Positions 1-64,000 of a stretch of DNA of 64,000 nucleotides are shown piece after piece. Within the stretch, counting starts at the first letter, position 1; each line of letters starts with the position of its first letter. A program made the translations under genes and the position numbers. The DNA comes from a candidate division KSB1 bacterium. GTDB lineage: Bacteria > Electryoneota > RPQS01. The stretch spans positions 124,001-188,000 of the forward strand of contig JACRMR010000008.1 of assembly GCA_016214895.1 (NCBI GenBank), given 5' to 3'. The notes under the pieces were generated by a model. The model ran no database searches. It was not told the DNA's origin and worked only from the letters and a program-made list of their open reading frames with translations.

Positions 1-1828
1 CGGAGACGTCAGCCCGGACGGCAAGCACCTCGTAGTGACCATCAATGAGAGCGGGCGGAGGGAGATCGGCCTGCTGCCGTTCCCCGATATCCGTGACGGC
101 AAAGCCAAGCCCGTAACCCCTGACGATCTACTGGTCAGGCTGCCTGCCCTTCCGCACGAGCAGTTCTATGGCCCGCGCTGGAGCCCTGACGGCAACCGCA
201 TCGCCGTCGCTCAGCACTTGGTTGAGGGCCGGAGCCTGCGCATTTACGACGTGGCCGCGGACCGTCACTCGTTGACTTTGTTCAAGGAACTTAGCGGCGA
301 TCTTGAGGAGTTGCGTGATCCGTCATGGAGCGAAGACGGACAGCACCTCGTCTGCGCCTGGGATGTCAGCGGCATCTCCAACATCTATCGGTTCGCCATT
401 GACGGTGACGCGCGTGAACAGCTAACCAGCGTGTTGGGCGGAGCGTACTATCCCGATCTCCGCGGCGGTCGGCTGTGTTACGCCGAGTTTTGCGAAAATG
501 GATTCCGCATCTGCCACCTCGATCAACCCCAACCTGTGCGCGCGCCCCGGAACACGTTGGACGCCGACCCGGCCGGGGCCATGGCCTATTCATCGCGCTT
601 GCCGAAACCTGCGTATGCGTTGACTTCCGCTCACCGCGAGGCCAGGCCGTACCGGCCGACGTTCGAGAGACTCTACTGGTTCCCCCGCGTCGCTTTCGAT
701 TACGGGACATTCAAACCCGGAACTTATATTCTGATCAACGATGTGCTCGAGAAGCTCAACTTCATCGGCGGCTTCGCCATCAATCAGAAGCGTGACTATG
801 ATCTCTTCGGCTCCGTCGAGTACCGCGAGTTCTACCCGACGATCTTCGTGGATTATTACAATATTCAGCGTCGTCTGACCTCGCATTTCGCGGACTCGTC
901 GCGAATCATCGGCGAGACTCCGGAATCCGATCCGACGTACGACCAGTACCGCATCCGTTATCGCTATCAACTGAACGAGGTGGATGGCGGACTCAAACTG
1001 CCGATCGGTCCAGGGCGGTCAGTAAAGCTCATGGGAGTTTATGATCGATATGTCGCCAATAATCGCTTTGACGACGAGACCAGCATCTCGATCACATATT
1101 TCAAAGGTTGGTCAGGCAAGCTTGGCTATTACACTGACCAGCGGCGCCGCGGAATTGTGTCATCGATCAGCCCCAGCGGCGGCTACAAAGGCTATCTCGA
1201 ATTGACGCGCGCCAATCAGCAATTTTTTACCGATTTGGAAATCGGCGGAAATGCGATTGGACTTCAAGAAATCTACGCCCCCTACAACTACACGATGGCC
1301 GAAGGCGGCTATGAGAAGTACTTCGGACTGCCGGGCTGGTCCCACACCGGCGAGGTCCGCCTGCGCGGAGGCTACATCGGCCGCCCCGTGGATCCGTTCT
1401 TCTTCATGTATGCCGGCGGCCTGCCCGGGATGCGCGGCTATTCGTTCTACAGTTTGGGCGGCTCGCGAACCGCGGTGGGTACGCTGACCTATCGTTTTCC
1501 CCTGACCACGCGCGCGGGGATCAATCTCTGGCCGCTGTCTCTCAATCGCGTGTATGGGACGCTGTTCGCGGATGTCGGTGATGCGTGGACGGGCGACTTT
1601 GAGTCCGCGGATCTGAAAAAGGACATCGGCGCTGGGTTGCGAATGCAGTTGCACTCCTTCTACTCCTATCCGACCGCGATTTCCATCGACGTTGCATACG
1701 GTCTGGACAAGTTCGCGGTCGTAGAGGATGAGGCTCGTACGGAGTACGGCAAAGAGCTTCGCTACTATCTGACGGTGCTTTTCGATTTCTACAGTCCGTT
1801 TACGGATCACGTTCCCGGCGATCACTGA
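1..1828 (+). CDS. Beta-propeller (PD40/TolB-like) plus Omp85-type outer-membrane barrel protein, 5' end missing
   Basis: The reading frame is open to the left edge: before the first possible GTG (35) the bases already encode a propeller strand (SPDGKHLVV), so the gene starts outside the window. Further PD40-type blades follow (RWSPDGNRIAVA, SWSEDGQHLVCA) over the first 170 or so visible residues. The rest is a transmembrane beta-barrel with alternating aromatic strands, an Omp85-like GMRGYSFYSLGG segment near 1425-1465 and a BamA-like FADVGDAW strand near the end. It probably sits in the outer membrane with the propeller in the periplasm, in protein or polymer export or assembly. I see no POTRA domains in the visible part. 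The family assignment is clear; the function is inference. Confidence 0.8.
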   Translation, partial: GDVSPDGKHLVVTINESGRREIGLLPFPDIRDGKAKPVTPDDLLVRLPALPHEQFYGPRWSPDGNRIAVAQHLVEGRSLRIYDVAADRHSLTLFKELSGDLEELRDPSWSEDGQHLVCAWDVSGISNIYRFAIDGDAREQLTSVLGGAYYPDLRGGRLCYAEFCENGFRICHLDQPQPVRAPRNTLDADPAGAMAYSSRLPKPAYALTSAHREARPYRPTFERLYWFPRVAFDYGTFKPGTYILINDVLEKLNFIGGFAINQKRDYDLFGSVEYREFYPTIFVDYYNIQRRLTSHFADSSRIIGETPESDPTYDQYRIRYRYQLNEVDGGLKLPIGPGRSVKLMGVYDRYVANNRFDDETSISITYFKGWSGKLGYYTDQRRRGIVSSISPSGGYKGYLELTRANQQFFTDLEIGGNAIGLQEIYAPYNYTMAEGGYEKYFGLPGWSHTGEVRLRGGYIGRPVDPFFFMYAGGLPGMRGYSFYSLGGSRTAVGTLTYRFPLTTRAGINLWPLSLNRVYGTLFADVGDAWTGDFESADLKKDIGAGLRMQLHSFYSYPTAISIDVAYGLDKFAVVEDEARTEYGKELRYYLTVLFDFYSPFTDHVPGDH

Positions 1829-1830
1829 TC

Positions 1831-1860
1831 TTGCTGACAAATCACAACACAGGATATACT
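1831..1860 (+). promoter_or_regulatory. Candidate sigma70-type promoter upstream of the DUF5683-like gene
   Basis: TTGCTG at 1831-1836, an 18-base spacer and TATACT at 1855-1860, lying in the only gap between the barrel gene and the ATG at 1872. The leader would be very short, which lowers confidence. Confidence 0.4.
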
Positions 1861-1871
1861 CGGAGCAGAAA

Positions 1872-2846
1872 ATGAGCACAAAACGTTTCACGATCGCCTG
1901 CCTGCTCGCCGCGATCTTCATCGCGATGAACTCCGGCCCGGCGGCGGCGGCGAGTTTCCCGCTGTCGCCCTACCGCGCGCAACTGGCGGAAGGCGAACAT
2001 ACCTCTCAGGCCCCGGCGGATGAGACGGCGGTCGTCGATACCGGCAAGAAGAGCATTGGCAAGGGGGTGATGTTCTCGCTGATTATCCCCGGCACGGGCC
2101 AGTTGTACGCCGGCTCGTGGCTGCGTGCGGTACCCTGGCTGGCCATCGAGGCCGTCGGCTGGACGCTGTTCGCCGGTTATCACGCGAAAGGTCAGGACAA
2201 GACCGATGAATTCGAGGCCTTCGCTGGAACCAAGGAGGCGCCAAATCACTTTTCGTACGATGCCTACATGTTGCGGGAATACCAGATCGCCGTCAATTCT
2301 AATTACAACACGGAAATCTATACGGGCAGTCTGTCAGAGTGGCAATCCGAAACTTGGGCCGAACGGCAGGATTACCTCCAACCGCCGTACGGACATGATA
2401 TCAATACGGACGACATTCAGCAGTACTTCGAGATGATCGGCAAGTACTTCAGCCAGTTTGGCTACGGTTGGAAAGACACCTTTGATCCCGCGACGCTCGA
2501 CTTGACCAGCCAGGACCCGAACTACGCCCCCTGGCACGACGAAGCGAATGGGTTTACCGATGACCCGTCAACCATCGCCTTCGACGGCAACTCTCCGTGG
2601 TTTTTCGAGTACCGTGACATGCGCGGCGAAGCCAACGACTTCCTGGACAAGGGCAATACGATGATGGAAGTTGTGTTGGTCAACCACGTCCTGTCCGCGC
2701 TTGATGCGGCCTTCGCGATTCGCGGCGCCAATAGTCGCGTTGAGAGTCGGCTGGGCGGATTAGACCTGGACTACGGCATCAAGACCATCAACGGCGGTAC
2801 GGCTCGCATGCTGACCGCGCGCTTGCCGTTCAACCTGACGAAATAG
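1872..2846 (+). CDS. DUF5683-like secreted/envelope protein
   Basis: 324 residues from ATG 1872, with a GGAG ribosome site at 1862-1865. Residues 1-27 form a signal peptide ending in an Ala-rich stretch. Around residue 60 is the signature FSLIIPGTGQLYAGSW followed by a hydrophobic segment. This small-residue/GxGQ helical hairpin is typical of DUF5683-like proteins of FCB bacteria, whose role is unknown. A second hydrophobic region near residue 265 (EVVLVNHVLSALDAAFAI) matches VVNHVVSALHAG in the next gene, so the two are paralogues. The middle, rich in Asp, Tyr and Asn, is not recognised. Confidence 0.7.
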   Translation: MSTKRFTIACLLAAIFIAMNSGPAAAASFPLSPYRAQLAEGEHTSQAPADETAVVDTGKKSIGKGVMFSLIIPGTGQLYAGSWLRAVPWLAIEAVGWTLFAGYHAKGQDKTDEFEAFAGTKEAPNHFSYDAYMLREYQIAVNSNYNTEIYTGSLSEWQSETWAERQDYLQPPYGHDINTDDIQQYFEMIGKYFSQFGYGWKDTFDPATLDLTSQDPNYAPWHDEANGFTDDPSTIAFDGNSPWFFEYRDMRGEANDFLDKGNTMMEVVLVNHVLSALDAAFAIRGANSRVESRLGGLDLDYGIKTINGGTARMLTARLPFNLTK

Positions 2847-2850
2847 CGCC

Positions 2851-3504
2851 GTGCCGCGCTCTCAACAACGGATCCTCGGGCTGGTCTTGGCCGCCGCCCT
2901 CGTGGTGACGAGTGTCTCCGACGCAGCGGAAAAGCGCCCCGGTGCATCGGCCTTCCTCCAGTCGCTGATCATCCCCGGCTGGGGTCAGTATTCGCTGGGC
3001 CAGAAGAACAGCGCGCTGCTTTTCATCGGCAGTGAGCTATCCCTGATCGGCGGGATCCTGGCCTTGAAATCATACAGCGCTTCCTCAAAGGATGACTACA
3101 TCGCGATGGCCAGGTCTTACGCCCGCGTGGAGGGCGAGCACGGTCACGACTTCTACGTCGATCTTGGAAACTGGCTCAATGTGGACCAATACAATGAGCA
3201 GCGGCTGCGTGATCGCGAATACGAGGCGATGTACACAAACCGGTCTGATCGTTGGCAGTGGGATTCCGACGAGCATCGCGGGGAATTTAAGAAGGTCCGG
3301 ATTCGCTCCGATCTCGCGAAGAATAACGTCGTTTATCTGGCCGGAGCATTGGTCGTGAACCATGTGGTATCGGCACTTCATGCCGGACGCACGTCGGCGC
3401 TGCGCGAGAAGCACCTCTCCGGAGGCACGTCGCCGCTGGAGTTCGATGCAGTTCCTACCGGCGCGCTGGATGGCATCGCCATGCGTGCCCGGCTGAAATT
3501 CTGA
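2851..3504 (+). CDS. DUF5683-like secreted/envelope protein, paralogue of the preceding gene
   Basis: 217 residues from GTG 2851, four bases after the previous stop. A signal peptide (residues 1-25) is followed by SLIIPGWGQYSLGQK and a hydrophobic helix with GG pairs (residues 50-68), the same architecture as its neighbour. The C-terminal NHVVSALHAGRTS segment is also shared. It is shorter than its neighbour because the central insertion is missing. The stop overlaps the start of the next gene. Envelope location is inferred; no catalytic motif is visible. Confidence 0.68.
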   Translation: MPRSQQRILGLVLAAALVVTSVSDAAEKRPGASAFLQSLIIPGWGQYSLGQKNSALLFIGSELSLIGGILALKSYSASSKDDYIAMARSYARVEGEHGHDFYVDLGNWLNVDQYNEQRLRDREYEAMYTNRSDRWQWDSDEHRGEFKKVRIRSDLAKNNVVYLAGALVVNHVVSALHAGRTSALREKHLSGGTSPLEFDAVPTGALDGIAMRARLKF

Positions 3505-4394
3505 TGCGGATTCTGGTCACCGGCGCGTCGGGTTTCGTTGGTTCGCATCTGGCCGCCGCACTCCAGTCCGATCACGAGCTCACCGGAACGGTCTTCCGCG
3601 CCGATCGCTCACCGGCGCGGCATCAGGTCCGGCTCGATCTGACCGCGGCGGAAGAGGCAACGACGTTACTGAATTCGGTGCGACCCACGGTCGTCGTGCA
3701 CTGTGCCGCGCTTTCACGAGTCATCGTATGCGAAGATGATCAGCCGGCGGCCTCGCGAATGAACACCAGCTCGACGGAGACGATTGCGCGGTGGTGCGGG
3801 ACCCACGGTGCCAAGCTGATCTACTTCTCGAGCGATCAGGTCTTTGACGGCCGGCGCGGATGCTACGAGTGCACGGACCTGCCTGATCCGCTGAATCATT
3901 ATGGTCGCACGAAACTCGCCGCCGAGGCGGTCGTGCTGGACGCCTCGTATCGCAACACCGTGATTCGCAGCAATTCGGTGGTCGGTAGTTCCATAGGGTT
4001 CGGCGAGAGTTTTACGGATTCGGTTCATCGAGCGCTGGTCCGCGGCGAAACGGTGCGTTGCTTCGTCGATCAATTCCGTTCCCCGATTCACATCCGGCGC
4101 GTCATCGCCTTGGTTGCGTTGTGCATTGCCGACGATATCCACGGGATCATCCACGCCGGAGGCGCCGACCGTCTCAATCGAGCGGCGACGGCACGCCTCG
4201 TGGCCGTCGCGGCCGGACTCGGGCCGGAGTTGCTGCACGAGTGCTCCTATCTCGAACACCCCCGCCATGCGATCATGCCGGTGGACACGAGCTACAATCC
4301 CACGCAGATCCGGGGCTTGCTCGGCCCAATCGACTCGCCTGAGCTTGGCGAACTCTTGGCCCGGGACTACGCCCCCGCAAAGGCGGACCCATGA
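3504..4394 (+). CDS. RmlD-like NAD(P)-dependent sugar-nucleotide reductase/epimerase (extended SDR)
   Basis: 296 residues. A Rossmann GASGFVGSHL nucleotide-binding motif lies at residues 7-16, SSDQVFDG corresponds to the STDYVFDG active-site segment of dTDP-4-dehydrorhamnose reductases, and YGRTK is the catalytic YxxxK. Length and C-terminal substrate-domain pattern (RSNSVVG, GIIHAGG) fit the RmlD group. It probably reduces a keto-sugar nucleotide for surface glycans, although no other rml genes are nearby. ATG 3504 overlaps the preceding stop and its own stop overlaps the next ATG, indicating translational coupling. Confidence 0.8.
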   Translation: MRILVTGASGFVGSHLAAALQSDHELTGTVFRADRSPARHQVRLDLTAAEEATTLLNSVRPTVVVHCAALSRVIVCEDDQPAASRMNTSSTETIARWCGTHGAKLIYFSSDQVFDGRRGCYECTDLPDPLNHYGRTKLAAEAVVLDASYRNTVIRSNSVVGSSIGFGESFTDSVHRALVRGETVRCFVDQFRSPIHIRRVIALVALCIADDIHGIIHAGGADRLNRAATARLVAVAAGLGPELLHECSYLEHPRHAIMPVDTSYNPTQIRGLLGPIDSPELGELLARDYAPAKADP

Positions 4395-4828
4395 AACTGC
4401 ATCGAGTCGCGGACTCGATACTCGTGCGGTTTGATCCGGACGATCGCTATCCGGAATCGTTTGTCGAGACTGCCAAACAGCATGACTTCAGCTGCGGAAC
4501 GGTCACGGCGATTGGCGCAGTGCGGGAAGTCGAACTCGCCTACTATGATCTGGACCGCCGCGAGTACGTCTCCATCGCGGTGCCCGGGGTTGTCGAACTC
4601 GTGAGCCTTTCCGGCAATCTGACGCTGTTGAACGGAGAGCCGTACTTTCATGTTCACGCGGTGGTCGGAGATCGCGCGGGCAAGCTGCACGGCGGTCACC
4701 TGCTCAAGTTCGTGGTTGCGCTGTCGGTTGAATGCCGGCTGGACTTGATGGACATTGCCATCGGTCGAGTCCGCGACGAACGAACCGGTCTGAACGTGCT
4801 GCAAATCGGGGAGTCGCCGGACGCGTAA
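4391..4828 (+). CDS. PPC/DUF296-domain protein
   Basis: 145 residues with the single-domain PPC (plants and prokaryotes conserved, DUF296) fold: GTVTAIGAVREVELAYYD near the start, VVELVSLSGNLTLLNGEPYFHVHAVVG in two pieces in the middle and the GGHLL turn that follows. The paired histidines in HVHAVVG and the GGHL His are the likely metal ligands known in this family. Many bacterial members are annotated as DNA-binding, but their biochemical role is uncertain. ATGA overlap with the upstream reductase; six bases separate it from the kinase downstream. Confidence 0.8.
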   Translation: MKLHRVADSILVRFDPDDRYPESFVETAKQHDFSCGTVTAIGAVREVELAYYDLDRREYVSIAVPGVVELVSLSGNLTLLNGEPYFHVHAVVGDRAGKLHGGHLLKFVVALSVECRLDLMDIAIGRVRDERTGLNVLQIGESPDA

Positions 4829-4833
4829 CGCCT

Positions 4834-5484
4834 ATGGAATTCAGCGAGCGCAAGTACTTCATCGCCGTCGCCGGCAACATCGGAGTGGGGAAGACCACGC
4901 TCAGTCATGCCCTGGCCGCGCAATTCGGCTGGAAGTGCTACCTTGAGCCGGTGATTGACAATCCGTACCTCGACGACTTCTATCAGGACATGTCCCGCTG
5001 GGCCTTTCACCTTCAGGTGTATTTTCTGAGCAAGCGGTTTGAGAGCCAGCGGGCGATTGAAGCTCAAGGCCTTTCCTGTGTTCAGGATCGCACGATTTAC
5101 GAGGATGTTGAGGTGTTTGCCCGCACACTTCACAATCGCGGACATCTGGTCGGGCGCGACTGGGAGAACTATCGCGACCTGTTCGGGACCATGGTCGCGT
5201 TTCTGCGCAAGCCCGATTTGATTATCTACCTGCGCTCCGACGTGGATACACTGCTGCGGCGCATTGCGTCGCGGGGGCGCACCTCTGAGCAGTCCATCAG
5301 TCGGGCCTACCTTGCCGAACTGAATGACGCCTACGAGGGCTGGATCCACCGCGCCGCCTCCATGGTTCGCGTCGCCACGATCGAGACCGGAAGTGGCAAC
5401 GAGCTGAATGCCGTAGAGGTGCTCGCGCGGAGTGTAGAACTGTTGAGAACGAAGCTTCAACTTGAGATGCCACTTTCCTCATGA
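4834..5484 (+). CDS. Deoxynucleoside kinase
   Basis: 216 residues. The P-loop is GNIGVGKTT (about residues 13-21), followed by the substrate-site EP segment (CYLEPVIDNPY), the DRTIYEDVEVF motif equivalent to the (D/E)RS catalytic base region, and a LID with RGRTSEQ. It phosphorylates deoxynucleosides for dNTP salvage in the cytoplasm; substrate preference cannot be read. I chose ATG 4834 because the P-loop then starts at the family's usual distance and the codons before it lie inside the upstream gene. The stop overlaps the next ATG. Confidence 0.85.
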   Translation: MEFSERKYFIAVAGNIGVGKTTLSHALAAQFGWKCYLEPVIDNPYLDDFYQDMSRWAFHLQVYFLSKRFESQRAIEAQGLSCVQDRTIYEDVEVFARTLHNRGHLVGRDWENYRDLFGTMVAFLRKPDLIIYLRSDVDTLLRRIASRGRTSEQSISRAYLAELNDAYEGWIHRAASMVRVATIETGSGNELNAVEVLARSVELLRTKLQLEMPLSS

Positions 5485-6296
5485 GATTACCCGACCCGAC
5501 TCGATTCCTGCGCGATCCGTGGACGCCGTTGTTCAGCCAGTTCGTGATCACTGCCGCTGCGGTGGCCACGGGAATTATCGCGATCCGTGCTGGTTCGGAA
5601 CGCCCCTGGGCCATCGTGTTGGCCGGGGGGGCCGCCGTGTCGGGCGGCCTGGCCTGGAACCGGTTGCAACGGAGTGAAGGCAGACGCTCGGCCATGGTCT
5701 GGTTTCTGATCGCGTTTGTCGCCGCCGTGATTGGCGTGTTGAGCGGCGGAACGGAACTCGTTAACCCCTGGCAAATCCTTCTGGCCGTTGCGCCGCTTGG
5801 GCTGCTGTGGCTGACGGCGCGGGCGCCATCGAAGGCGTTATGGCGGATCTACGTCCTGATCCCGCTCCTGTTCGGCTTGACTTGCCTTGCCGCGGCGGCG
5901 ATCATGGGCGAGCTGACGGCGGGCGGATTCCCCGCGGCGCTGGCCATATTCTTGAGTTTCGTGCTTCACGCCACGCATCGCATCGAAGCCGATCTCGATG
6001 CACCGGCGGACCCGTCGGATCACCCCGAAGTACACCGGATCCACCGCGGGACCTTAGCCCGCATTTCAATCGTGTTCTTCCTCTTTGGCGTGATCTGTCT
6101 ATGGCCGTGGTTGGGCCGAATCTACAGTAACGCGTATTTTGGGGTCATGGTTGGGGGTGTTCTGGTTCCCATCATGCTCTACTGGGGTCGCCTGCGTCAG
6201 CCGCGCGCGGAAACATCCTACGAGGCGTTGGTGCGCTTCAATCGCCTGGCCCCGTACCTGGCGTTTGTGCTGATCGTCGCGCTCATCATTGGCTGA
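5481..6296 (+). CDS. Polytopic membrane protein, possibly a divergent UbiA-superfamily member
   Basis: 271 residues with about seven to eight hydrophobic helices. The size, helix spacing and a segment HRIEADLDAPAD, placed like the second Asp-rich loop of UbiA prenyltransferases (REIxxDxxD), suggest a distant UbiA relative. The first Asp motif is not present; LAWNRLQRSEG stands at about that place. Catalytic prenyl transfer is therefore doubtful. ATGA overlap with the kinase and a tight junction with maf suggest co-expression. Without a profile search this stays a membrane protein of unknown function. Confidence 0.55.
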   Translation: MRLPDPTRFLRDPWTPLFSQFVITAAAVATGIIAIRAGSERPWAIVLAGGAAVSGGLAWNRLQRSEGRRSAMVWFLIAFVAAVIGVLSGGTELVNPWQILLAVAPLGLLWLTARAPSKALWRIYVLIPLLFGLTCLAAAAIMGELTAGGFPAALAIFLSFVLHATHRIEADLDAPADPSDHPEVHRIHRGTLARISIVFFLFGVICLWPWLGRIYSNAYFGVMVGGVLVPIMLYWGRLRQPRAETSYEALVRFNRLAPYLAFVLIVALIIG

Positions 6297-6903
6297 TCCG
6301 TTGTGCGATGTCAGACTGACGCTGGTCTCGGCATCACCCCGCCGCCGGGAGCTACTGACCCTCCTCGGTTATCCGTTTGATGTTAGCCCGACAAGCACCC
6401 CGGAAACCTGGAGCGGCAGCGACGCCACCGGGATTGCTGAATCGAATGCGCGGGCCAAACTTGAGCGATCTTCGGATTACGGAGATCGCTCGCGTCTGTT
6501 GGTCGGTGCGGATACCTTGATCGAGTTCGGCGGACAGCTACTCGGCAAACCGCTCAACGAGAGTTCCGCACGCCGCATGTTGATGCTCCTCTCGGGGCGT
6601 CAACACCGGGTGATTACCGGTGTCTGCATCGCCGGTCCGTCCGCCGACGATTCGTCCGGGATCAGGCAGGCGAGCGACTCTGCCGAATCGCTGGTCAGGT
6701 TCCTGCCTCTCAGCACCCCGGCAATCGAAGCCTATCTCTCCGGCCGCGAATGGGTCGGGAAGGCGGGCGGCTACGGAATTCAAGGCGAAGCCCGGAAATT
6801 CGCCGCGGTGGACCGCGGTGAGCTGAACACAGTAATCGGACTGCCCCTGCAATTAGTTGATGGACTACTTCGAACCCACTTCCACCATTGTCGCCTTCGC
6901 TGA
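6289..6903 (+). CDS. maf: Maf-like nucleotide pyrophosphatase
   Basis: 204 residues from TTG 6289 (an alternative TTG lies at 6301; no ATG or GTG fits). Family signatures in order: LVSASPRRRELL near the N-terminus, ESNARAKL, VGADTLIEF with the catalytic Asp, and KAGGYGIQG. Maf proteins hydrolyse non-canonical or modified nucleoside triphosphates to monophosphates and are linked to division arrest. The gene overlaps both neighbours (8 bases upstream, 44 downstream). No clear Shine-Dalgarno is seen, consistent with translational coupling. Confidence 0.88.
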   Translation: MADPLCDVRLTLVSASPRRRELLTLLGYPFDVSPTSTPETWSGSDATGIAESNARAKLERSSDYGDRSRLLVGADTLIEFGGQLLGKPLNESSARRMLMLLSGRQHRVITGVCIAGPSADDSSGIRQASDSAESLVRFLPLSTPAIEAYLSGREWVGKAGGYGIQGEARKFAAVDRGELNTVIGLPLQLVDGLLRTHFHHCRLR

Positions 6904-7738
6904 CGATCTGCGGCAGGCGCGATTATTCAAGCAAGTCTCGCTGGACGAAGTAGCGGTCCGTACCAAGGTTCGGCCGGATTTTCTCGCCGCACTCGAGTCC
7001 GGGAGCTGGGAAGAAATTCCCGCTGCCTACGTTCGCGGGTATGTTTCGCTCTATGCTCAGGCGGTGGGCATGAACCGTGACAAGGTCCTCGCTCAGTTTG
7101 ACCGGCTGTTCACGGCCGCTCCGGCAAAACAGTCGGGGGCGGAATTGGGCGCGGAGCTGCCCCTCATCGAACGTCCTCAGCATGTCGAGTTACCGCGAGC
7201 CAAGATCCGGGCGGCCTGGTTCGCGGCGCTGACCCGAAACCGCGGACTTTCGTATTTGTTATCCGCGCTGCTTATCGTCGGCGGCGCGACGGGACTGTAT
7301 TGGTCAAAAGGGCAGAGCTCCGCCGTGCCCGACCTGTTGGACTTCCAGGTTGCCGTCGAGCAGAATCGAGCGCGCCTGCATGCCCCTCACCTGTTGATTT
7401 CAGTTGACTCCTCGGCACTGCAAGTTTTGCACGATGCAAGGCAGTTAAAGACTGTGACTTTCGTTGCAGTGACAGGCGGCCGGATTGGTGTGAATTCTCC
7501 GGGAATCTCGTCTCGAGATATTCGCTGTGCTCCCTACGATACTATTACATTTCAATACCTTAAATCGCTGGCGCTCACGGCCGATCCGATCGGTTGCGGC
7601 ACAATGTACGATGATCGGCACGAGGTCGTCAGGGGCCGTACGATTGATGGACACACCATGGTCTTCGAATTCGGCAACGCTGAAATTGGGGATCTGGATT
7701 CCGCAGGGGACACGCTCGGAAAGGGCGTAAGTAGTTGA
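6860..7738 (+). CDS. rodZ: RodZ-like helix-turn-helix membrane protein
   Basis: 292 residues from ATG 6860 (a TTG immediately precedes it). Residues 15-80 form the HTH_25-type domain of RodZ: LRQARLFKQVSLDEVAVRT, then FLAALESGSWEEIPAAYVRGY. A single transmembrane helix lies at about 131-148, followed by a periplasmic domain of about 140 residues. RodZ couples MreB to the elongation machinery. The C-terminal domain is divergent from DUF4115. Its stop codon lies inside the -35 box of the next operon's promoter. Confidence 0.8.
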   Translation: MDYFEPTSTIVAFADDLRQARLFKQVSLDEVAVRTKVRPDFLAALESGSWEEIPAAYVRGYVSLYAQAVGMNRDKVLAQFDRLFTAAPAKQSGAELGAELPLIERPQHVELPRAKIRAAWFAALTRNRGLSYLLSALLIVGGATGLYWSKGQSSAVPDLLDFQVAVEQNRARLHAPHLLISVDSSALQVLHDARQLKTVTFVAVTGGRIGVNSPGISSRDIRCAPYDTITFQYLKSLALTADPIGCGTMYDDRHEVVRGRTIDGHTMVFEFGNAEIGDLDSAGDTLGKGVSS

Positions 7739-7763
7739 ACCTGTTGGACAGTATGCGTATATT
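7735..7763 (+). promoter_or_regulatory. Sigma70-type promoter of the poly-gamma-glutamate operon
   Basis: TTGAAC at 7735-7740, exactly 17 bases, then TATATT at 7758-7763. Transcription would start near 7770, leaving a leader of about 55 bases before pgsB. The -35 box overlaps the rodZ stop codon. Confidence 0.65.
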
Positions 7764-7825
7764 ATGAGGCTTTTTACAGAGGTCGAAGCCGCACCTTTGG
7801 ACGCACGCTCCGGTTCCCCGCCCAC

Positions 7826-9031
7826 ATGCTCTATCTGATTTCCGCATTCGTTCTGCTGCTCGCCTACGGCGTATTCGAATACTTCGCCCACCAGCGCCGC
7901 GCCTACTCCATCCCGATTCGTATTCACGTCAATGGCACTCGCGGGAAGTCGTCGGTCACTCGGTTGATAGCGGCCGGGCTGCGCGCGGGCGGCATTCCGA
8001 CCATGGCGAAGACGACCGGTACGTTGCCGCGCATTATTGACCTGCACGGGCTTGAGGTGCCGATCGTCCGGCCGTCCGGCGCGAATATTATCGAGCAAGT
8101 GAAGATCTTCCGGTACTTCGCCAAGCGCAAGCCACGGGCGATCGTGATCGAATGCATGGCCGTGAACCCGGAATACCAGTGGATTTGCGAGCACAATTTC
8201 GTCCACGCGACCACCGGCGTCATAACGAATTCCCGCCTCGACCACGTGTTGGAGATGGGACCGACGATTGAGAATATCACGCGATCGCTCTGCAACACGC
8301 TGCCGAAACACGGCGTCGCCTTCACATCCGAAGACCGCATGTTCTGGCTGATGCGCAGACAGGCCCGTCAGTCTGATTGCCGGCTGTTTCGCACGGACCC
8401 GACGACCGTGAGTTATCTCGAGCTGGGTCGATTTGACCACATCGAGCATGCCGAAAACGTGGCGCTGGCGCTGGCGGTGTGCGAGCACTATAACGTCCCC
8501 CGCCAAGTTGCTTTGGAAGGCATGTACCGCAGCCATCCGGACGCCGGGGCCCTGCGAATCTATGAGGTGTCCGAGGGGGCAAAGACCGTTCAGTTCGTGC
8601 ACGCGCTGGCAGCGAATGACCCCGAGTCAACGCTCGCAATCTGGAAGAAGATGAAGACGCTGACGACCGACCTCGGGAAGGTCTTCGTCTTGCTGAACAC
8701 CCGGGCGGATCGCTACGATCGAACCATCCAGTTGCTCGAGATGCTGCAAGAGGGCATGCCCAACGAGTATAACTATCTCTTTCTGATGGGCGAACAAATC
8801 GAGCGCACGTACTCGAGCTTGCCTCGCTACAACATATCGCAGGAGCGGGCGGTGAAATTCGGCATTGTCCCGCCGGAGCAGACGTATCACGCGGTCTTTG
8901 AGCGCGTGGATTCCATTGGCACGGTGTTCGCCATCGGCAACGTCGGCAAAGGCGGCCTGGATATCGCGAAGTTTTTTTCCGCGAAGAAGTGGGCCAAGCG
9001 GCACCCGCTCGCGGACGGTCCGAAGGTTTAA
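7826..9031 (+). CDS. pgsB: Poly-gamma-glutamate synthase catalytic subunit PgsB/CapB
   Basis: 401 residues. An N-terminal membrane helix (1-20) is followed by the Mur-ligase-like P-loop HVNGTRGKSSVTRL (residues 35-47). Further family segments are AKTTGTLPRI, RPSGANIIEQ, IECMAVNPEYQW and NSRLDHVLEMG. It is the ATP-dependent amide ligase that polymerises glutamate through the gamma-carboxyl at the inner membrane. pgsC and the pgsW-like gene follow, the known minimum set. No pgsA/capA relative is seen, as in other systems that carry the pgsW-like gene. Length is typical. Confidence 0.93.
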   Translation: MLYLISAFVLLLAYGVFEYFAHQRRAYSIPIRIHVNGTRGKSSVTRLIAAGLRAGGIPTMAKTTGTLPRIIDLHGLEVPIVRPSGANIIEQVKIFRYFAKRKPRAIVIECMAVNPEYQWICEHNFVHATTGVITNSRLDHVLEMGPTIENITRSLCNTLPKHGVAFTSEDRMFWLMRRQARQSDCRLFRTDPTTVSYLELGRFDHIEHAENVALALAVCEHYNVPRQVALEGMYRSHPDAGALRIYEVSEGAKTVQFVHALAANDPESTLAIWKKMKTLTTDLGKVFVLLNTRADRYDRTIQLLEMLQEGMPNEYNYLFLMGEQIERTYSSLPRYNISQERAVKFGIVPPEQTYHAVFERVDSIGTVFAIGNVGKGGLDIAKFFSAKKWAKRHPLADGPKV

Positions 9032-9088
9032 GGAGCATCGAAAGAAACTTGTCATGATTTGTTGGGCGAATTCCGGGCGGAGCGCGAC

Positions 9089-9544
9089 ATGATCGAGTTA
9101 ACCATTGGTCTCGGTGTGCTGTGCAGCCTGTTGTTTCATGAAGTGCTCGGCGCGGCCGCGGGCGGAATTGTGGTCCCGGGTTACATTGCGCTCTATATGC
9201 ATGATCCGACTCGCATTGCGGCCACGCTGATCGTCGCGTTCTTGGCCTACCTTGCGATTCGCGTCATCGCCAGATTCATGTTCGTGTACGGGCGGCGGCG
9301 GTTGGTGATCGCGGTGCTGCTGGGCTTCATCTTCGGCCACCTCAGCCGCGAGATCATCGTCTATGAACACATCGCGGCGAATTTCAGCCTCGATGCAATC
9401 GGTTACATCATTCCCGGCCTGATTGCGAATTGGTTCGAGCGGCAGGGTGTCATCAAGACGATCGCCGCGATGATGATCGCTGCGCCGCTGGTCAAGATCT
9501 TCGTGATCCTGTTGAGCGGAGGGAAGATGATCCATGGCCTATAG
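9089..9544 (+). CDS. pgsC: Poly-gamma-glutamate synthase membrane subunit PgsC/CapC
   Basis: 151 residues from ATG 9089, preferred over TTG 9059 because a GGGCGGAG ribosome site precedes it and homologues begin with the hydrophobic MIELTIGLG segment. Four to five membrane helices are visible, including LLFHEVLGAAAGGIVVPGY, which is characteristic of CapC. It partners PgsB at the inner membrane. The 3' end overlaps the next gene by eleven bases. Confidence 0.9.
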   Translation: MIELTIGLGVLCSLLFHEVLGAAAGGIVVPGYIALYMHDPTRIAATLIVAFLAYLAIRVIARFMFVYGRRRLVIAVLLGFIFGHLSREIIVYEHIAANFSLDAIGYIIPGLIANWFERQGVIKTIAAMMIAAPLVKIFVILLSGGKMIHGL

Positions 9545-10661
9545 ACCGTCGCTCCGCTCCATCTGGACGCTGGTGATGCTCGCGGCTGTCTGCATCGCGT
9601 TGTACTCGTGGTGTGAAGCCAGCAAGATCCAGAAGAAGTCAAGGTACTATGGCGAGAAGCTCGCGGCGGCGAAGCTCGTGGAACGGGCATTGAATGCCTA
9701 TCAGCAAGCTGCCGCCGGCGATTCCGTTGTCATCACCGAGGCTTACGAGAAGGATCCGCGCCTTGCCGCGGTGATCGGTCAGCAGTTTACGTCGATCACG
9801 ACCGATTTCGGGGTCTTCGAGTCCAAGCTCATGGGCACGAATCCCAATTTCGCGGGAATCGTCGTGGAGCTGCTCAAAGAGGCGGGTTTGCATACGGGCG
9901 ACGTGGTCGCGATCGGGTTCACAGGTTCGCATCCCGGGGTGAATACGGCGGTGCTATGTGCCTGCGAGGTGCTTGGGCTGAAGGCGCTTACCATCTCATC
10001 CGTCGGCTCGTCGTGGTGGGGCGCTAACGCGCCGGATTACACGTGGCCCGATATGGAGCGGACCCTGATCTCGTCAGGTCTCGTGCATTCGCATCCGCTG
10101 GCGGCTTCGTATGGCGGATCGGACGATATAGCCGCGGGCCTTTCACCGATGGGGCAGGAGTTATTGCGCTCGGCCATTCAGCGCAATCAACTGCCGTTGA
10201 TTCGCGAGAGCACGGTTTCTGCATCGGTCTCGCGCCGCGTGACGGCCTACTCTCAGGCCGCGGCCGGTTCGCCGATCAAAGCCTATGTGAATGTAGGCGG
10301 CGGTGTCGCCAGCCTCGGTCATGCGGAGAACATGCGACTCATCCCGAACGGGCTGAGTCGGAAACTGCCGCTGAAGAACTACCCCGCCCGGGGCGTCATT
10401 CATCAACTGAACGCCCAGGGCATCCCGGTCATCAACTTCCATGACATCGAGTTGATGGGACGGGCGTACGGACTCGGGTCTCCGCGCGTGCCGTTGCCGG
10501 AGGCCGGCAGCGGCGATGTCTTCGAGGCGAAAGCGTACGATGTGCGCGTCGCGGCCGTTGCGGCGGCGATTGCGGTATTGATACTGATTGTACTGGTGAA
10601 ACTCGATGCCAGACTCTTTCGACTTCGCGAGGCCGGCGTCGATCCTGACACCCTGATGTAA
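9534..10661 (+). CDS. Poly-gamma-glutamate system protein (PgsW/TIGR04332-like)
   Basis: 375 residues with an N-terminal membrane helix (about 10-27), a large extracytoplasmic domain and a C-terminal membrane helix (about 338-357). Segments such as VAIGFTGSHPGVNTAVL, SVGSSWWGANAPDYTWPDM split over residues 150-180, and VNVGGGVASLG match my recollection of the family called poly-gamma-glutamate system protein, which accompanies pgsBC in bacteria lacking PgsA. Its biochemical role is not known; transfer or export of the polymer is plausible. Start ATG 9534 lies inside pgsC. Confidence 0.82.
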   Translation: MAYRPSLRSIWTLVMLAAVCIALYSWCEASKIQKKSRYYGEKLAAAKLVERALNAYQQAAAGDSVVITEAYEKDPRLAAVIGQQFTSITTDFGVFESKLMGTNPNFAGIVVELLKEAGLHTGDVVAIGFTGSHPGVNTAVLCACEVLGLKALTISSVGSSWWGANAPDYTWPDMERTLISSGLVHSHPLAASYGGSDDIAAGLSPMGQELLRSAIQRNQLPLIRESTVSASVSRRVTAYSQAAAGSPIKAYVNVGGGVASLGHAENMRLIPNGLSRKLPLKNYPARGVIHQLNAQGIPVINFHDIELMGRAYGLGSPRVPLPEAGSGDVFEAKAYDVRVAAVAAAIAVLILIVLVKLDARLFRLREAGVDPDTLM

Positions 10662-10682
10662 ACCGATTATCTGGAACCGATC

Positions 10683-11609
10683 ATGCTTGTTCATCGCCTT
10701 TTCATAGCGGTAGCTCTGTTTTCGGTCGCATGTCTCGCGGTTGCGATCGACAAGACTGACACGCAGCCCGCCGAACGCTTTCAGTATTTCGCCCCAACGG
10801 TCGGCGCGGGTCTTGTAGAACTCAAGGTTTCTGGAAAACTGCGGGAGTACTACCAACTTGACGCCTCCGCGCCCATCGAAATCACGATTAAGGGACCGGC
10901 GAAGTTGAGGCTGCTGTCCCGGGTCGTGTTGCCTTCCGCCACTGACACCGCGGACTACTCGTATGTGGTTGACCGCAAAGGCGGTTCAAAGTCCTTGACC
11001 GTGAAGCACACCAGTTTTCGATCGGAGAAGACGGCCTTTTCCGGTCAACAGGAAGGAGCGGTGGCCGAAAGCCGCACGCGGACCCTTGACGTTCCGGCTG
11101 GGGAACAAACGTACGTCATCTCGCTGCCGGGAACTTCTCCGCAGCGATTGCTGTTCCGCTTTGGTCGCAATACGGATAGTTTCGATGGCAGCAAGGTGGT
11201 AGCCATGACGCCGAGCGAATTCACGACTCAGGCCGATCTATTGACCAAGGAGGAGACGCTCACCTATTACCGCGTCGGCCCCGGCGATCGCGTCGTCCTG
11301 AATCTGGTGGGTCCGGTGACGCTGAAGGTCCTCGCGCGAATTGAGTTTGATCCGACCATGAATGGCAAGCAGAAATGGAAGGTCGCAGTCTGGGAGGATG
11401 GGGCGGTCAAGTCCACTTACGGGCTTTCCGCGGCGAAGAGCGAGGCGACCTCTTACAAGCTGACCTCTACGCTTGTACCCAGCGCCGCGGAGGTCTTCTA
11501 TATCGACGTTCCGCCGGGTTCACATCGCTATGAATTCGCGCTCCCCGAGGATCAGCGCAGTTGCCTGATGCGGTACCTGTTGCCGCAGCGGCAATTGGAC
11601 CGGGAGTAA
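10683..11609 (+). CDS. Secreted protein with two tandem repeat domains, poly-gamma-glutamate operon
   Basis: 308 residues with a signal peptide (1-21). The mature part contains two related domains of about 105 residues, 56-160 and 195-299. Each starts with YY, has GPxxLxxLxR near position 20 and ends with DVPxGxxxY followed by a LP turn (DVPAGEQTY and DVPPGSHRY). This suggests an internal duplication and two beta-sandwich domains. No catalytic motif is visible and I do not recognise the family. Its position between the pgs genes and an outer-membrane barrel suggests a periplasmic link in polymer export or anchoring. Confidence 0.7.
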   Translation: MLVHRLFIAVALFSVACLAVAIDKTDTQPAERFQYFAPTVGAGLVELKVSGKLREYYQLDASAPIEITIKGPAKLRLLSRVVLPSATDTADYSYVVDRKGGSKSLTVKHTSFRSEKTAFSGQQEGAVAESRTRTLDVPAGEQTYVISLPGTSPQRLLFRFGRNTDSFDGSKVVAMTPSEFTTQADLLTKEETLTYYRVGPGDRVVLNLVGPVTLKVLARIEFDPTMNGKQKWKVAVWEDGAVKSTYGLSAAKSEATSYKLTSTLVPSAAEVFYIDVPPGSHRYEFALPEDQRSCLMRYLLPQRQLDRE

Positions 11610-11613
11610 CGAC

Positions 11614-12717
11614 GTGCAACCCCGTCGCCTGCGAGTGATGATGGCAGTGGTGCTGCTGGCGATCCTGTGCGCGCCGGCCCTTGCGGCCACGCGGCGCAAA
11701 GCCGCGCCCCGTCTGACATGGGACTTGAGTGCTTCCCTGGCGACAATCTATAACGACAACCTGATCGGCCTGTCCGAGCGCGACCGGAACCAATTCGTTC
11801 GTGATCCGCTACTGTTCCCGACTCCCTTGGAGACGGTGGATGATCTTGAAAACGAGGTGCAGCTTCGGCCCACCGTTCGATGGCGTGCTCCGCAAAAGCT
11901 GATGTTGACGGCCGACTACCGCCTCCGCTACGTAAAGCGCTGGCGCAATGACTTTGCGGACTACTGGACTCACACGTTTGGCCTGAGCCTCCGTCCGCGC
12001 GTCGCGGATTCGAGATGGAACCTGCGCTTCCGCGTCGCCGCCATCCCCTCTTTCTACCTGCGCGATTACAAGGATCGGGATTACAACGCCTATCACTCAA
12101 CCCGGTATTCCAACTGGGACTACGAGACGGCATTCCGCTATCACGTAGTGGCGCCGTTCTGGCTTGAAGCCAGCGCCGGCTACGGCAGCTACTACTACAA
12201 CCGAAAATTCACCGAATACGACAGCGAGTTCCGCGAGGTTGCCGGAGCGCTGGGTTACGACACGGGCCGGTGGCGGGTCAACGGCAGTTACACGCGACGT
12301 CACTCCGAAAACATCGGGAAGGATCAACGAGAGCCTTTCATCGTTGACCCGGACCGCTTCAGCGATACGGAGTACGGCGACTCCGACTACAACGAGGACG
12401 AGTTTGGCGTGGGACTGCATGGCCCGATAAGTTTCGTGAAGTGGCGCCCCACTAAATTGACGCTGATCTACAAACTGCGTCGTCGAGTTTATACGACGGA
12501 TCGCTCACTGGAAAGCGATCCGTTCCACCGTGGACGACTGGACAAACGTGGGCAGTTCACGACGTCGTTGTCCTGCGAAGTCAATCGCAAGACGGAGGTC
12601 CAGCTCTTCATGACATACGACGCTCGCGGTGTTGACTCGCCGGTTCCCCAGGTGCCATTAGCCAAGGACTTCGTCCGCCACGAATTTGGTGTGCAGGTGG
12701 AGCGTACGCTGCGCTGA
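11614..12717 (+). CDS. Outer-membrane beta-barrel protein, poly-gamma-glutamate operon
   Basis: 367 residues from GTG 11614, four bases after the previous stop. A signal peptide (residues 1-24) is followed by a sequence of alternating polar and aromatic residues with charged turns (WDLSASLATIYNDN, YRLRYVKRWRNDF, EASAGYGSYYYNRKF), typical of an outer-membrane barrel of 14-18 strands. The last strand is FGVQVERTLR, without the usual terminal Phe. I do not recognise the family. As the last gene before a terminator in the pgs operon it may be the outer-membrane exit channel or a retention factor. Confidence 0.72.
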   Translation: MQPRRLRVMMAVVLLAILCAPALAATRRKAAPRLTWDLSASLATIYNDNLIGLSERDRNQFVRDPLLFPTPLETVDDLENEVQLRPTVRWRAPQKLMLTADYRLRYVKRWRNDFADYWTHTFGLSLRPRVADSRWNLRFRVAAIPSFYLRDYKDRDYNAYHSTRYSNWDYETAFRYHVVAPFWLEASAGYGSYYYNRKFTEYDSEFREVAGALGYDTGRWRVNGSYTRRHSENIGKDQREPFIVDPDRFSDTEYGDSDYNEDEFGVGLHGPISFVKWRPTKLTLIYKLRRRVYTTDRSLESDPFHRGRLDKRGQFTTSLSCEVNRKTEVQLFMTYDARGVDSPVPQVPLAKDFVRHEFGVQVERTLR

Positions 12718-12743
12718 TCCGCCTCTCTGATCCCGGGAATTAG

Positions 12744-12780
12744 AACGCCGACCCTGGCCACAGGATCGGCGTCTTGCTTT
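12744..12780 (+). terminator. Candidate terminator between convergent operons
   Basis: An inverted repeat pairs 12744-12754 (AACGCCGACCC) with 12763-12774 (GGATCGGCGTCTT region), one C-A mismatch, followed by a partly T-rich tail (CTTGCTTT). It lies in the only gap between the pgs operon and the convergent glycan operon. Confidence 0.5.
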
Positions 12781-12797
12781 GCGCGATAGTCGATGTG

Positions 12798-13952
12798 CTA
12801 AAACTCGCGCTGTTTCCATACGATCTTGCTCCCGCTCACGATCAGCAGCGAGAGCCACCAGCCGTAGATGGTCGCGAACAGCGGATAGGCCAGAATCATG
12901 AGTCGATTCGTTTTCGGAGCGCAGCGTCCGGCCATCGCGTAGATCACAGCTCCGTCTCCGGCGGCCACCGCTCCCAGAAGCAGCCAGCCGGGAATTCCTA
13001 ACAGTAACGCCGCGATTGGCCATGCCGTGTGGACCAGAATTCCTGCGGCGAGCACCAACCGGGCGGTTGGCCGTGCAAACGGCCAGGCCTGCAACCAGCG
13101 ATAGCGTTGGCCGACCAATTCGCGCATCCCGTTCAGCGGCTGCGTCCGCACTACGACATCCGCCTCCGCGGGCATGACGATCCGTTCCTTGCGCTCGTTT
13201 TTCACGGCCAACATCAGGGCGATGTCATCCACCTTGTTGTGCGGAATGCTCCGATACGTTCCGAGCCGCCGGTACGTGGATGCTCGAACAGCATAGTTGT
13301 TCCCGATCAGTGCCTGCGCGTTCTGACGTCCGGAGAAGGCCGCGCAGCTCCCGATCAGGAACAGCCAATCCAGCGTCTCCAGGCGCGAAAACAGAGTCCG
13401 GCGGTCCGGTACCGCCGGCAGTGTGACGCCGCAGACCATCCCGACGTCGTCCGCAAAGTGCGAGACCATGCCCGATGCCCAGTTCGGGCTGACTTCGCAG
13501 TCCGCGTCTGTCATGAGAATCAGCTCGGTCCGTGCCGCTTCGATCCCGACCGCCAGTGGCCGTGTCTTCGCCGTGAGGCCCTCAACGTTCCCCTCACGTA
13601 CATCGATGATTCGCATCGGAAACGGCAGTCGGGACCGGTGTGCTTGGGCGACCGCGACGGTCCGGTCACTGGATTGGTCGTCAATCAGGATCAGTTCGAT
13701 CAAGTCACGGGGATAGTCGAGCGCCGCCAGGGAATTCAGCAGCCGAGGCAGCGCCTGCTCCTCGTTCCGCACCGGTACCACGATGGTGACGGGCGGCTGG
13801 TCGGTGCGTCTCGCATATCTCGTGACTATACCGCGCGCGAGATAAAGCGCGGCACCCAGATAGAGCGCCGCGACCGTGGCGACCAGGAAGCTAAGCATCA
13901 GTTGCGTGCCGATTGCGAGATAGGGTGTGATGGAAGCGGTGCGATCTGCCAC
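12798..13952 (-). CDS. GT2 family membrane glycosyltransferase (distal gene of glycan operon)
   Basis: 384 residues. An N-terminal membrane helix (13-35) precedes the GT-A domain with VPVRNEEQ, LIDDQSSDRT and TDADCEVS (the DxD equivalent); QRYRWLQAW matches the QxxRW acceptor/processivity motif. Two or three membrane helices follow. The domain order resembles membrane GT2 enzymes of the CrtQ/IcaA type that act on lipid-linked or polymer substrates on the cytoplasmic face. It is one of three related GT2 genes in this operon. The sugar donor cannot be read. Confidence 0.85.
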   Translation of the reverse strand: MADRTASITPYLAIGTQLMLSFLVATVAALYLGAALYLARGIVTRYARRTDQPPVTIVVPVRNEEQALPRLLNSLAALDYPRDLIELILIDDQSSDRTVAVAQAHRSRLPFPMRIIDVREGNVEGLTAKTRPLAVGIEAARTELILMTDADCEVSPNWASGMVSHFADDVGMVCGVTLPAVPDRRTLFSRLETLDWLFLIGSCAAFSGRQNAQALIGNNYAVRASTYRRLGTYRSIPHNKVDDIALMLAVKNERKERIVMPAEADVVVRTQPLNGMRELVGQRYRWLQAWPFARPTARLVLAAGILVHTAWPIAALLLGIPGWLLLGAVAAGDGAVIYAMAGRCAPKTNRLMILAYPLFATIYGWWLSLLIVSGSKIVWKQREF

Positions 13953-14548
13953 CCCGCATTCCGCGAAAAATCGACCAGGAAGTTGACCAGAGCAACCAGC
14001 GTGGCCGCTGACTGCTGAGGGTCGTCGTGCAAGACGACAACGGCTCCGGGATGCAGCTGCTTCGCCAGTTGCATGGATAGCGAATCAAATCCGAGCGGAC
14101 GCCAGTCGGGTATCATCACCGACCACAAGGCGCCATTTAGACCTGCAGTTCGCACGGCGCCCAGAGTCCACGGATTGAACGAACCATAGGGCGGCCGAAA
14201 CCAAATCGACGGTGCCGCGCCGGCGGCCACGATCGCCTCACGCGTTCGCTGGATGGACTCGCGCACCGCTGACGGTTGCGCGAGCAGCAGGCTGCGGTGC
14301 AAGAACCCGTGATTCGCAACCTGATGTCCGGCGTCAAAGATCTCACGAACGAGCGCGGGGTATTGCCGACATCGGTCGCCGCTCAGAAACATGGTCGCTC
14401 GCACGCCCGCGTCGGCGAGCACGTTCAGCAACTGCGGAGTGGTGCGCTGACCCGGGCCGTCGTCGAACGTCAGAACAATGGTCTTCGACTCCTCCGGCAA
14501 CCGCCGCAGCCAGCCCTTGAATGCCCACTCGGGCAATCCAATTGACAT
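13898..14548 (-). CDS. Polysaccharide deacetylase (NodB/CE4 family)
   Basis: 216 residues containing the CE4 motifs in order: TFDDGPG (metal and base Asp, about residues 27-33), NHGFLH with the HxxxH metal pair (80 and 84), RPPYGSFN and the late VVLHDD His motif. The protein removes N-acetyl or related groups from a hexosamine glycan. No signal peptide is seen, so it may act on a cytoplasmic or lipid-linked intermediate, as LpxC-independent deacetylases in glycolipid clusters can. It overlaps the following GT2 gene by 55 bases and starts three bases after the preceding one. Confidence 0.88.
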   Translation of the reverse strand: MSIGLPEWAFKGWLRRLPEESKTIVLTFDDGPGQRTTPQLLNVLADAGVRATMFLSGDRCRQYPALVREIFDAGHQVANHGFLHRSLLLAQPSAVRESIQRTREAIVAAGAAPSIWFRPPYGSFNPWTLGAVRTAGLNGALWSVMIPDWRPLGFDSLSMQLAKQLHPGAVVVLHDDPQQSAATLVALVNFLVDFSRNAGWQIAPLPSHPISQSARN

Positions 14549-14551
14549 CCG

Positions 14552-15781
14552 TCAGGAGGGACGCGGCGCCGCGTAGCGTTTGGGTCTCACGATCCGGCGC
14601 ACTTGCAGTAGCCGGCGTCGGACGGACCGCGGCAAGCGCGACGTGCGGTACCAGTCGCCCTTCCAGCGGTAGGGCACGAGCAATCCCGCAATTCCAAACA
14701 TCGGCGTGCAAATCGTCTGCAGCATATTGTAGGGAAGAAAATACGGAAGGAGTTGCTGCTGTCCGAAGATCAGGGCCGCCTGCCTGACCGTGACATAATC
14801 CCAGACGAATCTCCACAACAGGATCGCTCCGAGCCACGGCGCCAGATCGGGCCGAAAAATCATCAGCGGAATCGCCGCGGCCAGCATCAGGTAGAAGGCG
14901 TAAACGCTGAACAGGAACCACATCATGGACCCCCGATAGGCCAGCCCTTTCGAGGCCCATCTCAGACGCTGATGGAGCATCTCACGAATCGTCTCGACCG
15001 GCAACGATCGGACCACCGATTCGGGATGCGAGCAGAAGACCATCTTCCATGTCGTCTGGATGGCGACGCGCTGCGCGAACAGGACATCGTCTCCGGATAC
15101 CTGCTTAGCCGTCTCTCCGAAGCCGGATATCTGATCATAGACCTGACGCCGATAAGCCAGATTCGACCCGTTGCAGCTTCCCGGAATTCCGGCACCGGCT
15201 GCGCCTGCCGCGAGAAAGTTCTGTACGAAGAAGTCCAGCCACTGGACCTTCTGCCAAAACGGCACGTACGGTGTGGGCAGATCGAAAACGGTCAGTCCGG
15301 CAACAACTCCGACGCCTTCCGTCATGTGCGAGACAGTTGTCCGCAACCACCCCGCTTGGAATTCGCAGTCCGCGTCAGTCGTCACCACGATTTCGCCCGT
15401 TGATGCGGCGATCCCGGCTGCCAGCGCTTGTTTCTTCGGAGAGGCGGGATTGAGCGCTTGGATGGTCACGACCTTGAGCCGAGTTTCCCGTTGCTGCAAC
15501 AGTCTGAGGATCTCCGGTGTCGAATCGGTGCTGCGGTCGTCAACCACGATGATTTCCCAGCGGCCCGGGTAGTCCTGGCACCGCAAGGAGTCCAGTGTCC
15601 GCTCGAGGACGTCCGCCTCGTTTCGCGCGGGCAGCACGACGCTCACCTCCGGCCAATTTGTGGGGGCCATACAACGGTTTCCGCCGAGCGCGGTCAGTCC
15701 GCGCCTGAATCCGGCGAGGACAATGGTATAAGCGATCACCGCGATCGCGAGCATCAACGTGAATGCCGCCGCAGAACTCAT
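14552..15781 (-). CDS. GT2 family membrane glycosyltransferase (middle gene of glycan operon)
   Basis: 409 residues: N-terminal helix (6-26), GT-A domain with VLPARNEADVLER, VVDDRSTDST and TTDADCEFQ, then QRLRWASKG as QxxRW motif and three to four C-terminal helices. The short insert GAAGAGIPGSCNGSN carries the acceptor-loop region. It is a sequence relative of the genes at 12798-13952 and 16830-17960, probably through old duplications. ATGA overlap with the upstream flippase-like gene indicates coupling. Confidence 0.85.
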   Translation of the reverse strand: MSSAAAFTLMLAIAVIAYTIVLAGFRRGLTALGGNRCMAPTNWPEVSVVLPARNEADVLERTLDSLRCQDYPGRWEIIVVDDRSTDSTPEILRLLQQRETRLKVVTIQALNPASPKKQALAAGIAASTGEIVVTTDADCEFQAGWLRTTVSHMTEGVGVVAGLTVFDLPTPYVPFWQKVQWLDFFVQNFLAAGAAGAGIPGSCNGSNLAYRRQVYDQISGFGETAKQVSGDDVLFAQRVAIQTTWKMVFCSHPESVVRSLPVETIREMLHQRLRWASKGLAYRGSMMWFLFSVYAFYLMLAAAIPLMIFRPDLAPWLGAILLWRFVWDYVTVRQAALIFGQQQLLPYFLPYNMLQTICTPMFGIAGLLVPYRWKGDWYRTSRLPRSVRRRLLQVRRIVRPKRYAAPRPS

Positions 15782-16869
15782 TCGGTTCGAGCGTCTCTTC
15801 TACGAAAGTCCGGAACTCGCAGACTTGACAAGTACGGGATGCCAACCAGACTTGGGAGCAATACATTCACGGTGAATAACAGGAGAGATGCTCCCACGGC
15901 TTGCGCCGGCTCCACCCCGAATCCGCGCAGAATTACCACCGCCGACCATTCGGCAATTCCCAGGCTCCCAATCGTGAACGGCAGCAGACCCTTCAGGAAA
16001 AACGTCAGCAGTACGGCAAGCATGCCGCCCATCCACGGCACCGGCGCGCCCATACCGTGCAACAACAATACAAATTGAAGCAGGGCAGCCGAGAGCGCAC
16101 CGACGGCCAATATCATCAACAGCACACCGCTGAGCGGAGAGACAGAGCCGAAGACATTAATTCCCTTGAACAACTGCTCCCTCCGCGGCAGCCAATTCGC
16201 GATCCAGCGGAATGGCCTTACCAGCACCGAAGGTCGGAATCCGAGCAACACGATAGCACACCCCAGTGCGGCGCCGACCGTGGCAACGCCGCCGTTCAAC
16301 CCCGGAACCATGCTATTCCAACCCAGTAGGGGCAGCGATGACAGAGCAATCAAACCCACGCCATTGATCGTGAAGCCCGCGTAGGCCCGATCCAGAAAGC
16401 TGATGCCAAATGCTTCCGCCATGGAGCACCCATGCAGCGCCAGGGCCCTGCCATATTGCCCAAGTCTGCCGGGCGTCACCAGGCCGAGCGTGAATCCCAC
16501 CCAGTAGCCTCGCTTCAGGTCGCCGGGCATGATCGCCGCGCCGCTTTGCTTCGCGATGTGCGACCAGCGTGCGAACTGCAGCAAGTGCACCGGCAAACAC
16601 AGCAGCAGGACGAGTCCCAGCGTACCGGCCTGCAGCGAGCCCAAAATGTCCCAAACTGCCCGCCACTTGACTTGCCAGAACAGCGAGCCAAGCACGGCGA
16701 AGGTGATCAAAACCCTAACCAGAGTTTTCAAGACGCGGCGGCGAGTCCCGGAATCGCTCTCCCCGTCGCGTGAAACCGCTCGCACATCCCGGCGTGGCAC
16801 ATCCAGCCCGGATCCTGCCGTAGAACCGTTCACCGACCGCTGCCCTTGAAATGCTGCCTGCCGTGCCAT
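15778..16869 (-). CDS. Flippase-like membrane protein (lysylphosphatidylglycerol synthase TM / AglD-type)
   Basis: 363 residues with eight or nine membrane helices. The first helix after a charged N-terminus (LITFAVLGSLFWQVKW), the FARWSHIAKQSG loop and the GFTLGLVTPGRLGQYGRALAL signature are those of the LPG-synthase transmembrane family, whose members are often found with GT2 enzymes and are thought to flip glycolipids. No LPG synthase catalytic domain follows. The first 40 residues overlap the preceding gene and are not conserved-looking; a TTG near residue 47 could be the real start. Confidence 0.8.
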   Translation of the reverse strand: MARQAAFQGQRSVNGSTAGSGLDVPRRDVRAVSRDGESDSGTRRRVLKTLVRVLITFAVLGSLFWQVKWRAVWDILGSLQAGTLGLVLLLCLPVHLLQFARWSHIAKQSGAAIMPGDLKRGYWVGFTLGLVTPGRLGQYGRALALHGCSMAEAFGISFLDRAYAGFTINGVGLIALSSLPLLGWNSMVPGLNGGVATVGAALGCAIVLLGFRPSVLVRPFRWIANWLPRREQLFKGINVFGSVSPLSGVLLMILAVGALSAALLQFVLLLHGMGAPVPWMGGMLAVLLTFFLKGLLPFTIGSLGIAEWSAVVILRGFGVEPAQAVGASLLLFTVNVLLPSLVGIPYLSSLRVPDFRRRDARTE

Positions 16870-17960
16870 TCAAATCGCGGCAGCAACATCAGAAGCGGTT
16901 TCACCGCGAGATAGACCGGAAGCAGCAGCGACCCGATCGCTAATTCGAACTTGCTCACGTCGTCACCCAACCGGCGAGCCACAGCCGCGGCGCAACTGAC
17001 TTCGATCAGCAGCTTCAGAGCGACAGCCGGAATCAGCAACAACAGGACTTCAGCGCGCAGGCAGGCCAACAGGCCGAGCACGACCATCGCGGCATTCGTG
17101 GCAATCGTCCACGCGTACAATGCGCGCCATTGCAGTGGATAGTACCGGGTGGTGGATTGGTGGCGCACGGCCGCGGCGAGCTCGCGGCGGATCGTCACCG
17201 GGCGCAGGTCCCTGACGAGCGCGGACGCCGTCGCGACGAAGCCGACTTTCCAGCCGCGGGCATGAACCGCCTGAGCAACCAAATCGTCGTCTCCCGAAGG
17301 CAACGTCGCGTACGGGAACTCCGCCAGACTATCCCATGCACTCCGCCGGTACGCAATCGCATTTCCGCAGGCCGATGCGACGGATCCAAATCCCGTCGCG
17401 GAGATCATGCTCAGGTTCACCAATAGCCGCTCGATCCAGTACGCGCGGTGTAAGAGACCCGCGGTTCGCGGAGGCAGGGCCGGCCCCAGCGCGACTCCGG
17501 TCTTCTCGTCAAATCGCTCCGTGAATGATCGGATCCAGAGCTTGGGAACGACACAATCTGCATCGGTGAGGATCAGGATCTCTCCACGAACTCCTTCGAC
17601 CGCATGCGCCAGCGCCCGTTTCTTCGGCCCCCAGGATTCGGGCTGGTCCGGCGCGGAGAGCACTTTCAGCCGTCCGTCCGCTAACAGAGCGATTCCCCGC
17701 GCAAGTTCGAGCGTGCCATCTGTTGAATGATCGTCAACAAAGATGATTTCGCAGGAATCGCTCGGATAGTCGCAAGCCAGAATTGACTTCAGGCACGGTT
17801 CGACGAATTCAGCCTCATTGCGACCCACGACGACCACCGAGACGCTCGGCGTTCCCGAGACCAGACATTCCTTCCGCCTCAGCCAACGCAACGCACCCGC
17901 CGCCCAGATCGCGGAGGGCAAGCTGAGAATGAGCGGAATGGCGAACAGATGTCCGGGCAT
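16830..17960 (-). CDS. GT2 family membrane glycosyltransferase (first gene of glycan operon)
   Basis: 376 residues from the ATG at 17960 (minus strand). One N-terminal helix, then VVVVGRNEAEFVE, FVDDHSTDGT and LTDADCVVP as nucleotide-sugar and metal motifs; the C-terminal third has four helices. The QxxRW motif is weak (HQSTTRYYPLQW). This fits the same membrane GT2 group as the two later genes. It opens a five-gene minus-strand operon behind a good promoter at 18019-18047. Confidence 0.85.
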   Translation of the reverse strand: MPGHLFAIPLILSLPSAIWAAGALRWLRRKECLVSGTPSVSVVVVGRNEAEFVEPCLKSILACDYPSDSCEIIFVDDHSTDGTLELARGIALLADGRLKVLSAPDQPESWGPKKRALAHAVEGVRGEILILTDADCVVPKLWIRSFTERFDEKTGVALGPALPPRTAGLLHRAYWIERLLVNLSMISATGFGSVASACGNAIAYRRSAWDSLAEFPYATLPSGDDDLVAQAVHARGWKVGFVATASALVRDLRPVTIRRELAAAVRHQSTTRYYPLQWRALYAWTIATNAAMVVLGLLACLRAEVLLLLIPAVALKLLIEVSCAAAVARRLGDDVSKFELAIGSLLLPVYLAVKPLLMLLPRFEWHGRQHFKGSGR

Positions 17961-18018
17961 TGGTGCGAGTCAGAGGCTCAGTTTTGCAGCTAATTTTCCG
18001 ATTTCCAATAGTCCAAGC

Positions 18019-20255
<2,237 letters not shown>

Positions 20256-20333
20256 CCGGGCTCTACCGTCGGGAACACCGGCTGTCTGTACATCAATCAG
20301 AGAACATAGTAACCATAACAAACGACGGGTGAC

Positions 20334-20900
20334 ATGGCGACTACGGCTGACATTCGAAAAGGGCTGACGATAAGCATGGAAGGGCAGCTCTTCCAGGTAG
20401 CTGACTTCCAGCATGTGAAACCGGGCAAGGGTGGCGCGTTCGTCCGGATGTCCCTGCGCAATCTCAAGACTGGCAGGGTCATCGACCGCACACTGAACTC
20501 CGGAGCGACCCTCGATGTCGTTCGGATCGATGCGCGGGACATGCAATTCCTTTACAAAGAGAGTGAAGACTACCACTTCATGGATCAGGAGTCTTACGAA
20601 CAGATTACGCTCAGCAAGGAGATGATCGGCGACAGCGCGAAGTGGATGAAAGAGGGGATCGTTTGCCGGGTCAGTTTCCTCGAGGAAAGCCCGCTGAGCA
20701 TGGAAGTGCCTAATTTTCTCGAGGTCGAGGTGATTCAGACGGCGCCCGGCGCTAAGGGCGACACGGTGGCGGGATCGGGGAAGCCGGCGGTCGTGGACAC
20801 CGGCACGACGGTGATGGTGCCGTTCTTCATCGATCAGGGCGATCTCATCCGCGTGGACACGCGCACGTCGGAGTATCTCGATCGGATCAAGCGTGGATAA
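20334..20900 (+). CDS. efp: Translation elongation factor P
   Basis: 188 residues. The N-terminal KOW-like domain carries HVKPGKGGAF with the Lys at the tip of the loop that is normally modified, followed by two OB domains; the C-terminal signature FIDQGDLIRVDTRTSEYLDR is canonical. EF-P relieves ribosome stalling at proline runs. No modification gene (epmA/epmB or the rhamnosyl enzyme) is in the window. No clear promoter is seen in the 78-base gap after ligA. Confidence 0.95.
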   Translation: MATTADIRKGLTISMEGQLFQVADFQHVKPGKGGAFVRMSLRNLKTGRVIDRTLNSGATLDVVRIDARDMQFLYKESEDYHFMDQESYEQITLSKEMIGDSAKWMKEGIVCRVSFLEESPLSMEVPNFLEVEVIQTAPGAKGDTVAGSGKPAVVDTGTTVMVPFFIDQGDLIRVDTRTSEYLDRIKRG

Positions 20901-20930
20901 CCACTCATCATAAACTGAGGCGTCCGGCAC

Positions 20931-21890
20931 GTGGAAAACTTCCGGGGAACACTCGCTCTGGTTTGCGCGGCCGTCGCGGCGGTCTTGCTGCTGGTCGCGC
21001 TCTGGCAGACCGCGTCTCGGCGAAAATCCGCCGGCAGCCTGAACTGGCTCTATGCGGCGCTGTTCGCGCTGGTCAGTCTCGTCTTGTGGCGACGTGGTGT
21101 GGAACCGGGTTCGGAAGGAACGACTCATCAACCGCTAACTGAGAATCCGGCCGCTTCCGTCCCGGGCACATCTCAATCGCAACTGGATTCAATTCAGCGC
21201 GGCCAGGCCGGGTCTGCCCTGCCGAACCCTGTTTCCGGAATGTCCCCGAACGGCCAGCGCCAGATTGACGCTCCGCCGCACGAGCGATCCCTCACGCCAC
21301 CCGATCGCTCGCGCGGGAACGTCAGTTCAGCGGCATCCGACGACTTGCCGCCGCGCAAATTGGCCACAGCGGAGTCCAAGCCATCGAAACGCCCGTCCGC
21401 CGGGCGGGACGTCGATGCGCCTCCAGTCGAAGATCGCATAGAATCGGTGATCGTTTCCGCGTTTGAGTTTGTCGAAGGATTCTTCGACCGCTACGGCTGG
21501 ACGGCGTCGGAATCCGCGCCAGCACAGGCTGCGCGCCCGGTTCGCGCTCGTAAGGCACCAGGCGGCGAAGAGCCGCTTGTGTTTCCGGCAGTGGTATTCT
21601 ATGAAGGATCAGCGGAGTTAACCGGGGACAGCCAATCGGCGCTAAAACTGCTCGCCAACGAGCTTGCAGCGCGCCCTGAGCTCGGTATCTTGGAGATTCA
21701 GGCGCGGATTGACAGTGTTGGCCCGGAAGCATTCAATTACATCCTGACTCAGGCACGGGCGGCGGTCGTCCGGGACTTCCTCGTCGATGAGGGCGTCCCG
21801 TCGGGCCGGCTGGTCGCGCGCGGACTCGGCTCCGACGCGGAAGCGTGCGACAAGGATAGTTCGCCGATTGAGTTTGTGGTCAGGCGATAA
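20931..21890 (+). CDS. Inner-membrane-anchored OmpA-like (peptidoglycan-binding) protein
   Basis: 319 residues from GTG 20931. Two membrane helices (about 6-26 and 38-55) are followed by a low-complexity Pro/Ser/Asp-rich linker (60-165) and a C-terminal OmpA-like domain (about 205-319) with [34 protein letters not shown] and [16 protein letters not shown], the peptidoglycan-binding helix pattern. This looks like a cell-wall tether of the MotB/OmpA type, but the two-helix anchor is unusual. Its neighbours efp and accB do not explain it. Confidence 0.72.
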
Positions 21891-21904
21891 GCAAGGAGGA
21901 CATT

Positions 21905-22414
21905 ATGGCGACGTCCCGACCGAAATCGGAACGAGGCCGCGTTGATCTTGTCGAGATTCAGAAGCTGATTGAGCTCATCGAGAATAGTCCGATCACAGAG
22001 TTTGAACTCGAAGAGCACGATTTGAAGATCCGCATATCTAAGAATGGCGCGTCTCACGGCCACGTTCAACTCGTGCAATCTCCGCTGCCGCACACCGTGG
22101 CAGGTGCGATGCCCGCGCTGCCGTCAGCTCCGGGGGAAGTGCTCGCGGCCGGGCCTCGCTCATCGAGCGTTATTGAGTTCAAATCGCCCATGGTCGGCAC
22201 GTATTATCGCGCGCCGTCTCCGGACGCGGATCCCTATGTCCGGGTCGGCGACGTCGTCGAACCGGGACGCGTGCTCTGCATCATCGAAGCCATGAAATTG
22301 ATGAACGAGATCGAGTGCGAAGTTCGCGGCAAGATCGTGGAGATTCTCGTCGAAAACGCGCAGCCTGTCGAGTTCGGCCAGGTAATCTTCCGCATCGATA
22401 GCTCGGCGGTTTGA
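21905..22414 (+). CDS. accB: Biotin carboxyl carrier protein of acetyl-CoA carboxylase
   Basis: 169 residues with a strong AAGGAGG site seven bases before ATG 21905. An N-terminal dimerisation segment ([19 protein letters not shown]) is followed by a Pro/Ala linker and the biotinyl domain with [10 protein letters not shown], whose Lys is biotinylated by BirA. It shuttles carboxyl groups from AccC to AccA/AccD in malonyl-CoA formation. The TGATG junction couples it to accC. Confidence 0.95.
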
Positions 22415-23778
22415 TGTTCAAGAAAGTCCTGATCGCCAATCGCGGTGAGATTGCGCTGCGCGTCATCCGCGCCTGCCGCGAGCTTGGCCTCAAATCCGTC
22501 GCGGTGTTTTCGACGGCCGATCGCGATTCGCTGCATGTCCGTTTCGCCGACGAGTCTGTTTGCATCGGGCCGCCCCAGTCGAGCGAGAGCTATTTATCCG
22601 CGCGCGCCCTCATCTCCGCGGCCGAAGTCACCGGCGCCGATGCAATTCATCCGGGCTACGGCTTCCTCGCCGAGAATGCCGATTTCGCGCAGATCTGCCT
22701 CGATCACAACATCCTGTGGATTGGCCCCGCCCCGGCGGTCATCGAAAAGATGGGACACAAATCCGAGGCCAAGAAGACGATGCAGGCCGCCGGTTGTCCG
22801 GTCATTCCCGGCAGTGACGGCCCCGTCGCCACCGCCGAGGACGCCATGGGGCTGGCCGCCGACATCGGCTTTCCGGTCATGATCAAGGCCGTCGCGGGCG
22901 GCGGCGGTCGCGGCATGCGTCTGGTGACCAAGCCGGAGAACCTGGAGTCCGCCTTCGAGATGGCCCGTGCCGAGGCCGAAGCCAGTTTCAGCAACGGCGA
23001 TCTGTACATGGAGCGTGCCATTGTCGAGCCGCGCCATGTTGAGATTCAGATCATGGGCGACGGCCAAGGCGGCTGCGTGCACTTGGGCGAGCGCGACTGT
23101 TCCACGCAACGCCGTCATCAGAAGTTGATCGAGGAATCGCCATCGCCCGCCGTTGACGAAAAGCTTCGTCAGAAGATGGGAGCGATTGCCGCGCAGGCGG
23201 CGGGTGCGCTCGGTTACGGATTGGCGGGAACCATGGAATTCCTGCTCGACCGTGACGGGAGCTTCTACTTCATGGAGATGAACACGCGAATTCAGGTCGA
23301 GCATCCCGTGACGGAGATGGTGACCGGAATCGATCTGGTCAAAACCCAGTTGCGCGTCGCCTTGGGTGACCCGCTTCCCAACCAGTCTGAGATCAAGGTC
23401 CACGGTCATGCCATCGAGTGCCGCGTCAATGCGGAGGATGCTGATCGCGGATTCATGCCATCGCCCGGCAAGATCACCGCCCTGAATCTTCCCGGCGGTC
23501 CCGGCGTACGCGTCGATTCGCATGTGTATCAGGGCTACACGATTCCGCCGTACTATGACAGTTTGATCGGAAAACTAATCGCCCACGGTCACGACCGCGC
23601 CGAAGCCATCTCCCGCATGCGGCGCGCGCTTGAAGAGTATGTCGTTGAAGGTATTAAGACCACAATTCCGTTCCACCTCCGCATCTTGGCGACCGACGAA
23701 TTTGTCACGGGCCGCATGCACACGAAGTGGGTGGAGGAATACATGGAACAACTATCCGCCAAGCAGACTGCCGCCTGA
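22414..23778 (+). CDS. accC: Biotin carboxylase subunit of acetyl-CoA carboxylase
   Basis: 454 residues from ATG 22414, which overlaps the accB stop (TGATG). ATP-grasp features are intact: [17 protein letters not shown] at the start, the Gly-rich [12 protein letters not shown] loop, [14 protein letters not shown] near the active site and the C-terminal [10 protein letters not shown]. It carboxylates AccB-bound biotin with ATP and bicarbonate. The carboxyltransferase genes accA/accD are not in the window. Confidence 0.95.
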
Positions 23779-23861
23779 GATCCGGTCATTCGCCCGCACG
23801 CGCATTCGCTCGCCGCTCCTCCCATTGTTTCAACTCTTCCCTTTTCCTTTTCGAGGACATC

Positions 23862-24245
23862 ATGAACATTCCGGCTGAATTGCTCTATACGAAAGAACAC
23901 GAGTGGGTCCGTGTCGATGGTGACACCGCCGTCGTGGGGATCACCGATTTTGCGCAGGGCGAACTTGGCGACGTGGTTTTCGTCCAGTTACCGGACATCG
24001 GCAAAGTCGTCAAGCAGGGCGATGCGTTTGGCACGATCGAAGCCGTCAAGGCGGTTTCGGATATCTACAGCCCGCTTTCCGGCACGATCAGCGAAGTGAA
24101 TTCCGCGCTTACCGACGCGCCGGAGTCGATCAATCGGGACGCCTTCGGTAACGGCTGGATCGTCAAGCTCAAGCCGTCGAACTTGAATGCCGACCGCGCT
24201 CATCTGCTTTCCCCCGAGGCCTACAAGGATTTGACCACCGCCTGA
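23862..24245 (+). CDS. gcvH: Glycine cleavage system H protein
   Basis: 127 residues from ATG 23862 (GAGG site eight bases before). The canonical YTKEHEWVRVDGD start, FVQLPDIGKVVKQGD and IEAVKAVSD are visible; the Lys in the last is lipoylated. H protein carries the aminomethyl group between P, T and L proteins. gcvPA and gcvPB follow; gcvT and lpd are not in the window. The preceding 83 bases show no glycine-riboswitch-like structure. Confidence 0.96.
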   Translation: MNIPAELLYTKEHEWVRVDGDTAVVGITDFAQGELGDVVFVQLPDIGKVVKQGDAFGTIEAVKAVSDIYSPLSGTISEVNSALTDAPESINRDAFGNGWIVKLKPSNLNADRAHLLSPEAYKDLTTA

Positions 24246-24283
24246 CCCTCACCGGTCAATCGCGACTGCGACTTACTACACCC

Positions 24284-25636
24284 ATGCGTTACATTCCGAA
24301 TACCCCCGATGATCGCGCGGCGATGCTTCGCGACATCGGGGTCTCTGCTTTTGAAGACCTGCTGAGCGCGATCCCGGGAAATCTGCGTCTCAATCGGCCG
24401 CTGAATCTGCCGGACGGGAAGTCTGAGTTCGATGTGAAGTCGATCATGCGTTCGCTGGCTCGCAAGAACCTGAACACTGTTGACCATACGAGCTTCCTCG
24501 GCGCGGGCAGTTACGATCATTACGTTCCGACCGCGGTCAACACGCTTTCGCTGCGCAGCGAGTACGTAACCGCCTACACTCCCTACCAGCCCGAGGTCGC
24601 CCAGGCGACCCTTCAAGTCATCTACGAGTTCCAGTCGATGATCTGCGAGCTCTATGGCATGGAAGCGGCGAATGCAAGTATGTACGACGGCGGCACCGCC
24701 TTGGCCGAGGCGATCATGTTGGCCGCGGCTCAGACTCGCCGCACGAACATCCTCTGCCCGCCGAATGTTCATCCGCTGTATCTGCGTGTCGCCCGCACGC
24801 TGGTCGAGCCTCAGGGTATTACGCTGCAGCCCGTGCCCCTGCGCGACGGTGGCATCGATCGCGCGGCGTTGGAGTCCCTGCTGAACGGCGGAATCGCGGC
24901 GGTCGTCGTACAATACCCGAACTTCTTCGGAATTGTCGAAGATATTTCCCCGTTCATCACGGCGGCACAAGCGAACGGCGCCCTCGCGATTGTCGTTGCG
25001 GATCCGCTGGCCATGGGCGTGCTCGAACCGCCGGGATCGTTCGGCGCGGATATTGTGGTGGGCGAAGGGCAATCCCTCGGCAACCTCCAGTCCTACGGCG
25101 GACCGTATCTTGGGCTGTTCGCGTGCAAGGCGAATCTCATCCGCCGCATGCCCGGCCGCATCGTCGGCGTGACTCGCGATGTGGATGGCCGCCGCGGATT
25201 CGTGCTGACTTTGCAGACTCGCGAGCAGCACATCCGCCGTGACAAAGCAACCTCAAATATTTGCACTAACGAAGGCCTCTGCGCAACCCGTGCTACCTTC
25301 TACATGTCCATGCTTGGACCGCGCGGCCTCGCCTCGGTCGGCGAGGCTTGCTTGCATCGTTGCGCGTACCTCCGGCAGCAACTCACCGGCATTCCCGGGG
25401 TTCACCTGGCCTTCGGCGGGCCGCATTTCAAGGAGTTCGCCATTCGCCTGGACAAGAGTGTCGAGGGGTTTCTTCATTACATGGCGGAGCGCAAGGTCCT
25501 GGCGGGCGTGCCGCTGAAATGGTTCGGTCTGAGAATGGACGACTCCCTGCTTGTAGCAGTCACGGAAACGAAATCGCTTGAGGACTTGGACGGCTTCGCG
25601 GCCGGTGTGAAGCAGTATCTGGAAGGGGGGAAGTGA
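24284..25636 (+). CDS. gcvPA: Glycine dehydrogenase (decarboxylating) subunit 1
   Basis: 450 residues. MRYIPNTPDDRAAMLRDIG, the LGAGSYDHYVPTAV segment, YTPYQPEVAQATLQ and the LGLFACK region are those of the N-terminal half of P protein. In bacteria with split P protein this subunit pairs with gcvPB, which carries the PLP lysine. The pair decarboxylates glycine and loads the H-protein lipoyl arm. The stop overlaps the GTG at the head of gcvPB. Confidence 0.95.
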   Translation: MRYIPNTPDDRAAMLRDIGVSAFEDLLSAIPGNLRLNRPLNLPDGKSEFDVKSIMRSLARKNLNTVDHTSFLGAGSYDHYVPTAVNTLSLRSEYVTAYTPYQPEVAQATLQVIYEFQSMICELYGMEAANASMYDGGTALAEAIMLAAAQTRRTNILCPPNVHPLYLRVARTLVEPQGITLQPVPLRDGGIDRAALESLLNGGIAAVVVQYPNFFGIVEDISPFITAAQANGALAIVVADPLAMGVLEPPGSFGADIVVGEGQSLGNLQSYGGPYLGLFACKANLIRRMPGRIVGVTRDVDGRRGFVLTLQTREQHIRRDKATSNICTNEGLCATRATFYMSMLGPRGLASVGEACLHRCAYLRQQLTGIPGVHLAFGGPHFKEFAIRLDKSVEGFLHYMAERKVLAGVPLKWFGLRMDDSLLVAVTETKSLEDLDGFAAGVKQYLEGGK

Positions 25637-27111
25637 GTATGAAACGCGCATTGAATTCCCTGCAATCGGAATCTCAACTGATCTTCGAGCTCAGCCGCCC
25701 CGGTCGGGTCGGCTACGATGTCCCCTCGACGCCGCGCGAGATCCTCGCCGCGCAAGTCCCGGACCTGCCCCGCCGCAAGGTTCCGCCGAAGCTGCCCGAA
25801 GTCAGTGAGAACCTCGTCGTCCGTCACTATACGAATCTCTCCACCCGCAATCATCACATCGACAAGGATTTCTATCCGCTCGGGTCGTGTACCATGAAGT
25901 ACAACCCGAAGATCAACGATGAACTGGCCGGTATCCCGGGCTTTGGCGGACTGCATCCCTTCCAGATGACAAATACGGCGCAGGGTGCGTTGGAAGTTCT
26001 GCAACGGCTCTCCGATGCTCTGCTGGAAGTGACAGGCATGGACGCGATCACCCTTCAGCCCGCGGCGGGTGCGCAAGGCGAGTTGACCGCGTTGTTGATG
26101 TTTCGGGCATATCACCAGAAGCACGGAGGGCGCCCGCGCCGGCGGGTGATCATTCCCGACAGCGCACACGGCACCAATCCGGCGTCCATCGTGATCGCGG
26201 GCTACGAAGTCACGGAACTGAAGTCGGGCGCCGACGGTCTGACGGATATACAGGCACTGAAGTCGGCGCTGTCGGACGACGTTGCCGCGTTGATGATCAC
26301 CAATCCGAATACCGTTGGACTGTTCGAATCCCGTATCGCAGAAATCATCGAGCTGGTTCACAGCGTCGGCGGTTTGGTCTATATGGACGGCGCGAATCTC
26401 AATGCGATGCTGGGCGTATCCCGTCCGGGCGACATGGGATTCGACGCCTGTCATATCAATTTGCACAAGACCTTTTCGACTCCGCATGGTGGCGGCGGTC
26501 CCGGCAGTGGTCCGGTCGCGGTTAAGTCAAGCCTCGCTCCGTTTCTCCCGAGTCCCGTCATCAATACCAGAGACGGTGTGCATTGGTGGGATTGGAATCG
26601 CCCGGATTCCATTGGTCACGTCCACTCGTTCTACGGCAATTTCGGCATGCACGTCCGCGCACTCGCCTATGTCCTGTCCATGGGCGGCGATGGCCTGCGG
26701 GCGATCAGCGAGAATGCCATCATCAACGCCAACTATTTGCGCGTCAAACTTAGCGGCACGTACGAAGTTGCCTATGACCGGCCGTGCACTCACGAGGTCA
26801 TCTTGTCGGGCGATCGCCAGAAGGCACGTGGGGCGAAGACGCTGGACATCGCCAAGCGGCTGCTGGACTACGGCTATCATCCGCCGACGGTATATTTCCC
26901 GCTCATCGTGCACGAGGCGCTGATGCTCGAACCGACCGAATCGGAATCGCGGGAAACGCTGGACGAGTTCATCCAGGTCATGCTCGAGATTGACCGCGAG
27001 ATCACCCGCGATCCGGAGTTGCTCAAGAGCGCTCCGCACACAACTCCCGTTCGCCGGCTTGACGAGGCGGGAGCGGCGCGCAATCTCGACATTCGCTACA
27101 CCGCGAAATAA
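25633..27111 (+). CDS. gcvPB: Glycine dehydrogenase (decarboxylating) subunit 2
   Basis: 492 residues from GTG 25633 (GTGA overlap), or 490 from ATG 25639 behind a GGAAGGGGGGAAG stretch. Family segments are YPLGSCTMKYNPK, LQPAAGAQGE, DSAHGTNPAS and the PLP-lysine motif HINLHKTFSTPHGGGGPG. It forms the catalytic half of the split P protein with gcvPA. Confidence 0.95.
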   Translation: MSMKRALNSLQSESQLIFELSRPGRVGYDVPSTPREILAAQVPDLPRRKVPPKLPEVSENLVVRHYTNLSTRNHHIDKDFYPLGSCTMKYNPKINDELAGIPGFGGLHPFQMTNTAQGALEVLQRLSDALLEVTGMDAITLQPAAGAQGELTALLMFRAYHQKHGGRPRRRVIIPDSAHGTNPASIVIAGYEVTELKSGADGLTDIQALKSALSDDVAALMITNPNTVGLFESRIAEIIELVHSVGGLVYMDGANLNAMLGVSRPGDMGFDACHINLHKTFSTPHGGGGPGSGPVAVKSSLAPFLPSPVINTRDGVHWWDWNRPDSIGHVHSFYGNFGMHVRALAYVLSMGGDGLRAISENAIINANYLRVKLSGTYEVAYDRPCTHEVILSGDRQKARGAKTLDIAKRLLDYGYHPPTVYFPLIVHEALMLEPTESESRETLDEFIQVMLEIDREITRDPELLKSAPHTTPVRRLDEAGAARNLDIRYTAK

Positions 27112-27120
27112 CGCACAACC

Positions 27121-29982
27121 ATGAACACCGGCGAGGCGACGGTTGCAGCGCCTGTCATTTCCGGCTGGCTGGCCGGTCTCGGACTTGCCGAATTCGTTTC
27201 GATCGATGTTGAAACGACGGGTCTGGATCCGGAGCAGGACGGGCTGATCGAAATCGCCGCGGTGCGCTTTCGGGGCGGCGTACCCGTTGAAGAGTACTCG
27301 TCACTGGTATCTTACCCGGGCAACATTCCGCGATTCATTACGGATTTGACCGGGATCGCCGACCCGGATCTAATCGGAGCGCCGCCGTTCAAAGAAATCG
27401 CGCGCGACTATCTGCGGTTTCTGGGCGAAGCTCCGTTGGTTGGTCAGAATGTCGATTTCGACCTTGGCTTCCTGCGTTCGCATCTGGATCGCGTGAAGTC
27501 CCTCGCCGGCGATCGCACGAGCTCGCTGAATCGTGTCCCCTTAGTGGACACCGCTCTGATCGGACGAGTCTTCTGGCCCGAACAGACCGGCTTCTCGCTG
27601 GGATCTCAAGCGCGGCGGTTCGGGGTCCCCTTGGCCCGCGCGCATCGGGCTGCGGACGATGCTCGTGCCACCGGCATGGTGCTCGTGCGAATGGTGGAGG
27701 AGCTTCCCAACCGCGTGTGGCGCGATCTGGCCGAGATCCTCTACACGTTGATCGGTACGACGACCCATCGCTGTCGGCCGTTTTTCGCGTCATTGCTTCG
27801 GCTCGCCGATTCCATCGCGCCACCGCATCGCGAACCGGTGATCCCCACAGAGGAAGAGCCGGAGTGCGTGGCCGTGACGGAGACCGTCGCTGATCTACTC
27901 GGTGAAGGCGGGCTTTTTGAGACCCGGTTTTCTCACTTCCGATCGCGGTCCGAGCAGGTCGAGATGGCAGAGTCGGTGGAGCGCTGTTTTGAAAACCAGT
28001 CCATCATCGTTGTCGAAGCACCTACCGGCGTCGGCAAGTCGCTGGCCTATCTCGCTCCCGCGATTCGCTGGGCGCTTCCGCCGACCAACGAATCCCGGCA
28101 GGTCATCGTGTCGTCGCATACGAAGACCTTGCAGGAGCAGCTCTTTCGCAAGGACACCGCGGAACTTCGCAAGGTCCTGCCTGACCGTTTCCATGCATCG
28201 GTCTTGAAGGGCCGCGCGAATTATCTCTGCAAGCGTCGGCTGCACGTGCTGATCGCGGAAGCGGCGGATCGTCTCAGCGAACTCGATCGCGTGAGCATCA
28301 TGCCGCTCGTTCGCTGGTCTGAGTTGACGGCGAGCGGAGATATCAATGAGATCGGGGGCTTTCGTCCGCGCCGGCATCCCCATCTCTGGCCGCAAATCGC
28401 GAGTGACTCCGCGACCTGCGGGGGAACGAATTGCTCTGCCGCTAAGGGGGATTTCTATCGCATCGCGGCGGACCGGGCGAATCGCGCGCAAGTCGTCTTT
28501 GTCAATCACGCCTTGTTGATGTCCGATCCCGCGCGCTTTCTGCCCGGGAATGGCAAACAACGCAGTCTGGTGATCGACGAAGCACACCAGCTCGAAAACG
28601 CGGTGGTCGCCGCGCTCACGGCGGAGCTGTCGCCGACGGCCATTCGCAATGTGCTCGTACGCTTGGTCGAGGAGCGCGGATCACGCGGCCTGATCGGTCG
28701 GATATTGAAGGGCGCGCCCAAGGGCACGACGGAGTGGTCGGGGCTGCTCGAGCAGGTGCGCTCGCTGTACGCGTCATCGCGGCAGGCATTCACGTTGCTG
28801 GCCGAACAACTCCTGGTTGCTCAGGGTGAATCGCGTCGTTCGCTCAAGCAGCGCTATGGCGTCGGGGACCCGCTCAGCGCGGATGTCGCGCATTTCCTGA
28901 CGCCGTTGACGCTGGATTGGCGTGAATTGGAAATCCAACTCGCCCGCCTCATCGCCGCGGCATCGGATTGGACCGGCGAGCAACGCCCGCGCGCCGAGCT
29001 CATTCAGGAACTCAAGAGCGTGGCGGAACAGGCGGCGGAGCTCGGTGCGCAGCTCGTGGACGTGGTCTCAGGGGATCGGCCGGACTATGTGCGGTGGGTC
29101 GAGTGCGGCCGCGGCCGCGGCGGCCCGTGGTGCTCTGTATACGACGCACCCATCGAGGTGTCCACGCACCTTGCCAAACACGTTTGGCCCAACTGTGGCG
29201 GCACATTGTTCACCTCGGCCACGCTGTCCGTCGGCCAGAATATCGAGTTCTTCAAACGCGCGGTCGGTCTGTCGTTGCTGGACGGGCGGCAAGTCGAATC
29301 CCTCAGTCTGCCCAGTCCGTTCCGGCTGGACGAGCAGATGCGCATCTTCGTGCCGACGTATCTGCCGGCACCGCGTGAGGCCGCCCGGCATCTTGAAGCG
29401 GTCACCCAACTGGTGACGAAAGTCATCGCGAAATTTCCGCGCGGTACCCTGATTCTCTGTACGTCGAATGACGCCGTTGAGCGCATCACGGAGTCCATGT
29501 CGCCGGTAATTCGCGCCTCCGGCCGTGCGCTGCTCAGTCAGTCCGCGGGGTCGTCGCCCGCTGAACTCGTTGACGAATTCCGCGCGCTCGGGAATGCCAT
29601 CATGATCGGGGCTGCCAGCTTCTGGGAAGGCATCGACGTCGTCGGGGATGCCTTGCAGCTGCTGATCGTCGCCAAACTGCCCTTTGATGTTCCCTCGGAC
29701 CCCTGGATTGCCGCCCGCACGGAGCAGTTGCAACGCGAGGGACGAGATCCCTTCTACGATTACTCAATCCCCGTGGCGACGCTGCGCCTGAAACAAGGCC
29801 TGGGACGTCTGATCCGCCACACCGGGGATCGTGGCGCGGCGATCGTCGCCGATCCGCGCGTGATGACCGCGCGATATGGCCGGCAGATTCGGTCCAGTAT
29901 TGCGCCGGACATGCGTTCCGTCGGCGGTGAGCTGGAACTGCTGGCCGCCGTTCACGATTTCTTTGCCGAGCCTGCCTCATGA
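27121..29982 (+). CDS. dinG: DinG-family helicase with N-terminal DnaQ-like exonuclease
   Basis: 953 residues. Residues 20-190 are a DEDD exonuclease domain (SIDVETTGLDPEQDGLIEIA, GQNVDFDLGFL, HRAADDA). A superfamily 2 XPD-type helicase follows, with Walker A EAPTGVGKSLAY, DEAH box VIDEAHQLE, and late motifs GAASFWEGIDV and KQGLGRLIRH. This exonuclease-helicase layout is that of Firmicute DinG. Between motifs Ia and II lie Cys370, Cys433 and Cys438, spaced as in Fe-S DinG proteins, but the fourth ligand position is Asp444 (GAT at 28450). Its role would be DNA repair or R-loop/G4 unwinding. Confidence 0.88.
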   Translation: MNTGEATVAAPVISGWLAGLGLAEFVSIDVETTGLDPEQDGLIEIAAVRFRGGVPVEEYSSLVSYPGNIPRFITDLTGIADPDLIGAPPFKEIARDYLRFLGEAPLVGQNVDFDLGFLRSHLDRVKSLAGDRTSSLNRVPLVDTALIGRVFWPEQTGFSLGSQARRFGVPLARAHRAADDARATGMVLVRMVEELPNRVWRDLAEILYTLIGTTTHRCRPFFASLLRLADSIAPPHREPVIPTEEEPECVAVTETVADLLGEGGLFETRFSHFRSRSEQVEMAESVERCFENQSIIVVEAPTGVGKSLAYLAPAIRWALPPTNESRQVIVSSHTKTLQEQLFRKDTAELRKVLPDRFHASVLKGRANYLCKRRLHVLIAEAADRLSELDRVSIMPLVRWSELTASGDINEIGGFRPRRHPHLWPQIASDSATCGGTNCSAAKGDFYRIAADRANRAQVVFVNHALLMSDPARFLPGNGKQRSLVIDEAHQLENAVVAALTAELSPTAIRNVLVRLVEERGSRGLIGRILKGAPKGTTEWSGLLEQVRSLYASSRQAFTLLAEQLLVAQGESRRSLKQRYGVGDPLSADVAHFLTPLTLDWRELEIQLARLIAAASDWTGEQRPRAELIQELKSVAEQAAELGAQLVDVVSGDRPDYVRWVECGRGRGGPWCSVYDAPIEVSTHLAKHVWPNCGGTLFTSATLSVGQNIEFFKRAVGLSLLDGRQVESLSLPSPFRLDEQMRIFVPTYLPAPREAARHLEAVTQLVTKVIAKFPRGTLILCTSNDAVERITESMSPVIRASGRALLSQSAGSSPAELVDEFRALGNAIMIGAASFWEGIDVVGDALQLLIVAKLPFDVPSDPWIAARTEQLQREGRDPFYDYSIPVATLRLKQGLGRLIRHTGDRGAAIVADPRVMTARYGRQIRSSIAPDMRSVGGELELLAAVHDFFAEPAS

Positions 29983-30392
29983 TTCATGGCATCGATCATC
30001 TCGCCATCGCGGTCGCCAGCCTCGATGACGCGGTCGCCTACTGGACGACACACCTCGGCGCGGTGGAGGTTCACCGCGAGACGGTTTCCGAGCAGCGGGT
30101 GAACGTCGTCATGCTGCGCGTGGGCGATCTCAAAATCGAGTTGCTTCAGCCGACGTCTGATGACTCCCCCGTCGCCAAGTTCATCGCCGTTCGCGGACCC
30201 GGGATCCATCACGTCGCGCTCCGCGTGGATTCCACCGACTCTGAATTGTCGATCATGAAGGCCGGCGGCGCGACGCTCCTCGACGAGGGCGCGCGCGACG
30301 GAGCCGAAGGTACGAAAGTCGGTTTCATTCATCCGCGGACGTTGGGTGGCGTCCTCGTGGAATTGGTAGAACATTCCCGGCATGAATCCTGA
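29979..30392 (+). CDS. mce: Methylmalonyl-CoA epimerase
   Basis: 137 residues, a vicinal-oxygen-chelate (glyoxalase-fold) protein: IDHLAIAVASLDDAVAYW at the start, KIELLQP, GIHHVALRV and GVLVELVE at the end. The metal-site His and Glu residues of the epimerase are all present. It interconverts (R)- and (S)-methylmalonyl-CoA in propionate/succinate metabolism. The mutase genes are not in the window. ATGA overlap with dinG and 11-base overlap with uvrC. Confidence 0.88.
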   Translation: MIHGIDHLAIAVASLDDAVAYWTTHLGAVEVHRETVSEQRVNVVMLRVGDLKIELLQPTSDDSPVAKFIAVRGPGIHHVALRVDSTDSELSIMKAGGATLLDEGARDGAEGTKVGFIHPRTLGGVLVELVEHSRHES

Positions 30393-32241
30393 TGATCGTC
30401 CACAACTGCCGCTGGAAGAAAAACTCCGGGTATTGCCGAAATCACCCGGAGTCTACATTTTCAGGGACGCCGGAGGCAAGATCATTTACATCGGCAAGGC
30501 CTCGGTGCTGCGCAATCGTGTTCGCAGCTACTTTCAGGATCGCAATGACGGGCGACCGCAATTCGAGCAACTCGTCAGCCGCATTCGCGACGTCGAGGTC
30601 ATCCCGACCGACAGCGAGCTGGAAGCGCTCATGCTGGAGAGCACGCTCATCCGGCAGGAGAAGCCGCGCTTCAATATTGATCTGCGGGATGACAAGTCGT
30701 TCCCGTTTCTGCGGATCACGAGCGAACCCTATCCGCGTATCTTCCTGACGCGGCATCCCGTTTCCGACGGCTCAAAGTACTACGGGCCATTCAGTGATCT
30801 ATTCCATCTGAAGGGCCTGCTGCGCGTCTTGCGCGGCCTGCTGAAGATTCGCACGTGTAATCTTGCCCTCAGCGAGGAACTGATCGCGCGCGGCAAGTTC
30901 AAGTCGTGTCTCGAGTTTCATATTGGCCGTTGCAACGCCCCCTGTGTCGCTCACGAATCGCGCGCCGACTACTTGCGCCGCGTCGCCGATTTTCATGAGG
31001 TCGTATCCGGCAAGGGCAGCGACGTGATCCAGCGGCTTGAGCAGGAGCTTGAAGCGCTCGCCGAACGGCTCAAGTTCGAAGAGGCCGCGCAGCTCCGTGA
31101 CTGGCTTTCGGCGCTGAACGGTCTCACCGAACGCCAGAAGGTTATTAGCGCGGAACCGGTCCATCGTGATGTGATCGGTCTCGCGGTCGAAGATGACGTA
31201 GGCTGCATGGCGATCTTTCAAATCCGCAACGGTCGCATGGTCGGTCGCTTGCACTATCGCTTGCGCCATCTCAAAGCGCAAAGTGGCGGGGAGATCCTGC
31301 AAAGCGCGTTGGAGCAATACTACGCCGACGTGGCGACGTTTCCGACGGAAGTCTATCTGCCGGACGCCGTGCCGGACGAACCGCTGCTGCGGCAGTGGCT
31401 GCAGCAGCGCGCCGGACATCGTGTCGAGCTGCGCGTTCCCGAACGCGGCGAGAAAGCGCAATTCGTCGAGCTTGCGCAGAAGAACGCGGCGTTACTGTTG
31501 GGCGAGAGCCAGTTGGCGCGCCAGTCGCAGGATCGCATTCCGCATTCGCTCAAACAGCTGCAGGCTCATTTCAAACTCCCCGCGCTGCCCGTCACGATCG
31601 CGGCCTTCGATATCTCGAACCTGATGGGCACCGACAAGGTCGCTTCCATGGTCGTGTTTGTCAATGGCCGCGCCTCGCGCTCGCAGTACCGCCGCTATCA
31701 GATCAAAGGTGTTGCGGGCATCGACGATTTCGCCGCCATGAAAGAAGTCGTCGGCCGCCGCTTTTTGCGCTTGCAGCGCGAACACGAAGCGCTTCCCGAT
31801 CTGGTCTTGATCGACGGGGGCAAGGGACAGTTGCATGCCGCGCTGGATGCGCTGCACCAGCTCGGAGTTGCTTCGCAACCGATTCTCGGTCTGGCCAAGA
31901 CGCTCGAAGAGGTCTATATTCCGGGCGATCCGCTGCCGCTGAATATTCCGCGGAATTCATCCGCCTTGAAGCTGTTGCAACAGGTACGCGATGAGGCCCA
32001 TCGCTTCGCGGTCTTCTATCACCGGCAGCTGCGGAAGAAGCGCACGCTGTTCTCCGTCCTCGATGAAGTCGACGGCATCGGTCCGGCTCGCCGCAAGTTG
32101 CTGTTGACTCACTTTCAATCGTTGAAGAAGCTCGAAGGCGCGACCCTTGAAGAACTGGAGAGCGTCGCGGGTATTCCGCCGCTGGTCGCGCGCAGTGTCT
32201 TTGATTTCTTTCACCCACCCGATTCGCATGACGCCGTCTGA
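30382..32241 (+). CDS. uvrC: Excinuclease ABC subunit C
   Basis: 619 residues. The GIY-YIG nuclease domain ([18 protein letters not shown]) lies at the N-terminus with catalytic Glu in [14 protein letters not shown], then a UVR motif ([13 protein letters not shown]), an RNase H-like domain ([36 protein letters not shown]) and a C-terminal double helix-hairpin-helix. It makes both incisions in nucleotide excision repair with UvrA and UvrB, neither of which is here. The 3' end overlaps purL by 14 bases. Confidence 0.95.
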
Positions 32242-34471
32242 GCCCGCCATTACCTATCCGCAAGTTACGCTGCAGGTCGCGCTCGCGCATGGCTTGACGA
32301 CCGCCGAGTACGAGCAGATTCAGCGCCTGCTTGGTCGAGTTCCGACCTACGTCGAACTCGGTCTTTATTCCGTGATGTGGTCGGAGCACTGCTCGTACAA
32401 GAACTCGATACTCGAACTGAAGCGACTTCCGCGCACCGGTGCCCGCGTCAGGGTCGAGGCGGGCGAAGAGAATGCGGGCGTACTCGATATCGGCGATGAT
32501 CTGTGCGTGGTCTTCAAGATCGAAAGCCACAATCATCCGTCCGCGGTCGAACCCTATCAGGGCGCGGCCACCGGCGTGGGCGGTATTCTCCGCGACATTT
32601 TCACCATGGGCGCGCGTCCGATCGCCGCACTCAACTCCTTGCGCTTTGGTCCGCTCGCCGAGCGGCGCAACCGGGAATTGATGCGCGGAGTCGTCAAGGG
32701 CATCGCGGACTACGGCAATTGCTTCGGCGTACCCACCGTCGGCGGCGAAGTCTGGTTCGATCCGTCCTATAGCGGCAATCCGCTCATCAATGCCATGGCC
32801 GTCGGCATCGTGCCGCGCGGCAAGCTCGCTCGTGCCTCCGCCTCGGGCCCGGGCAATCCGGTGATGGTTGTCGGTTCCGCCACGGGTCGCGACGGGATTC
32901 ACGGCGCGACCTTCGCTTCGGAGGACTTGTCGGACGCCTCCATGGAGCGCCGCCCGTCCGTGCAGATCGGCGACCCCTTCAAGGAGAAGCTGCTGCTGGA
33001 GGCGACACTGGAGCTGATCGCCTCGGGCTGTTTGATCGGAATTCAGGACATGGGCGCGGCGGGCGTGGCCTGTTCCTGCAGTGAAACCGCGGCTCGCGGG
33101 CAGTCCGGCATTGAAATCGAAGTTGACAAGATTACGCGCCGCGAGCGCGCGATGACCGCCTACGAGGTCTGTCTTTCCGAGTCCCAAGAGCGCATGCTCG
33201 CGATCATTCAGCGGGGATCGGAGCATATCGCGCAGCGGATCTTCGACAAGTGGGACCTTCACGCCGACATCGTCGGTACCGTGACCGCGGGGAATCGTTT
33301 CGTGGTTCGCGAAGCCGGCCGAGTTGTCGCCGATGTTCCGGCTGACAGCCTGGTGCTCGGCGGAGGAGCGCCACGCTACGAGCGACCGATTCAACGCCCC
33401 GCACACCTGGACGCGATGCTCGCTTTCGATCCCACGCACCTGCCCGAGCCCGAAAATCTGAATAGCGTTCTCCATCGGCTGCTCGCGTCTCCCAATATCG
33501 CGAGCAAGCGTTGGGTTTACGAGCAATACGATCACACCATCGGCGCGAACACGCGAGTCGGCGGTGGCCGCTCCGATGCCGCGGTCGTTCGGGTGCCCGG
33601 CACGCGTCGCGCGCTGGCGATCAGCTGCGACTGCAATAGTCGGTTCGTCGCGATCGATCCCCATCGCGGTGCGGCGTTGGCGGTCTTCGAGGCGGCGCGC
33701 AACGTCGCCTGTGCCGGGGGGGTGCCCCTCGGCATCACCAATTGCCTGAATTTTGGCAATCCGCTGAACCCTGAGAACTACTATTTCTTCCATCACACGA
33801 TCTCTGGAATGAGCGAAGCTTGCTTGGCGCTGCAGATTCCGGTGACCGGCGGCAACGTCTCCTTCTACAATGAAACGGCGGGACGTCCGGTTCTCCCGAC
33901 ACCGGTGATCGGCATGGTTGGCCTGCTCGAAGATGTGGAGCATCATCTCAGCATCGGCTTCAAGCAGGAGGGGGATTTCATCGCATTGGTGGGCTCGATT
34001 GGACCTGATCTTGGGGCCAGCGAGTATTTGCAGACGATTCACGGCGTCATGGCCGGACCTCCGCCTCGGCTCGACGTTCAGGCGGAACTGAAGCTGATCC
34101 ACTGCCTCACGGAACTGGCCGAAGTTCGCCTTCTGGCCTCGGCACATGATATCTCCGAGGGGGGGCTGGCGGTCAGTCTGGCGGAGAAAGCCCTGGCCGG
34201 TGGCATGGGTTGCGTCCTCACCTTCCCGTGGAAAGGCCGTGTCGTTGACAACTTGTTCGCGGAGAGTTCCGCCTGCGCACTGGTCACGGTGAGGCATGAG
34301 AACTGGTCGGCTTTCCGCCATGTCGCGGAACATCACGCCGTTCCGGTACAGATTCTCGGACGGGCGGGTGGGGGCAAATTGATCATCAATGATTGGATCG
34401 CCGCCGACCTTGCCGATCTCGAATCCGCATATGAATCAGCGATTCCCCGGTTGATGGAAGACCTCACATGA
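32228..34471 (+). CDS. purL: Phosphoribosylformylglycinamidine synthase subunit PurL (small type)
   Basis: 747 residues from ATG 32228, the small PurL length that works with separate PurQ and PurS. Characteristic stretches are [47 protein letters not shown] and [13 protein letters not shown]. It converts FGAR to FGAM with ATP and ammonia from PurQ. The start lies inside uvrC; the longer upstream reading frame is only uvrC sequence in another frame. No purQ or purS is visible. Confidence 0.95.
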
Positions 34472-34510
34472 GCAGTTAGGCGTCCCTCTTTTGGCTGCAA
34501 TAAGCCGCAA

Positions 34511-34530
34511 ATGTCCGCACTCGCGGACAT
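34511..34530 (+). terminator. Perfect hairpin after purL, possible weak terminator
   Basis: ATGTCCGC (34511-34518) pairs perfectly with GCGGACAT (34523-34530) around a four-base loop. The sequence after it (TAGTTCATTATAT) is AT-rich but not a proper U-run, so it could instead be an operator or an attenuator. Confidence 0.35.
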
Positions 34531-34573
34531 TAGTTCATTATATACAGTCGCATAGGACATCGGCCCCGGGCAG

Positions 34574-34602
34574 TTGCGTTTTCCGCCTATGTGTTGTATC
34601 TT
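34574..34602 (+). promoter_or_regulatory. Promoter of tRNA-Arg
   Basis: TTGCGT at 34574-34579, exactly 17 bases, TATCTT at 34597-34602, about 17 bases before the mature tRNA 5' end. The spacing suits a stable-RNA promoter with a short leader. Confidence 0.6.
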
Positions 34603-34619
34603 ATTAGATTAACGGCTTT

Positions 34620-34695
34620 GCCCCCGTAGCTCAGATGGATAGAGCACCAGCCTCCGGAGCTGGGAGCATGGGTTCGAGTCCCGTCGGGGGTACCA
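34620..34695 (+). tRNA. tRNA-Arg, anticodon CCG
   Basis: A 76-base cloverleaf with an encoded CCA. The acceptor arm pairs GCCCCCG with CGGGGGT (terminal G-U). The D arm is AGCTCAG...AGAGC, the anticodon stem CCAGC/GCTGG holds loop CTCCGGA with CCG at 34654-34656, and the T arm contains GGTTCGAGTCC. It reads CGG codons. The Tic20/DUF4870-like gene starts 17 bases downstream and may share the transcript. Confidence 0.95.
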
Positions 34696-34711
34696 GGAGT
34701 TCAAACCGACC

Positions 34712-35050
34712 ATGAACGATTCCGATCAGGCTCATGACATCCCGGCCGTCCAGCCGGTAGAGATCAGCGAAGACGACAAGCTGCTGGCGATCCTCGCCTA
34801 TGTTCCCGTCCTGTGTCTCCTCCCGTTCTTGCGGCCTGATCGTGGCGAATTCGTCAGCGGTCACGTGCGCCTTGGCATGAGCTTGTTCGTGATTGAGGTC
34901 TTCGCTCTGATCCTGCGCTACTTGCGCGTAATCTGGGATGTCGTCATCTTGCTCTGCATCATCGGAGCCATCGCCGGGATTATCCATGTGGTCAAGGGAC
35001 AGCGGTTTTCGCTGCCCTACCTCTCGGACATATTCGCTCGCAAGTGGTAG
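34712..35050 (+). CDS. Small membrane protein, DUF4870/Tic20-like
   Basis: 112 residues. An acidic N-terminus (EISEDDKLLAILAYVPVLCLLP) and the fold pattern of four short hydrophobic segments, with HVRLGMSLFVIEV and IIHVVKGQRFSLPYL near the end, match DUF4870-like proteins (Tic20 superfamily). Function is not known. It follows the tRNA directly and is probably read through from its promoter. Confidence 0.68.
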   Translation: MNDSDQAHDIPAVQPVEISEDDKLLAILAYVPVLCLLPFLRPDRGEFVSGHVRLGMSLFVIEVFALILRYLRVIWDVVILLCIIGAIAGIIHVVKGQRFSLPYLSDIFARKW

Positions 35051-35090
35051 CGGTCCGCGCGGTCAGACCGGGGCGGTTAGAAAGTGTGAA

Positions 35091-35171
35091 ATGGATAGTT
35101 GGCTGGACGCCGCGCGAATCCCTGTGGCAAGGATTCGTGGCTATGTCGCCACCATTGAAAGGGCTGAATAA
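35091..35171 (+). CDS. Possible 26-residue ORF coupled to the serine-palmitoyltransferase-like gene
   Basis: ATG 35091 opens a 26-codon frame (starts MDSWLDAARIPVARI) that ends TAA at 35169-35171, sharing its last A with the ATG of the next gene (TAATG). An AGAAAG stretch lies just upstream. Such an overlap is what translational coupling looks like, but the ORF is short and could be chance. No family is recognised. Confidence 0.25.
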   Translation: MDSWLDAARIPVARIRGYVATIERAE

Positions 35172-36439
35172 TGAGGATTGCCGAGAAGGTCGCTCATTTC
35201 CAGACTGCACGACAAGTGATGGCTTTGGGGCTTTACCCCTACTTTCGTGCAATCGACTCCGATCAGGACACCGTGGTCAAGATGAATGGCCGCGATGTGC
35301 TCATGCTCGGTTCCAACAACTACCTCGGGTTGACCAATCACCCAAAGGTCAAAGAGGCGGCCATGGACGCCATCCGCAGGTATGGCGCCGGTTGTGCCGG
35401 TTCGCGCTTTCTGAACGGCACCTTGCGCATCCATATCGAATGTGAAGAACGGCTGGCCGAGTTTATGGGCAAGGAAGCCGTTCTTTTGTTTACGACCGGG
35501 TTCCAGGCAAATCAGGGCGTGATTTCCACGCTCGTGGGTCGCAACGGTTTGGTCGTAACCGACTCCCTTGACCACGCTTCCATCATCGACGGCTGCCGCC
35601 TGTCGTTCGGCAAGATGGTCAAATTCAAGCACAACGACATGGCGGATCTCGAGCGCGTCCTCGCCGCTCACCACGGCAAGTCGATGCTCGTGATCACGGA
35701 AGGTGTCTTTTCCATGGAAGGCGATGTGGTCAAGCTGCCGGAAACGTTGGCGCTCTGCCAGCGCTACGACGCCGACCTGCTGTTGGACGACGCCCATGGC
35801 GTCGGCGTTTTCGGTGAGCAGGGTGGAGGCGTCGCGCAGCACTTTGGGAAAGAACACGAAGTTGACATGATCGTCGGCACGTTCTCCAAGTCGCTGGCCT
35901 CGATCGGCGGCTTTGTCGCGGCTTCCGAGCCGATCATTCACTATCTCAAACATCATAGTCGGGCTTTGATCTTCTCGGCCAGCCCTCCGCCGGCCGCGGT
36001 CGCGGCGGTCATTGCCGCGATTCAGATTATTCGTGCGGAACCTGAGCGCCGCGAATTGCTCTGGCGGAACACGAACTATTTGCGCAGCGGACTGCAAACG
36101 CTCGGTCTGGACACGGGAGCAAGCGAGACGCCGATCATTCCGGTGCTCGCCGGTGACGAGCTGGCCTGCTTTCAGGTTTGCCATGCCATGCAGGACGAAG
36201 GCGTATTCGTAAATCCGGTCGTGCCTCCGGCCGTGCAGCCCGGCCAGAGTCTGATCCGTTTCTCTGTGATGTCCACGCACACTCTCGAGCAACTCGACTT
36301 CGCGCTCGAAAAGCTCGCCCGCGTGTCAACCCAGTATCATTTACAGGAGGTCGCTCATCGGGCTGACGCTGGAACCGGTCGTCTCCAAACGGAGTCTGCG
36401 GGAGTTTCTTCGCTTTCCCTGGAAGATCATGGCGAATGA
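35171..36439 (+). CDS. Serine palmitoyltransferase-like alpha-oxoamine synthase
   Basis: 422 residues of the PLP-dependent alpha-oxoamine synthase family. GSNNYLGLTNHP, GCAGSRFLNGTLRIHIECEE split by position 90, DHASIIDG, LLLDDAHGVGVFG and the PLP-lysine segment TFSKSLASIGGF are visible. The GSRFLNGT and FTTGFQANQG forms favour the sphingolipid branch over BioF or Kbl. It would condense serine with an acyl thioester to 3-ketosphinganine. The last 28 or so residues are encoded in DNA that also codes for the conserved N-terminus of the next gene. The YghO-like partner supports the assignment; substrate is inference. Confidence 0.75.
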   Translation: MRIAEKVAHFQTARQVMALGLYPYFRAIDSDQDTVVKMNGRDVLMLGSNNYLGLTNHPKVKEAAMDAIRRYGAGCAGSRFLNGTLRIHIECEERLAEFMGKEAVLLFTTGFQANQGVISTLVGRNGLVVTDSLDHASIIDGCRLSFGKMVKFKHNDMADLERVLAAHHGKSMLVITEGVFSMEGDVVKLPETLALCQRYDADLLLDDAHGVGVFGEQGGGVAQHFGKEHEVDMIVGTFSKSLASIGGFVAASEPIIHYLKHHSRALIFSASPPPAAVAAVIAAIQIIRAEPERRELLWRNTNYLRSGLQTLGLDTGASETPIIPVLAGDELACFQVCHAMQDEGVFVNPVVPPAVQPGQSLIRFSVMSTHTLEQLDFALEKLARVSTQYHLQEVAHRADAGTGRLQTESAGVSSLSLEDHGE

Positions 36440-37472
36440 CCCTGCTTGGGTTCCGCCGTTACTAAAGGACCAGGAAGATAGATTCAAACCCGACTACCCG
36501 TTCTACGAGCACGGCGCGGTCGCCTCGTGGCTCGTTCGCGATTCCGCCGCGCGACCTGTCGGTCGGATTTCCGCGATTCACAATCGCGCACACAACGAAT
36601 TTCAGCAGGACCGGACAGGCTTCTTCGGGTTCTTTGACACGGTAGATAATCCGGCCGTGGCCGGGATGTTGCTGGATGAAGCCGCCAAGTGGCTGCGGGC
36701 TCGCGGCCTCGCCTCGATGCAGGGGCCGATGAATTTCAGTACAAACGAGGAATGCGGCATGCTGATCGAGGGGTTTGATACCCCTCCCGCGATCATGATG
36801 ATGCACAATCCGCCGTACTACAACCGGCTCATGGAGCATTGTGGCATGAGCAAGGTCATGGACCTGCTTGCCTATGAACTCCATGAAGGGGAGTTGAGTC
36901 CGCGGATCGTCCAGCTGGCCAACAAACTCGAGCAACGCCTCGCCCTCAGAGTCCGGCCCTTCAACAAGCGGGATTTCTGGGGCGAGGTTAAGCGCTTCGA
37001 GGCGCTTTATAATCAGATCTGGGAGCGGAATTGGGGCTTCGTGCCCATGACCCCGGCCGAGGTGAAGTTCATGGCGAAGACCCTCAAGCTGGTTTATGAT
37101 TCCCGACTGATCTACTTTGCGGAGAACGAACGGGGCGAACCGGTCGGCTTCATTCTCGGCCTGCCTGACGTCAACGTACTCTTCAAGAAGATGAATGGCC
37201 GCCTGTTTCCGACGGGCATCTTTACGTTGCTCTTCGGACGAAGGCACATTCATCGCGCGCGTATCCTGACCATGGGCGTCCTGCCCGAATATCGCAATCG
37301 CGGGCTTGATGCTTTGTTGTACTGCCGCGCATACCAGTTCGGTACTCAAGCCGGGTATGGCTGGGGCGAGTTCTCCTGGATGCTCGAAGACAACAAGCCA
37401 ATCAACGATGCCGCCGTCGCCATGGGGTCACGGCTCTACAAGCGCTGGCGTATCTGGGATCGTCCGACTTAG
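36357..37472 (+). CDS. YghO-like GNAT acyltransferase, probable ceramide synthase; unusual start
   Basis: 371 residues if begun at 36357. The GNAT fold segments include VGRISAIHNRAHNEF, GPMNFSTNEECGML, GVLPEYRNRGLDALLY (acetyl/acyl-CoA loop) and a C-terminal SWMLEDNKP. YghO-type proteins adjoin serine palmitoyltransferase genes, and relatives are reported as bacterial ceramide synthases. The first ATG (36429) would cut off a family-like stretch (TLEPVVSKRSLREF, then FPWKI). Upstream there is a full AGGAGGT site at 36345-36351 but no in-frame ATG, GTG or TTG back to the stop at 36267; ATC 36357 (6-base spacing) or CTG 36363 are the only near candidates. Confidence 0.72.
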   Translation: MGLTLEPVVSKRSLREFLRFPWKIMANDPAWVPPLLKDQEDRFKPDYPFYEHGAVASWLVRDSAARPVGRISAIHNRAHNEFQQDRTGFFGFFDTVDNPAVAGMLLDEAAKWLRARGLASMQGPMNFSTNEECGMLIEGFDTPPAIMMMHNPPYYNRLMEHCGMSKVMDLLAYELHEGELSPRIVQLANKLEQRLALRVRPFNKRDFWGEVKRFEALYNQIWERNWGFVPMTPAEVKFMAKTLKLVYDSRLIYFAENERGEPVGFILGLPDVNVLFKKMNGRLFPTGIFTLLFGRRHIHRARILTMGVLPEYRNRGLDALLYCRAYQFGTQAGYGWGEFSWMLEDNKPINDAAVAMGSRLYKRWRIWDRPT

Positions 37473-37513
37473 CTGCCAAGTAACATTCCTTAACTCGAGA
37501 CTCCATTCCGACC

Positions 37514-39054
<1,541 letters not shown>

Positions 39055-39058
<4 letters not shown>

Positions 39059-40611
39059 CGGCGGTCGGGTCGTCTGAAGAAAACCGGGAGGAGATTCTGC
39101 AGCTCTTCAATTCACGCATTCGGGACCAATTCCAGCGGGATGGTTCGCGAGTCGCGATGACCTTCAACCAGCAGCGATACACGTACGGCGAGTTGGCTCA
39201 AGCCGTCTATCGTTTGCGCGGGGCGTTGCGTGCTCGCGGCATCCGACGGCGAGACACCGTCGCGATCCAGCTTCCGAACTCACCGCACTTCGTCATCGCC
39301 CACCTCGCCGTGTTGAGTCTCGGCGCGGTCTCGGTCCCCCTCCATATTCAGCTGAAGGCCCGCGAAATCGCGGCCCAGGTCGAAGATGCCGAAGCGGTGG
39401 CGATCGTGGCTTGGGACCACCTGTCCACCGAGACCGAGTTGGCGCTTTCCCGCGTGGACTGTTGTCGGCTGCGCATCTATCTCGGCGACTCGATTCCCGC
39501 GGGCACCGAGAGTCTCGTGGATCTCATCTCCAAGGGTGATGAGTACCAGGACGAAGCTCCGGTCGCCGAGGACGACACGGCGGTAATCCTTTACACGTCG
39601 GGTGTAAGTGGCAAGCCGCGCGGAGTCGAATTGACCCACGCCAATATCTCCGCCGCGGTCGAGGAGTTGAGTCGCGCTCTGCGTCTCCGCGAGACCGATC
39701 GCTTCCTCGCCGTGCTGCCTTTCACCCGGGCCAGCGGCCTGTCCACCGGTGTGCATCTCCCCCTCGCAAATGGAGCGGAGCTGATCCCGCTCTCGCGCTT
39801 TCACCCGGGCGATGCCCTCGAGGTGCTTCGGGACCGCGGCGTCAGCGTCATGGTCGGCACCCCTTACATGTTTTCTTTGATCGCGGGATTCCCTACCGCC
39901 GACCGCGCCGATCTGTCCAAACTGCGCTACCCCATCTCCGTCGATGCGAAGTTGGCGCCGGAGCGCGGGCGCGACGTCGAAGAGCGACTGAAGGTTCACC
40001 TCTTTGAAGCGTACGGTTGCACCGAAACCTGCGGCCCCTTTACGATAAACCTGTTCCCCGGCCTCGGGGGGCGTGAGAACGTCGGTCAACCCCTCAGCGG
40101 AATGGAGCTCGCGATTCTGGGAGAAGACGGATCGTTCCTGCCGCCCGGAAAGTCCGGCCAAATCGTTGTGCGTGGGCCGTTGCTGATGAAGGGGTACTTG
40201 CATCGTCCCGAAAAGAGCCGCCAATCGTTCAGGGAGGGCTGGTTCGTTACCGGCGATGTCGGCTATTTGGACGACTCCGGCAGTCTGGTGGTGACGGGAC
40301 ATTCGACGGAGCTGATCAACAAGGGTGGCTTCCGCGTGTACTCCCGGGAGGTCGAGGATGTGCTGGAAGGGTTGCCGCATATCCGTGAAGTAGCCGTCGT
40401 CGGTATCGCCGATACACTCTACGGCGAAGAGGTCAAGGCCTGCGTGGTGCTGAAAGACGGCGCCACGATCTCCCCCAGCGAGATCATCGAGTACGCCAAG
40501 GAACGTCTGGCCATGTACAAGTGTCCGAAGATCGTGAAATTCTACAAGGAACTTCCGCACGAAGCGGGAGGTAAGATTCTTAGAAGTGACCTGAAAGACG
40601 ATCGCGGCTAA
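39055..40611 (+). CDS. AMP-dependent acyl-CoA synthetase/ligase; probable CTG start
   Basis: 518 residues from CTG 39055. ANL-superfamily motifs: YTSGVSGKPRGVELTH (P-loop), YGCTETCGPFTIN, GWFVTGDVGYLD and the C-terminal lysine motif GGKILRSDLK. It would activate a fatty or other carboxylic acid to a thioester. The first ATG (39157) misses an N-terminal helix that the same frame encodes upstream (ENREEILQLFNSRIRDQF). No ATG, GTG or TTG exists between the stop at 39025 and 39157, but CTG 39055 sits eight bases after AAGGAG and overlaps the upstream stop as CTGA. Confidence 0.82.
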
Positions 40612-41319
40612 ATGCTCTATCGCATTGCACTCATCGTGGCTCTGCTCCCGACCTGGCTGTGGGCCGGCGAGACCGTTCGCTTCCGCTCGTCGGATGGAGT
40701 CAATCTGGTTGCAACCTTGAGCACGCCCGTGAAGGCTCCGCTCGGATCGCTCCTCTTGTTTCACATGTTGGGAAAGGACCGCACGTCCTGGGACGATTTC
40801 GCGCAGGCGGCGGTAACCGCGGGTTACACGGTACTGGCCGTGGACTTGCGCGGGCATGGCGAGAGCCGAGGTTCCGACGACGGCGAGCTCAACTACAAGC
40901 TCCTGCCTGAATCCAGCTTCCGCGCGATGACCCGCGATCTTGCGGCGGCGGTCGAATTCGTTCGCTCGCGGTCGGCGGCGCGGGTCACCCTGATTGGCGC
41001 GTCCATTGGCGCAAATGTTGCGATTTCCTACGCAGCCACGGACACCTCGATCGCGGGGGTGGTTCTGCTTTCCCCGGGCGAGGTCTTTCGCGGAGTGATG
41101 ACCAAGCCCGCCATGGCAGCGTACGGTGCCCGGCCGATGTTATTGGTCGCGGCGGAAGACGACAATTACTCCGCGCTCACCGTGGCGACGTTGCAAAACC
41201 TCAACCCGGGATCCGAAGCGGTCGTGTATCCCACTGGCGGACACGGCACGTATCTGCTGGAGTCTCGACCCGAACTCACAAGCCGGGTCCTGCAATTTGT
41301 CGAGAGTGTCAGCCGGTAA
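40612..41319 (+). CDS. Secreted alpha/beta hydrolase
   Basis: 235 residues starting right after the ligase stop. A signal peptide (1-18, WLWAG) is followed by an alpha/beta-hydrolase core: LLLFHMLGKDRTSWDDF, DLRGHGESRG, nucleophile elbow GASIGAN (Ser), acid region AAEDDNYSAL and GGHGTYLL with the catalytic His. It probably acts on esters or peptides in the periplasm. Substrate unknown. No lipobox. Confidence 0.78.
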   Translation: MLYRIALIVALLPTWLWAGETVRFRSSDGVNLVATLSTPVKAPLGSLLLFHMLGKDRTSWDDFAQAAVTAGYTVLAVDLRGHGESRGSDDGELNYKLLPESSFRAMTRDLAAAVEFVRSRSAARVTLIGASIGANVAISYAATDTSIAGVVLLSPGEVFRGVMTKPAMAAYGARPMLLVAAEDDNYSALTVATLQNLNPGSEAVVYPTGGHGTYLLESRPELTSRVLQFVESVSR

Positions 41320-41367
41320 CCGTGCGGGGCGGTCGGCTGACTGTGGAATAATCTGGAGGCTACTACA

Positions 41368-41946
41368 GTGATCCCGGTAGATGTGATCGGAATCTCGGTT
41401 TGCCCGCCATACCAGGGCTACGTCGTAATCTTGAAAGAGAAAGACGGTGAGCGTTGGCTGCCCATCTTCATCGGTGCAGCCGAGGCGCAGAGTATCTCGT
41501 TTCTGCTGCAGGGCCTCGAGTATGCCCGGCCGATGACGTACGACCTGTTCGCGCATCTCCTCGACGAGGCGAGCGTGAAAGTGCAATCCTGCACGGTCTC
41601 CGATCTGAAGGACAATACGTTTTACGCCGTGGTCGAAATGCGAACGGGTTCGGGGGAGAAGAAAGACGTGGACGCTCGTCCCTCGGACGCGATTGCCCTC
41701 GCGCTGAAAACGCGCGCGCCCATCCAGGTGGCCGAACACGTGATGGCGGGCGCGGCGGTCTCGAATGAGCCGGTGAATCGCTCGACCGTTGAGCAAATTG
41801 CCTATCTTCACCAGAAACTCAAGGAGTGCGTAGAGTGTGAAGCGTACGAGGAGGCCGCCAAGATTCGCGACCACATCCGTTCGCTTGAGGGCCGTGAAAT
41901 GGATCATGACGACGAGGAACCTGGCCGCTCAGAGCATACCGACTAA
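41368..41946 (+). CDS. Bifunctional nuclease family protein (DUF151) with C-terminal UVR motif
   Basis: 192 residues from GTG 41368 behind a TCTGGAGG site. Residues 1-130 form the BFN domain (RWLPIFIGAAEAQSI, RPMTYDLFAHLL, DARPSDAIALALKT). Residues 150-175 form a UVR motif (CEAYEEAAKIRDHIRSLE) as in UvrB/UvrC-interacting proteins. BFN relatives are single-strand nucleases in plants, but the bacterial role is open. It is the last gene before a strong terminator. Confidence 0.88.
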   Translation: MIPVDVIGISVCPPYQGYVVILKEKDGERWLPIFIGAAEAQSISFLLQGLEYARPMTYDLFAHLLDEASVKVQSCTVSDLKDNTFYAVVEMRTGSGEKKDVDARPSDAIALALKTRAPIQVAEHVMAGAAVSNEPVNRSTVEQIAYLHQKLKECVECEAYEEAAKIRDHIRSLEGREMDHDDEEPGRSEHTD

Positions 41947-41980
41947 CTCCGGGAGCGAACGAATAGAATCACGGTCTTTT

Positions 41981-42016
41981 GCGGGTCCCTGGGGCAGGAA
42001 CCCGCTTTCGTTTTCT
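41981..42016 (+). terminator. Rho-independent terminator after the BFN gene
   Basis: GCGGGTCC (41981-41988) pairs with GGAACCCGC (41997-42005) with one bulged base around an eight-base loop, followed by TTTCGTTTTCT. It separates the region from the fab operon and is the clearest terminator in the window. Confidence 0.75.
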
Positions 42017-42187
42017 GTCCCCCGCCATTGCCAACCTCATACCCCCATCCCTCCGAATTCTGTGCAATTGCAGCTTCACTATGACAGCCGACTCATCACG
42101 GTTTCTAAGATGTTAATAATACAATATTAAGCTCTTCTTGTGGAACTCGCGTGGAACTTGGCTCGTTTCACACGCAGAATTCTATGC

Positions 42188-42216
42188 TTGACCTTTTGCC
42201 AAGTGATTGTTATATT
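42188..42216 (+). promoter_or_regulatory. Strong sigma70-type promoter of the yceD-rpmF-fab operon
   Basis: TTGACC at 42188-42193, exactly 17 bases, TATATT at 42211-42216 followed by a T-tract. It is the best match to consensus in the window, with transcription predicted near 42223. The surrounding DNA is AT-rich. Confidence 0.75.
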
Positions 42217-42237
42217 TTTTTTTCGGAGATTTTGCGC

Positions 42238-42702
42238 GTGAAAGTCCATTTGGCTGCTTACCCTGCTGGGGTTCACCGGATTCGCGAGGATTTGCTTCCG
42301 GAAGAGCTGGAGTTGGACCCGAGCGTGTTCAACGCCGTCCATGCGGATCTCACCCTCGACCGCCATGATCGGTACCTCCAGTTTGAGTTCCGGCTGCATG
42401 CCGAAGTGGGATTGCAGTGCGACCGCTGCCTTGCGGATTTCACGTCGGCGGTCGAAGTCCGTTCGCCGATGATCTACGTGCTCGGCACGCCGTCCCGCGG
42501 CGAAGCCATCGACGATCCCGACCTGACGGTGATTCCGCCACACACCTCGGACCTCGATCTTACGGCCGATCTCCGCGATGCGCTCATCCTGGCCCTGCCG
42601 CGCAAACGGCTTTGCCGCGAAACCTGTCGCGGGCTGTGCCCGACCTGCGGAGCGGACTGGAACGAATCCGTGTGCGCGTGCGCAACGCGCTCTGAATCCT
42701 AA
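42238..42702 (+). CDS. yceD: YceD/DUF177 protein (large ribosomal subunit accumulation family)
   Basis: 154 residues from GTG 42238 (TTG 42232 is the alternative). An ATG at 42151 opens the same frame but lies ahead of the promoter and so is rejected. The DUF177 pattern is present: QCDRCLADF in the middle and a late Cys cluster (CRETCRGLCPTCGADWN, then CACA) that resembles a metal-binding knuckle. It always sits before rpmF in this operon type and is linked to 23S rRNA/50S assembly in other bacteria. Confidence 0.88.
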   Translation: MKVHLAAYPAGVHRIREDLLPEELELDPSVFNAVHADLTLDRHDRYLQFEFRLHAEVGLQCDRCLADFTSAVEVRSPMIYVLGTPSRGEAIDDPDLTVIPPHTSDLDLTADLRDALILALPRKRLCRETCRGLCPTCGADWNESVCACATRSES

Positions 42703-42748
42703 TCGATCGCAATACTCCTAATAAACCAACCTCGATTGGAACTCCACT

Positions 42749-42931
42749 ATGGCTGTCCCTAAGCGAAGAACCGGCAAATCGCGTCGTGATCGTCGTCGCG
42801 CCAACTACAATCTGTCCGCGCCGACGGTCACCTCGTGCCCGAACTGCCACAAGGAAAAGGCGCCGCACCGCGCTTGTCCCAACTGCGGATTCTACAACGG
42901 TCGCCACGTCGTTCAAGTCAAGTCCGCTTAG
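42749..42931 (+). CDS. rpmF: 50S ribosomal protein L32
   Basis: 60 residues, canonical: AVPKRRTGKSRRDRRR at the start, then CPNCHKEKAPHRACPNCG, with both zinc-knuckle pairs intact, and a short tail YNGRHVV. It sits between yceD and plsX, the usual order. Confidence 0.97.
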   Translation: MAVPKRRTGKSRRDRRRANYNLSAPTVTSCPNCHKEKAPHRACPNCGFYNGRHVVQVKSA

Positions 42932-42964
42932 TCCTCGCGGAAGCACCGTTCACCTGGGGATCAG

Positions 42965-44047
42965 ATGGTTGTCGTAGCCCTGGACGTTATGGGCGGTGAT
43001 CACGCCCCCGCGGTTCCCATTGACGCTGCCCTGGCGGCGCTCGATGAATTCGGGACTGGATTGCGTTTGATGCTGGTCGGCCCGGCCGAGCTGGTCGAGA
43101 AGGAGCTGAAGCATCGTCGCGGCGGAATCGATGACCGCATCGAAATCGTCCACGCGTCGGAAGTAGTCCTGATGACCGACAAGCCAGCCAAGGCGATCCG
43201 CACCAAGCCGAACTCATCGCTCATCAAAGCCGTCGAAATGCACCGTGACGGACGCGCTGCCGCGGTGGTCTCGGCGGGACATACCGGCGTTCAGATGGCG
43301 GCCAGCTTCATGCTGCTCGGTTTGATCGAGGGTGTTAAGCGTCCGACGATCGGCGGGCTGTTTCCGGTGGGCAAGGGTAAGTTCTCCATTCTCTGCGACG
43401 TCGGCGCCAATACGGACTGCAAGCCGATCAATCTGCTGCAATTCGCGGCGATGGGCTCCGTGTTCATGGAAATCATGACCGGCAAGGCAAACCCGACGGT
43501 CGGTTTGCTTTCGATTGGCTCGGAGAAGAACAAGGGCAACGAGGCGGTACTTGCCGCGCACTATCTGCTTGAACAGAGCGGCTTGAACTTTGTCGGCAAC
43601 GTCGAGGGCGGCGACATCCTGCGCGGGAACTGCGACGTGTATGTCTGCGACGGTTTCGTGGGCAACATCGTGCTCAAGTTCGCCGAGTCGGTCGGTCCGA
43701 TGGTCTTCGCCAGACTGGCCGGCATGGCGTCTCCGGATGGCGCGGACTCCGGAGCCGGGTCCGTCTTGCGGCAATTGCAGAAGGATTTCGACTACGCGGA
43801 AGTTGGCGGAGTTCCCTTGCTTGGCGTCAACGGGATCTCGATCATCTGCCACGGCGGTTCTTCGGCAAAAGCCGTCAAGAATGCGATTCGGGAAGCGATG
43901 ACTCTGAGCAAAGGCGGCCTGCCGCAAGCTCTGTCAGAGGGCATCGAGCGGTTTGACGCCGGCATGCTCGCCCGCGGAATGGCGCGCTTCAAGTCATTTC
44001 AGGAGCGGCAAGACCAGTTTGACGTGGAGGACGAACAGAATGACTGA
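42965..44047 (+). CDS. plsX: Phosphate acyltransferase PlsX
   Basis: 360 residues. VVVALDVMGGDHAP opens the protein; AGHTGVQMAASFMLLG and DVGANTDCKP follow; KPTVG-like repeats of the family are present (KANPTVGLLSIG). It turns acyl-ACP into acyl-phosphate for phospholipid synthesis. The stop overlaps the fabH ATG. Confidence 0.96.
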   Translation: MVVVALDVMGGDHAPAVPIDAALAALDEFGTGLRLMLVGPAELVEKELKHRRGGIDDRIEIVHASEVVLMTDKPAKAIRTKPNSSLIKAVEMHRDGRAAAVVSAGHTGVQMAASFMLLGLIEGVKRPTIGGLFPVGKGKFSILCDVGANTDCKPINLLQFAAMGSVFMEIMTGKANPTVGLLSIGSEKNKGNEAVLAAHYLLEQSGLNFVGNVEGGDILRGNCDVYVCDGFVGNIVLKFAESVGPMVFARLAGMASPDGADSGAGSVLRQLQKDFDYAEVGGVPLLGVNGISIICHGGSSAKAVKNAIREAMTLSKGGLPQALSEGIERFDAGMLARGMARFKSFQERQDQFDVEDEQND

Positions 44048-45041
44048 GCGGGGCCGGCGCGCGCCTGCGGCGCGCATCGTCGGAACGGGCCACTCCGTTC
44101 CCGATCAAATCGTGACGAACCGGGATCTCGAGCGTATCGTCGATACCAGCGACGACTGGATCACCACTCGCACGGGGATCAAAGAGCGGCGAATCATTCA
44201 GCAAGGTCAGAAGACCTCTGATTTCTGCATTGCCGCGGCGCGCAGCGCTCTCGAGATGGCTGACGTCCGCGCTGAAGAGCTGGATGCGATCATCCTCGCC
44301 ACCATCTCGCCTGATATGCGATTCCCGGCCACGGCGATCATTGTCCAGGGTGCGCTGGGAGCCGTGAATGCCGCGGCCTGGGATATCAGCGCGACCTGCT
44401 CCGGCTTCATGTTTTCGCTCTATCAAGGCGAAGCGATGATTGCTCTGGGGCGCGCCCGGAAGGTATTGGTCATTGGCGCGGAAATGCTCACGCTGCTGAC
44501 GGATTGGACCGACCGCGGAACTTGCGTGCTGTTCGGCGACGGCGCCGGCGCCGCCGTGCTGGCGGCAGCCTCCGACGACCGCGGAATCCTCTCGACTTAC
44601 ATCGGCACCAGCGGCGATCAGGTTGATCTGCTGTACTGTATCGGACAGGGCACCCAAGGCTCGCTCAACAACGGGCAACCGGCCAACGGTGAGCGCTACA
44701 TCCGCATGAACGGCAACGAGGTCTTTCGTCACGCCGTGCGCACCATGGGGCGGGCCGCCGCGGAAGCGGTCGCCCGATCGGGTCTGACCGCCGATGACAT
44801 CGACTGGCTCGTCCCGCATCAGGCCAACACCCGCATCATCGACGCGACCGCCGAGCGCATGAATATGCCGCCGGAGCGTGTCTATGTCAATATCAGCCGC
44901 TATGGGAATACGTCGTCCGCCTCAATCCCCATCGCCCTCGACGAAGCGCGCCGGACCGGTGTCATCAAAGACGGTCAGGTCGTGCTCACCGTTGCCTTCG
45001 GCGGCGGCTTTACGTGGGGCAGTGCGGTCATCCGCTTCTGA
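44040..45041 (+). CDS. fabH: 3-oxoacyl-ACP synthase III
   Basis: 333 residues from ATG 44040, overlapping plsX by eight bases. The catalytic triad is intact: Cys in DISATCSGFMF, His in VPHQANTRIIDA and Asn in YGNTSSAS. It starts fatty-acid synthesis by condensing acetyl- or branched acyl-CoA with malonyl-ACP. A 51-base gap to fabD follows. Confidence 0.96.
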   Translation: MTERGRRAPAARIVGTGHSVPDQIVTNRDLERIVDTSDDWITTRTGIKERRIIQQGQKTSDFCIAAARSALEMADVRAEELDAIILATISPDMRFPATAIIVQGALGAVNAAAWDISATCSGFMFSLYQGEAMIALGRARKVLVIGAEMLTLLTDWTDRGTCVLFGDGAGAAVLAAASDDRGILSTYIGTSGDQVDLLYCIGQGTQGSLNNGQPANGERYIRMNGNEVFRHAVRTMGRAAAEAVARSGLTADDIDWLVPHQANTRIIDATAERMNMPPERVYVNISRYGNTSSASIPIALDEARRTGVIKDGQVVLTVAFGGGFTWGSAVIRF

Positions 45042-45092
45042 TCCAGTCGGCTTCGCTACACACCCCCTCTTCAACAAATTCTTAGGCGTACG

Positions 45093-46031
45093 TTGTTGAA
45101 CATCTTTCTCTTTCCGGGCCAGGGATCGCAGTCCGTCGGGATGGGACGCGACTTGCATGAGGCCTACGAGCTTGCTCGCCACCGCTTCGCGGAGGCTTCA
45201 GGGATTCTCGGTTTCGACCTCGCCCGCATTTGCTTCGAGGGCCCTGAGGAACAGCTTCGGCAGACCCGGGTGACACAGCCGGCGCTCTACGTACATTCTT
45301 GCATCGTCTCCGAGTTACTGGCGGAACGCGGGATTCGACCCTCGGCCTGCGCCGGCCATAGCCTCGGCGAATACTCCGCGTTGGCCTCCGCTGATGCTTT
45401 CGATTTTGCCTCGGGTCTTGCGCTGGTGAAAGCTCGGGCACAGGCCATGCAAACGGCAGGTGAAAACAACCCGGGCACCATGGGTGCAGTCGTGGGCATC
45501 GACGATGAGATCCTGCGCGAGGTATGCGCGGAAGCGTCGGCTGAGGGTGTCGTGATTCCTGCCAACTATAATTCTCCGGGTCAGGTCGTAATCTCCGGTA
45601 CGGTTGCCGGCGTCAGACGCGCGCTCGACCTCGCGAAGGCTCGTGGTGCTCGACTGGTCAAGGAGTTGCCGGTCAGCGGCGCTTTTCACTCTCCCTTGAT
45701 GGCATCCGCGGCGGAGTCACTCGGTGCAGCTCTTGCGGACGCCGACTTGCGCAAACCCAATTGCCCGGTAGTCTCGAACGTCACGGCCCGACCGCATACG
45801 ACCGTCGAGAGCGTTCGTCAACTTCTGGCGGAACAGTTGCTCTCTCCGGTCCGTTGGACGGAATCCGTCGCGACACTGGCGTCGCTCGGCGATGCCCGCT
45901 GGTTCGAAATCGGCAGCGGTAACGTGCTCACCGGACTACTCAAACGTTCCGTCAAGGGCGCGTCTGCGGAAACGGTCGGCACCGTTCCCGACCTCGCGAA
46001 AGTCGCGGCTTCAGCCGAGGTCCCATCGTGA
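45093..46031 (+). CDS. fabD: Malonyl-CoA:ACP transacylase
   Basis: 312 residues from TTG 45093 (a second TTG at 45096). [17 protein letters not shown] at the start, the nucleophile motif GHSLGEYSA, the catalytic His in SGAFHSPLM and QVVISG are all present. It loads malonyl groups on AcpP. Lacking an ATG and with only a weak TAGG site, its translation may be modest. The stop overlaps fabG (GTGA). Confidence 0.95.
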
Positions 46032-46777
46032 GCACGGCCTTACACGGCAAAACCGCCTGGATCACCGGTGCCGCCCGCGGTATCGGTAAGGAGATTGCTC
46101 TCGCCTTCGCGGAGGCCGGAGCGAATCTCGCGCTCACGGACGTGCTCGAACCGGAGCTTGCAGCCACCGCGACCGAACTCGCGTCCGCTCACGGTGTGAA
46201 GGCCATTTTCTCCAAGCTCGATGTTACCGATGCCGCCGGCGCCGACGCCTGGGTCCAGCGTTGCGTCGAGGAGTTAGGCTCTCTCACCATCTTGATCAAT
46301 AACGCCGGGATCACCCGCGACGCCTTGCTGATCCGCATGAGCGAGGACGACTGGGATCGTGTACTCACCGTCAATCTCAAAGGGGCCTTCGTCTGTAGCA
46401 AGGCGGCCGCCAAGATCATGATGAAAGCGCGGTATGGCAAGATCGTCAACATGGCGTCGGTGGTCGGCGTGATGGGGAATGCCGGGCAGGCCAATTACTC
46501 GGCGTCCAAGGCGGGTCTGATTGGCCTCACCAAGTCAGTCGCCAAGGAGCTCGGCGGGCGCGGCGTCAGAGTGAATGCCGTCGCTCCGGGGTTCATCGAG
46601 ACCGACATGACCCACCAGCTTTCGCCCGAGGTCAAGGCAGCCTACTTGAAGGGCATTCCGCTGAATTCCTTCGGCACCCCTGCGGACGTCGCTCAACTCT
46701 GCGTCTTCCTGTGCTCGCCGGCCTCGGACTACATCACCGGACAGGTTGTCGTGATTGACGGCGGCCTGCACACCTAA
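46028..46777 (+). CDS. fabG: 3-oxoacyl-ACP reductase
   Basis: 249 residues, classical [30 protein letters not shown], catalytic Ser in NMASVVG, YSASK and the PGFIETDM loop. It reduces 3-oxoacyl-ACP with NADPH. Start GTG 46028 overlaps fabD. Confidence 0.96.
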
Positions 46778-46831
46778 TCGTCGCATAAACGAATCGTTCA
46801 GATCGTTCACATACCCAGAGGAAGCCTTAAC

Positions 46832-47077
46832 ATGGACAATCTCGAGTCCAAAGTCAAGAAGATCATCGCGGACCGTTTGCAGGTAGAAGCTGAAAGTGTT
46901 ACGCCGACCGCCAGCTTTGTCGAAGACCTCGGCGCGGATTCGCTTGACCTCGTCGAACTCGTGATGGCCTTCGAGGAAGAGTTTGACTTGGAGATTCCCG
47001 ATCAAGACGCCGAAGGCATGAAGACGGTCGGAGCCGCGATCGAATACCTCAACAAGAAGGCGGCGGAGAAGGCTTAG
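46832..47077 (+). CDS. acpP: Acyl carrier protein
   Basis: 81 residues with the canonical [10 protein letters not shown] motif, whose Ser carries phosphopantetheine, and acidic helices II and III. A clear AGAGGAAG site precedes ATG 46832. It serves the whole fab operon and could also serve the sphingolipid genes. Confidence 0.97.
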
Positions 47078-47095
47078 CCGCCCTGCGAGCAAAGT

Positions 47096-48358
47096 ATGAG
47101 TTTAACTCCACGGCGGCGTGTTGTCGTGACGGGATTGGGTGCCATTACTCCCATCGGCAATAACGTCGCCGAGTTCTGGAACGGCTTGATGGCAGGTGCG
47201 AGCGGCGCGGGACCCATCACTCAGTTTGATGCGTCCCCGTTTCCGACTCGGTTTGCTTGCGAAGTAAAGCACTTTGATCCCGCTCCGGTCATCGAGCCGA
47301 AGGAGGCTCGCCGGATGGATCGCTTTACGCAGTTTGCCCTCGTGGCCGCGCACGAAGCGGTCATGGATGCCGGCTTGAATGCCGACGGTTTCGACCGCTC
47401 GGGAGTCGGCGTGATCGTCGGCAGCGGCATCGGCGGCATTATCGTTTTCGAGGACCAGACTCGCGCGTTTATCGAAAAAGGACCGCGTCGCATCAATCCG
47501 TTTTTCGTGCCGATGATGATCTCGGATATTGCCAGCGGACACATTTCAATGACGTGGGGATTTCAGGGCCCCAACTTCTCGGTCGTGTCGGCGTGCTCCA
47601 CGGCGGGTCATTCCACGCATATGGCCTATCGCCTGATTCAGGCGGGCGAGGCCGACGTGATGGTGACCGGTGGGGCGGAGGCGGCCATCAGCAACATGGG
47701 TCTCGGCGGATTCTGTTCGATGAAAGCCCTTTCAACCCGCAACGACGAGCCGCACCGGGCGAGCCGGCCCTTTGACAAGGATCGCGATGGTTTTGTCATG
47801 GGCGAAGGCGCCGCAATCCTTGTCCTCGAGGAGCGCGAGCATGCGCTCCGGCGCGGAGCGCAGATCTATGCCGAATTGCTCGGCGCCGGCGCTTCCGGCG
47901 ACGCGCATCATATTACCGCTCCCCATCCCGACGGCGCGGGCGCGACGCGGGCGATGGCGGCGGCCATCCGCGATGCCGGAATCGAACCGACGGCGATTGA
48001 TTACGTCAATGCTCACGGGACGTCCACGGACATCGGCGACCCGATTGAATCGCGGGCGATCCGCGCGGTCTTCGGCGGGCATGCCGACAAGTTGGCCGTT
48101 TCTTCGACGAAGTCCATGACCGGACACTGCCTCGGTGCGGCCGGCTCCGTGGAGGCCATTGCGTCGATCCTGGCGACTCGTCACGACCGGCTGCCGCCGA
48201 CGATTAATCTCGAGCATCAGGATCCGGCTTGCGACCTCTACTATGTGCCGAACCGGCCGGAGGCGCGACGCGTTGACGTCGCGCTCTCTAATTGCTTCGG
48301 CTTCGGCGGTCACAATTCGTCCCTGATTTTCGCCAAGCCGGATTACCGTGTAGCCTGA
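47096..48358 (+). CDS. fabF: 3-oxoacyl-ACP synthase II
   Basis: 420 residues. Catalytic Cys in VSACSTAGHSTH and the two His motifs NAHGTSTDIGD and KSMTGHCLGAAG are intact. The final LSNCFGFGGHNSSLIF is typical. It is the elongating condensing enzyme, 18 bases after acpP. Confidence 0.96.
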   Translation: MSLTPRRRVVVTGLGAITPIGNNVAEFWNGLMAGASGAGPITQFDASPFPTRFACEVKHFDPAPVIEPKEARRMDRFTQFALVAAHEAVMDAGLNADGFDRSGVGVIVGSGIGGIIVFEDQTRAFIEKGPRRINPFFVPMMISDIASGHISMTWGFQGPNFSVVSACSTAGHSTHMAYRLIQAGEADVMVTGGAEAAISNMGLGGFCSMKALSTRNDEPHRASRPFDKDRDGFVMGEGAAILVLEEREHALRRGAQIYAELLGAGASGDAHHITAPHPDGAGATRAMAAAIRDAGIEPTAIDYVNAHGTSTDIGDPIESRAIRAVFGGHADKLAVSSTKSMTGHCLGAAGSVEAIASILATRHDRLPPTINLEHQDPACDLYYVPNRPEARRVDVALSNCFGFGGHNSSLIFAKPDYRVA

Positions 48359-48367
48359 GCACCTGCA

Positions 48368-49156
48368 ATGTGGCGCCGCCTGATTGAGAGACTTTTTGCC
48401 TCGGCCGGCACGCTCGACCGGGCGACGTCGGCGCATCTCGCGGTGCTGGAACGATTGATCGGATATCGTTTCCGCCGTCGTTCGCTGCTGGTGGACGCGC
48501 TCAAACATCGGTCGGCTCTGCATCAACTGAACGAGGACCGCTCGCGTTCCAACGAGCGCCTCGAATTTCTCGGCGACGCAGTCCTCGATTTCGTCGTCGC
48601 CGAGTATTTCTACCATCTGTTTCCGCAAATGGTCGAGGGCGAGCTGACAAAATTGCGGTCGGTCATTTGCAGCGGCTCCGTGCTCGCGCGAGCCGCCGCC
48701 AAACTGGACCTCGGCCGGTTCGTCATCCTTAGCGCCAACGAGGAGCGCACCGGGGGTCGCGAACGCGCGTCGATTCTCGAGGACGCCTTCGAGGGGCTGA
48801 TCGGCGCGATCTACCTTGACGGCGGCCTTCCACCGGCGCGGCGGTTCGTCGAGGGTTACTTGTTGGACAACTGGCGCGATGTCGTCAAGCAACGGGAGTT
48901 CGTCAACTACAAGAGCCTGATTCTCGAACACGCGCAGGCCAAGCAGTGGTCGGCCCCGGTCTATGCGTTGCGCGAGGAATGCGGTCCCGATCACTCCAAA
49001 GTGTTCGTGGTCGAACTGCTGATCAACGGGGTCGTCTATGGCCGCGGCGAGGGCCGATCCAAAAAGGCCGCGGAACAGGAAGCCGCCCTCGCCTCCGCGG
49101 AGAAATTGGGACTGCTTCCGGGTGTCGAACCGGAATCGGGTCGGCTGGGACGATAG
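48368..49156 (+). CDS. rnc: Ribonuclease III
   Basis: 262 residues. The nuclease signature ERLEFLGDAVLDFVVAEYF and the second acidic site EDAFEGLIGAIYLDGG are intact, followed by a double-stranded-RNA-binding domain (KSLILEHAQAKQW to AEQEAALASAE). It processes rRNA and mRNA duplexes. End of the fab operon. Confidence 0.95.
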   Translation: MWRRLIERLFASAGTLDRATSAHLAVLERLIGYRFRRRSLLVDALKHRSALHQLNEDRSRSNERLEFLGDAVLDFVVAEYFYHLFPQMVEGELTKLRSVICSGSVLARAAAKLDLGRFVILSANEERTGGRERASILEDAFEGLIGAIYLDGGLPPARRFVEGYLLDNWRDVVKQREFVNYKSLILEHAQAKQWSAPVYALREECGPDHSKVFVVELLINGVVYGRGEGRSKKAAEQEAALASAEKLGLLPGVEPESGRLGR

Positions 49157-49204
49157 CGCTTCCCCTGATGTGTGCGTCCGGAAATATTCAACGTCCATTC
49201 CGCA

Positions 49205-49699
49205 ATGCATCCGAAATTCTGCTCGCAATGCGGCGCGCCTTTGGACCTGCGTCTTGCCGACGGCAGACCACGACCCGTCTGCCCCGACTGCGGACTCATC
49301 GTGTATATGAATCCGCTTCCGTCAGTCGCGGCCATTCTGTACTCAGCGGGCCGCGTCTTGCTTGTCAGGCGCGGGATCGAACCCGGTAAGGGCCTGTGGG
49401 GTCTGCCCGGCGGCTTCGTCGAGCGTGGCGAGACGACACAGCAAGCGCTCGTGCGCGAGGTGGAGGAGGAGACGGGATTGATCTGCGCGCCGGTGGACCT
49501 GATCGACGTCCAATCCGTCATCGGCGGATTCTACGGCGATGTGGTCGTTGTCTGTTACTCAGCGCACGTGCTCGCGGGCACGACGTGCGCCGGCTGCGAC
49601 GCCGCCGAAGTCGGCGAATTCCCGGTTGACGAGCTGCCTCCCATGGCATTCGAAACCCATCGCAAATTTCTACACTGCTTTCAGGCCGGACTCACGTGA
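49205..49699 (+). CDS. Nudix hydrolase with N-terminal zinc ribbon
   Basis: 164 residues from ATG 49205 (GTG 49172 would add eleven residues). The zinc ribbon FCSQCGAPL...VCPDCG (four Cys) resembles the NADH-pyrophosphatase-type N-terminus; the Nudix box is complete (GGFVERGETTQQALVREVEE ending in ETGL). It probably cleaves an NDP-X compound such as ADP-ribose, NADH or GDP-mannose. Neighbours give no hint. Confidence 0.87.
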   Translation: MHPKFCSQCGAPLDLRLADGRPRPVCPDCGLIVYMNPLPSVAAILYSAGRVLLVRRGIEPGKGLWGLPGGFVERGETTQQALVREVEEETGLICAPVDLIDVQSVIGGFYGDVVVVCYSAHVLAGTTCAGCDAAEVGEFPVDELPPMAFETHRKFLHCFQAGLT

Positions 49700-49717
49700 G
49701 AACCACCGCATACTAAG

Positions 49718-50728
49718 ATGGACCAATTCGCGAACTTTCGACGACTCGCCTCTCCCCTTGGCGCCGTGGTCGTGCTCCTGATCCTGCTGGCAGGCTGCGC
49801 CATCGAAGAGTCGGAGCGCGGTCTGACCGGTTCCGTCACCGTCAGCCTCTCCGATCCGGAGGGCGTTTTCATCAGCGGCGCCTTGATCTACGTGGATGAT
49901 GTGGCGCAGGCCCAGCGCACACCGGCGACCCTGACTGACGTTGCTATCGGCGCTCGTGTGATTCGCGTCAGCCGTCCCGGTTACAATGACGTCTCCTCCA
50001 CGATCGACGTGCAGTTGAATCAGACCGTCGTTGCCGCGCTGCAAACCACGCTCGCGCCCGTCGGCGCCATTCAACTCGCGGGCGCGCCGGAGGGGACTAC
50101 CTTGTTAATAAACAACCTTCCGTACGGTGTCGCTCCGCCGGAATTCTTCAGCGTTGGCATCGGAAGTTACACGATCTCGGCCTATCTCGAAGGCCACGCG
50201 ACCGAGTTACCTTCATTCTGGAGTCGCGAGATCACGATCGGTGATACCATGGTCCTCTCGCCCCGGTTCACCCCCGTGGCCGCGGGCGCCCATCCCGACA
50301 GCCTCGTTCCTTCGTTTGCGCTCTTCGACGACCGCGACAGCACACAAATGCACCTGGCGCACTATCGCGGGCGCGTGTGCGTCGTAACGTTTTTCTATTA
50401 CTACTGTGCGCCCTGCCTGGCCGAATTTCCGTATATCCAAGCCACCTACGCGGAACCGGACTATGCGGGGAAGGTTGAGTTCTTCGGGGTGGATTCACAG
50501 GACCCCTGGACCCTGTTCGAGCGCTACCGTCGTGATCACCCGACGCTCAGACTGACGTTCCCGCTGGTGTTCGACCCCGGCATGTTTACGACACGTGATT
50601 TTCAGGTGACCGTGCACCCCGCCAACTTCGTAATCGACAAGACCGGCAGAATTCGCTATCGATTCGGTCAGATTACGGAATCCGTTTTGCGTGACGCGAT
50701 TGACGGCTTGCTCGCGGAGGGCAATTGA
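49718..50728 (+). CDS. PEGA-domain lipoprotein fused to a thioredoxin-fold domain
   Basis: 336 residues. Lipobox LLAGC puts the lipid Cys at residue 27. Two PEGA-type beta-sandwich repeats (about 38-110 and 115-165, EGVFISGALIYVDD and EGTTLLINNLPYG) precede an AhpC/TlpA-like domain (about 195-336) with a redox-type Cys230-Ala-Pro-Cys233, the FFGVDSQDPW strand, and the cis-Pro region VHPANFVIDKTG. It is likely anchored in the outer or inner membrane and could reduce or isomerise cargo disulfides. PEGA joined to thioredoxin in one lipoprotein is unusual. Confidence 0.78.
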   Translation: MDQFANFRRLASPLGAVVVLLILLAGCAIEESERGLTGSVTVSLSDPEGVFISGALIYVDDVAQAQRTPATLTDVAIGARVIRVSRPGYNDVSSTIDVQLNQTVVAALQTTLAPVGAIQLAGAPEGTTLLINNLPYGVAPPEFFSVGIGSYTISAYLEGHATELPSFWSREITIGDTMVLSPRFTPVAAGAHPDSLVPSFALFDDRDSTQMHLAHYRGRVCVVTFFYYYCAPCLAEFPYIQATYAEPDYAGKVEFFGVDSQDPWTLFERYRRDHPTLRLTFPLVFDPGMFTTRDFQVTVHPANFVIDKTGRIRYRFGQITESVLRDAIDGLLAEGN

Positions 50729-50828
50729 CGCCGAGCGCGGTTCCCCCTCCCGCCGGAAATCGGATTCTCTGACCCAGACAAGATCGGAAACTTTGCCCAT
50801 TCGCCACTCAGCTCAGGTCGCTAACCCC

Positions 50829-51623
50829 ATGACCAAGCCCTTCATGCTTCCGCTGTTCAGCGTCATCGTGTTGCTCTGCGGCATGACCGTTCAAGCGCAG
50901 ACGTTTTCGTTTGTGCAGCATGATACGCTGATCTACTACCAGAACGTGGACACGGTGTACGAGTTTCATGCGTCCGTCCACAACCTGTTGCCGCAGACCC
51001 ATACGTTGCTCTATACTCTGACGCCGGTGCTGTTCGCGGATACCGCGCGCAACACGAGTATTTGTACCTATGTCGGCTGCTACCCGCCGCACAGTGGATC
51101 TTACTCCGTGCCTCAGGAATATGAGAGCGCGTTTGACGACGACCTTGTCAAGTTCACGGTCTATAACATCATCAGCGACTGGAGCCAGGGCTTCCCGATG
51201 CCCGTTGAGTCGTCCCTCGTTGGCGACTATGTCTTCGACATTACGGTGGCCAACGCCGCCGAGCCGTCCGAATTCACGACGGCACGCGTCTCCCTGATCT
51301 ACGGCGACGGCGTGGTGCCCCAAGTCGTGGCGCCGCTGCCCGGTAATGCGGCTCTCGTCTCCAATTTCCCCAATCCGTTTAACGCCTCGACCGAAATCCG
51401 TTTCTCACTTGCCGAGCACGCACCGGTCCAGCTCGCGGTGTACGACCTGCTGGGACGGGAGGTCGCGAAGCTGGTGGACGGCGCGCAGTTTCACGCCGGT
51501 TCGTACCGCTTGAATTGGAACGCGACTTCGGCGTCCGGCCCGCCGCTGCCGAGCGGCAACTACCTCGTTCGCCTGCTCACGCCCGGCCAATCGGCCACGC
51601 ATCGTATCGCACTGATTCGCTAA
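50829..51623 (+). CDS. Secreted protein with C-terminal T9SS-type sorting domain
   Basis: 264 residues from ATG 50829, chosen because a signal peptide (MLPLFSVIVLLCGMTVQAQ) then sits at the N-terminus. The middle domain is not recognised and holds two Cys close together (CTYVGC). The last 80 residues are a sorting/FlgD-like Ig domain: NFPNPFNASTEIRFSL, VYDLLGREVAKLVDG, LPSGNYLVRLL. Such tails direct proteins through the type IX secretion system or bind surface carriers. No T9SS structural gene is in the window. Confidence 0.8.
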   Translation: MTKPFMLPLFSVIVLLCGMTVQAQTFSFVQHDTLIYYQNVDTVYEFHASVHNLLPQTHTLLYTLTPVLFADTARNTSICTYVGCYPPHSGSYSVPQEYESAFDDDLVKFTVYNIISDWSQGFPMPVESSLVGDYVFDITVANAAEPSEFTTARVSLIYGDGVVPQVVAPLPGNAALVSNFPNPFNASTEIRFSLAEHAPVQLAVYDLLGREVAKLVDGAQFHAGSYRLNWNATSASGPPLPSGNYLVRLLTPGQSATHRIALIR

Positions 51624-51644
51624 TTTCATGTATCCGAGGATCTC

Positions 51645-52139
51645 ATGAAGAGGATGGTTGCATCCGGTCTTGTCACGGCTTGCCTGCTCGCGCTGCTCTC
51701 CGTGTCCGCCTTCGCCGACAGCCGCGACTGGTCGCTCCAGGAAGTGAAAGGGGGCACCTTCAAACTATCCGAGAACCTCGGCGAGTCGCCCGTGCTCCTC
51801 GTGTTCTGGGCGACGTGGTGCGAACCCTGCAAAAAGGAGATTGCGGAACAGCGACCGCTATTCGACTCATATATCTCCAAGGGCGTAAGAGTCGTGCTCG
51901 TCTCCGTGGACACCCAGAAGACGCAGGCTAAGGTCAAGCCGTACGTGGACTCCAAGAAACTCCCCTGGCCTGTGGCGCTGGATCCCAACTCCGAAGTCTT
52001 GAAGCGCTACGGCGGGACATCAGTTCCGTACACGGTGCTGCTCGACAAGCACGGCGATGCCAAATTGAAGATTAAGAGCGCCATCAAAGACTCCAAGAAC
52101 CTGACCACGCAAATCGACCAACTACTGGAAGCAGAGTAA
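51645..52139 (+). CDS. TlpA-like periplasmic thioredoxin
   Basis: 164 residues with a signal peptide (1-24) and the TlpA/ResA core FWATWCEPCKKEIAEQ (Cys59-Glu-Pro-Cys62), LVSVDTQ and SVPYTVLLDKHG (cis-Pro region). It is a thiol-disulfide oxidoreductase outside the cytoplasm. It sits between the sorting-domain protein and an outer-membrane barrel, and complements the PEGA-thioredoxin lipoprotein. The TAATG overlap couples it to the barrel gene. Confidence 0.88.
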   Translation: MKRMVASGLVTACLLALLSVSAFADSRDWSLQEVKGGTFKLSENLGESPVLLVFWATWCEPCKKEIAEQRPLFDSYISKGVRVVLVSVDTQKTQAKVKPYVDSKKLPWPVALDPNSEVLKRYGGTSVPYTVLLDKHGDAKLKIKSAIKDSKNLTTQIDQLLEAE

Positions 52140-53647
52140 TGAGGCTTGCCGTCGCGCTCGTTGTCCTTCTGACCGCCGCGCTCGCGTTTTCGCAGGATAG
52201 CGGCGAATCCGAATTCGAGATCCAGGGCTCCAATATTCTGAAGTACGATCAGGGCGAGGAAGTGGACTTCTCCCGCCCCAACGACAAGCATCCCGACAAT
52301 CTGCTCAAACGGCGCTTTGTCGAGAACCGGCTTCGCCTCGACGTTTATCGCGGTAATCTGCGCGGCGGCATGCGCTTCCTCTATTTCCGGCCGTCCGACA
52401 ACGACCGGAATCAATACGGCCTGCCCGAGGAGACGCGCATCGACAAGCGCTTCATCGAAGCGGCGCTGCATCCCGTTACCTTGCGCGTCGGCCATTACGG
52501 CGATCTCTGGGCCAACGGTCTGGCCTTCAGCTCTTTTGAGAATCGCGATCTTTACTTCGACTCCGAGCTGGACGGTGTTCGCGCCCAGATTGAAGCCGGT
52601 CCCTTGACCGCGATCGGCCTGCGTGGATCCAGTGCCGACGGACTGCTGGTGAAGCGCGCCGATGCGAGCGGGGGGCGCCTCCAATGGCGGGGCGGACTGG
52701 CGGGTCTGGGTTTCAGTTACGTTCGCGTGGACAGCGGTTTTTACGCGGAAACCAACGTGTCGGGGCTTGACCTGAAATTCAATCGCGGCGTCTTCACCCT
52801 GAACCTGGAGCGCGCCTGGAGCGAGACGTTCGTAGCCAGTGGCTCGGGCGAAGGCCACGCGACCTACGTCGGCGTCGTCCTCAGCAAGTGGAGCTGGTCC
52901 CTGCTGGCCGACTACAAGGACTACGACTACGGCTACGTCACTCCGTTTCAGAACCCACCGACCGTCTATCGCGAACTCGGCCCGCGCCTGCTCCAGGGTC
53001 GCGAGCCGCACGTCATGAACATCCCCAACGAAGTGGGCTATCAACTCGAACTCTCCGGACAGACCACGGGCACTACATTCGCGACGTTGCATTATCATGC
53101 CGCCAGCCGTCACGCGCACGATCAATCCGGCATTCCGCGACCAACCCTACAGCAGGTTGATGCTCCGTTCTGGGAGTGTTTCGCCAACGTCGAGCAATCG
53201 CTCCCGCGCGACCGCAGCCTGTTCGTCGAGCTCGGGGCCAACGAGGAAGCCTCAGGCACCTGGCAGCAGCGCAAATGGGTACAGACCCGCTTTTCCACGC
53301 CGCTGCGTGCGATCCAGCTGGATCTCGAGATCGAAGAGCTGTTCCTCACGGACAAGACCCGTAACGACGAGGACTTTCTCGATCAGTTCTATTCCGCCGG
53401 CCTCACCTGGAAGAATGGCTTCTCCGTTTCCGGCGTGTACCAGTTGTCCAACGACCGCGAACTGCAGGACAAGGAGGGACCGAGCTGGCCCTCCGTCGAA
53501 ACCGCGCTGTCCTTCGGTGAAAATGACCGTCATCGCGCGATTCTCTTTTACGGCCGCGAGCGCGGTGGCCTCAAGTGCTCCAACGGCGTGTGTCGTCAAG
53601 TGCAGGCCTTTTCCGGGTTCCGCCTGACCCTCGAAACTTCCTTGTAG
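52139..53647 (+). CDS. DUF6029-like outer-membrane barrel protein
   Basis: 502 residues. Signal peptide (1-19), then EIQGSNILKYDQG, DKHPDNLLKRRFVENRL and LHPVTLRVGHYGDLWANGLAF in order, a pattern I associate with DUF6029-type porins of FCB bacteria. The rest is alternating barrel strands. A loop carries CSNGVC, a possible disulfide, and the last residues LTLETSL form the closing strand. The upstream TlpA suggests a disulfide-bearing barrel. Function unknown. Confidence 0.65.
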   Translation: MRLAVALVVLLTAALAFSQDSGESEFEIQGSNILKYDQGEEVDFSRPNDKHPDNLLKRRFVENRLRLDVYRGNLRGGMRFLYFRPSDNDRNQYGLPEETRIDKRFIEAALHPVTLRVGHYGDLWANGLAFSSFENRDLYFDSELDGVRAQIEAGPLTAIGLRGSSADGLLVKRADASGGRLQWRGGLAGLGFSYVRVDSGFYAETNVSGLDLKFNRGVFTLNLERAWSETFVASGSGEGHATYVGVVLSKWSWSLLADYKDYDYGYVTPFQNPPTVYRELGPRLLQGREPHVMNIPNEVGYQLELSGQTTGTTFATLHYHAASRHAHDQSGIPRPTLQQVDAPFWECFANVEQSLPRDRSLFVELGANEEASGTWQQRKWVQTRFSTPLRAIQLDLEIEELFLTDKTRNDEDFLDQFYSAGLTWKNGFSVSGVYQLSNDRELQDKEGPSWPSVETALSFGENDRHRAILFYGRERGGLKCSNGVCRQVQAFSGFRLTLETSL

Positions 53648-53651
53648 AATC

Positions 53652-55052
53652 ATGAGCGAGCAAGATCCGCGTCGCCGGCTGCCGGCCGTCGAGACGCTGC
53701 GCGGACATCATGCCCTTACGCCTTATCGCGATCGCATTGCCTCCGAGTTCCTCACGCTGGTGATTCGCGAAGCGGTGGAGGCCGCCCGCGGGAAGCTCGA
53801 TGCGGGTTCCCGCGAAGCGGTGGAACAGGCACTCATCGCCGACATTACTTCGCGCCTCGATGCACTGCTCCGGCCGTCGTTGCGTTACGTGCTCAATGCC
53901 ACCGGCGTTATCCTGCACACGGGTCTGGGGCGCGCCCCGCTGAGTGACGATGCCGCGGAGGCGGCGCACTCTGCCGCGAAGTGCTGCAATCTGGAGCTCG
54001 ATCTCGTGAAAGGGGATCGTGGAGACCGGCAGCTTCATGTCGAACGGCTACTTTGTGTGCTGACCGGTGCGGAAGCGGCGCTCGTCGTCAACAACAACGC
54101 GGCCGCGCTCTACCTGACGCTGAACACGCTGGCCCACCGCCGCGAAGTCATCGTCTCCCGCGGCCAGCTCATTGAAATCGGCGGCAGCTTCCGTTTGCCG
54201 GATATCATGTCGCGCGCCGGAGTGGTGTTGCGTGAAGTCGGCACCACGAATCGCACTCGCGCGGCGGACTTCTCCGCGGCGATTACGCCAAAAACCGCGC
54301 TGTTGCTGCGCGCCTATCCGTCTAACTTTCGTATTGACGGATTCTCAGAATCGGTCGGCGTCGCGGAACTCGCCGCGCTCGCTCGCGAACGCTCGCTGCC
54401 GGTCATTGATGATCTTGGAGGGGGTCTGCTTTGGGACTGGACGGCGACTGGCCTTCCCTATGAGCCGAATGTTCGGGAAAGCCTGACTTCGGGCGCCGAT
54501 CTCGTACTCGTTTCCGGCGATAAAGTCCTCGGCGGTCCCCAAGCGGGGATCATTCTCGGCCGTCGCGATCTCGTGACGAAGCTGAAGCAGGCGCCCTTGG
54601 CACGGGTTGTGCGCGCCGACAAGCTGGCGATTGCCGCGCTCGCCGAGACCTTGCGCGCCTATCTCGATCCCCGTGGGCCGATCGCAACATTGCCCGTGTG
54701 GCAAATGCTGACGGTGGACATCGCCTCGCTGCGCCGCCGCGCCGCCGCCGTCATCGTGGCTCTGCGCCCGCTGGTGGAGTGGAAAGTCCTCGAAGTCGTG
54801 GAGAGCAAGTCCGAGACGGGTTCGGGAACGCTGCCCGCCGTTTCCATTCCGAGCATCGCGGTCCGTTGCCTACCGGAGTCCATGACCGCCTCGAAGTTCG
54901 CCCGCGCGTTGCGCGAACGCGACATGCCTGTCGTCGGAACTTTACAACGCGATGCCGTCTGGCTGGATCTGCGGACGATCCCGCCGTCTGATGATGTCCT
55001 GCTGTTGGAGTCCGTACGGATCGCGCTGAAACGGGAGTGTTTTCGTGACTAA
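53652..55052 (+). CDS. selA: L-seryl-tRNA(Sec) selenium transferase
   Basis: 466 residues. RYVLNATGVILHTGLGRAPL, VNNNAAALYLTLN, RGQLIEIGGSFRLPDIM, VGTTNRT and the PLP-lysine motif SGDKVLGGPQAG are canonical SelA. It converts Ser-tRNA(Sec) to Sec-tRNA(Sec) with selenophosphate. It stands six genes from selB. The stop overlaps the nfeD GTG. Confidence 0.95.
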   Translation: MSEQDPRRRLPAVETLRGHHALTPYRDRIASEFLTLVIREAVEAARGKLDAGSREAVEQALIADITSRLDALLRPSLRYVLNATGVILHTGLGRAPLSDDAAEAAHSAAKCCNLELDLVKGDRGDRQLHVERLLCVLTGAEAALVVNNNAAALYLTLNTLAHRREVIVSRGQLIEIGGSFRLPDIMSRAGVVLREVGTTNRTRAADFSAAITPKTALLLRAYPSNFRIDGFSESVGVAELAALARERSLPVIDDLGGGLLWDWTATGLPYEPNVRESLTSGADLVLVSGDKVLGGPQAGIILGRRDLVTKLKQAPLARVVRADKLAIAALAETLRAYLDPRGPIATLPVWQMLTVDIASLRRRAAAVIVALRPLVEWKVLEVVESKSETGSGTLPAVSIPSIAVRCLPESMTASKFARALRERDMPVVGTLQRDAVWLDLRTIPPSDDVLLLESVRIALKRECFRD

Positions 55053-56325
55053 ATTGCTGCTGGTGTTGGTCTGCTTGTCCGGCACCTGCGGAATATCGCT
55101 CGCCGCGCACGTCGAATGGCTGGTCATTGACGGCGCCATCGGACCGGTCGCGCACAAGATGGTCGGTGAGGCCATCGAGCGCGCCGAGCGGACGAACGCC
55201 GAAGTACTGGTCATCGAAATGGACACACCCGGCGGCCTGCTGAGTACGACGCGTCTCATTTGCAAGGAGATGCTCGCGGCCCGTACCCCCGTGGTCGTGT
55301 ATGTCTCGCCCTCCGGGGCCCGTGCCGGCTCCGCGGGCGTCTTCCTGACGCTGGCGGCTCACATCGCCGTGATGGCGCCCGGCACGAACATCGGCGCCGC
55401 CCATCCGGTCGGTCTCGGCGGGATCGGCGGCGGTCAGGATTCCGGCAGCGTCATGAAGGACAAGATTACCAACGACGCCGCCGCCTTCGCCCGCACACTG
55501 GCTCAACAGCACGGACGCAATGTGGACTGGGCTGAACGCGCCGTCCGCGAGAGCATCTCCGCCACAGAGCAAGAGGCGCTGGCCGAGGGCGTGATCGATT
55601 TCATCGCGCCGAGCCGTGATTCCCTGCTCGCCGGACTCGAAAATCGCGTCGTCAAAACCGAGTCGGGCGAACACACCCTGCACACGGCAGGTGCGGAAAT
55701 CCGCGCGACCGAGAAGTCGCTCCGGCTGCAGATTCTCGATTTCATCGCGGACCCGAACATCGCCTATATCCTGTTGTTGCTCGGCGTGTACGGCCTGTTC
55801 TTTGAGCTTTACAATCCCGGCTCCGTGTTCCCCGGCGTCGTCGGTGGCCTGTCCCTGATCCTCGCCCTGTTCAGCTTGCAGTTGCTGCCCTTCAGCTGGG
55901 CCGGGCTGCTGCTGATTGGTCTGGGCATCCTGCTCTTCGCGCTCGAGGTGAAAATCGCCAGCTACGGCATGTTGAGCATCGGCGGCATCATTGCGCTCGT
56001 CCTCGGTTCGTTCATGTTATTTGATCCGATTGAGGGAGGGATGCGTGTGGGCTTCGAATTGATTATCCCCGCGGCCATCATCACCGCGTTGTTTTTCGCC
56101 TTCGTGGTCGGCATGGGCTTACGTGCTCAACGCCGCAAGGTCGTCAGCGGCAGCGAAAGTCTGGTTGGCGAGATCGGCATTCTGGCGAAGGTCGGCGATC
56201 ACATGAAACTTCAGGTGCACGGCGAGTTGTGGAACGTCGATCCAGCGACGAACCTCCCCGTCGGCACCCGCGCCCGCATTGCCGCGGTGCATGGGATGAG
56301 TCTGACGGTCACCGCCGCGGACTAA
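55045..56325 (+). CDS. NfeD family membrane serine protease (ClpP class)
   Basis: 426 residues from GTG 55045. A signal or anchor segment (1-22) is followed by a ClpP-like domain with IEMDTPGGLLSTTR, the nucleophile region GARAGSAGVFLTLAA and a later Lys (MKDKITNDAAAF). Four membrane helices (about 235-345) and a C-terminal OB-like NfeDC domain (LVGEIGILAKVG to VDPATNLPVGTRARIAAVHG) follow. NfeD/SPFH gene pairs are typical and form membrane microdomain complexes. Confidence 0.9.
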   Translation: MTKLLLVLVCLSGTCGISLAAHVEWLVIDGAIGPVAHKMVGEAIERAERTNAEVLVIEMDTPGGLLSTTRLICKEMLAARTPVVVYVSPSGARAGSAGVFLTLAAHIAVMAPGTNIGAAHPVGLGGIGGGQDSGSVMKDKITNDAAAFARTLAQQHGRNVDWAERAVRESISATEQEALAEGVIDFIAPSRDSLLAGLENRVVKTESGEHTLHTAGAEIRATEKSLRLQILDFIADPNIAYILLLLGVYGLFFELYNPGSVFPGVVGGLSLILALFSLQLLPFSWAGLLLIGLGILLFALEVKIASYGMLSIGGIIALVLGSFMLFDPIEGGMRVGFELIIPAAIITALFFAFVVGMGLRAQRRKVVSGSESLVGEIGILAKVGDHMKLQVHGELWNVDPATNLPVGTRARIAAVHGMSLTVTAAD

Positions 56326-56349
56326 CTCTGGCTCTGACGGAGAGGAACT

Positions 56350-57126
56350 ATGTTACCCGTTCTGGCATTCCTGCTCGTCTTCATCATCTTCATCTTTACG
56401 ACCGCCGTTCGCATTCTGAACGAATACGAGCGCGGCGTGATCTTCCGGCTCGGTCGTTTCATCGGCGTCAAAGGGCCCGGTCTGATTCTGTTGATCCCGC
56501 TCGTGGATCGCATGGTGAAGGTCAGTCTCCGCACCGTGGTGTTTGATGTGCCGCCGCAGGACGTGATCACGCGCGATAACGTGTCGTTGCAGGTCAATGC
56601 CGTCGTTTACTTCCGCGTCCTCACGCCGGACCGCGCCATCATCGAAGTTGAGAATTTCATGTTCGCGACGAGTCAGCTTTCACAAACGACCCTGCGCAGC
56701 GTGTTGGGCCAGGTCGAATTGGACGAGCTGCTCTCCCATCGCGAGAAGATCAACGATCAGCTGCAATCGATCATCGACAGTCAGACGGAACCATGGGGCA
56801 TCAAGGTGTCCATGGTTGAAATCAAGCACGTCGATCTCCCGCAAGAGATGAAGCGCGCGATGGCGAAGCAGGCCGAGGCCGAGCGCGAGCGCCGCGCCAA
56901 AGTCATCTCCGCCGAAGGCGAACGCCAGGCCGCCGGAGTGCTTTCCGAAGCCGCGGGTGTCATGGAACAACATCCGATGTCCATTCAGCTCCGCTACTTG
57001 CAGACGCTGATCGAGGTGGCGTCGGAAAACAACTCCACGACGATCTTCCCGCTGCCGATTGACCTCATTACTCCGTTCCTGCGTAAGGCGGTGGACGGTT
57101 CCGGCGGAAGTAACAAGACCACATGA
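56350..57126 (+). CDS. SPFH/Band 7 (slipin) family protein
   Basis: 258 residues: a short N-terminal membrane hairpin, [21 protein letters not shown], the PHB/SPFH domain ([20 protein letters not shown]) and a helical C-terminus ([34 protein letters not shown]) as in slipins. Partner of the NfeD protein upstream, from which it is separated by 24 bases including a GGAGAGG ribosome site. The stop overlaps the next ATG. Confidence 0.93.
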
Positions 57127-58571
57127 CGACACCAACTCGCAGACGACGTGGATACGGTTCGGGTGGCCGCGGTCCCGGCATGGCCGTGGGGATCCTCTGG
57201 GCGCTTGGCAAAGTGTTCCTTCCCCTGATCGCGATTGCGGGCATCGCCTATCTCGTGCTCCACTATCGGTCCGGCAACACCGGATCGCTGCGAGTGACCA
57301 CCTCGGTCCCGGGGGCCGAAGTTCTGATCGGCGGGATGCAGACCGGGATGTTGTCGGATACGACCGTCTTGCTCGTGCCCACCGGCCGGAAGATTGTCAC
57401 GGTGCGCAAGGCCAATTACATTTCGGACCCGGAATTTGCCTCGGTGAGAATCGGCGATGATTCTCTGACAAGCGTTCGCTTTGTTCTCCGCCCGGCCTCG
57501 CAGGTCCTCAGAACCGACTCGATTCCCCCGTTGCGCTCCGTGCGCCAGGAGATCTTCAGCACTGGCGAACCGGTGCTGGCGGTGCCGCCGGCTCCCCGCG
57601 TTCGTCCGCTGGTGAATTTTGAGCGCCGCTCGGCGCCGCCGCGCGAGCCGGTATCACAAGAACCGCTCGCGCCCGCGCACGAACCGGATTCGGCGCCGCC
57701 GGAGTCCGCTCCGCCTGCCGAAGACCAATGGACATCGGACACGTTCTCCGAAGAAACGACTTCGTTGGTCGGAACGGAGATCACGGTTTCGTCCAACCCC
57801 GAAGGCGCGCGCATCTTCGTCAACGGCGCCCCGACGCCGCGCACCACACCCTATACGTTTCGCGGCCTCGATCGCGGAATCTACGTGTTTCGCGTAGAGT
57901 CCGACGCCGCACTGGCCGAACCCGACAGCATCACCGTCGCGCTGTCCCTCGATGATCAACATGAACTCGCGTCCTTTAACGTACTCCCGGACCTCACGAT
58001 TCCCAAGCCGACTCTCGTCGTATCTACGGCGCCGCTTGCGGCCGGGATTTCGGTGAACGGTAAGAACGCGGGAGTCGGCGGGGTCACGCAGGAACTCGCA
58101 TACGGTGTCTATCAAATCGAGTTCGCCGAGGTCCCGGGTTATCTTCGGCCCGAGGCGATGACCGTCGAGCTCACTCGTGACCAACCGCGCGTTGAGCTGC
58201 GGGGCGACTATCAGAAGCTGATTGGCAATTCCTATCTCGCACTGTTGCCCGGCGAGGAGTTCGAGAAGTTCGATCCGACGCTGCTGCGCGTGTACGTCGA
58301 TAACGAGCTCGTCCTCGACGGTCCCGACAGCACGTTTGATGTTTCCCTCGTTGGCAAGATCGCGGCGGGCAACCGCCTGATCCGCGTGCAATACGGCGAA
58401 CTCACGAACGACATCCACGTCGAACTGCAGGACGGGCAGGTCTCCGAAATCGTCTTCCGCATCGAGAGTTTCTTCAGTAAACGCTCGCTCCGCCTGCGTG
58501 AGCGCAACACGGTGGCGCTTGAGAAGTGGCAGGAAAAGTCCCGTCGCCTCACCGTACTGAACCTCGGCTAA
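57123..58571 (+). CDS. Membrane-anchored PEGA-repeat protein coupled to the NfeD-slipin pair
   Basis: 482 residues. One membrane helix (about 18-45) after a basic Gly-rich tail, a first PEGA-like domain (55-120), a Pro/Ser/Glu linker (125-205), two more PEGA-like repeats (about 215-290, [17 protein letters not shown]; and 300-370, [15 protein letters not shown]) and a beta-rich C-terminus (375-482). It would be extracytoplasmic and adhesive to envelope or cell wall. ATGA overlap with the slipin gene argues for a shared complex. Confidence 0.75.
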
Positions 58572-58599
58572 GTTTGGTGCGCCCCGCCGGGAGGATTCG

Positions 58600-58642
58600 T
58601 CTGGCCCGGCCACGCGCGTTTCCCCTTTTCTTCCCGGCCAGA
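58600..58642 (+). promoter_or_regulatory. Inverted repeat over the ribosome-binding region of the pseudouridine synthase gene
   Basis: TCTGGCCCGG (58600-58609) can pair with CCGGCCAGA (58634-58642) with one bulge around a pyrimidine-rich loop. The right arm ends five bases before GTG 58648, so folding would hide the start. A speculative translational control. Confidence 0.25.
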
Positions 58643-58647
58643 GTCCC

Positions 58648-59376
58648 GTGAAAGTCCGGCTTCACAAACTGCTCAGTGAGCGCGGAGTCGCCTCACGTCG
58701 CGCCGCCGAGCAAATGATCCTGGCGGGTCGCATTACCGTCAACGGCTCGCGGGTTGCTGTGCTCGGCACGTCGGTTGACCCGGAATCGGATCGCATCGAG
58801 ATCGATGGCCGTCCGTTGCCTGCCGCGGTTGCGCCCCGCGCATTTCTCCTGCACAAGCCCGTCGGCTTTCTTTGTACCTGCCGTCCGTCCCGCGAGCGCG
58901 GACCGTCGATCCTCGAACTGCTGCCGGGCGACCGCCGCTACTTTCCGGTCGGGCGTCTTGACCGCGATAGCTCCGGACTGCTGATTGTGACCGACGACGG
59001 CGAGCTTGCCCACCGGTTGACTCATCCCCGCTTCGGTTCCCGCAAGGTCTATCTCGTCGAAACCGCCGCCCCCCTCAGTGCGGAGCAATATTCGGCTCTG
59101 CGCGCCGGCGTTGCGCTGGAGGATGGTCCGGCCCGGCCGCTGGCGCTTCACCGGCATTCGGCCCGTGTCATCGAAATTACGCTCGGCGAAGGTCGCAATC
59201 GCCTGATTCGCCGCATGATCGAGGCCGTGCACGGACGCGTCTCCGCTTTGCATCGCATCCGGATCGGCGATCTGGAAGTCGGCGATCTCGCGGCTGGCCG
59301 CTGGCGCGAACTGAATTCCGCCGAAATCGCCGGGCTCTACGCCGTGACGTCGGCACACCGCAACCCTTCAGCTTGA
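58648..59376 (+). CDS. RsuA/RluB-family rRNA pseudouridine synthase
   Basis: 242 residues from GTG 58648. An S4 domain (RLHKLLSERGVASRRAAEQM to GRITVNG) precedes the catalytic domain with GRLDRDSSGLLIVTDDGELA (catalytic Asp), HPRFGSRKVYLVE and EGRNRLIRRMIEAVHG. It isomerises a uridine in 16S or 23S rRNA; the RluB/E/F or RsuA subgroup cannot be decided by eye. Confidence 0.92.
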   Translation: MKVRLHKLLSERGVASRRAAEQMILAGRITVNGSRVAVLGTSVDPESDRIEIDGRPLPAAVAPRAFLLHKPVGFLCTCRPSRERGPSILELLPGDRRYFPVGRLDRDSSGLLIVTDDGELAHRLTHPRFGSRKVYLVETAAPLSAEQYSALRAGVALEDGPARPLALHRHSARVIEITLGEGRNRLIRRMIEAVHGRVSALHRIRIGDLEVGDLAAGRWRELNSAEIAGLYAVTSAHRNPSA

Positions 59377-59388
59377 ACGAGGCCCGTC

Positions 59389-59610
59389 ATGTATCTTGTT
59401 GACGAACAGAATCACATTATCCATGACTTGTCGTGTACCAAGTACGAGTGCCACGTCAAGCAGATTCCCGACGACAAGAAGCGCAAAGTCTTCACGATCG
59501 AATCCGTGAAACGCATGATCTCCACTGAGCATCGTCCGCAGTATAATGGCTGCCGTTACTGCCTGCCGGACATGCACCAGTTCGATATGAACGCGATCTT
59601 CCGGGGCTGA
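59389..59610 (+). CDS. Small Cys-rich protein resembling an Ada-type metal-binding module
   Basis: 73 residues from ATG 59389, 12 bases after the synthase gene, with stop five bases before selB. Residues include HDLSCTKYECHVKQI and, later, NGCRYCLPDMHQF. The spacing H-x3-C ... C-x2-C followed by Leu-Pro resembles the zinc module of Ada-like proteins (GYRPCKRCLP-type), so a single zinc site is likely. No other domain is present. Function unknown; the position ahead of selB could be chance or coupling. Confidence 0.62.
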   Translation: MYLVDEQNHIIHDLSCTKYECHVKQIPDDKKRKVFTIESVKRMISTEHRPQYNGCRYCLPDMHQFDMNAIFRG

Positions 59611-59614
59611 GTCC

Positions 59615-61513
59615 GTGTCGCGGATCATCGTCGGCACGGCGGGTCACATTGACCACGGAAAATCGTCGCTGGTTCGCGCGCTGACGGGCACGGATCCCGA
59701 CCGTCTGCCGGAGGAGCAGAAGCGCGGCATTACTATCGATCTTGGCTTCGCCTTTCTCGACGACGTCGCCGCGATCATTGACGTTCCCGGTCACGAAAAG
59801 TTCATTCGCAATATGGTCGCCGGCGCCTCGACGGTTGACTTCGCCATTCTCGTGGTCGCCGCCGACGATGGCGTCATGCCGCAGACCACGGAGCATCTGC
59901 AGATCCTTCGCCTGCTCGGAGTCCGCCGCGGTTGCGTGGTCGTTACCAAGCTCTCCATGGTGGAGCCTGAGTGGCTCGAGCTGGTAGTCGATCAGGTGCA
60001 AAAGGCCACGCGTCGCACGTTCCTTGAGGACGGCGAGATCTTCCGCGTCGATAGCTTGCGCGGCGACGGCATACGGGAATTCCGGGCCTGGCTTGTCAGC
60101 ACGCTTTCCGCGATCGAACCTCGCGCGGATCGCGGACTGTACCGTCAGCCGGTCGATCGCGTCTTCACGGTGAAGGGCCGCGGGACCGTAATCACCGGGA
60201 CCGTGATCTCCGGCGCCTTGACTCGTGAAACAGCCGTGCGCGCCTATCCCGGCGATGCTCTCTTCCGCGTCAAACACATCGAGTCCCACGCCAGCGAAGT
60301 GGAGCAGGTCCGGCCGGGCCAGCGCGCCGCTCTGAATCTGCTCGGCGATACCGACCAGCTTGAGCGCGGCGTCACCATCGGACCGCCGACCGGCCTGCTC
60401 GCGTCAACGCGGGTGCTCGTGCGAATCGAGCAGCTTGAGTCGGTCGAGCCGCTGCGCGATCGCCAGCGCATCCGCGTGTTGACCGGCACGCAGGAGGTCA
60501 TCGGCCGCGTCCAGTTGCTCGCGACGGACTCAGGGTTTGCGGTTGCGAACCTCTTACTGGAAGAACCGATCGTCGCCGCTTGGCGCGATCACTTCATTGT
60601 CAGGCGCTATTCCCCGCTCGAGACACTGGGCGGTGGGATCGTGCTCGATCCGCAACCTCCGGCATTTCACGTCAAGCGACTCGCGCTGGAGCTTAGCGCT
60701 GCTCGCGCCCTCGCTGCGGAATCCATTGACGCGGCCATCGCGGCCTACGTCGCCGCTCGCGCGGACTTCGGACTCGCTCTGGATCACCTTGCCGCTGCCT
60801 TCGCGGTGCCGCTGGCCTGGCTCGGCACGCGGATTCAGTCGCCGCCGTTATCGGATCAGATCGTCAAACTCAATGCCGTGCTCTTCAGAACCGGGCGGCT
60901 GCTTGAGATCGAGAGCGCAATTGTGGAGCGGCTGAAGTCGCTCTTTTCATCTTCGGCCGGACAGGTCGGCTTCGCGCCGGCGTCGCTCCGGGACCGCGCG
61001 CTCCGCGACCTTCCCGATCCCGCCCTCGACTCGATAATTGTTCGACTCGTGGAGCGGTCTCGCCTCGCGCGCGAAGGCGGGTTGTTGCGCTTCCCGGAAC
61101 GCAAGATCGCGCTCACGCCTGACCAGCAACGCCTGATGGATCGCCTGAATCCGGTCTTGCACGCCGCTGGCTTCACTCCGCCGTCGTCCGAGCTGCTCGC
61201 TGAACAGATCGCCGCGCCGCAAGCCGACGTGGCGCGCGCCCTCGTGCTGATGGAACGCCTCGGCAAGTGCCGGCGGCTCGGCGTGGACATGTTCTTCGAC
61301 GCGGAACGCTTCGCCGAGGCGGTTGACGCCGTTCAACGCGGCCTGCGCGACGCGCGCGAACTCAGCGTCGCCGACGTCAGCAAGCTGCTCAGTTCTTCTC
61401 GCAAGTATGTCGTCCCGCTGCTCGAGTACCTCGACGAGCGTGGCATCACTCAACGCAACGGGAACGTTCGTGTCGCCGGGCGCAATGCCGCCGTCGCCCA
61501 GTCAAAGGTATGA
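59615..61513 (+). CDS. selB: Selenocysteine-specific translation elongation factor
   Basis: 632 residues from GTG 59615. EF-Tu-like G domain with [14 protein letters not shown] (P-loop), the [11 protein letters not shown] switch and [15 protein letters not shown]; two beta-barrel domains; then a C-terminal winged-helix part (from about 430) as in bacterial SelB, which binds the SECIS hairpin. Oddity: the G4 motif normally TKxD reads TKLS (residues 111-114, Ser codon at 59954), so the guanine-specificity Asp is missing. ATG of gpmI overlaps the stop. Confidence 0.93.
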
Positions 61514-63042
61514 AGTCGAAGCAGAAAGTCATTCTTGCCATCCTGGACGGCTTCGGCCTTGCGCCCGCCGGTCCGCAGAACGCGATTCATGTCGCGCGCA
61601 AGCCCCAGCTTGACGCGATCTTTGCGCAGTCGTCCACGGTCACTCTGAAGACGTCCGGCCTCGATGTCGGTTTGCCGGCCGGTCAGATGGGCAACAGTGA
61701 AGTCGGTCATTTGAATATCGGCGCCGGTCGCATCGTTTATCAGGATATTACTCGCATCGATCGCATGCTCGAGACCGGCGACTTTTTCGAGTCGCCCGCG
61801 CTGCTGAACTTGCTTTCCGCGCTGCGCGCTGCCGGTGGCGCGCTGCACGTTCTGGGGCTGCTCAGCGACGGCGGCGTTCACGCCTCGGACCAGCACTGGC
61901 GTGCGACCCTCGAATTCTGTCGCCGCCAAAAATTCCCGAACGTGATTCTGCACGTCTTCACCGACGGCCGCGACACCCCGCCACACAGCGGCCTCGGCTT
62001 CGTCCGGCAGCTGGAGCGTTGGACCCGCGAATTCGGCATCGGTCGCATCGCTACCGTCGGCGGTCGCTATTATGGGATGGATCGCGACAAGCGCTGGGAC
62101 CGTGTTGACAAGGCTTATCGAGCGCTTTGCTTCGGCGAAGGAAATCCGGAACCTTCGGCGGAGGCGGTGGTTCAGCATTCGTACGACAAAGACGTGACCG
62201 ACGAGTTCGTCCTCCCCTCCGTGATCGGAGATTTCCACGGCCGGCCGCTGCTGGCGGCGAACGACGGTGTCTTCTTTCTCAATTTCCGCGCCGACCGGGC
62301 GCGCCAACTCACGGACGCGCTGACCGATCCGGCCTTCACGGGCTTTCCGGCTCCGCGCAAGGTCAAGTACTACGTGACGATGACTCGCTACCGCGAGCAA
62401 TATGCGTTTCCCATCGTCTCCGCGACGCAGTCGCTGGCGCGCATTCTCGGCGCCGAAGTTTCCGCGGCCGGGCTTCGCCAGTTTCGCATTGCCGAAACCG
62501 AGAAGTATCCTCATGTTACCTTCTTTTTCAATGGGGGAGAGGAGACGCCGTTCCCGGGTGAAGATCGCTTCCTCGTGCAGTCGCCGCGGGTCGCAACCTA
62601 CGACTTGCAACCGTCGATGAGCGCGCGCGAGGTCACGGACAAGCTGCTCGATGTCATCGCCGCCGGACAGCACGAGTTAATTGTCGTGAACTTTGCCAAC
62701 TGTGACATGGTCGGCCACACCGGCGTCCTCGCCGCGGCGGTCGCGGCGGTCGAGACCGTGGATGCCGCCGTGGGTCGCATGCGTGCGGCGGCGGCTCAAC
62801 ACGGCTACGATATTCTGCTTACCGCCGATCATGGCAATGCCGAAGAGATGTGGGATCCTTCGACCAACGGCCCGCATACCGCGCACACGACGAACCTCGT
62901 GCCGCTGGCTCTGATCTCCGCGGATTCCTCGAAACGCCTCCGCGATGGCGGCCGTCTCGCCGATCTGGCGCCCACGATTCTGCGCCTGCTGGACCTTCCG
63001 CAACCGCCGGAGATGACGGGCCAGTGCCTGCTCGTTGAATGA
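61510..63042 (+). CDS. gpmI: 2,3-bisphosphoglycerate-independent phosphoglycerate mutase
   Basis: 510 residues. LAILDGFGLAP, GQMGNSEVGHLNIGAG with the phosphoserine, HVFTDGRDTPP, NFRADRARQLT and TADHGNAEEM carry the two-manganese site. It interconverts 3- and 2-phosphoglycerate in glycolysis and gluconeogenesis. ATGA overlap with selB and overlap with the next gene. Confidence 0.96.
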   Translation: MKSKQKVILAILDGFGLAPAGPQNAIHVARKPQLDAIFAQSSTVTLKTSGLDVGLPAGQMGNSEVGHLNIGAGRIVYQDITRIDRMLETGDFFESPALLNLLSALRAAGGALHVLGLLSDGGVHASDQHWRATLEFCRRQKFPNVILHVFTDGRDTPPHSGLGFVRQLERWTREFGIGRIATVGGRYYGMDRDKRWDRVDKAYRALCFGEGNPEPSAEAVVQHSYDKDVTDEFVLPSVIGDFHGRPLLAANDGVFFLNFRADRARQLTDALTDPAFTGFPAPRKVKYYVTMTRYREQYAFPIVSATQSLARILGAEVSAAGLRQFRIAETEKYPHVTFFFNGGEETPFPGEDRFLVQSPRVATYDLQPSMSAREVTDKLLDVIAAGQHELIVVNFANCDMVGHTGVLAAAVAAVETVDAAVGRMRAAAAQHGYDILLTADHGNAEEMWDPSTNGPHTAHTTNLVPLALISADSSKRLRDGGRLADLAPTILRLLDLPQPPEMTGQCLLVE

Positions 63043-64000
63043 TGGTCGCTAACCGTGTGCTTCCGCTGCCGGCGCTGCTCGCGCTGGTTCTCGGCGGCGC
63101 ACTGCGCATCTTCTTTGTCTATGCGACTCCGGTCGGTACGGAATCCCGACCGCACGCGCTCTCATCCTATAACGACGAGATCGCTCACGTCAACTACGTT
63201 CGCCATCTCCAGGCGACCGGCACACTTCCCGGGCAAGTCGAGGCGATTGACGCACCCGGCGCGCTTGCCCACGGACAGTTTGAGAACTATCAGCCGCCGC
63301 TCTATTACGCGCTGACCGCCGCCGTCGGCGCGCTCTGCGGTATCTCGGCTCCCGCACCCCTGACGATTCTCGGCCGCTGGCTGTCGCTGCTCTTTGGGCT
63401 TGCACTATTTTTCATTTGGTTTGCCATCGCGCGCGAACTGGCGCTCTCCCATCGCGCCGCCGCTTGGGGTGCAATCTTTCTGGCGCTGAGCGGTCCCCTC
63501 GTCCGCTTCTCCACGACGGCGGGAAATGAGTCTCTGGCCTGGCTGACCTGCGGCTGGCTGATCTTGCACGCGATCCGTCGCGCACATCGGCCGATGTTGG
63601 CAAACGAAATCGCGAGGCTCGCCCTGATTCTGGCGCTCGGCTTCTGGTCGAAACTGTCCATCATCGTGCTCCTGCCACTCCTGTTGGTCGGTCCGCTGCG
63701 TCGGCGATCGGCGCGCGAGTTAGGACTCGTCGGCTTGGCCGTGGCATTCGCACTCCTGCTCACTTATCAGCTTTGGGCTCGCAACCTCCGCGACTTTGGC
63801 GAGCTCATCCCCTTGACTTCCGGCTTCGGCATTTCTGCGTGGTCGATGCCGGGCCCGGACTCCGTGATCTTTGCCCTTCGCTCCTTCGTGAATCCCTGGT
63901 GGGAGTTCTGGCACGGTTGGTCCGATCTCTGCTTCATCGGCCCGCTCCTACTGTTGATGCTGTGGCGACTCCGTGACCTGCTCGCGCGGTTACCCGGCGT
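63039..64000 (+). CDS. Polytopic membrane glycosyltransferase-like protein (GT39/DUF2142-like), 3' end missing
   Basis: The frame from ATG 63039 (or ATG 63042) stays open to the window edge, so the gene continues beyond it. After an N-terminal helix comes a periplasmic loop with YNDEIAHVNYVRHL (acidic-His motif near residue 45) and FENYQPPLYYALTA, the ExxQPPLYY pattern of GT39/DUF2142-like polyprenyl-phosphate-sugar glycosyltransferases. At least six membrane helices follow. It would glycosylate proteins or lipids on the outer face of the inner membrane. Confidence 0.78.
   Translation, partial: MMVANRVLPLPALLALVLGGALRIFFVYATPVGTESRPHALSSYNDEIAHVNYVRHLQATGTLPGQVEAIDAPGALAHGQFENYQPPLYYALTAAVGALCGISAPAPLTILGRWLSLLFGLALFFIWFAIARELALSHRAAAWGAIFLALSGPLVRFSTTAGNESLAWLTCGWLILHAIRRAHRPMLANEIARLALILALGFWSKLSIIVLLPLLLVGPLRRRSARELGLVGLAVAFALLLTYQLWARNLRDFGELIPLTSGFGISAWSMPGPDSVIFALRSFVNPWWEFWHGWSDLCFIGPLLLLMLWRLRDLLARLPG

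Follow-up and report, generated by a model that had tools for sequence, protein, structure and literature searches.

The four adjacent genes described here, which lie in a 64,000-nucleotide stretch of a candidate division KSB1 genome (Electryoneota; the whole stretch is referred to as the window), may well form part of a dedicated thiol–disulfide exchange module in the cell envelope, built around one outer-membrane barrel; we give this reading a probability of about one half. Its predicted core is the pair of a soluble TlpA-like thioredoxin and a DUF6029 barrel, the latter with one invariant Cys pair in its putative last-loop hairpin. Judged from sequence, the gene for a further thioredoxin-fold protein, which in most cases has a predicted lipoprotein or T9SS anchor, often neighbours the core. 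Some lineages also have a probable Ig-like domain in which another Cys pair is conserved; this domain carries a T9SS tail or is fused to the lipoprotein. The combination of a periplasmic TlpA, a Cys-pair barrel and an anchored thioredoxin-like protein appears to be uncharacterised, and searches of the literature on Omp28, on thiol routes across the outer membrane and on T9SS in Electryoneota returned nothing on the present gene arrangement.

All four genes lie where the sequence-only reading had placed them (Table 1). Pfam profiles assign both PEGA (46.8 bits, cut-off 20.8) and AhpC-TSA (51.2 bits, cut-off 26) to the first product, whose lipobox reads LAGC and whose closest solved relatives are ResA structures. 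The mechanical ORF of the second gene begins at 50691, with an ATG and a signal peptide at 50829. Its product carries what is, by profile, the C-terminal sorting domain of a T9SS cargo (TIGR04183, 33.1 bits, cut-off 23), from which we predict its secretion; FlgD_ig also matches (30 bits, cut-off 27), and Por_Secre_tail PF18962 reaches 21.5 bits, below its cut-off of 27. This protein is present in a single copy in its genome. Its structural model (pLDDT 75) gave Ig-like matches, all of them generic Ig/fn3-like folds with TM-scores of 0.2–0.3. The best PDB relative of the soluble TlpA is ResA 4nmu (E 1.4e-17); its score against the curated ResA subfamily NCBIfam NF002854 is 89.4 bits, with a cut-off of 170, which makes it a relative of ResA and not ResA itself. 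The barrel start codon and the TlpA stop overlap by one base (TAATG).

Table 1. Coordinates of the four genes and of their Cys motifs in the window.
Feature	Position	Strand	Details or basis
PEGA-TlpA lipoprotein, 336 aa	49718..50728	+	lipid Cys27 (49796-49798), PEGA repeats, C-terminal thioredoxin-fold domain
Catalytic motif of PEGA-TlpA, C230-A-P-C233	50405-50416	+	C-terminal thioredoxin-fold domain
T9SS-tailed protein: signal peptide, Ig-like domain, C-terminal sorting tail	50829..51623	+	TIGR04183
Cys pair of Ig-like domain, C79-x4-C84-Y-P-P	51063-51080	+	T9SS-tailed protein
Soluble periplasmic TlpA/ResA-like thioredoxin, signal peptide	51645..52139	+	AhpC-TSA 76.6 bits (cut-off 26)
TlpA catalytic motif C59-E-P-C62, within TWCEPCKK	51819-51830	+	sequence
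DUF6029 outer-membrane barrel, 24 predicted strands	52139..53647	+	PF19494 60.6 bits (cut-off 27), two stretches
CxxGxC hairpin C480-S-N-G-V-C485, between strands 23 and 24 of barrel	53576..53593	+	conservation and model

The exchange reading draws most directly on the pairing of TlpA with DUF6029. Across several phyla, a TlpA gene lies immediately upstream of 66 of 69 DUF6029 barrels, comprising 55 of 58 distinct loci (identical proteins entered once; gene calls ORF-based) and all 11 further loci; an adjacent TlpA is absent in L046 and L047, which counts against the exchange reading. Chance linkage is ruled out, because 55 of the 58 loci have the two genes adjacent while, outside these pairs, the 889,881 bases of the same loci hold one other TlpA-like ORF of at least 60 bits. 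Both catalytic Cys residues are kept in 66/66 distinct DUF6029-adjacent TlpAs, most of which read CxPC. Gene order might also be conserved without joint function, as a long co-directional run inherited together, and the window's own family and a sister family indeed keep the whole fab-rnc-nudix-module-selA-nfeD run. However, further families (L041–L045) keep the module with the flanking genes gone, and its context is different again in other phyla. Because the module stands alone in those loci, inheritance of a long operon is rejected as the sole cause, and we regard conserved order without joint function as very improbable.

The sequence-only reading had described a barrel with a CSNGVC loop; this Cys loop proved conserved, the barrel can now be assigned to the DUF6029 family, and the loop is predicted on the outer face. 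The AlphaFold model of the barrel (pLDDT 92.7, pTM 0.86) has 24 strands and places the CxxGxC hairpin in the last extracellular loop, between residues 477–481 and 484–488 as its two strands. CxxGxC is present in 39/39 barrels found independently of the motif, 21 of which lack any other Cys after residue 25; another 49 loci, found with the pattern [ED]RGGL[KRV]C[ST][SN]G, were excluded from this count because that search itself guarantees the Cys loop. Taken together, the extracellular loops show no clear excess of conservation over the strands (an equally large difference arose in 822 of 10,000 permutations), a point against the exchange reading, and loops 5, 13 and 23 alone stand out; loop 23, which carries the Cys hairpin, is the most conserved of all (3.58 bits versus 2.23 averaged over strands).

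No function is known for DUF6029, polysaccharide export being a guess in the literature: PMC9603273 ascribes a potential role in polysaccharide secretion from the HHpred likeness of some Wzi barrels to DUF6029. The family could accordingly be a transport barrel for polysaccharide or a small ligand, with the thiol proteins as regulatory or incidental neighbours, and OprD-type porins and AlgE are among the Foldseek/VIA matches of our model. In VIA, the FimD pore aligns over 370 of 468 residues (Z 19.9, rmsd 4.2, 10% identity); a profile search of the barrel returned no usher, with DUF6029 the sole match at E up to 1. Barrel-to-barrel similarity of fold is, however, weak evidence of function. Inspection of the neighbourhoods by eye showed no recognisable polysaccharide genes, and a transport function would leave both the TlpA linkage and the invariant Cys pair unexplained. 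We consider this transport reading unlikely.

Further evidence for the exchange reading is that 42 of 69 barrels (a sum over separate counts per lineage group) have another thioredoxin-fold gene next to them, whose product in most cases carries a lipoprotein or T9SS anchor. This second gene recurs in four architectures, namely PEGA-TlpA, Omp28, PEGA-Omp28 and an fn3-thioredoxin lipoprotein. PEGA-TlpA is the partner in 15/33 Electryoneota loci, Omp28 in 22/28 loci of Ignavibacteria, Bacteroidetes, Chlorobiota and Zixibacteria (detected with a profile built from seeds in 8 of those 22 loci, four being checked with Pfam), PEGA-Omp28 in the single G039 locus (1/1), and other partners in 4/7 loci of the phylum of G053. 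Against the exchange reading, such a gene was not detected near 27 of 69 barrels, some of which lie where a contig stops, and many families of the window's phylum lack the PEGA and cargo genes. Where PEGA-TlpA occurs, its catalytic CxxC is kept in 15/15 aligned homologues. Among the homologues with a start, 11 of 12 show a lipobox by pattern, and the twelfth (L031, LTAGC) was recognised by eye. The export signal of Bacteroidetes surface lipoproteins (LES; C-X-K-(D/E)2 or Q-A-(D/E)2 following the lipid Cys) is not matched by the CAIEES of the window or by the homologues, which mostly read C[AED]IEE. This counts against the exchange reading, although a lipoprotein of another phylum may still be surface-exposed.

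The Cys pair of the Ig-like domain is likewise kept in 13/13 aligned homologues, three of which are fused to the lipoprotein. In these three relatives, from three genera, PEGA-TlpA and the Cys-pair domain form one protein that has no T9SS tail (an alignment mixing fused and unfused lipoproteins for AlphaFold aligned poorly and was left out). The sequence-only reading had taken the sorting-domain protein for a surface cargo with a Cys pair; its T9SS tail and the conservation of the pair hold, but since the Cys-pair domain can be part of the lipoprotein, the presumed cargo could be one of the module's own parts and not its client. That reading had also proposed looking for linkage of the genes and conserved Cys pairs in other genomes. 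Both hold across phyla (66/69 loci for the linkage), so that, at the level of a gene module, the proposed outer-membrane thiol-redox unit has good support, with TlpA and the barrel as its core and the PEGA lipoprotein and T9SS cargo as exchangeable outer parts. Formation or reduction of disulfides in surface proteins, as suggested in that reading, is a candidate function.

We envision that an inner-membrane DsbD/CcdA protein would feed electrons to TlpA, which could exchange thiols with the barrel Cys pair from the periplasmic side, through the lumen or before the barrel is inserted. At the outer membrane, the anchored thioredoxin-fold protein would exchange thiols with the same pair, so that the two might jointly set or use the redox state of the hairpin and the Cys-pair domain. 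The PEGA-TlpA lipoprotein and the Ig protein exported by T9SS would fill the anchored positions in the window. In favour of thiol exchange, CcdA adjoins TlpA in L082 (Pfam DsbD_TM, 49.6 bits) and, by eye, in L084 and L097, and a DsbD-like gene is present in the window's genome; VKOR was not found in that genome. The T9SS translocon SprA is encoded there as well (TIGR04189, 602.5 bits, cut-off 200), and is above the cut-off in 35 of 39 genomes of the phylum.

The main rival is that TlpA serves maturation only, forming or shuffling the barrel's single essential disulfide at assembly. The barrel would then be a channel or binding protein of the usual sort, and its anchored thioredoxin-fold neighbour would serve as a cap or ligand binder. 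The hairpin Cys pair could indeed be a plain structural disulfide, and the strict TlpA–barrel pairing, together with an invariant pair placed like a cross-strand disulfide, needs nothing more. A precedent exists in DsbA and DsbC acting on LptD, whose native disulfides control translocon activation and require DsbA, with DsbC being essential without LptM (PMC10567701). Yet maturation leaves unexplained both a second thioredoxin-fold protein with a conserved CxxC, recurring in several architectures, and the selenocysteine-type codons within it (see below). In addition, the paired TlpA is ResA-like and mostly CxPC, and such thioredoxins are known for reduction rather than oxidation. We consider maturation alone a serious though doubtful account.

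The exchange module can be set beside several known systems. LptD–LptE with DsbA/DsbC likewise couples a barrel and a lipoprotein to disulfides handled by periplasmic thioredoxin-fold enzymes (PMC10567701); here, by contrast, the thiol factor is encoded beside the barrel, the lipoprotein itself is thioredoxin-fold, the Cys pair sits in one hairpin loop, and the LptD profile finds no match in the DUF6029 barrel. The soluble TlpA is a clear relative of the ResA/TlpA/StoA enzymes that work with CcdA/DsbD, the CcdA of the three loci above lying in the same operon. Those known enzymes serve cytochrome c or spore proteins, whereas the present TlpAs are tied to an outer-membrane barrel. Omp28 proteins (PF11551), one of them PEGA-fused, take the place of the anchored thioredoxin next to DUF6029 in Ignavibacteria and Zixibacteria; the window lipoprotein instead has a TlpA domain and gives no Omp28 match at E up to 1. 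HBP35 of Porphyromonas gingivalis is a thioredoxin-motif protein brought to the cell surface by T9SS (PMC3120885), but, unlike the module, it is one chain with a CTD.

Given TlpA linkage, the invariant Cys pair and the anchored partner, the DUF6029 family can now be tested for a role in envelope thiol chemistry. No reductant pathway is known to reach outside the outer membrane, and the module supplies candidate genes for disulfide control there, in cells that export many surface proteins (T9SS, surface lipoproteins). A bolder and rather speculative version, which we hold only tentatively and think improbable as it stands, is a trans-outer-membrane thiol relay. It would run from CcdA/DsbD to TlpA, through or at DUF6029 via the Cys hairpin, and end at a thioredoxin-fold protein on the cell surface (Omp28, PEGA-TlpA or a selenocysteine version), as a haem-free dithiol conduit keeping cell-surface proteins reduced or correctly paired. 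If true, it would do with dithiols what conduits such as MtrCAB do with haems. MtrCAB too has redox partners on either side of a large barrel (MtrB, Z 15.4); it uses haems, not thiols, and the resemblance is one of fold size only, an analogy and not membership.

The selenocysteine-type codons, a further point in favour of thiol exchange, occur in the phylum of G053. There, in three genomes (L125, L126 and L128), an in-frame TGA stands where the second thioredoxin would have its first catalytic Cys, in the manner of a selenoprotein; L121 carries the same TGA-containing sequence. When selenocysteine was sought in all other loci, every readthrough match lay outside a thioredoxin motif. A selA gene neighbours the module in the window, at 53652, and is thus not explained by a Sec residue in the module. 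Rfam models matched a tRNA alone in the window and nothing in L125. In the group to which L125, L126 and L128 belong, SelA is encoded in seven of seven genomes.

The four genes make up a genuine module that is ancient and centred on cysteines. In the window it sits within a co-directional run (fabD, fabG, acpP, fabF, rnc, nudix, the module, selA, nfeD, SPFH, PEGA and selB; names of flanking genes partly assigned by eye), with successive intergenic gaps of 18, 100, 21, −1 and 4 bases across the module, the TlpA and DUF6029 barrel genes overlapping by one base. DUF6029 is present in 32 of the 39 genomes of the window's phylum, Electryoneota in GTDB. The four-slot block is kept within the long operon in the window's own and sister families, stands free of the flanking operon genes in loci of other families (L041–L045), and is reduced to TlpA–DUF6029 alone in L048–L057. 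A further scan added loci from Ignavibacteria, Bacteroidetes, Chlorobiota and Zixibacteria. Of 58 distinct barrels, 55 have TlpA directly upstream, the exceptions being L040 (at a contig edge), L046 and L047; besides the adjoining copies, 889,881 bases of the same loci hold one TlpA-like ORF. The same order recurs in 11/11 extra loci found by family or protein search, giving 66/69 over both sets. The sequence-only reading had suggested that these genes may be one module, and their linkage indeed extends to other genomes, for the four-slot block also outside the window's family.

Features of the module, its neighbours and related loci
Feature	Location	Support or remark
PEGA-TlpA lipoprotein	window 49718-50728	Pfam + NCBIfam
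Signal-peptide protein: Ig-like domain, Cys pair, T9SS tail	window 50829-51623	Pfam + NCBIfam
Soluble TlpA	window 51645-52139	Pfam + NCBIfam
Barrel (DUF6029, PF19494)	window 52139-53647	Pfam + NCBIfam
selA	window 53652-55052	3' neighbour of DUF6029
Further PEGA protein	window 57123-58571	three PEGA stretches
selB-like gene	window 59615-61513	
SprA-type T9SS translocon gene	G000:C20:296773-303078	
Probable selenoprotein (thioredoxin domain)	L125 9511-11889	beside DUF6029; TGA at first Cys of CxxC
Probable selenoprotein (thioredoxin domain)	L126 near 11999	beside DUF6029; TGA at first Cys of CxxC
Probable selenoprotein (thioredoxin domain)	L128 7120-8300	beside DUF6029; TGA at first Cys of CxxC
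ArsP-type permease and SBF-family transporter (PF01758)	L082 5242-7437	upstream of CcdA-TlpA-DUF6029-Omp28

The most conserved element of the barrel is the motif GxxRxGxxCxxGxC, and CxxGxC occurs in 39/39 barrels of a set found without using the Cys motif (the window, L031–L057 and L125–L135). Loop 23 reaches 3.58 bits of conservation versus 2.23 for the strands; extracellular loops as a class show no clear difference from strands (822/10,000 permutations). Both cysteines are kept in 66/66 DUF6029-adjacent TlpAs, the CxxC of PEGA-TlpA in 15/15, and the Cys pair of the Ig domain in 13/13, so the proposed cysteine pairs of cargo and barrel are both conserved. In the phylum of genome G053, Pfam alone finds the barrel in 7/10 genomes, with the CxxGxC loop and upstream TlpA in 7/7 each. 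SprA exceeds the cut-off in 35/39 genomes of the window's phylum, the window's genome included, and in genome G039, and in 0/7 genomes of G053's phylum; because the core persists there, TlpA–DUF6029 is independent of T9SS, and the sorting-tail protein is an add-on where T9SS exists. Among the papers covered by a literature search, none deals with T9SS under the name Electryoneota.

AlphaFold, run on a 45-sequence alignment, gave a barrel model (pLDDT 92.7, pTM 0.86) of 24 strands with long loops after odd strands. This pattern would put the hairpin that carries CxxGxC (its strands spanning 477-481 and 484-488) on the extracellular side, assuming periplasmic N- and C-termini. Among solved structures the fold comes nearest to usher pores (FimD 3ohn, Z 19.9, rmsd 4.2, 370 aligned), and MtrB of the Mtr complex scores Z 15.4; both inform on size and fold only. 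That the barrel is a transporter with incidental thiol neighbours is quite improbable. One paper words a polysaccharide role for DUF6029 as possible, from HHpred similarity (PMC9603273). DUF6029 was named in no other paper found in a search whose coverage left out most subscription papers.

The anchored thioredoxin partner varies. An Omp28-type CxxC protein lies directly 3' of DUF6029 in 22/28 Ignavibacteria/Bacteroidetes/Chlorobiota/Zixibacteria loci, above the Pfam cut-off in L082, L085, L090 and L106; L078–L080 lack it, and L081, L083 and L098 end about 340 bases or less past the barrel. Judged from their start, these partners are mostly lipoproteins; those of L090 and L106 are T9SS-tailed instead. 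The gene order in G039 (T9SS-tailed Ig protein with Cys pair, PEGA-Omp28 lipoprotein, TlpA, DUF6029) matches the window's four slots, except that Omp28 replaces the TlpA domain in the PEGA lipoprotein. A different second thioredoxin occurs in 4/7 loci of G053's phylum, as fn3 lipoproteins with a C-terminal thioredoxin domain (L125, L126, L131) or a signal-peptide form (L128). Within the window's family, three genera (L031, L032, L035) fuse PEGA-TlpA to the Cys-pair domain, with loss of the T9SS tail, and three others (L034, L036, L037) lack that domain. Because two lineages alternate lipoprotein anchor and T9SS tail on the same domain, their sequences suggest that both forms may be surface-located; the Bacteroidetes lipoprotein export signal had no match in the lipoprotein. 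T9SS is described as taking HBP35, a thioredoxin-motif protein, to the cell surface in one report (PMC3120885).

We consider a thiol exchange module working at both faces of the barrel about an even bet (roughly 0.5). Maturation of the barrel's disulfide alone is rather unlikely; its best-known analogue is LptD disulfide maturation (PMC10567701). In three second thioredoxins of G053's phylum, an in-frame TGA takes the place of the first catalytic Cys codon (WESW-TGA-TYC, FATW-TGA-GGC, WERT-TGA-GSC), and SelA is present in 7/7 of its barrel-carrying genomes; selenocysteine at those positions would mark an active redox enzyme, not a structural domain. CcdA stands immediately 5' of TlpA in L082, L084 and L097, with a thioredoxin gene also in L082 and L084; one operon can thus encode a reductant of the inner membrane, a carrier in the periplasm, the barrel and its anchored acceptor. 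The window's genome holds a DsbD-type gene, and VKOR was not found in it. Together, the TGA codons, CcdA neighbours and DsbD without VKOR favour reduction over oxidation, without settling the matter. Within the exchange reading, a thiol relay across the outer membrane is unlikely taken by itself. No paper on the module's gene arrangement emerged from searches on Omp28 and on thiol transfer with the outer membrane, which missed most subscription papers.

No Sec codon was found in the window's module despite selA next door. The nfeD, SPFH and PEGA genes lie between selA and the selB-like gene. Several families of the phylum share the order DUF6029-selA-nfeD, and the further PEGA protein is conserved in this operon both in the window's family and in its sister family. 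Upstream of TlpA–DUF6029, several Electryoneota families (L041–L057) encode large T9SS-tailed proteins, some of which resemble subtilases or gingipains on visual inspection. A nuoH-like gene (by eye), seen in many Ignavibacteria-type loci, lies directly 5' of TlpA-DUF6029-Omp28 in L085, L087, L092, L095, L096, L101 and L102. The L082 transporters perhaps form an arsenic-related island.
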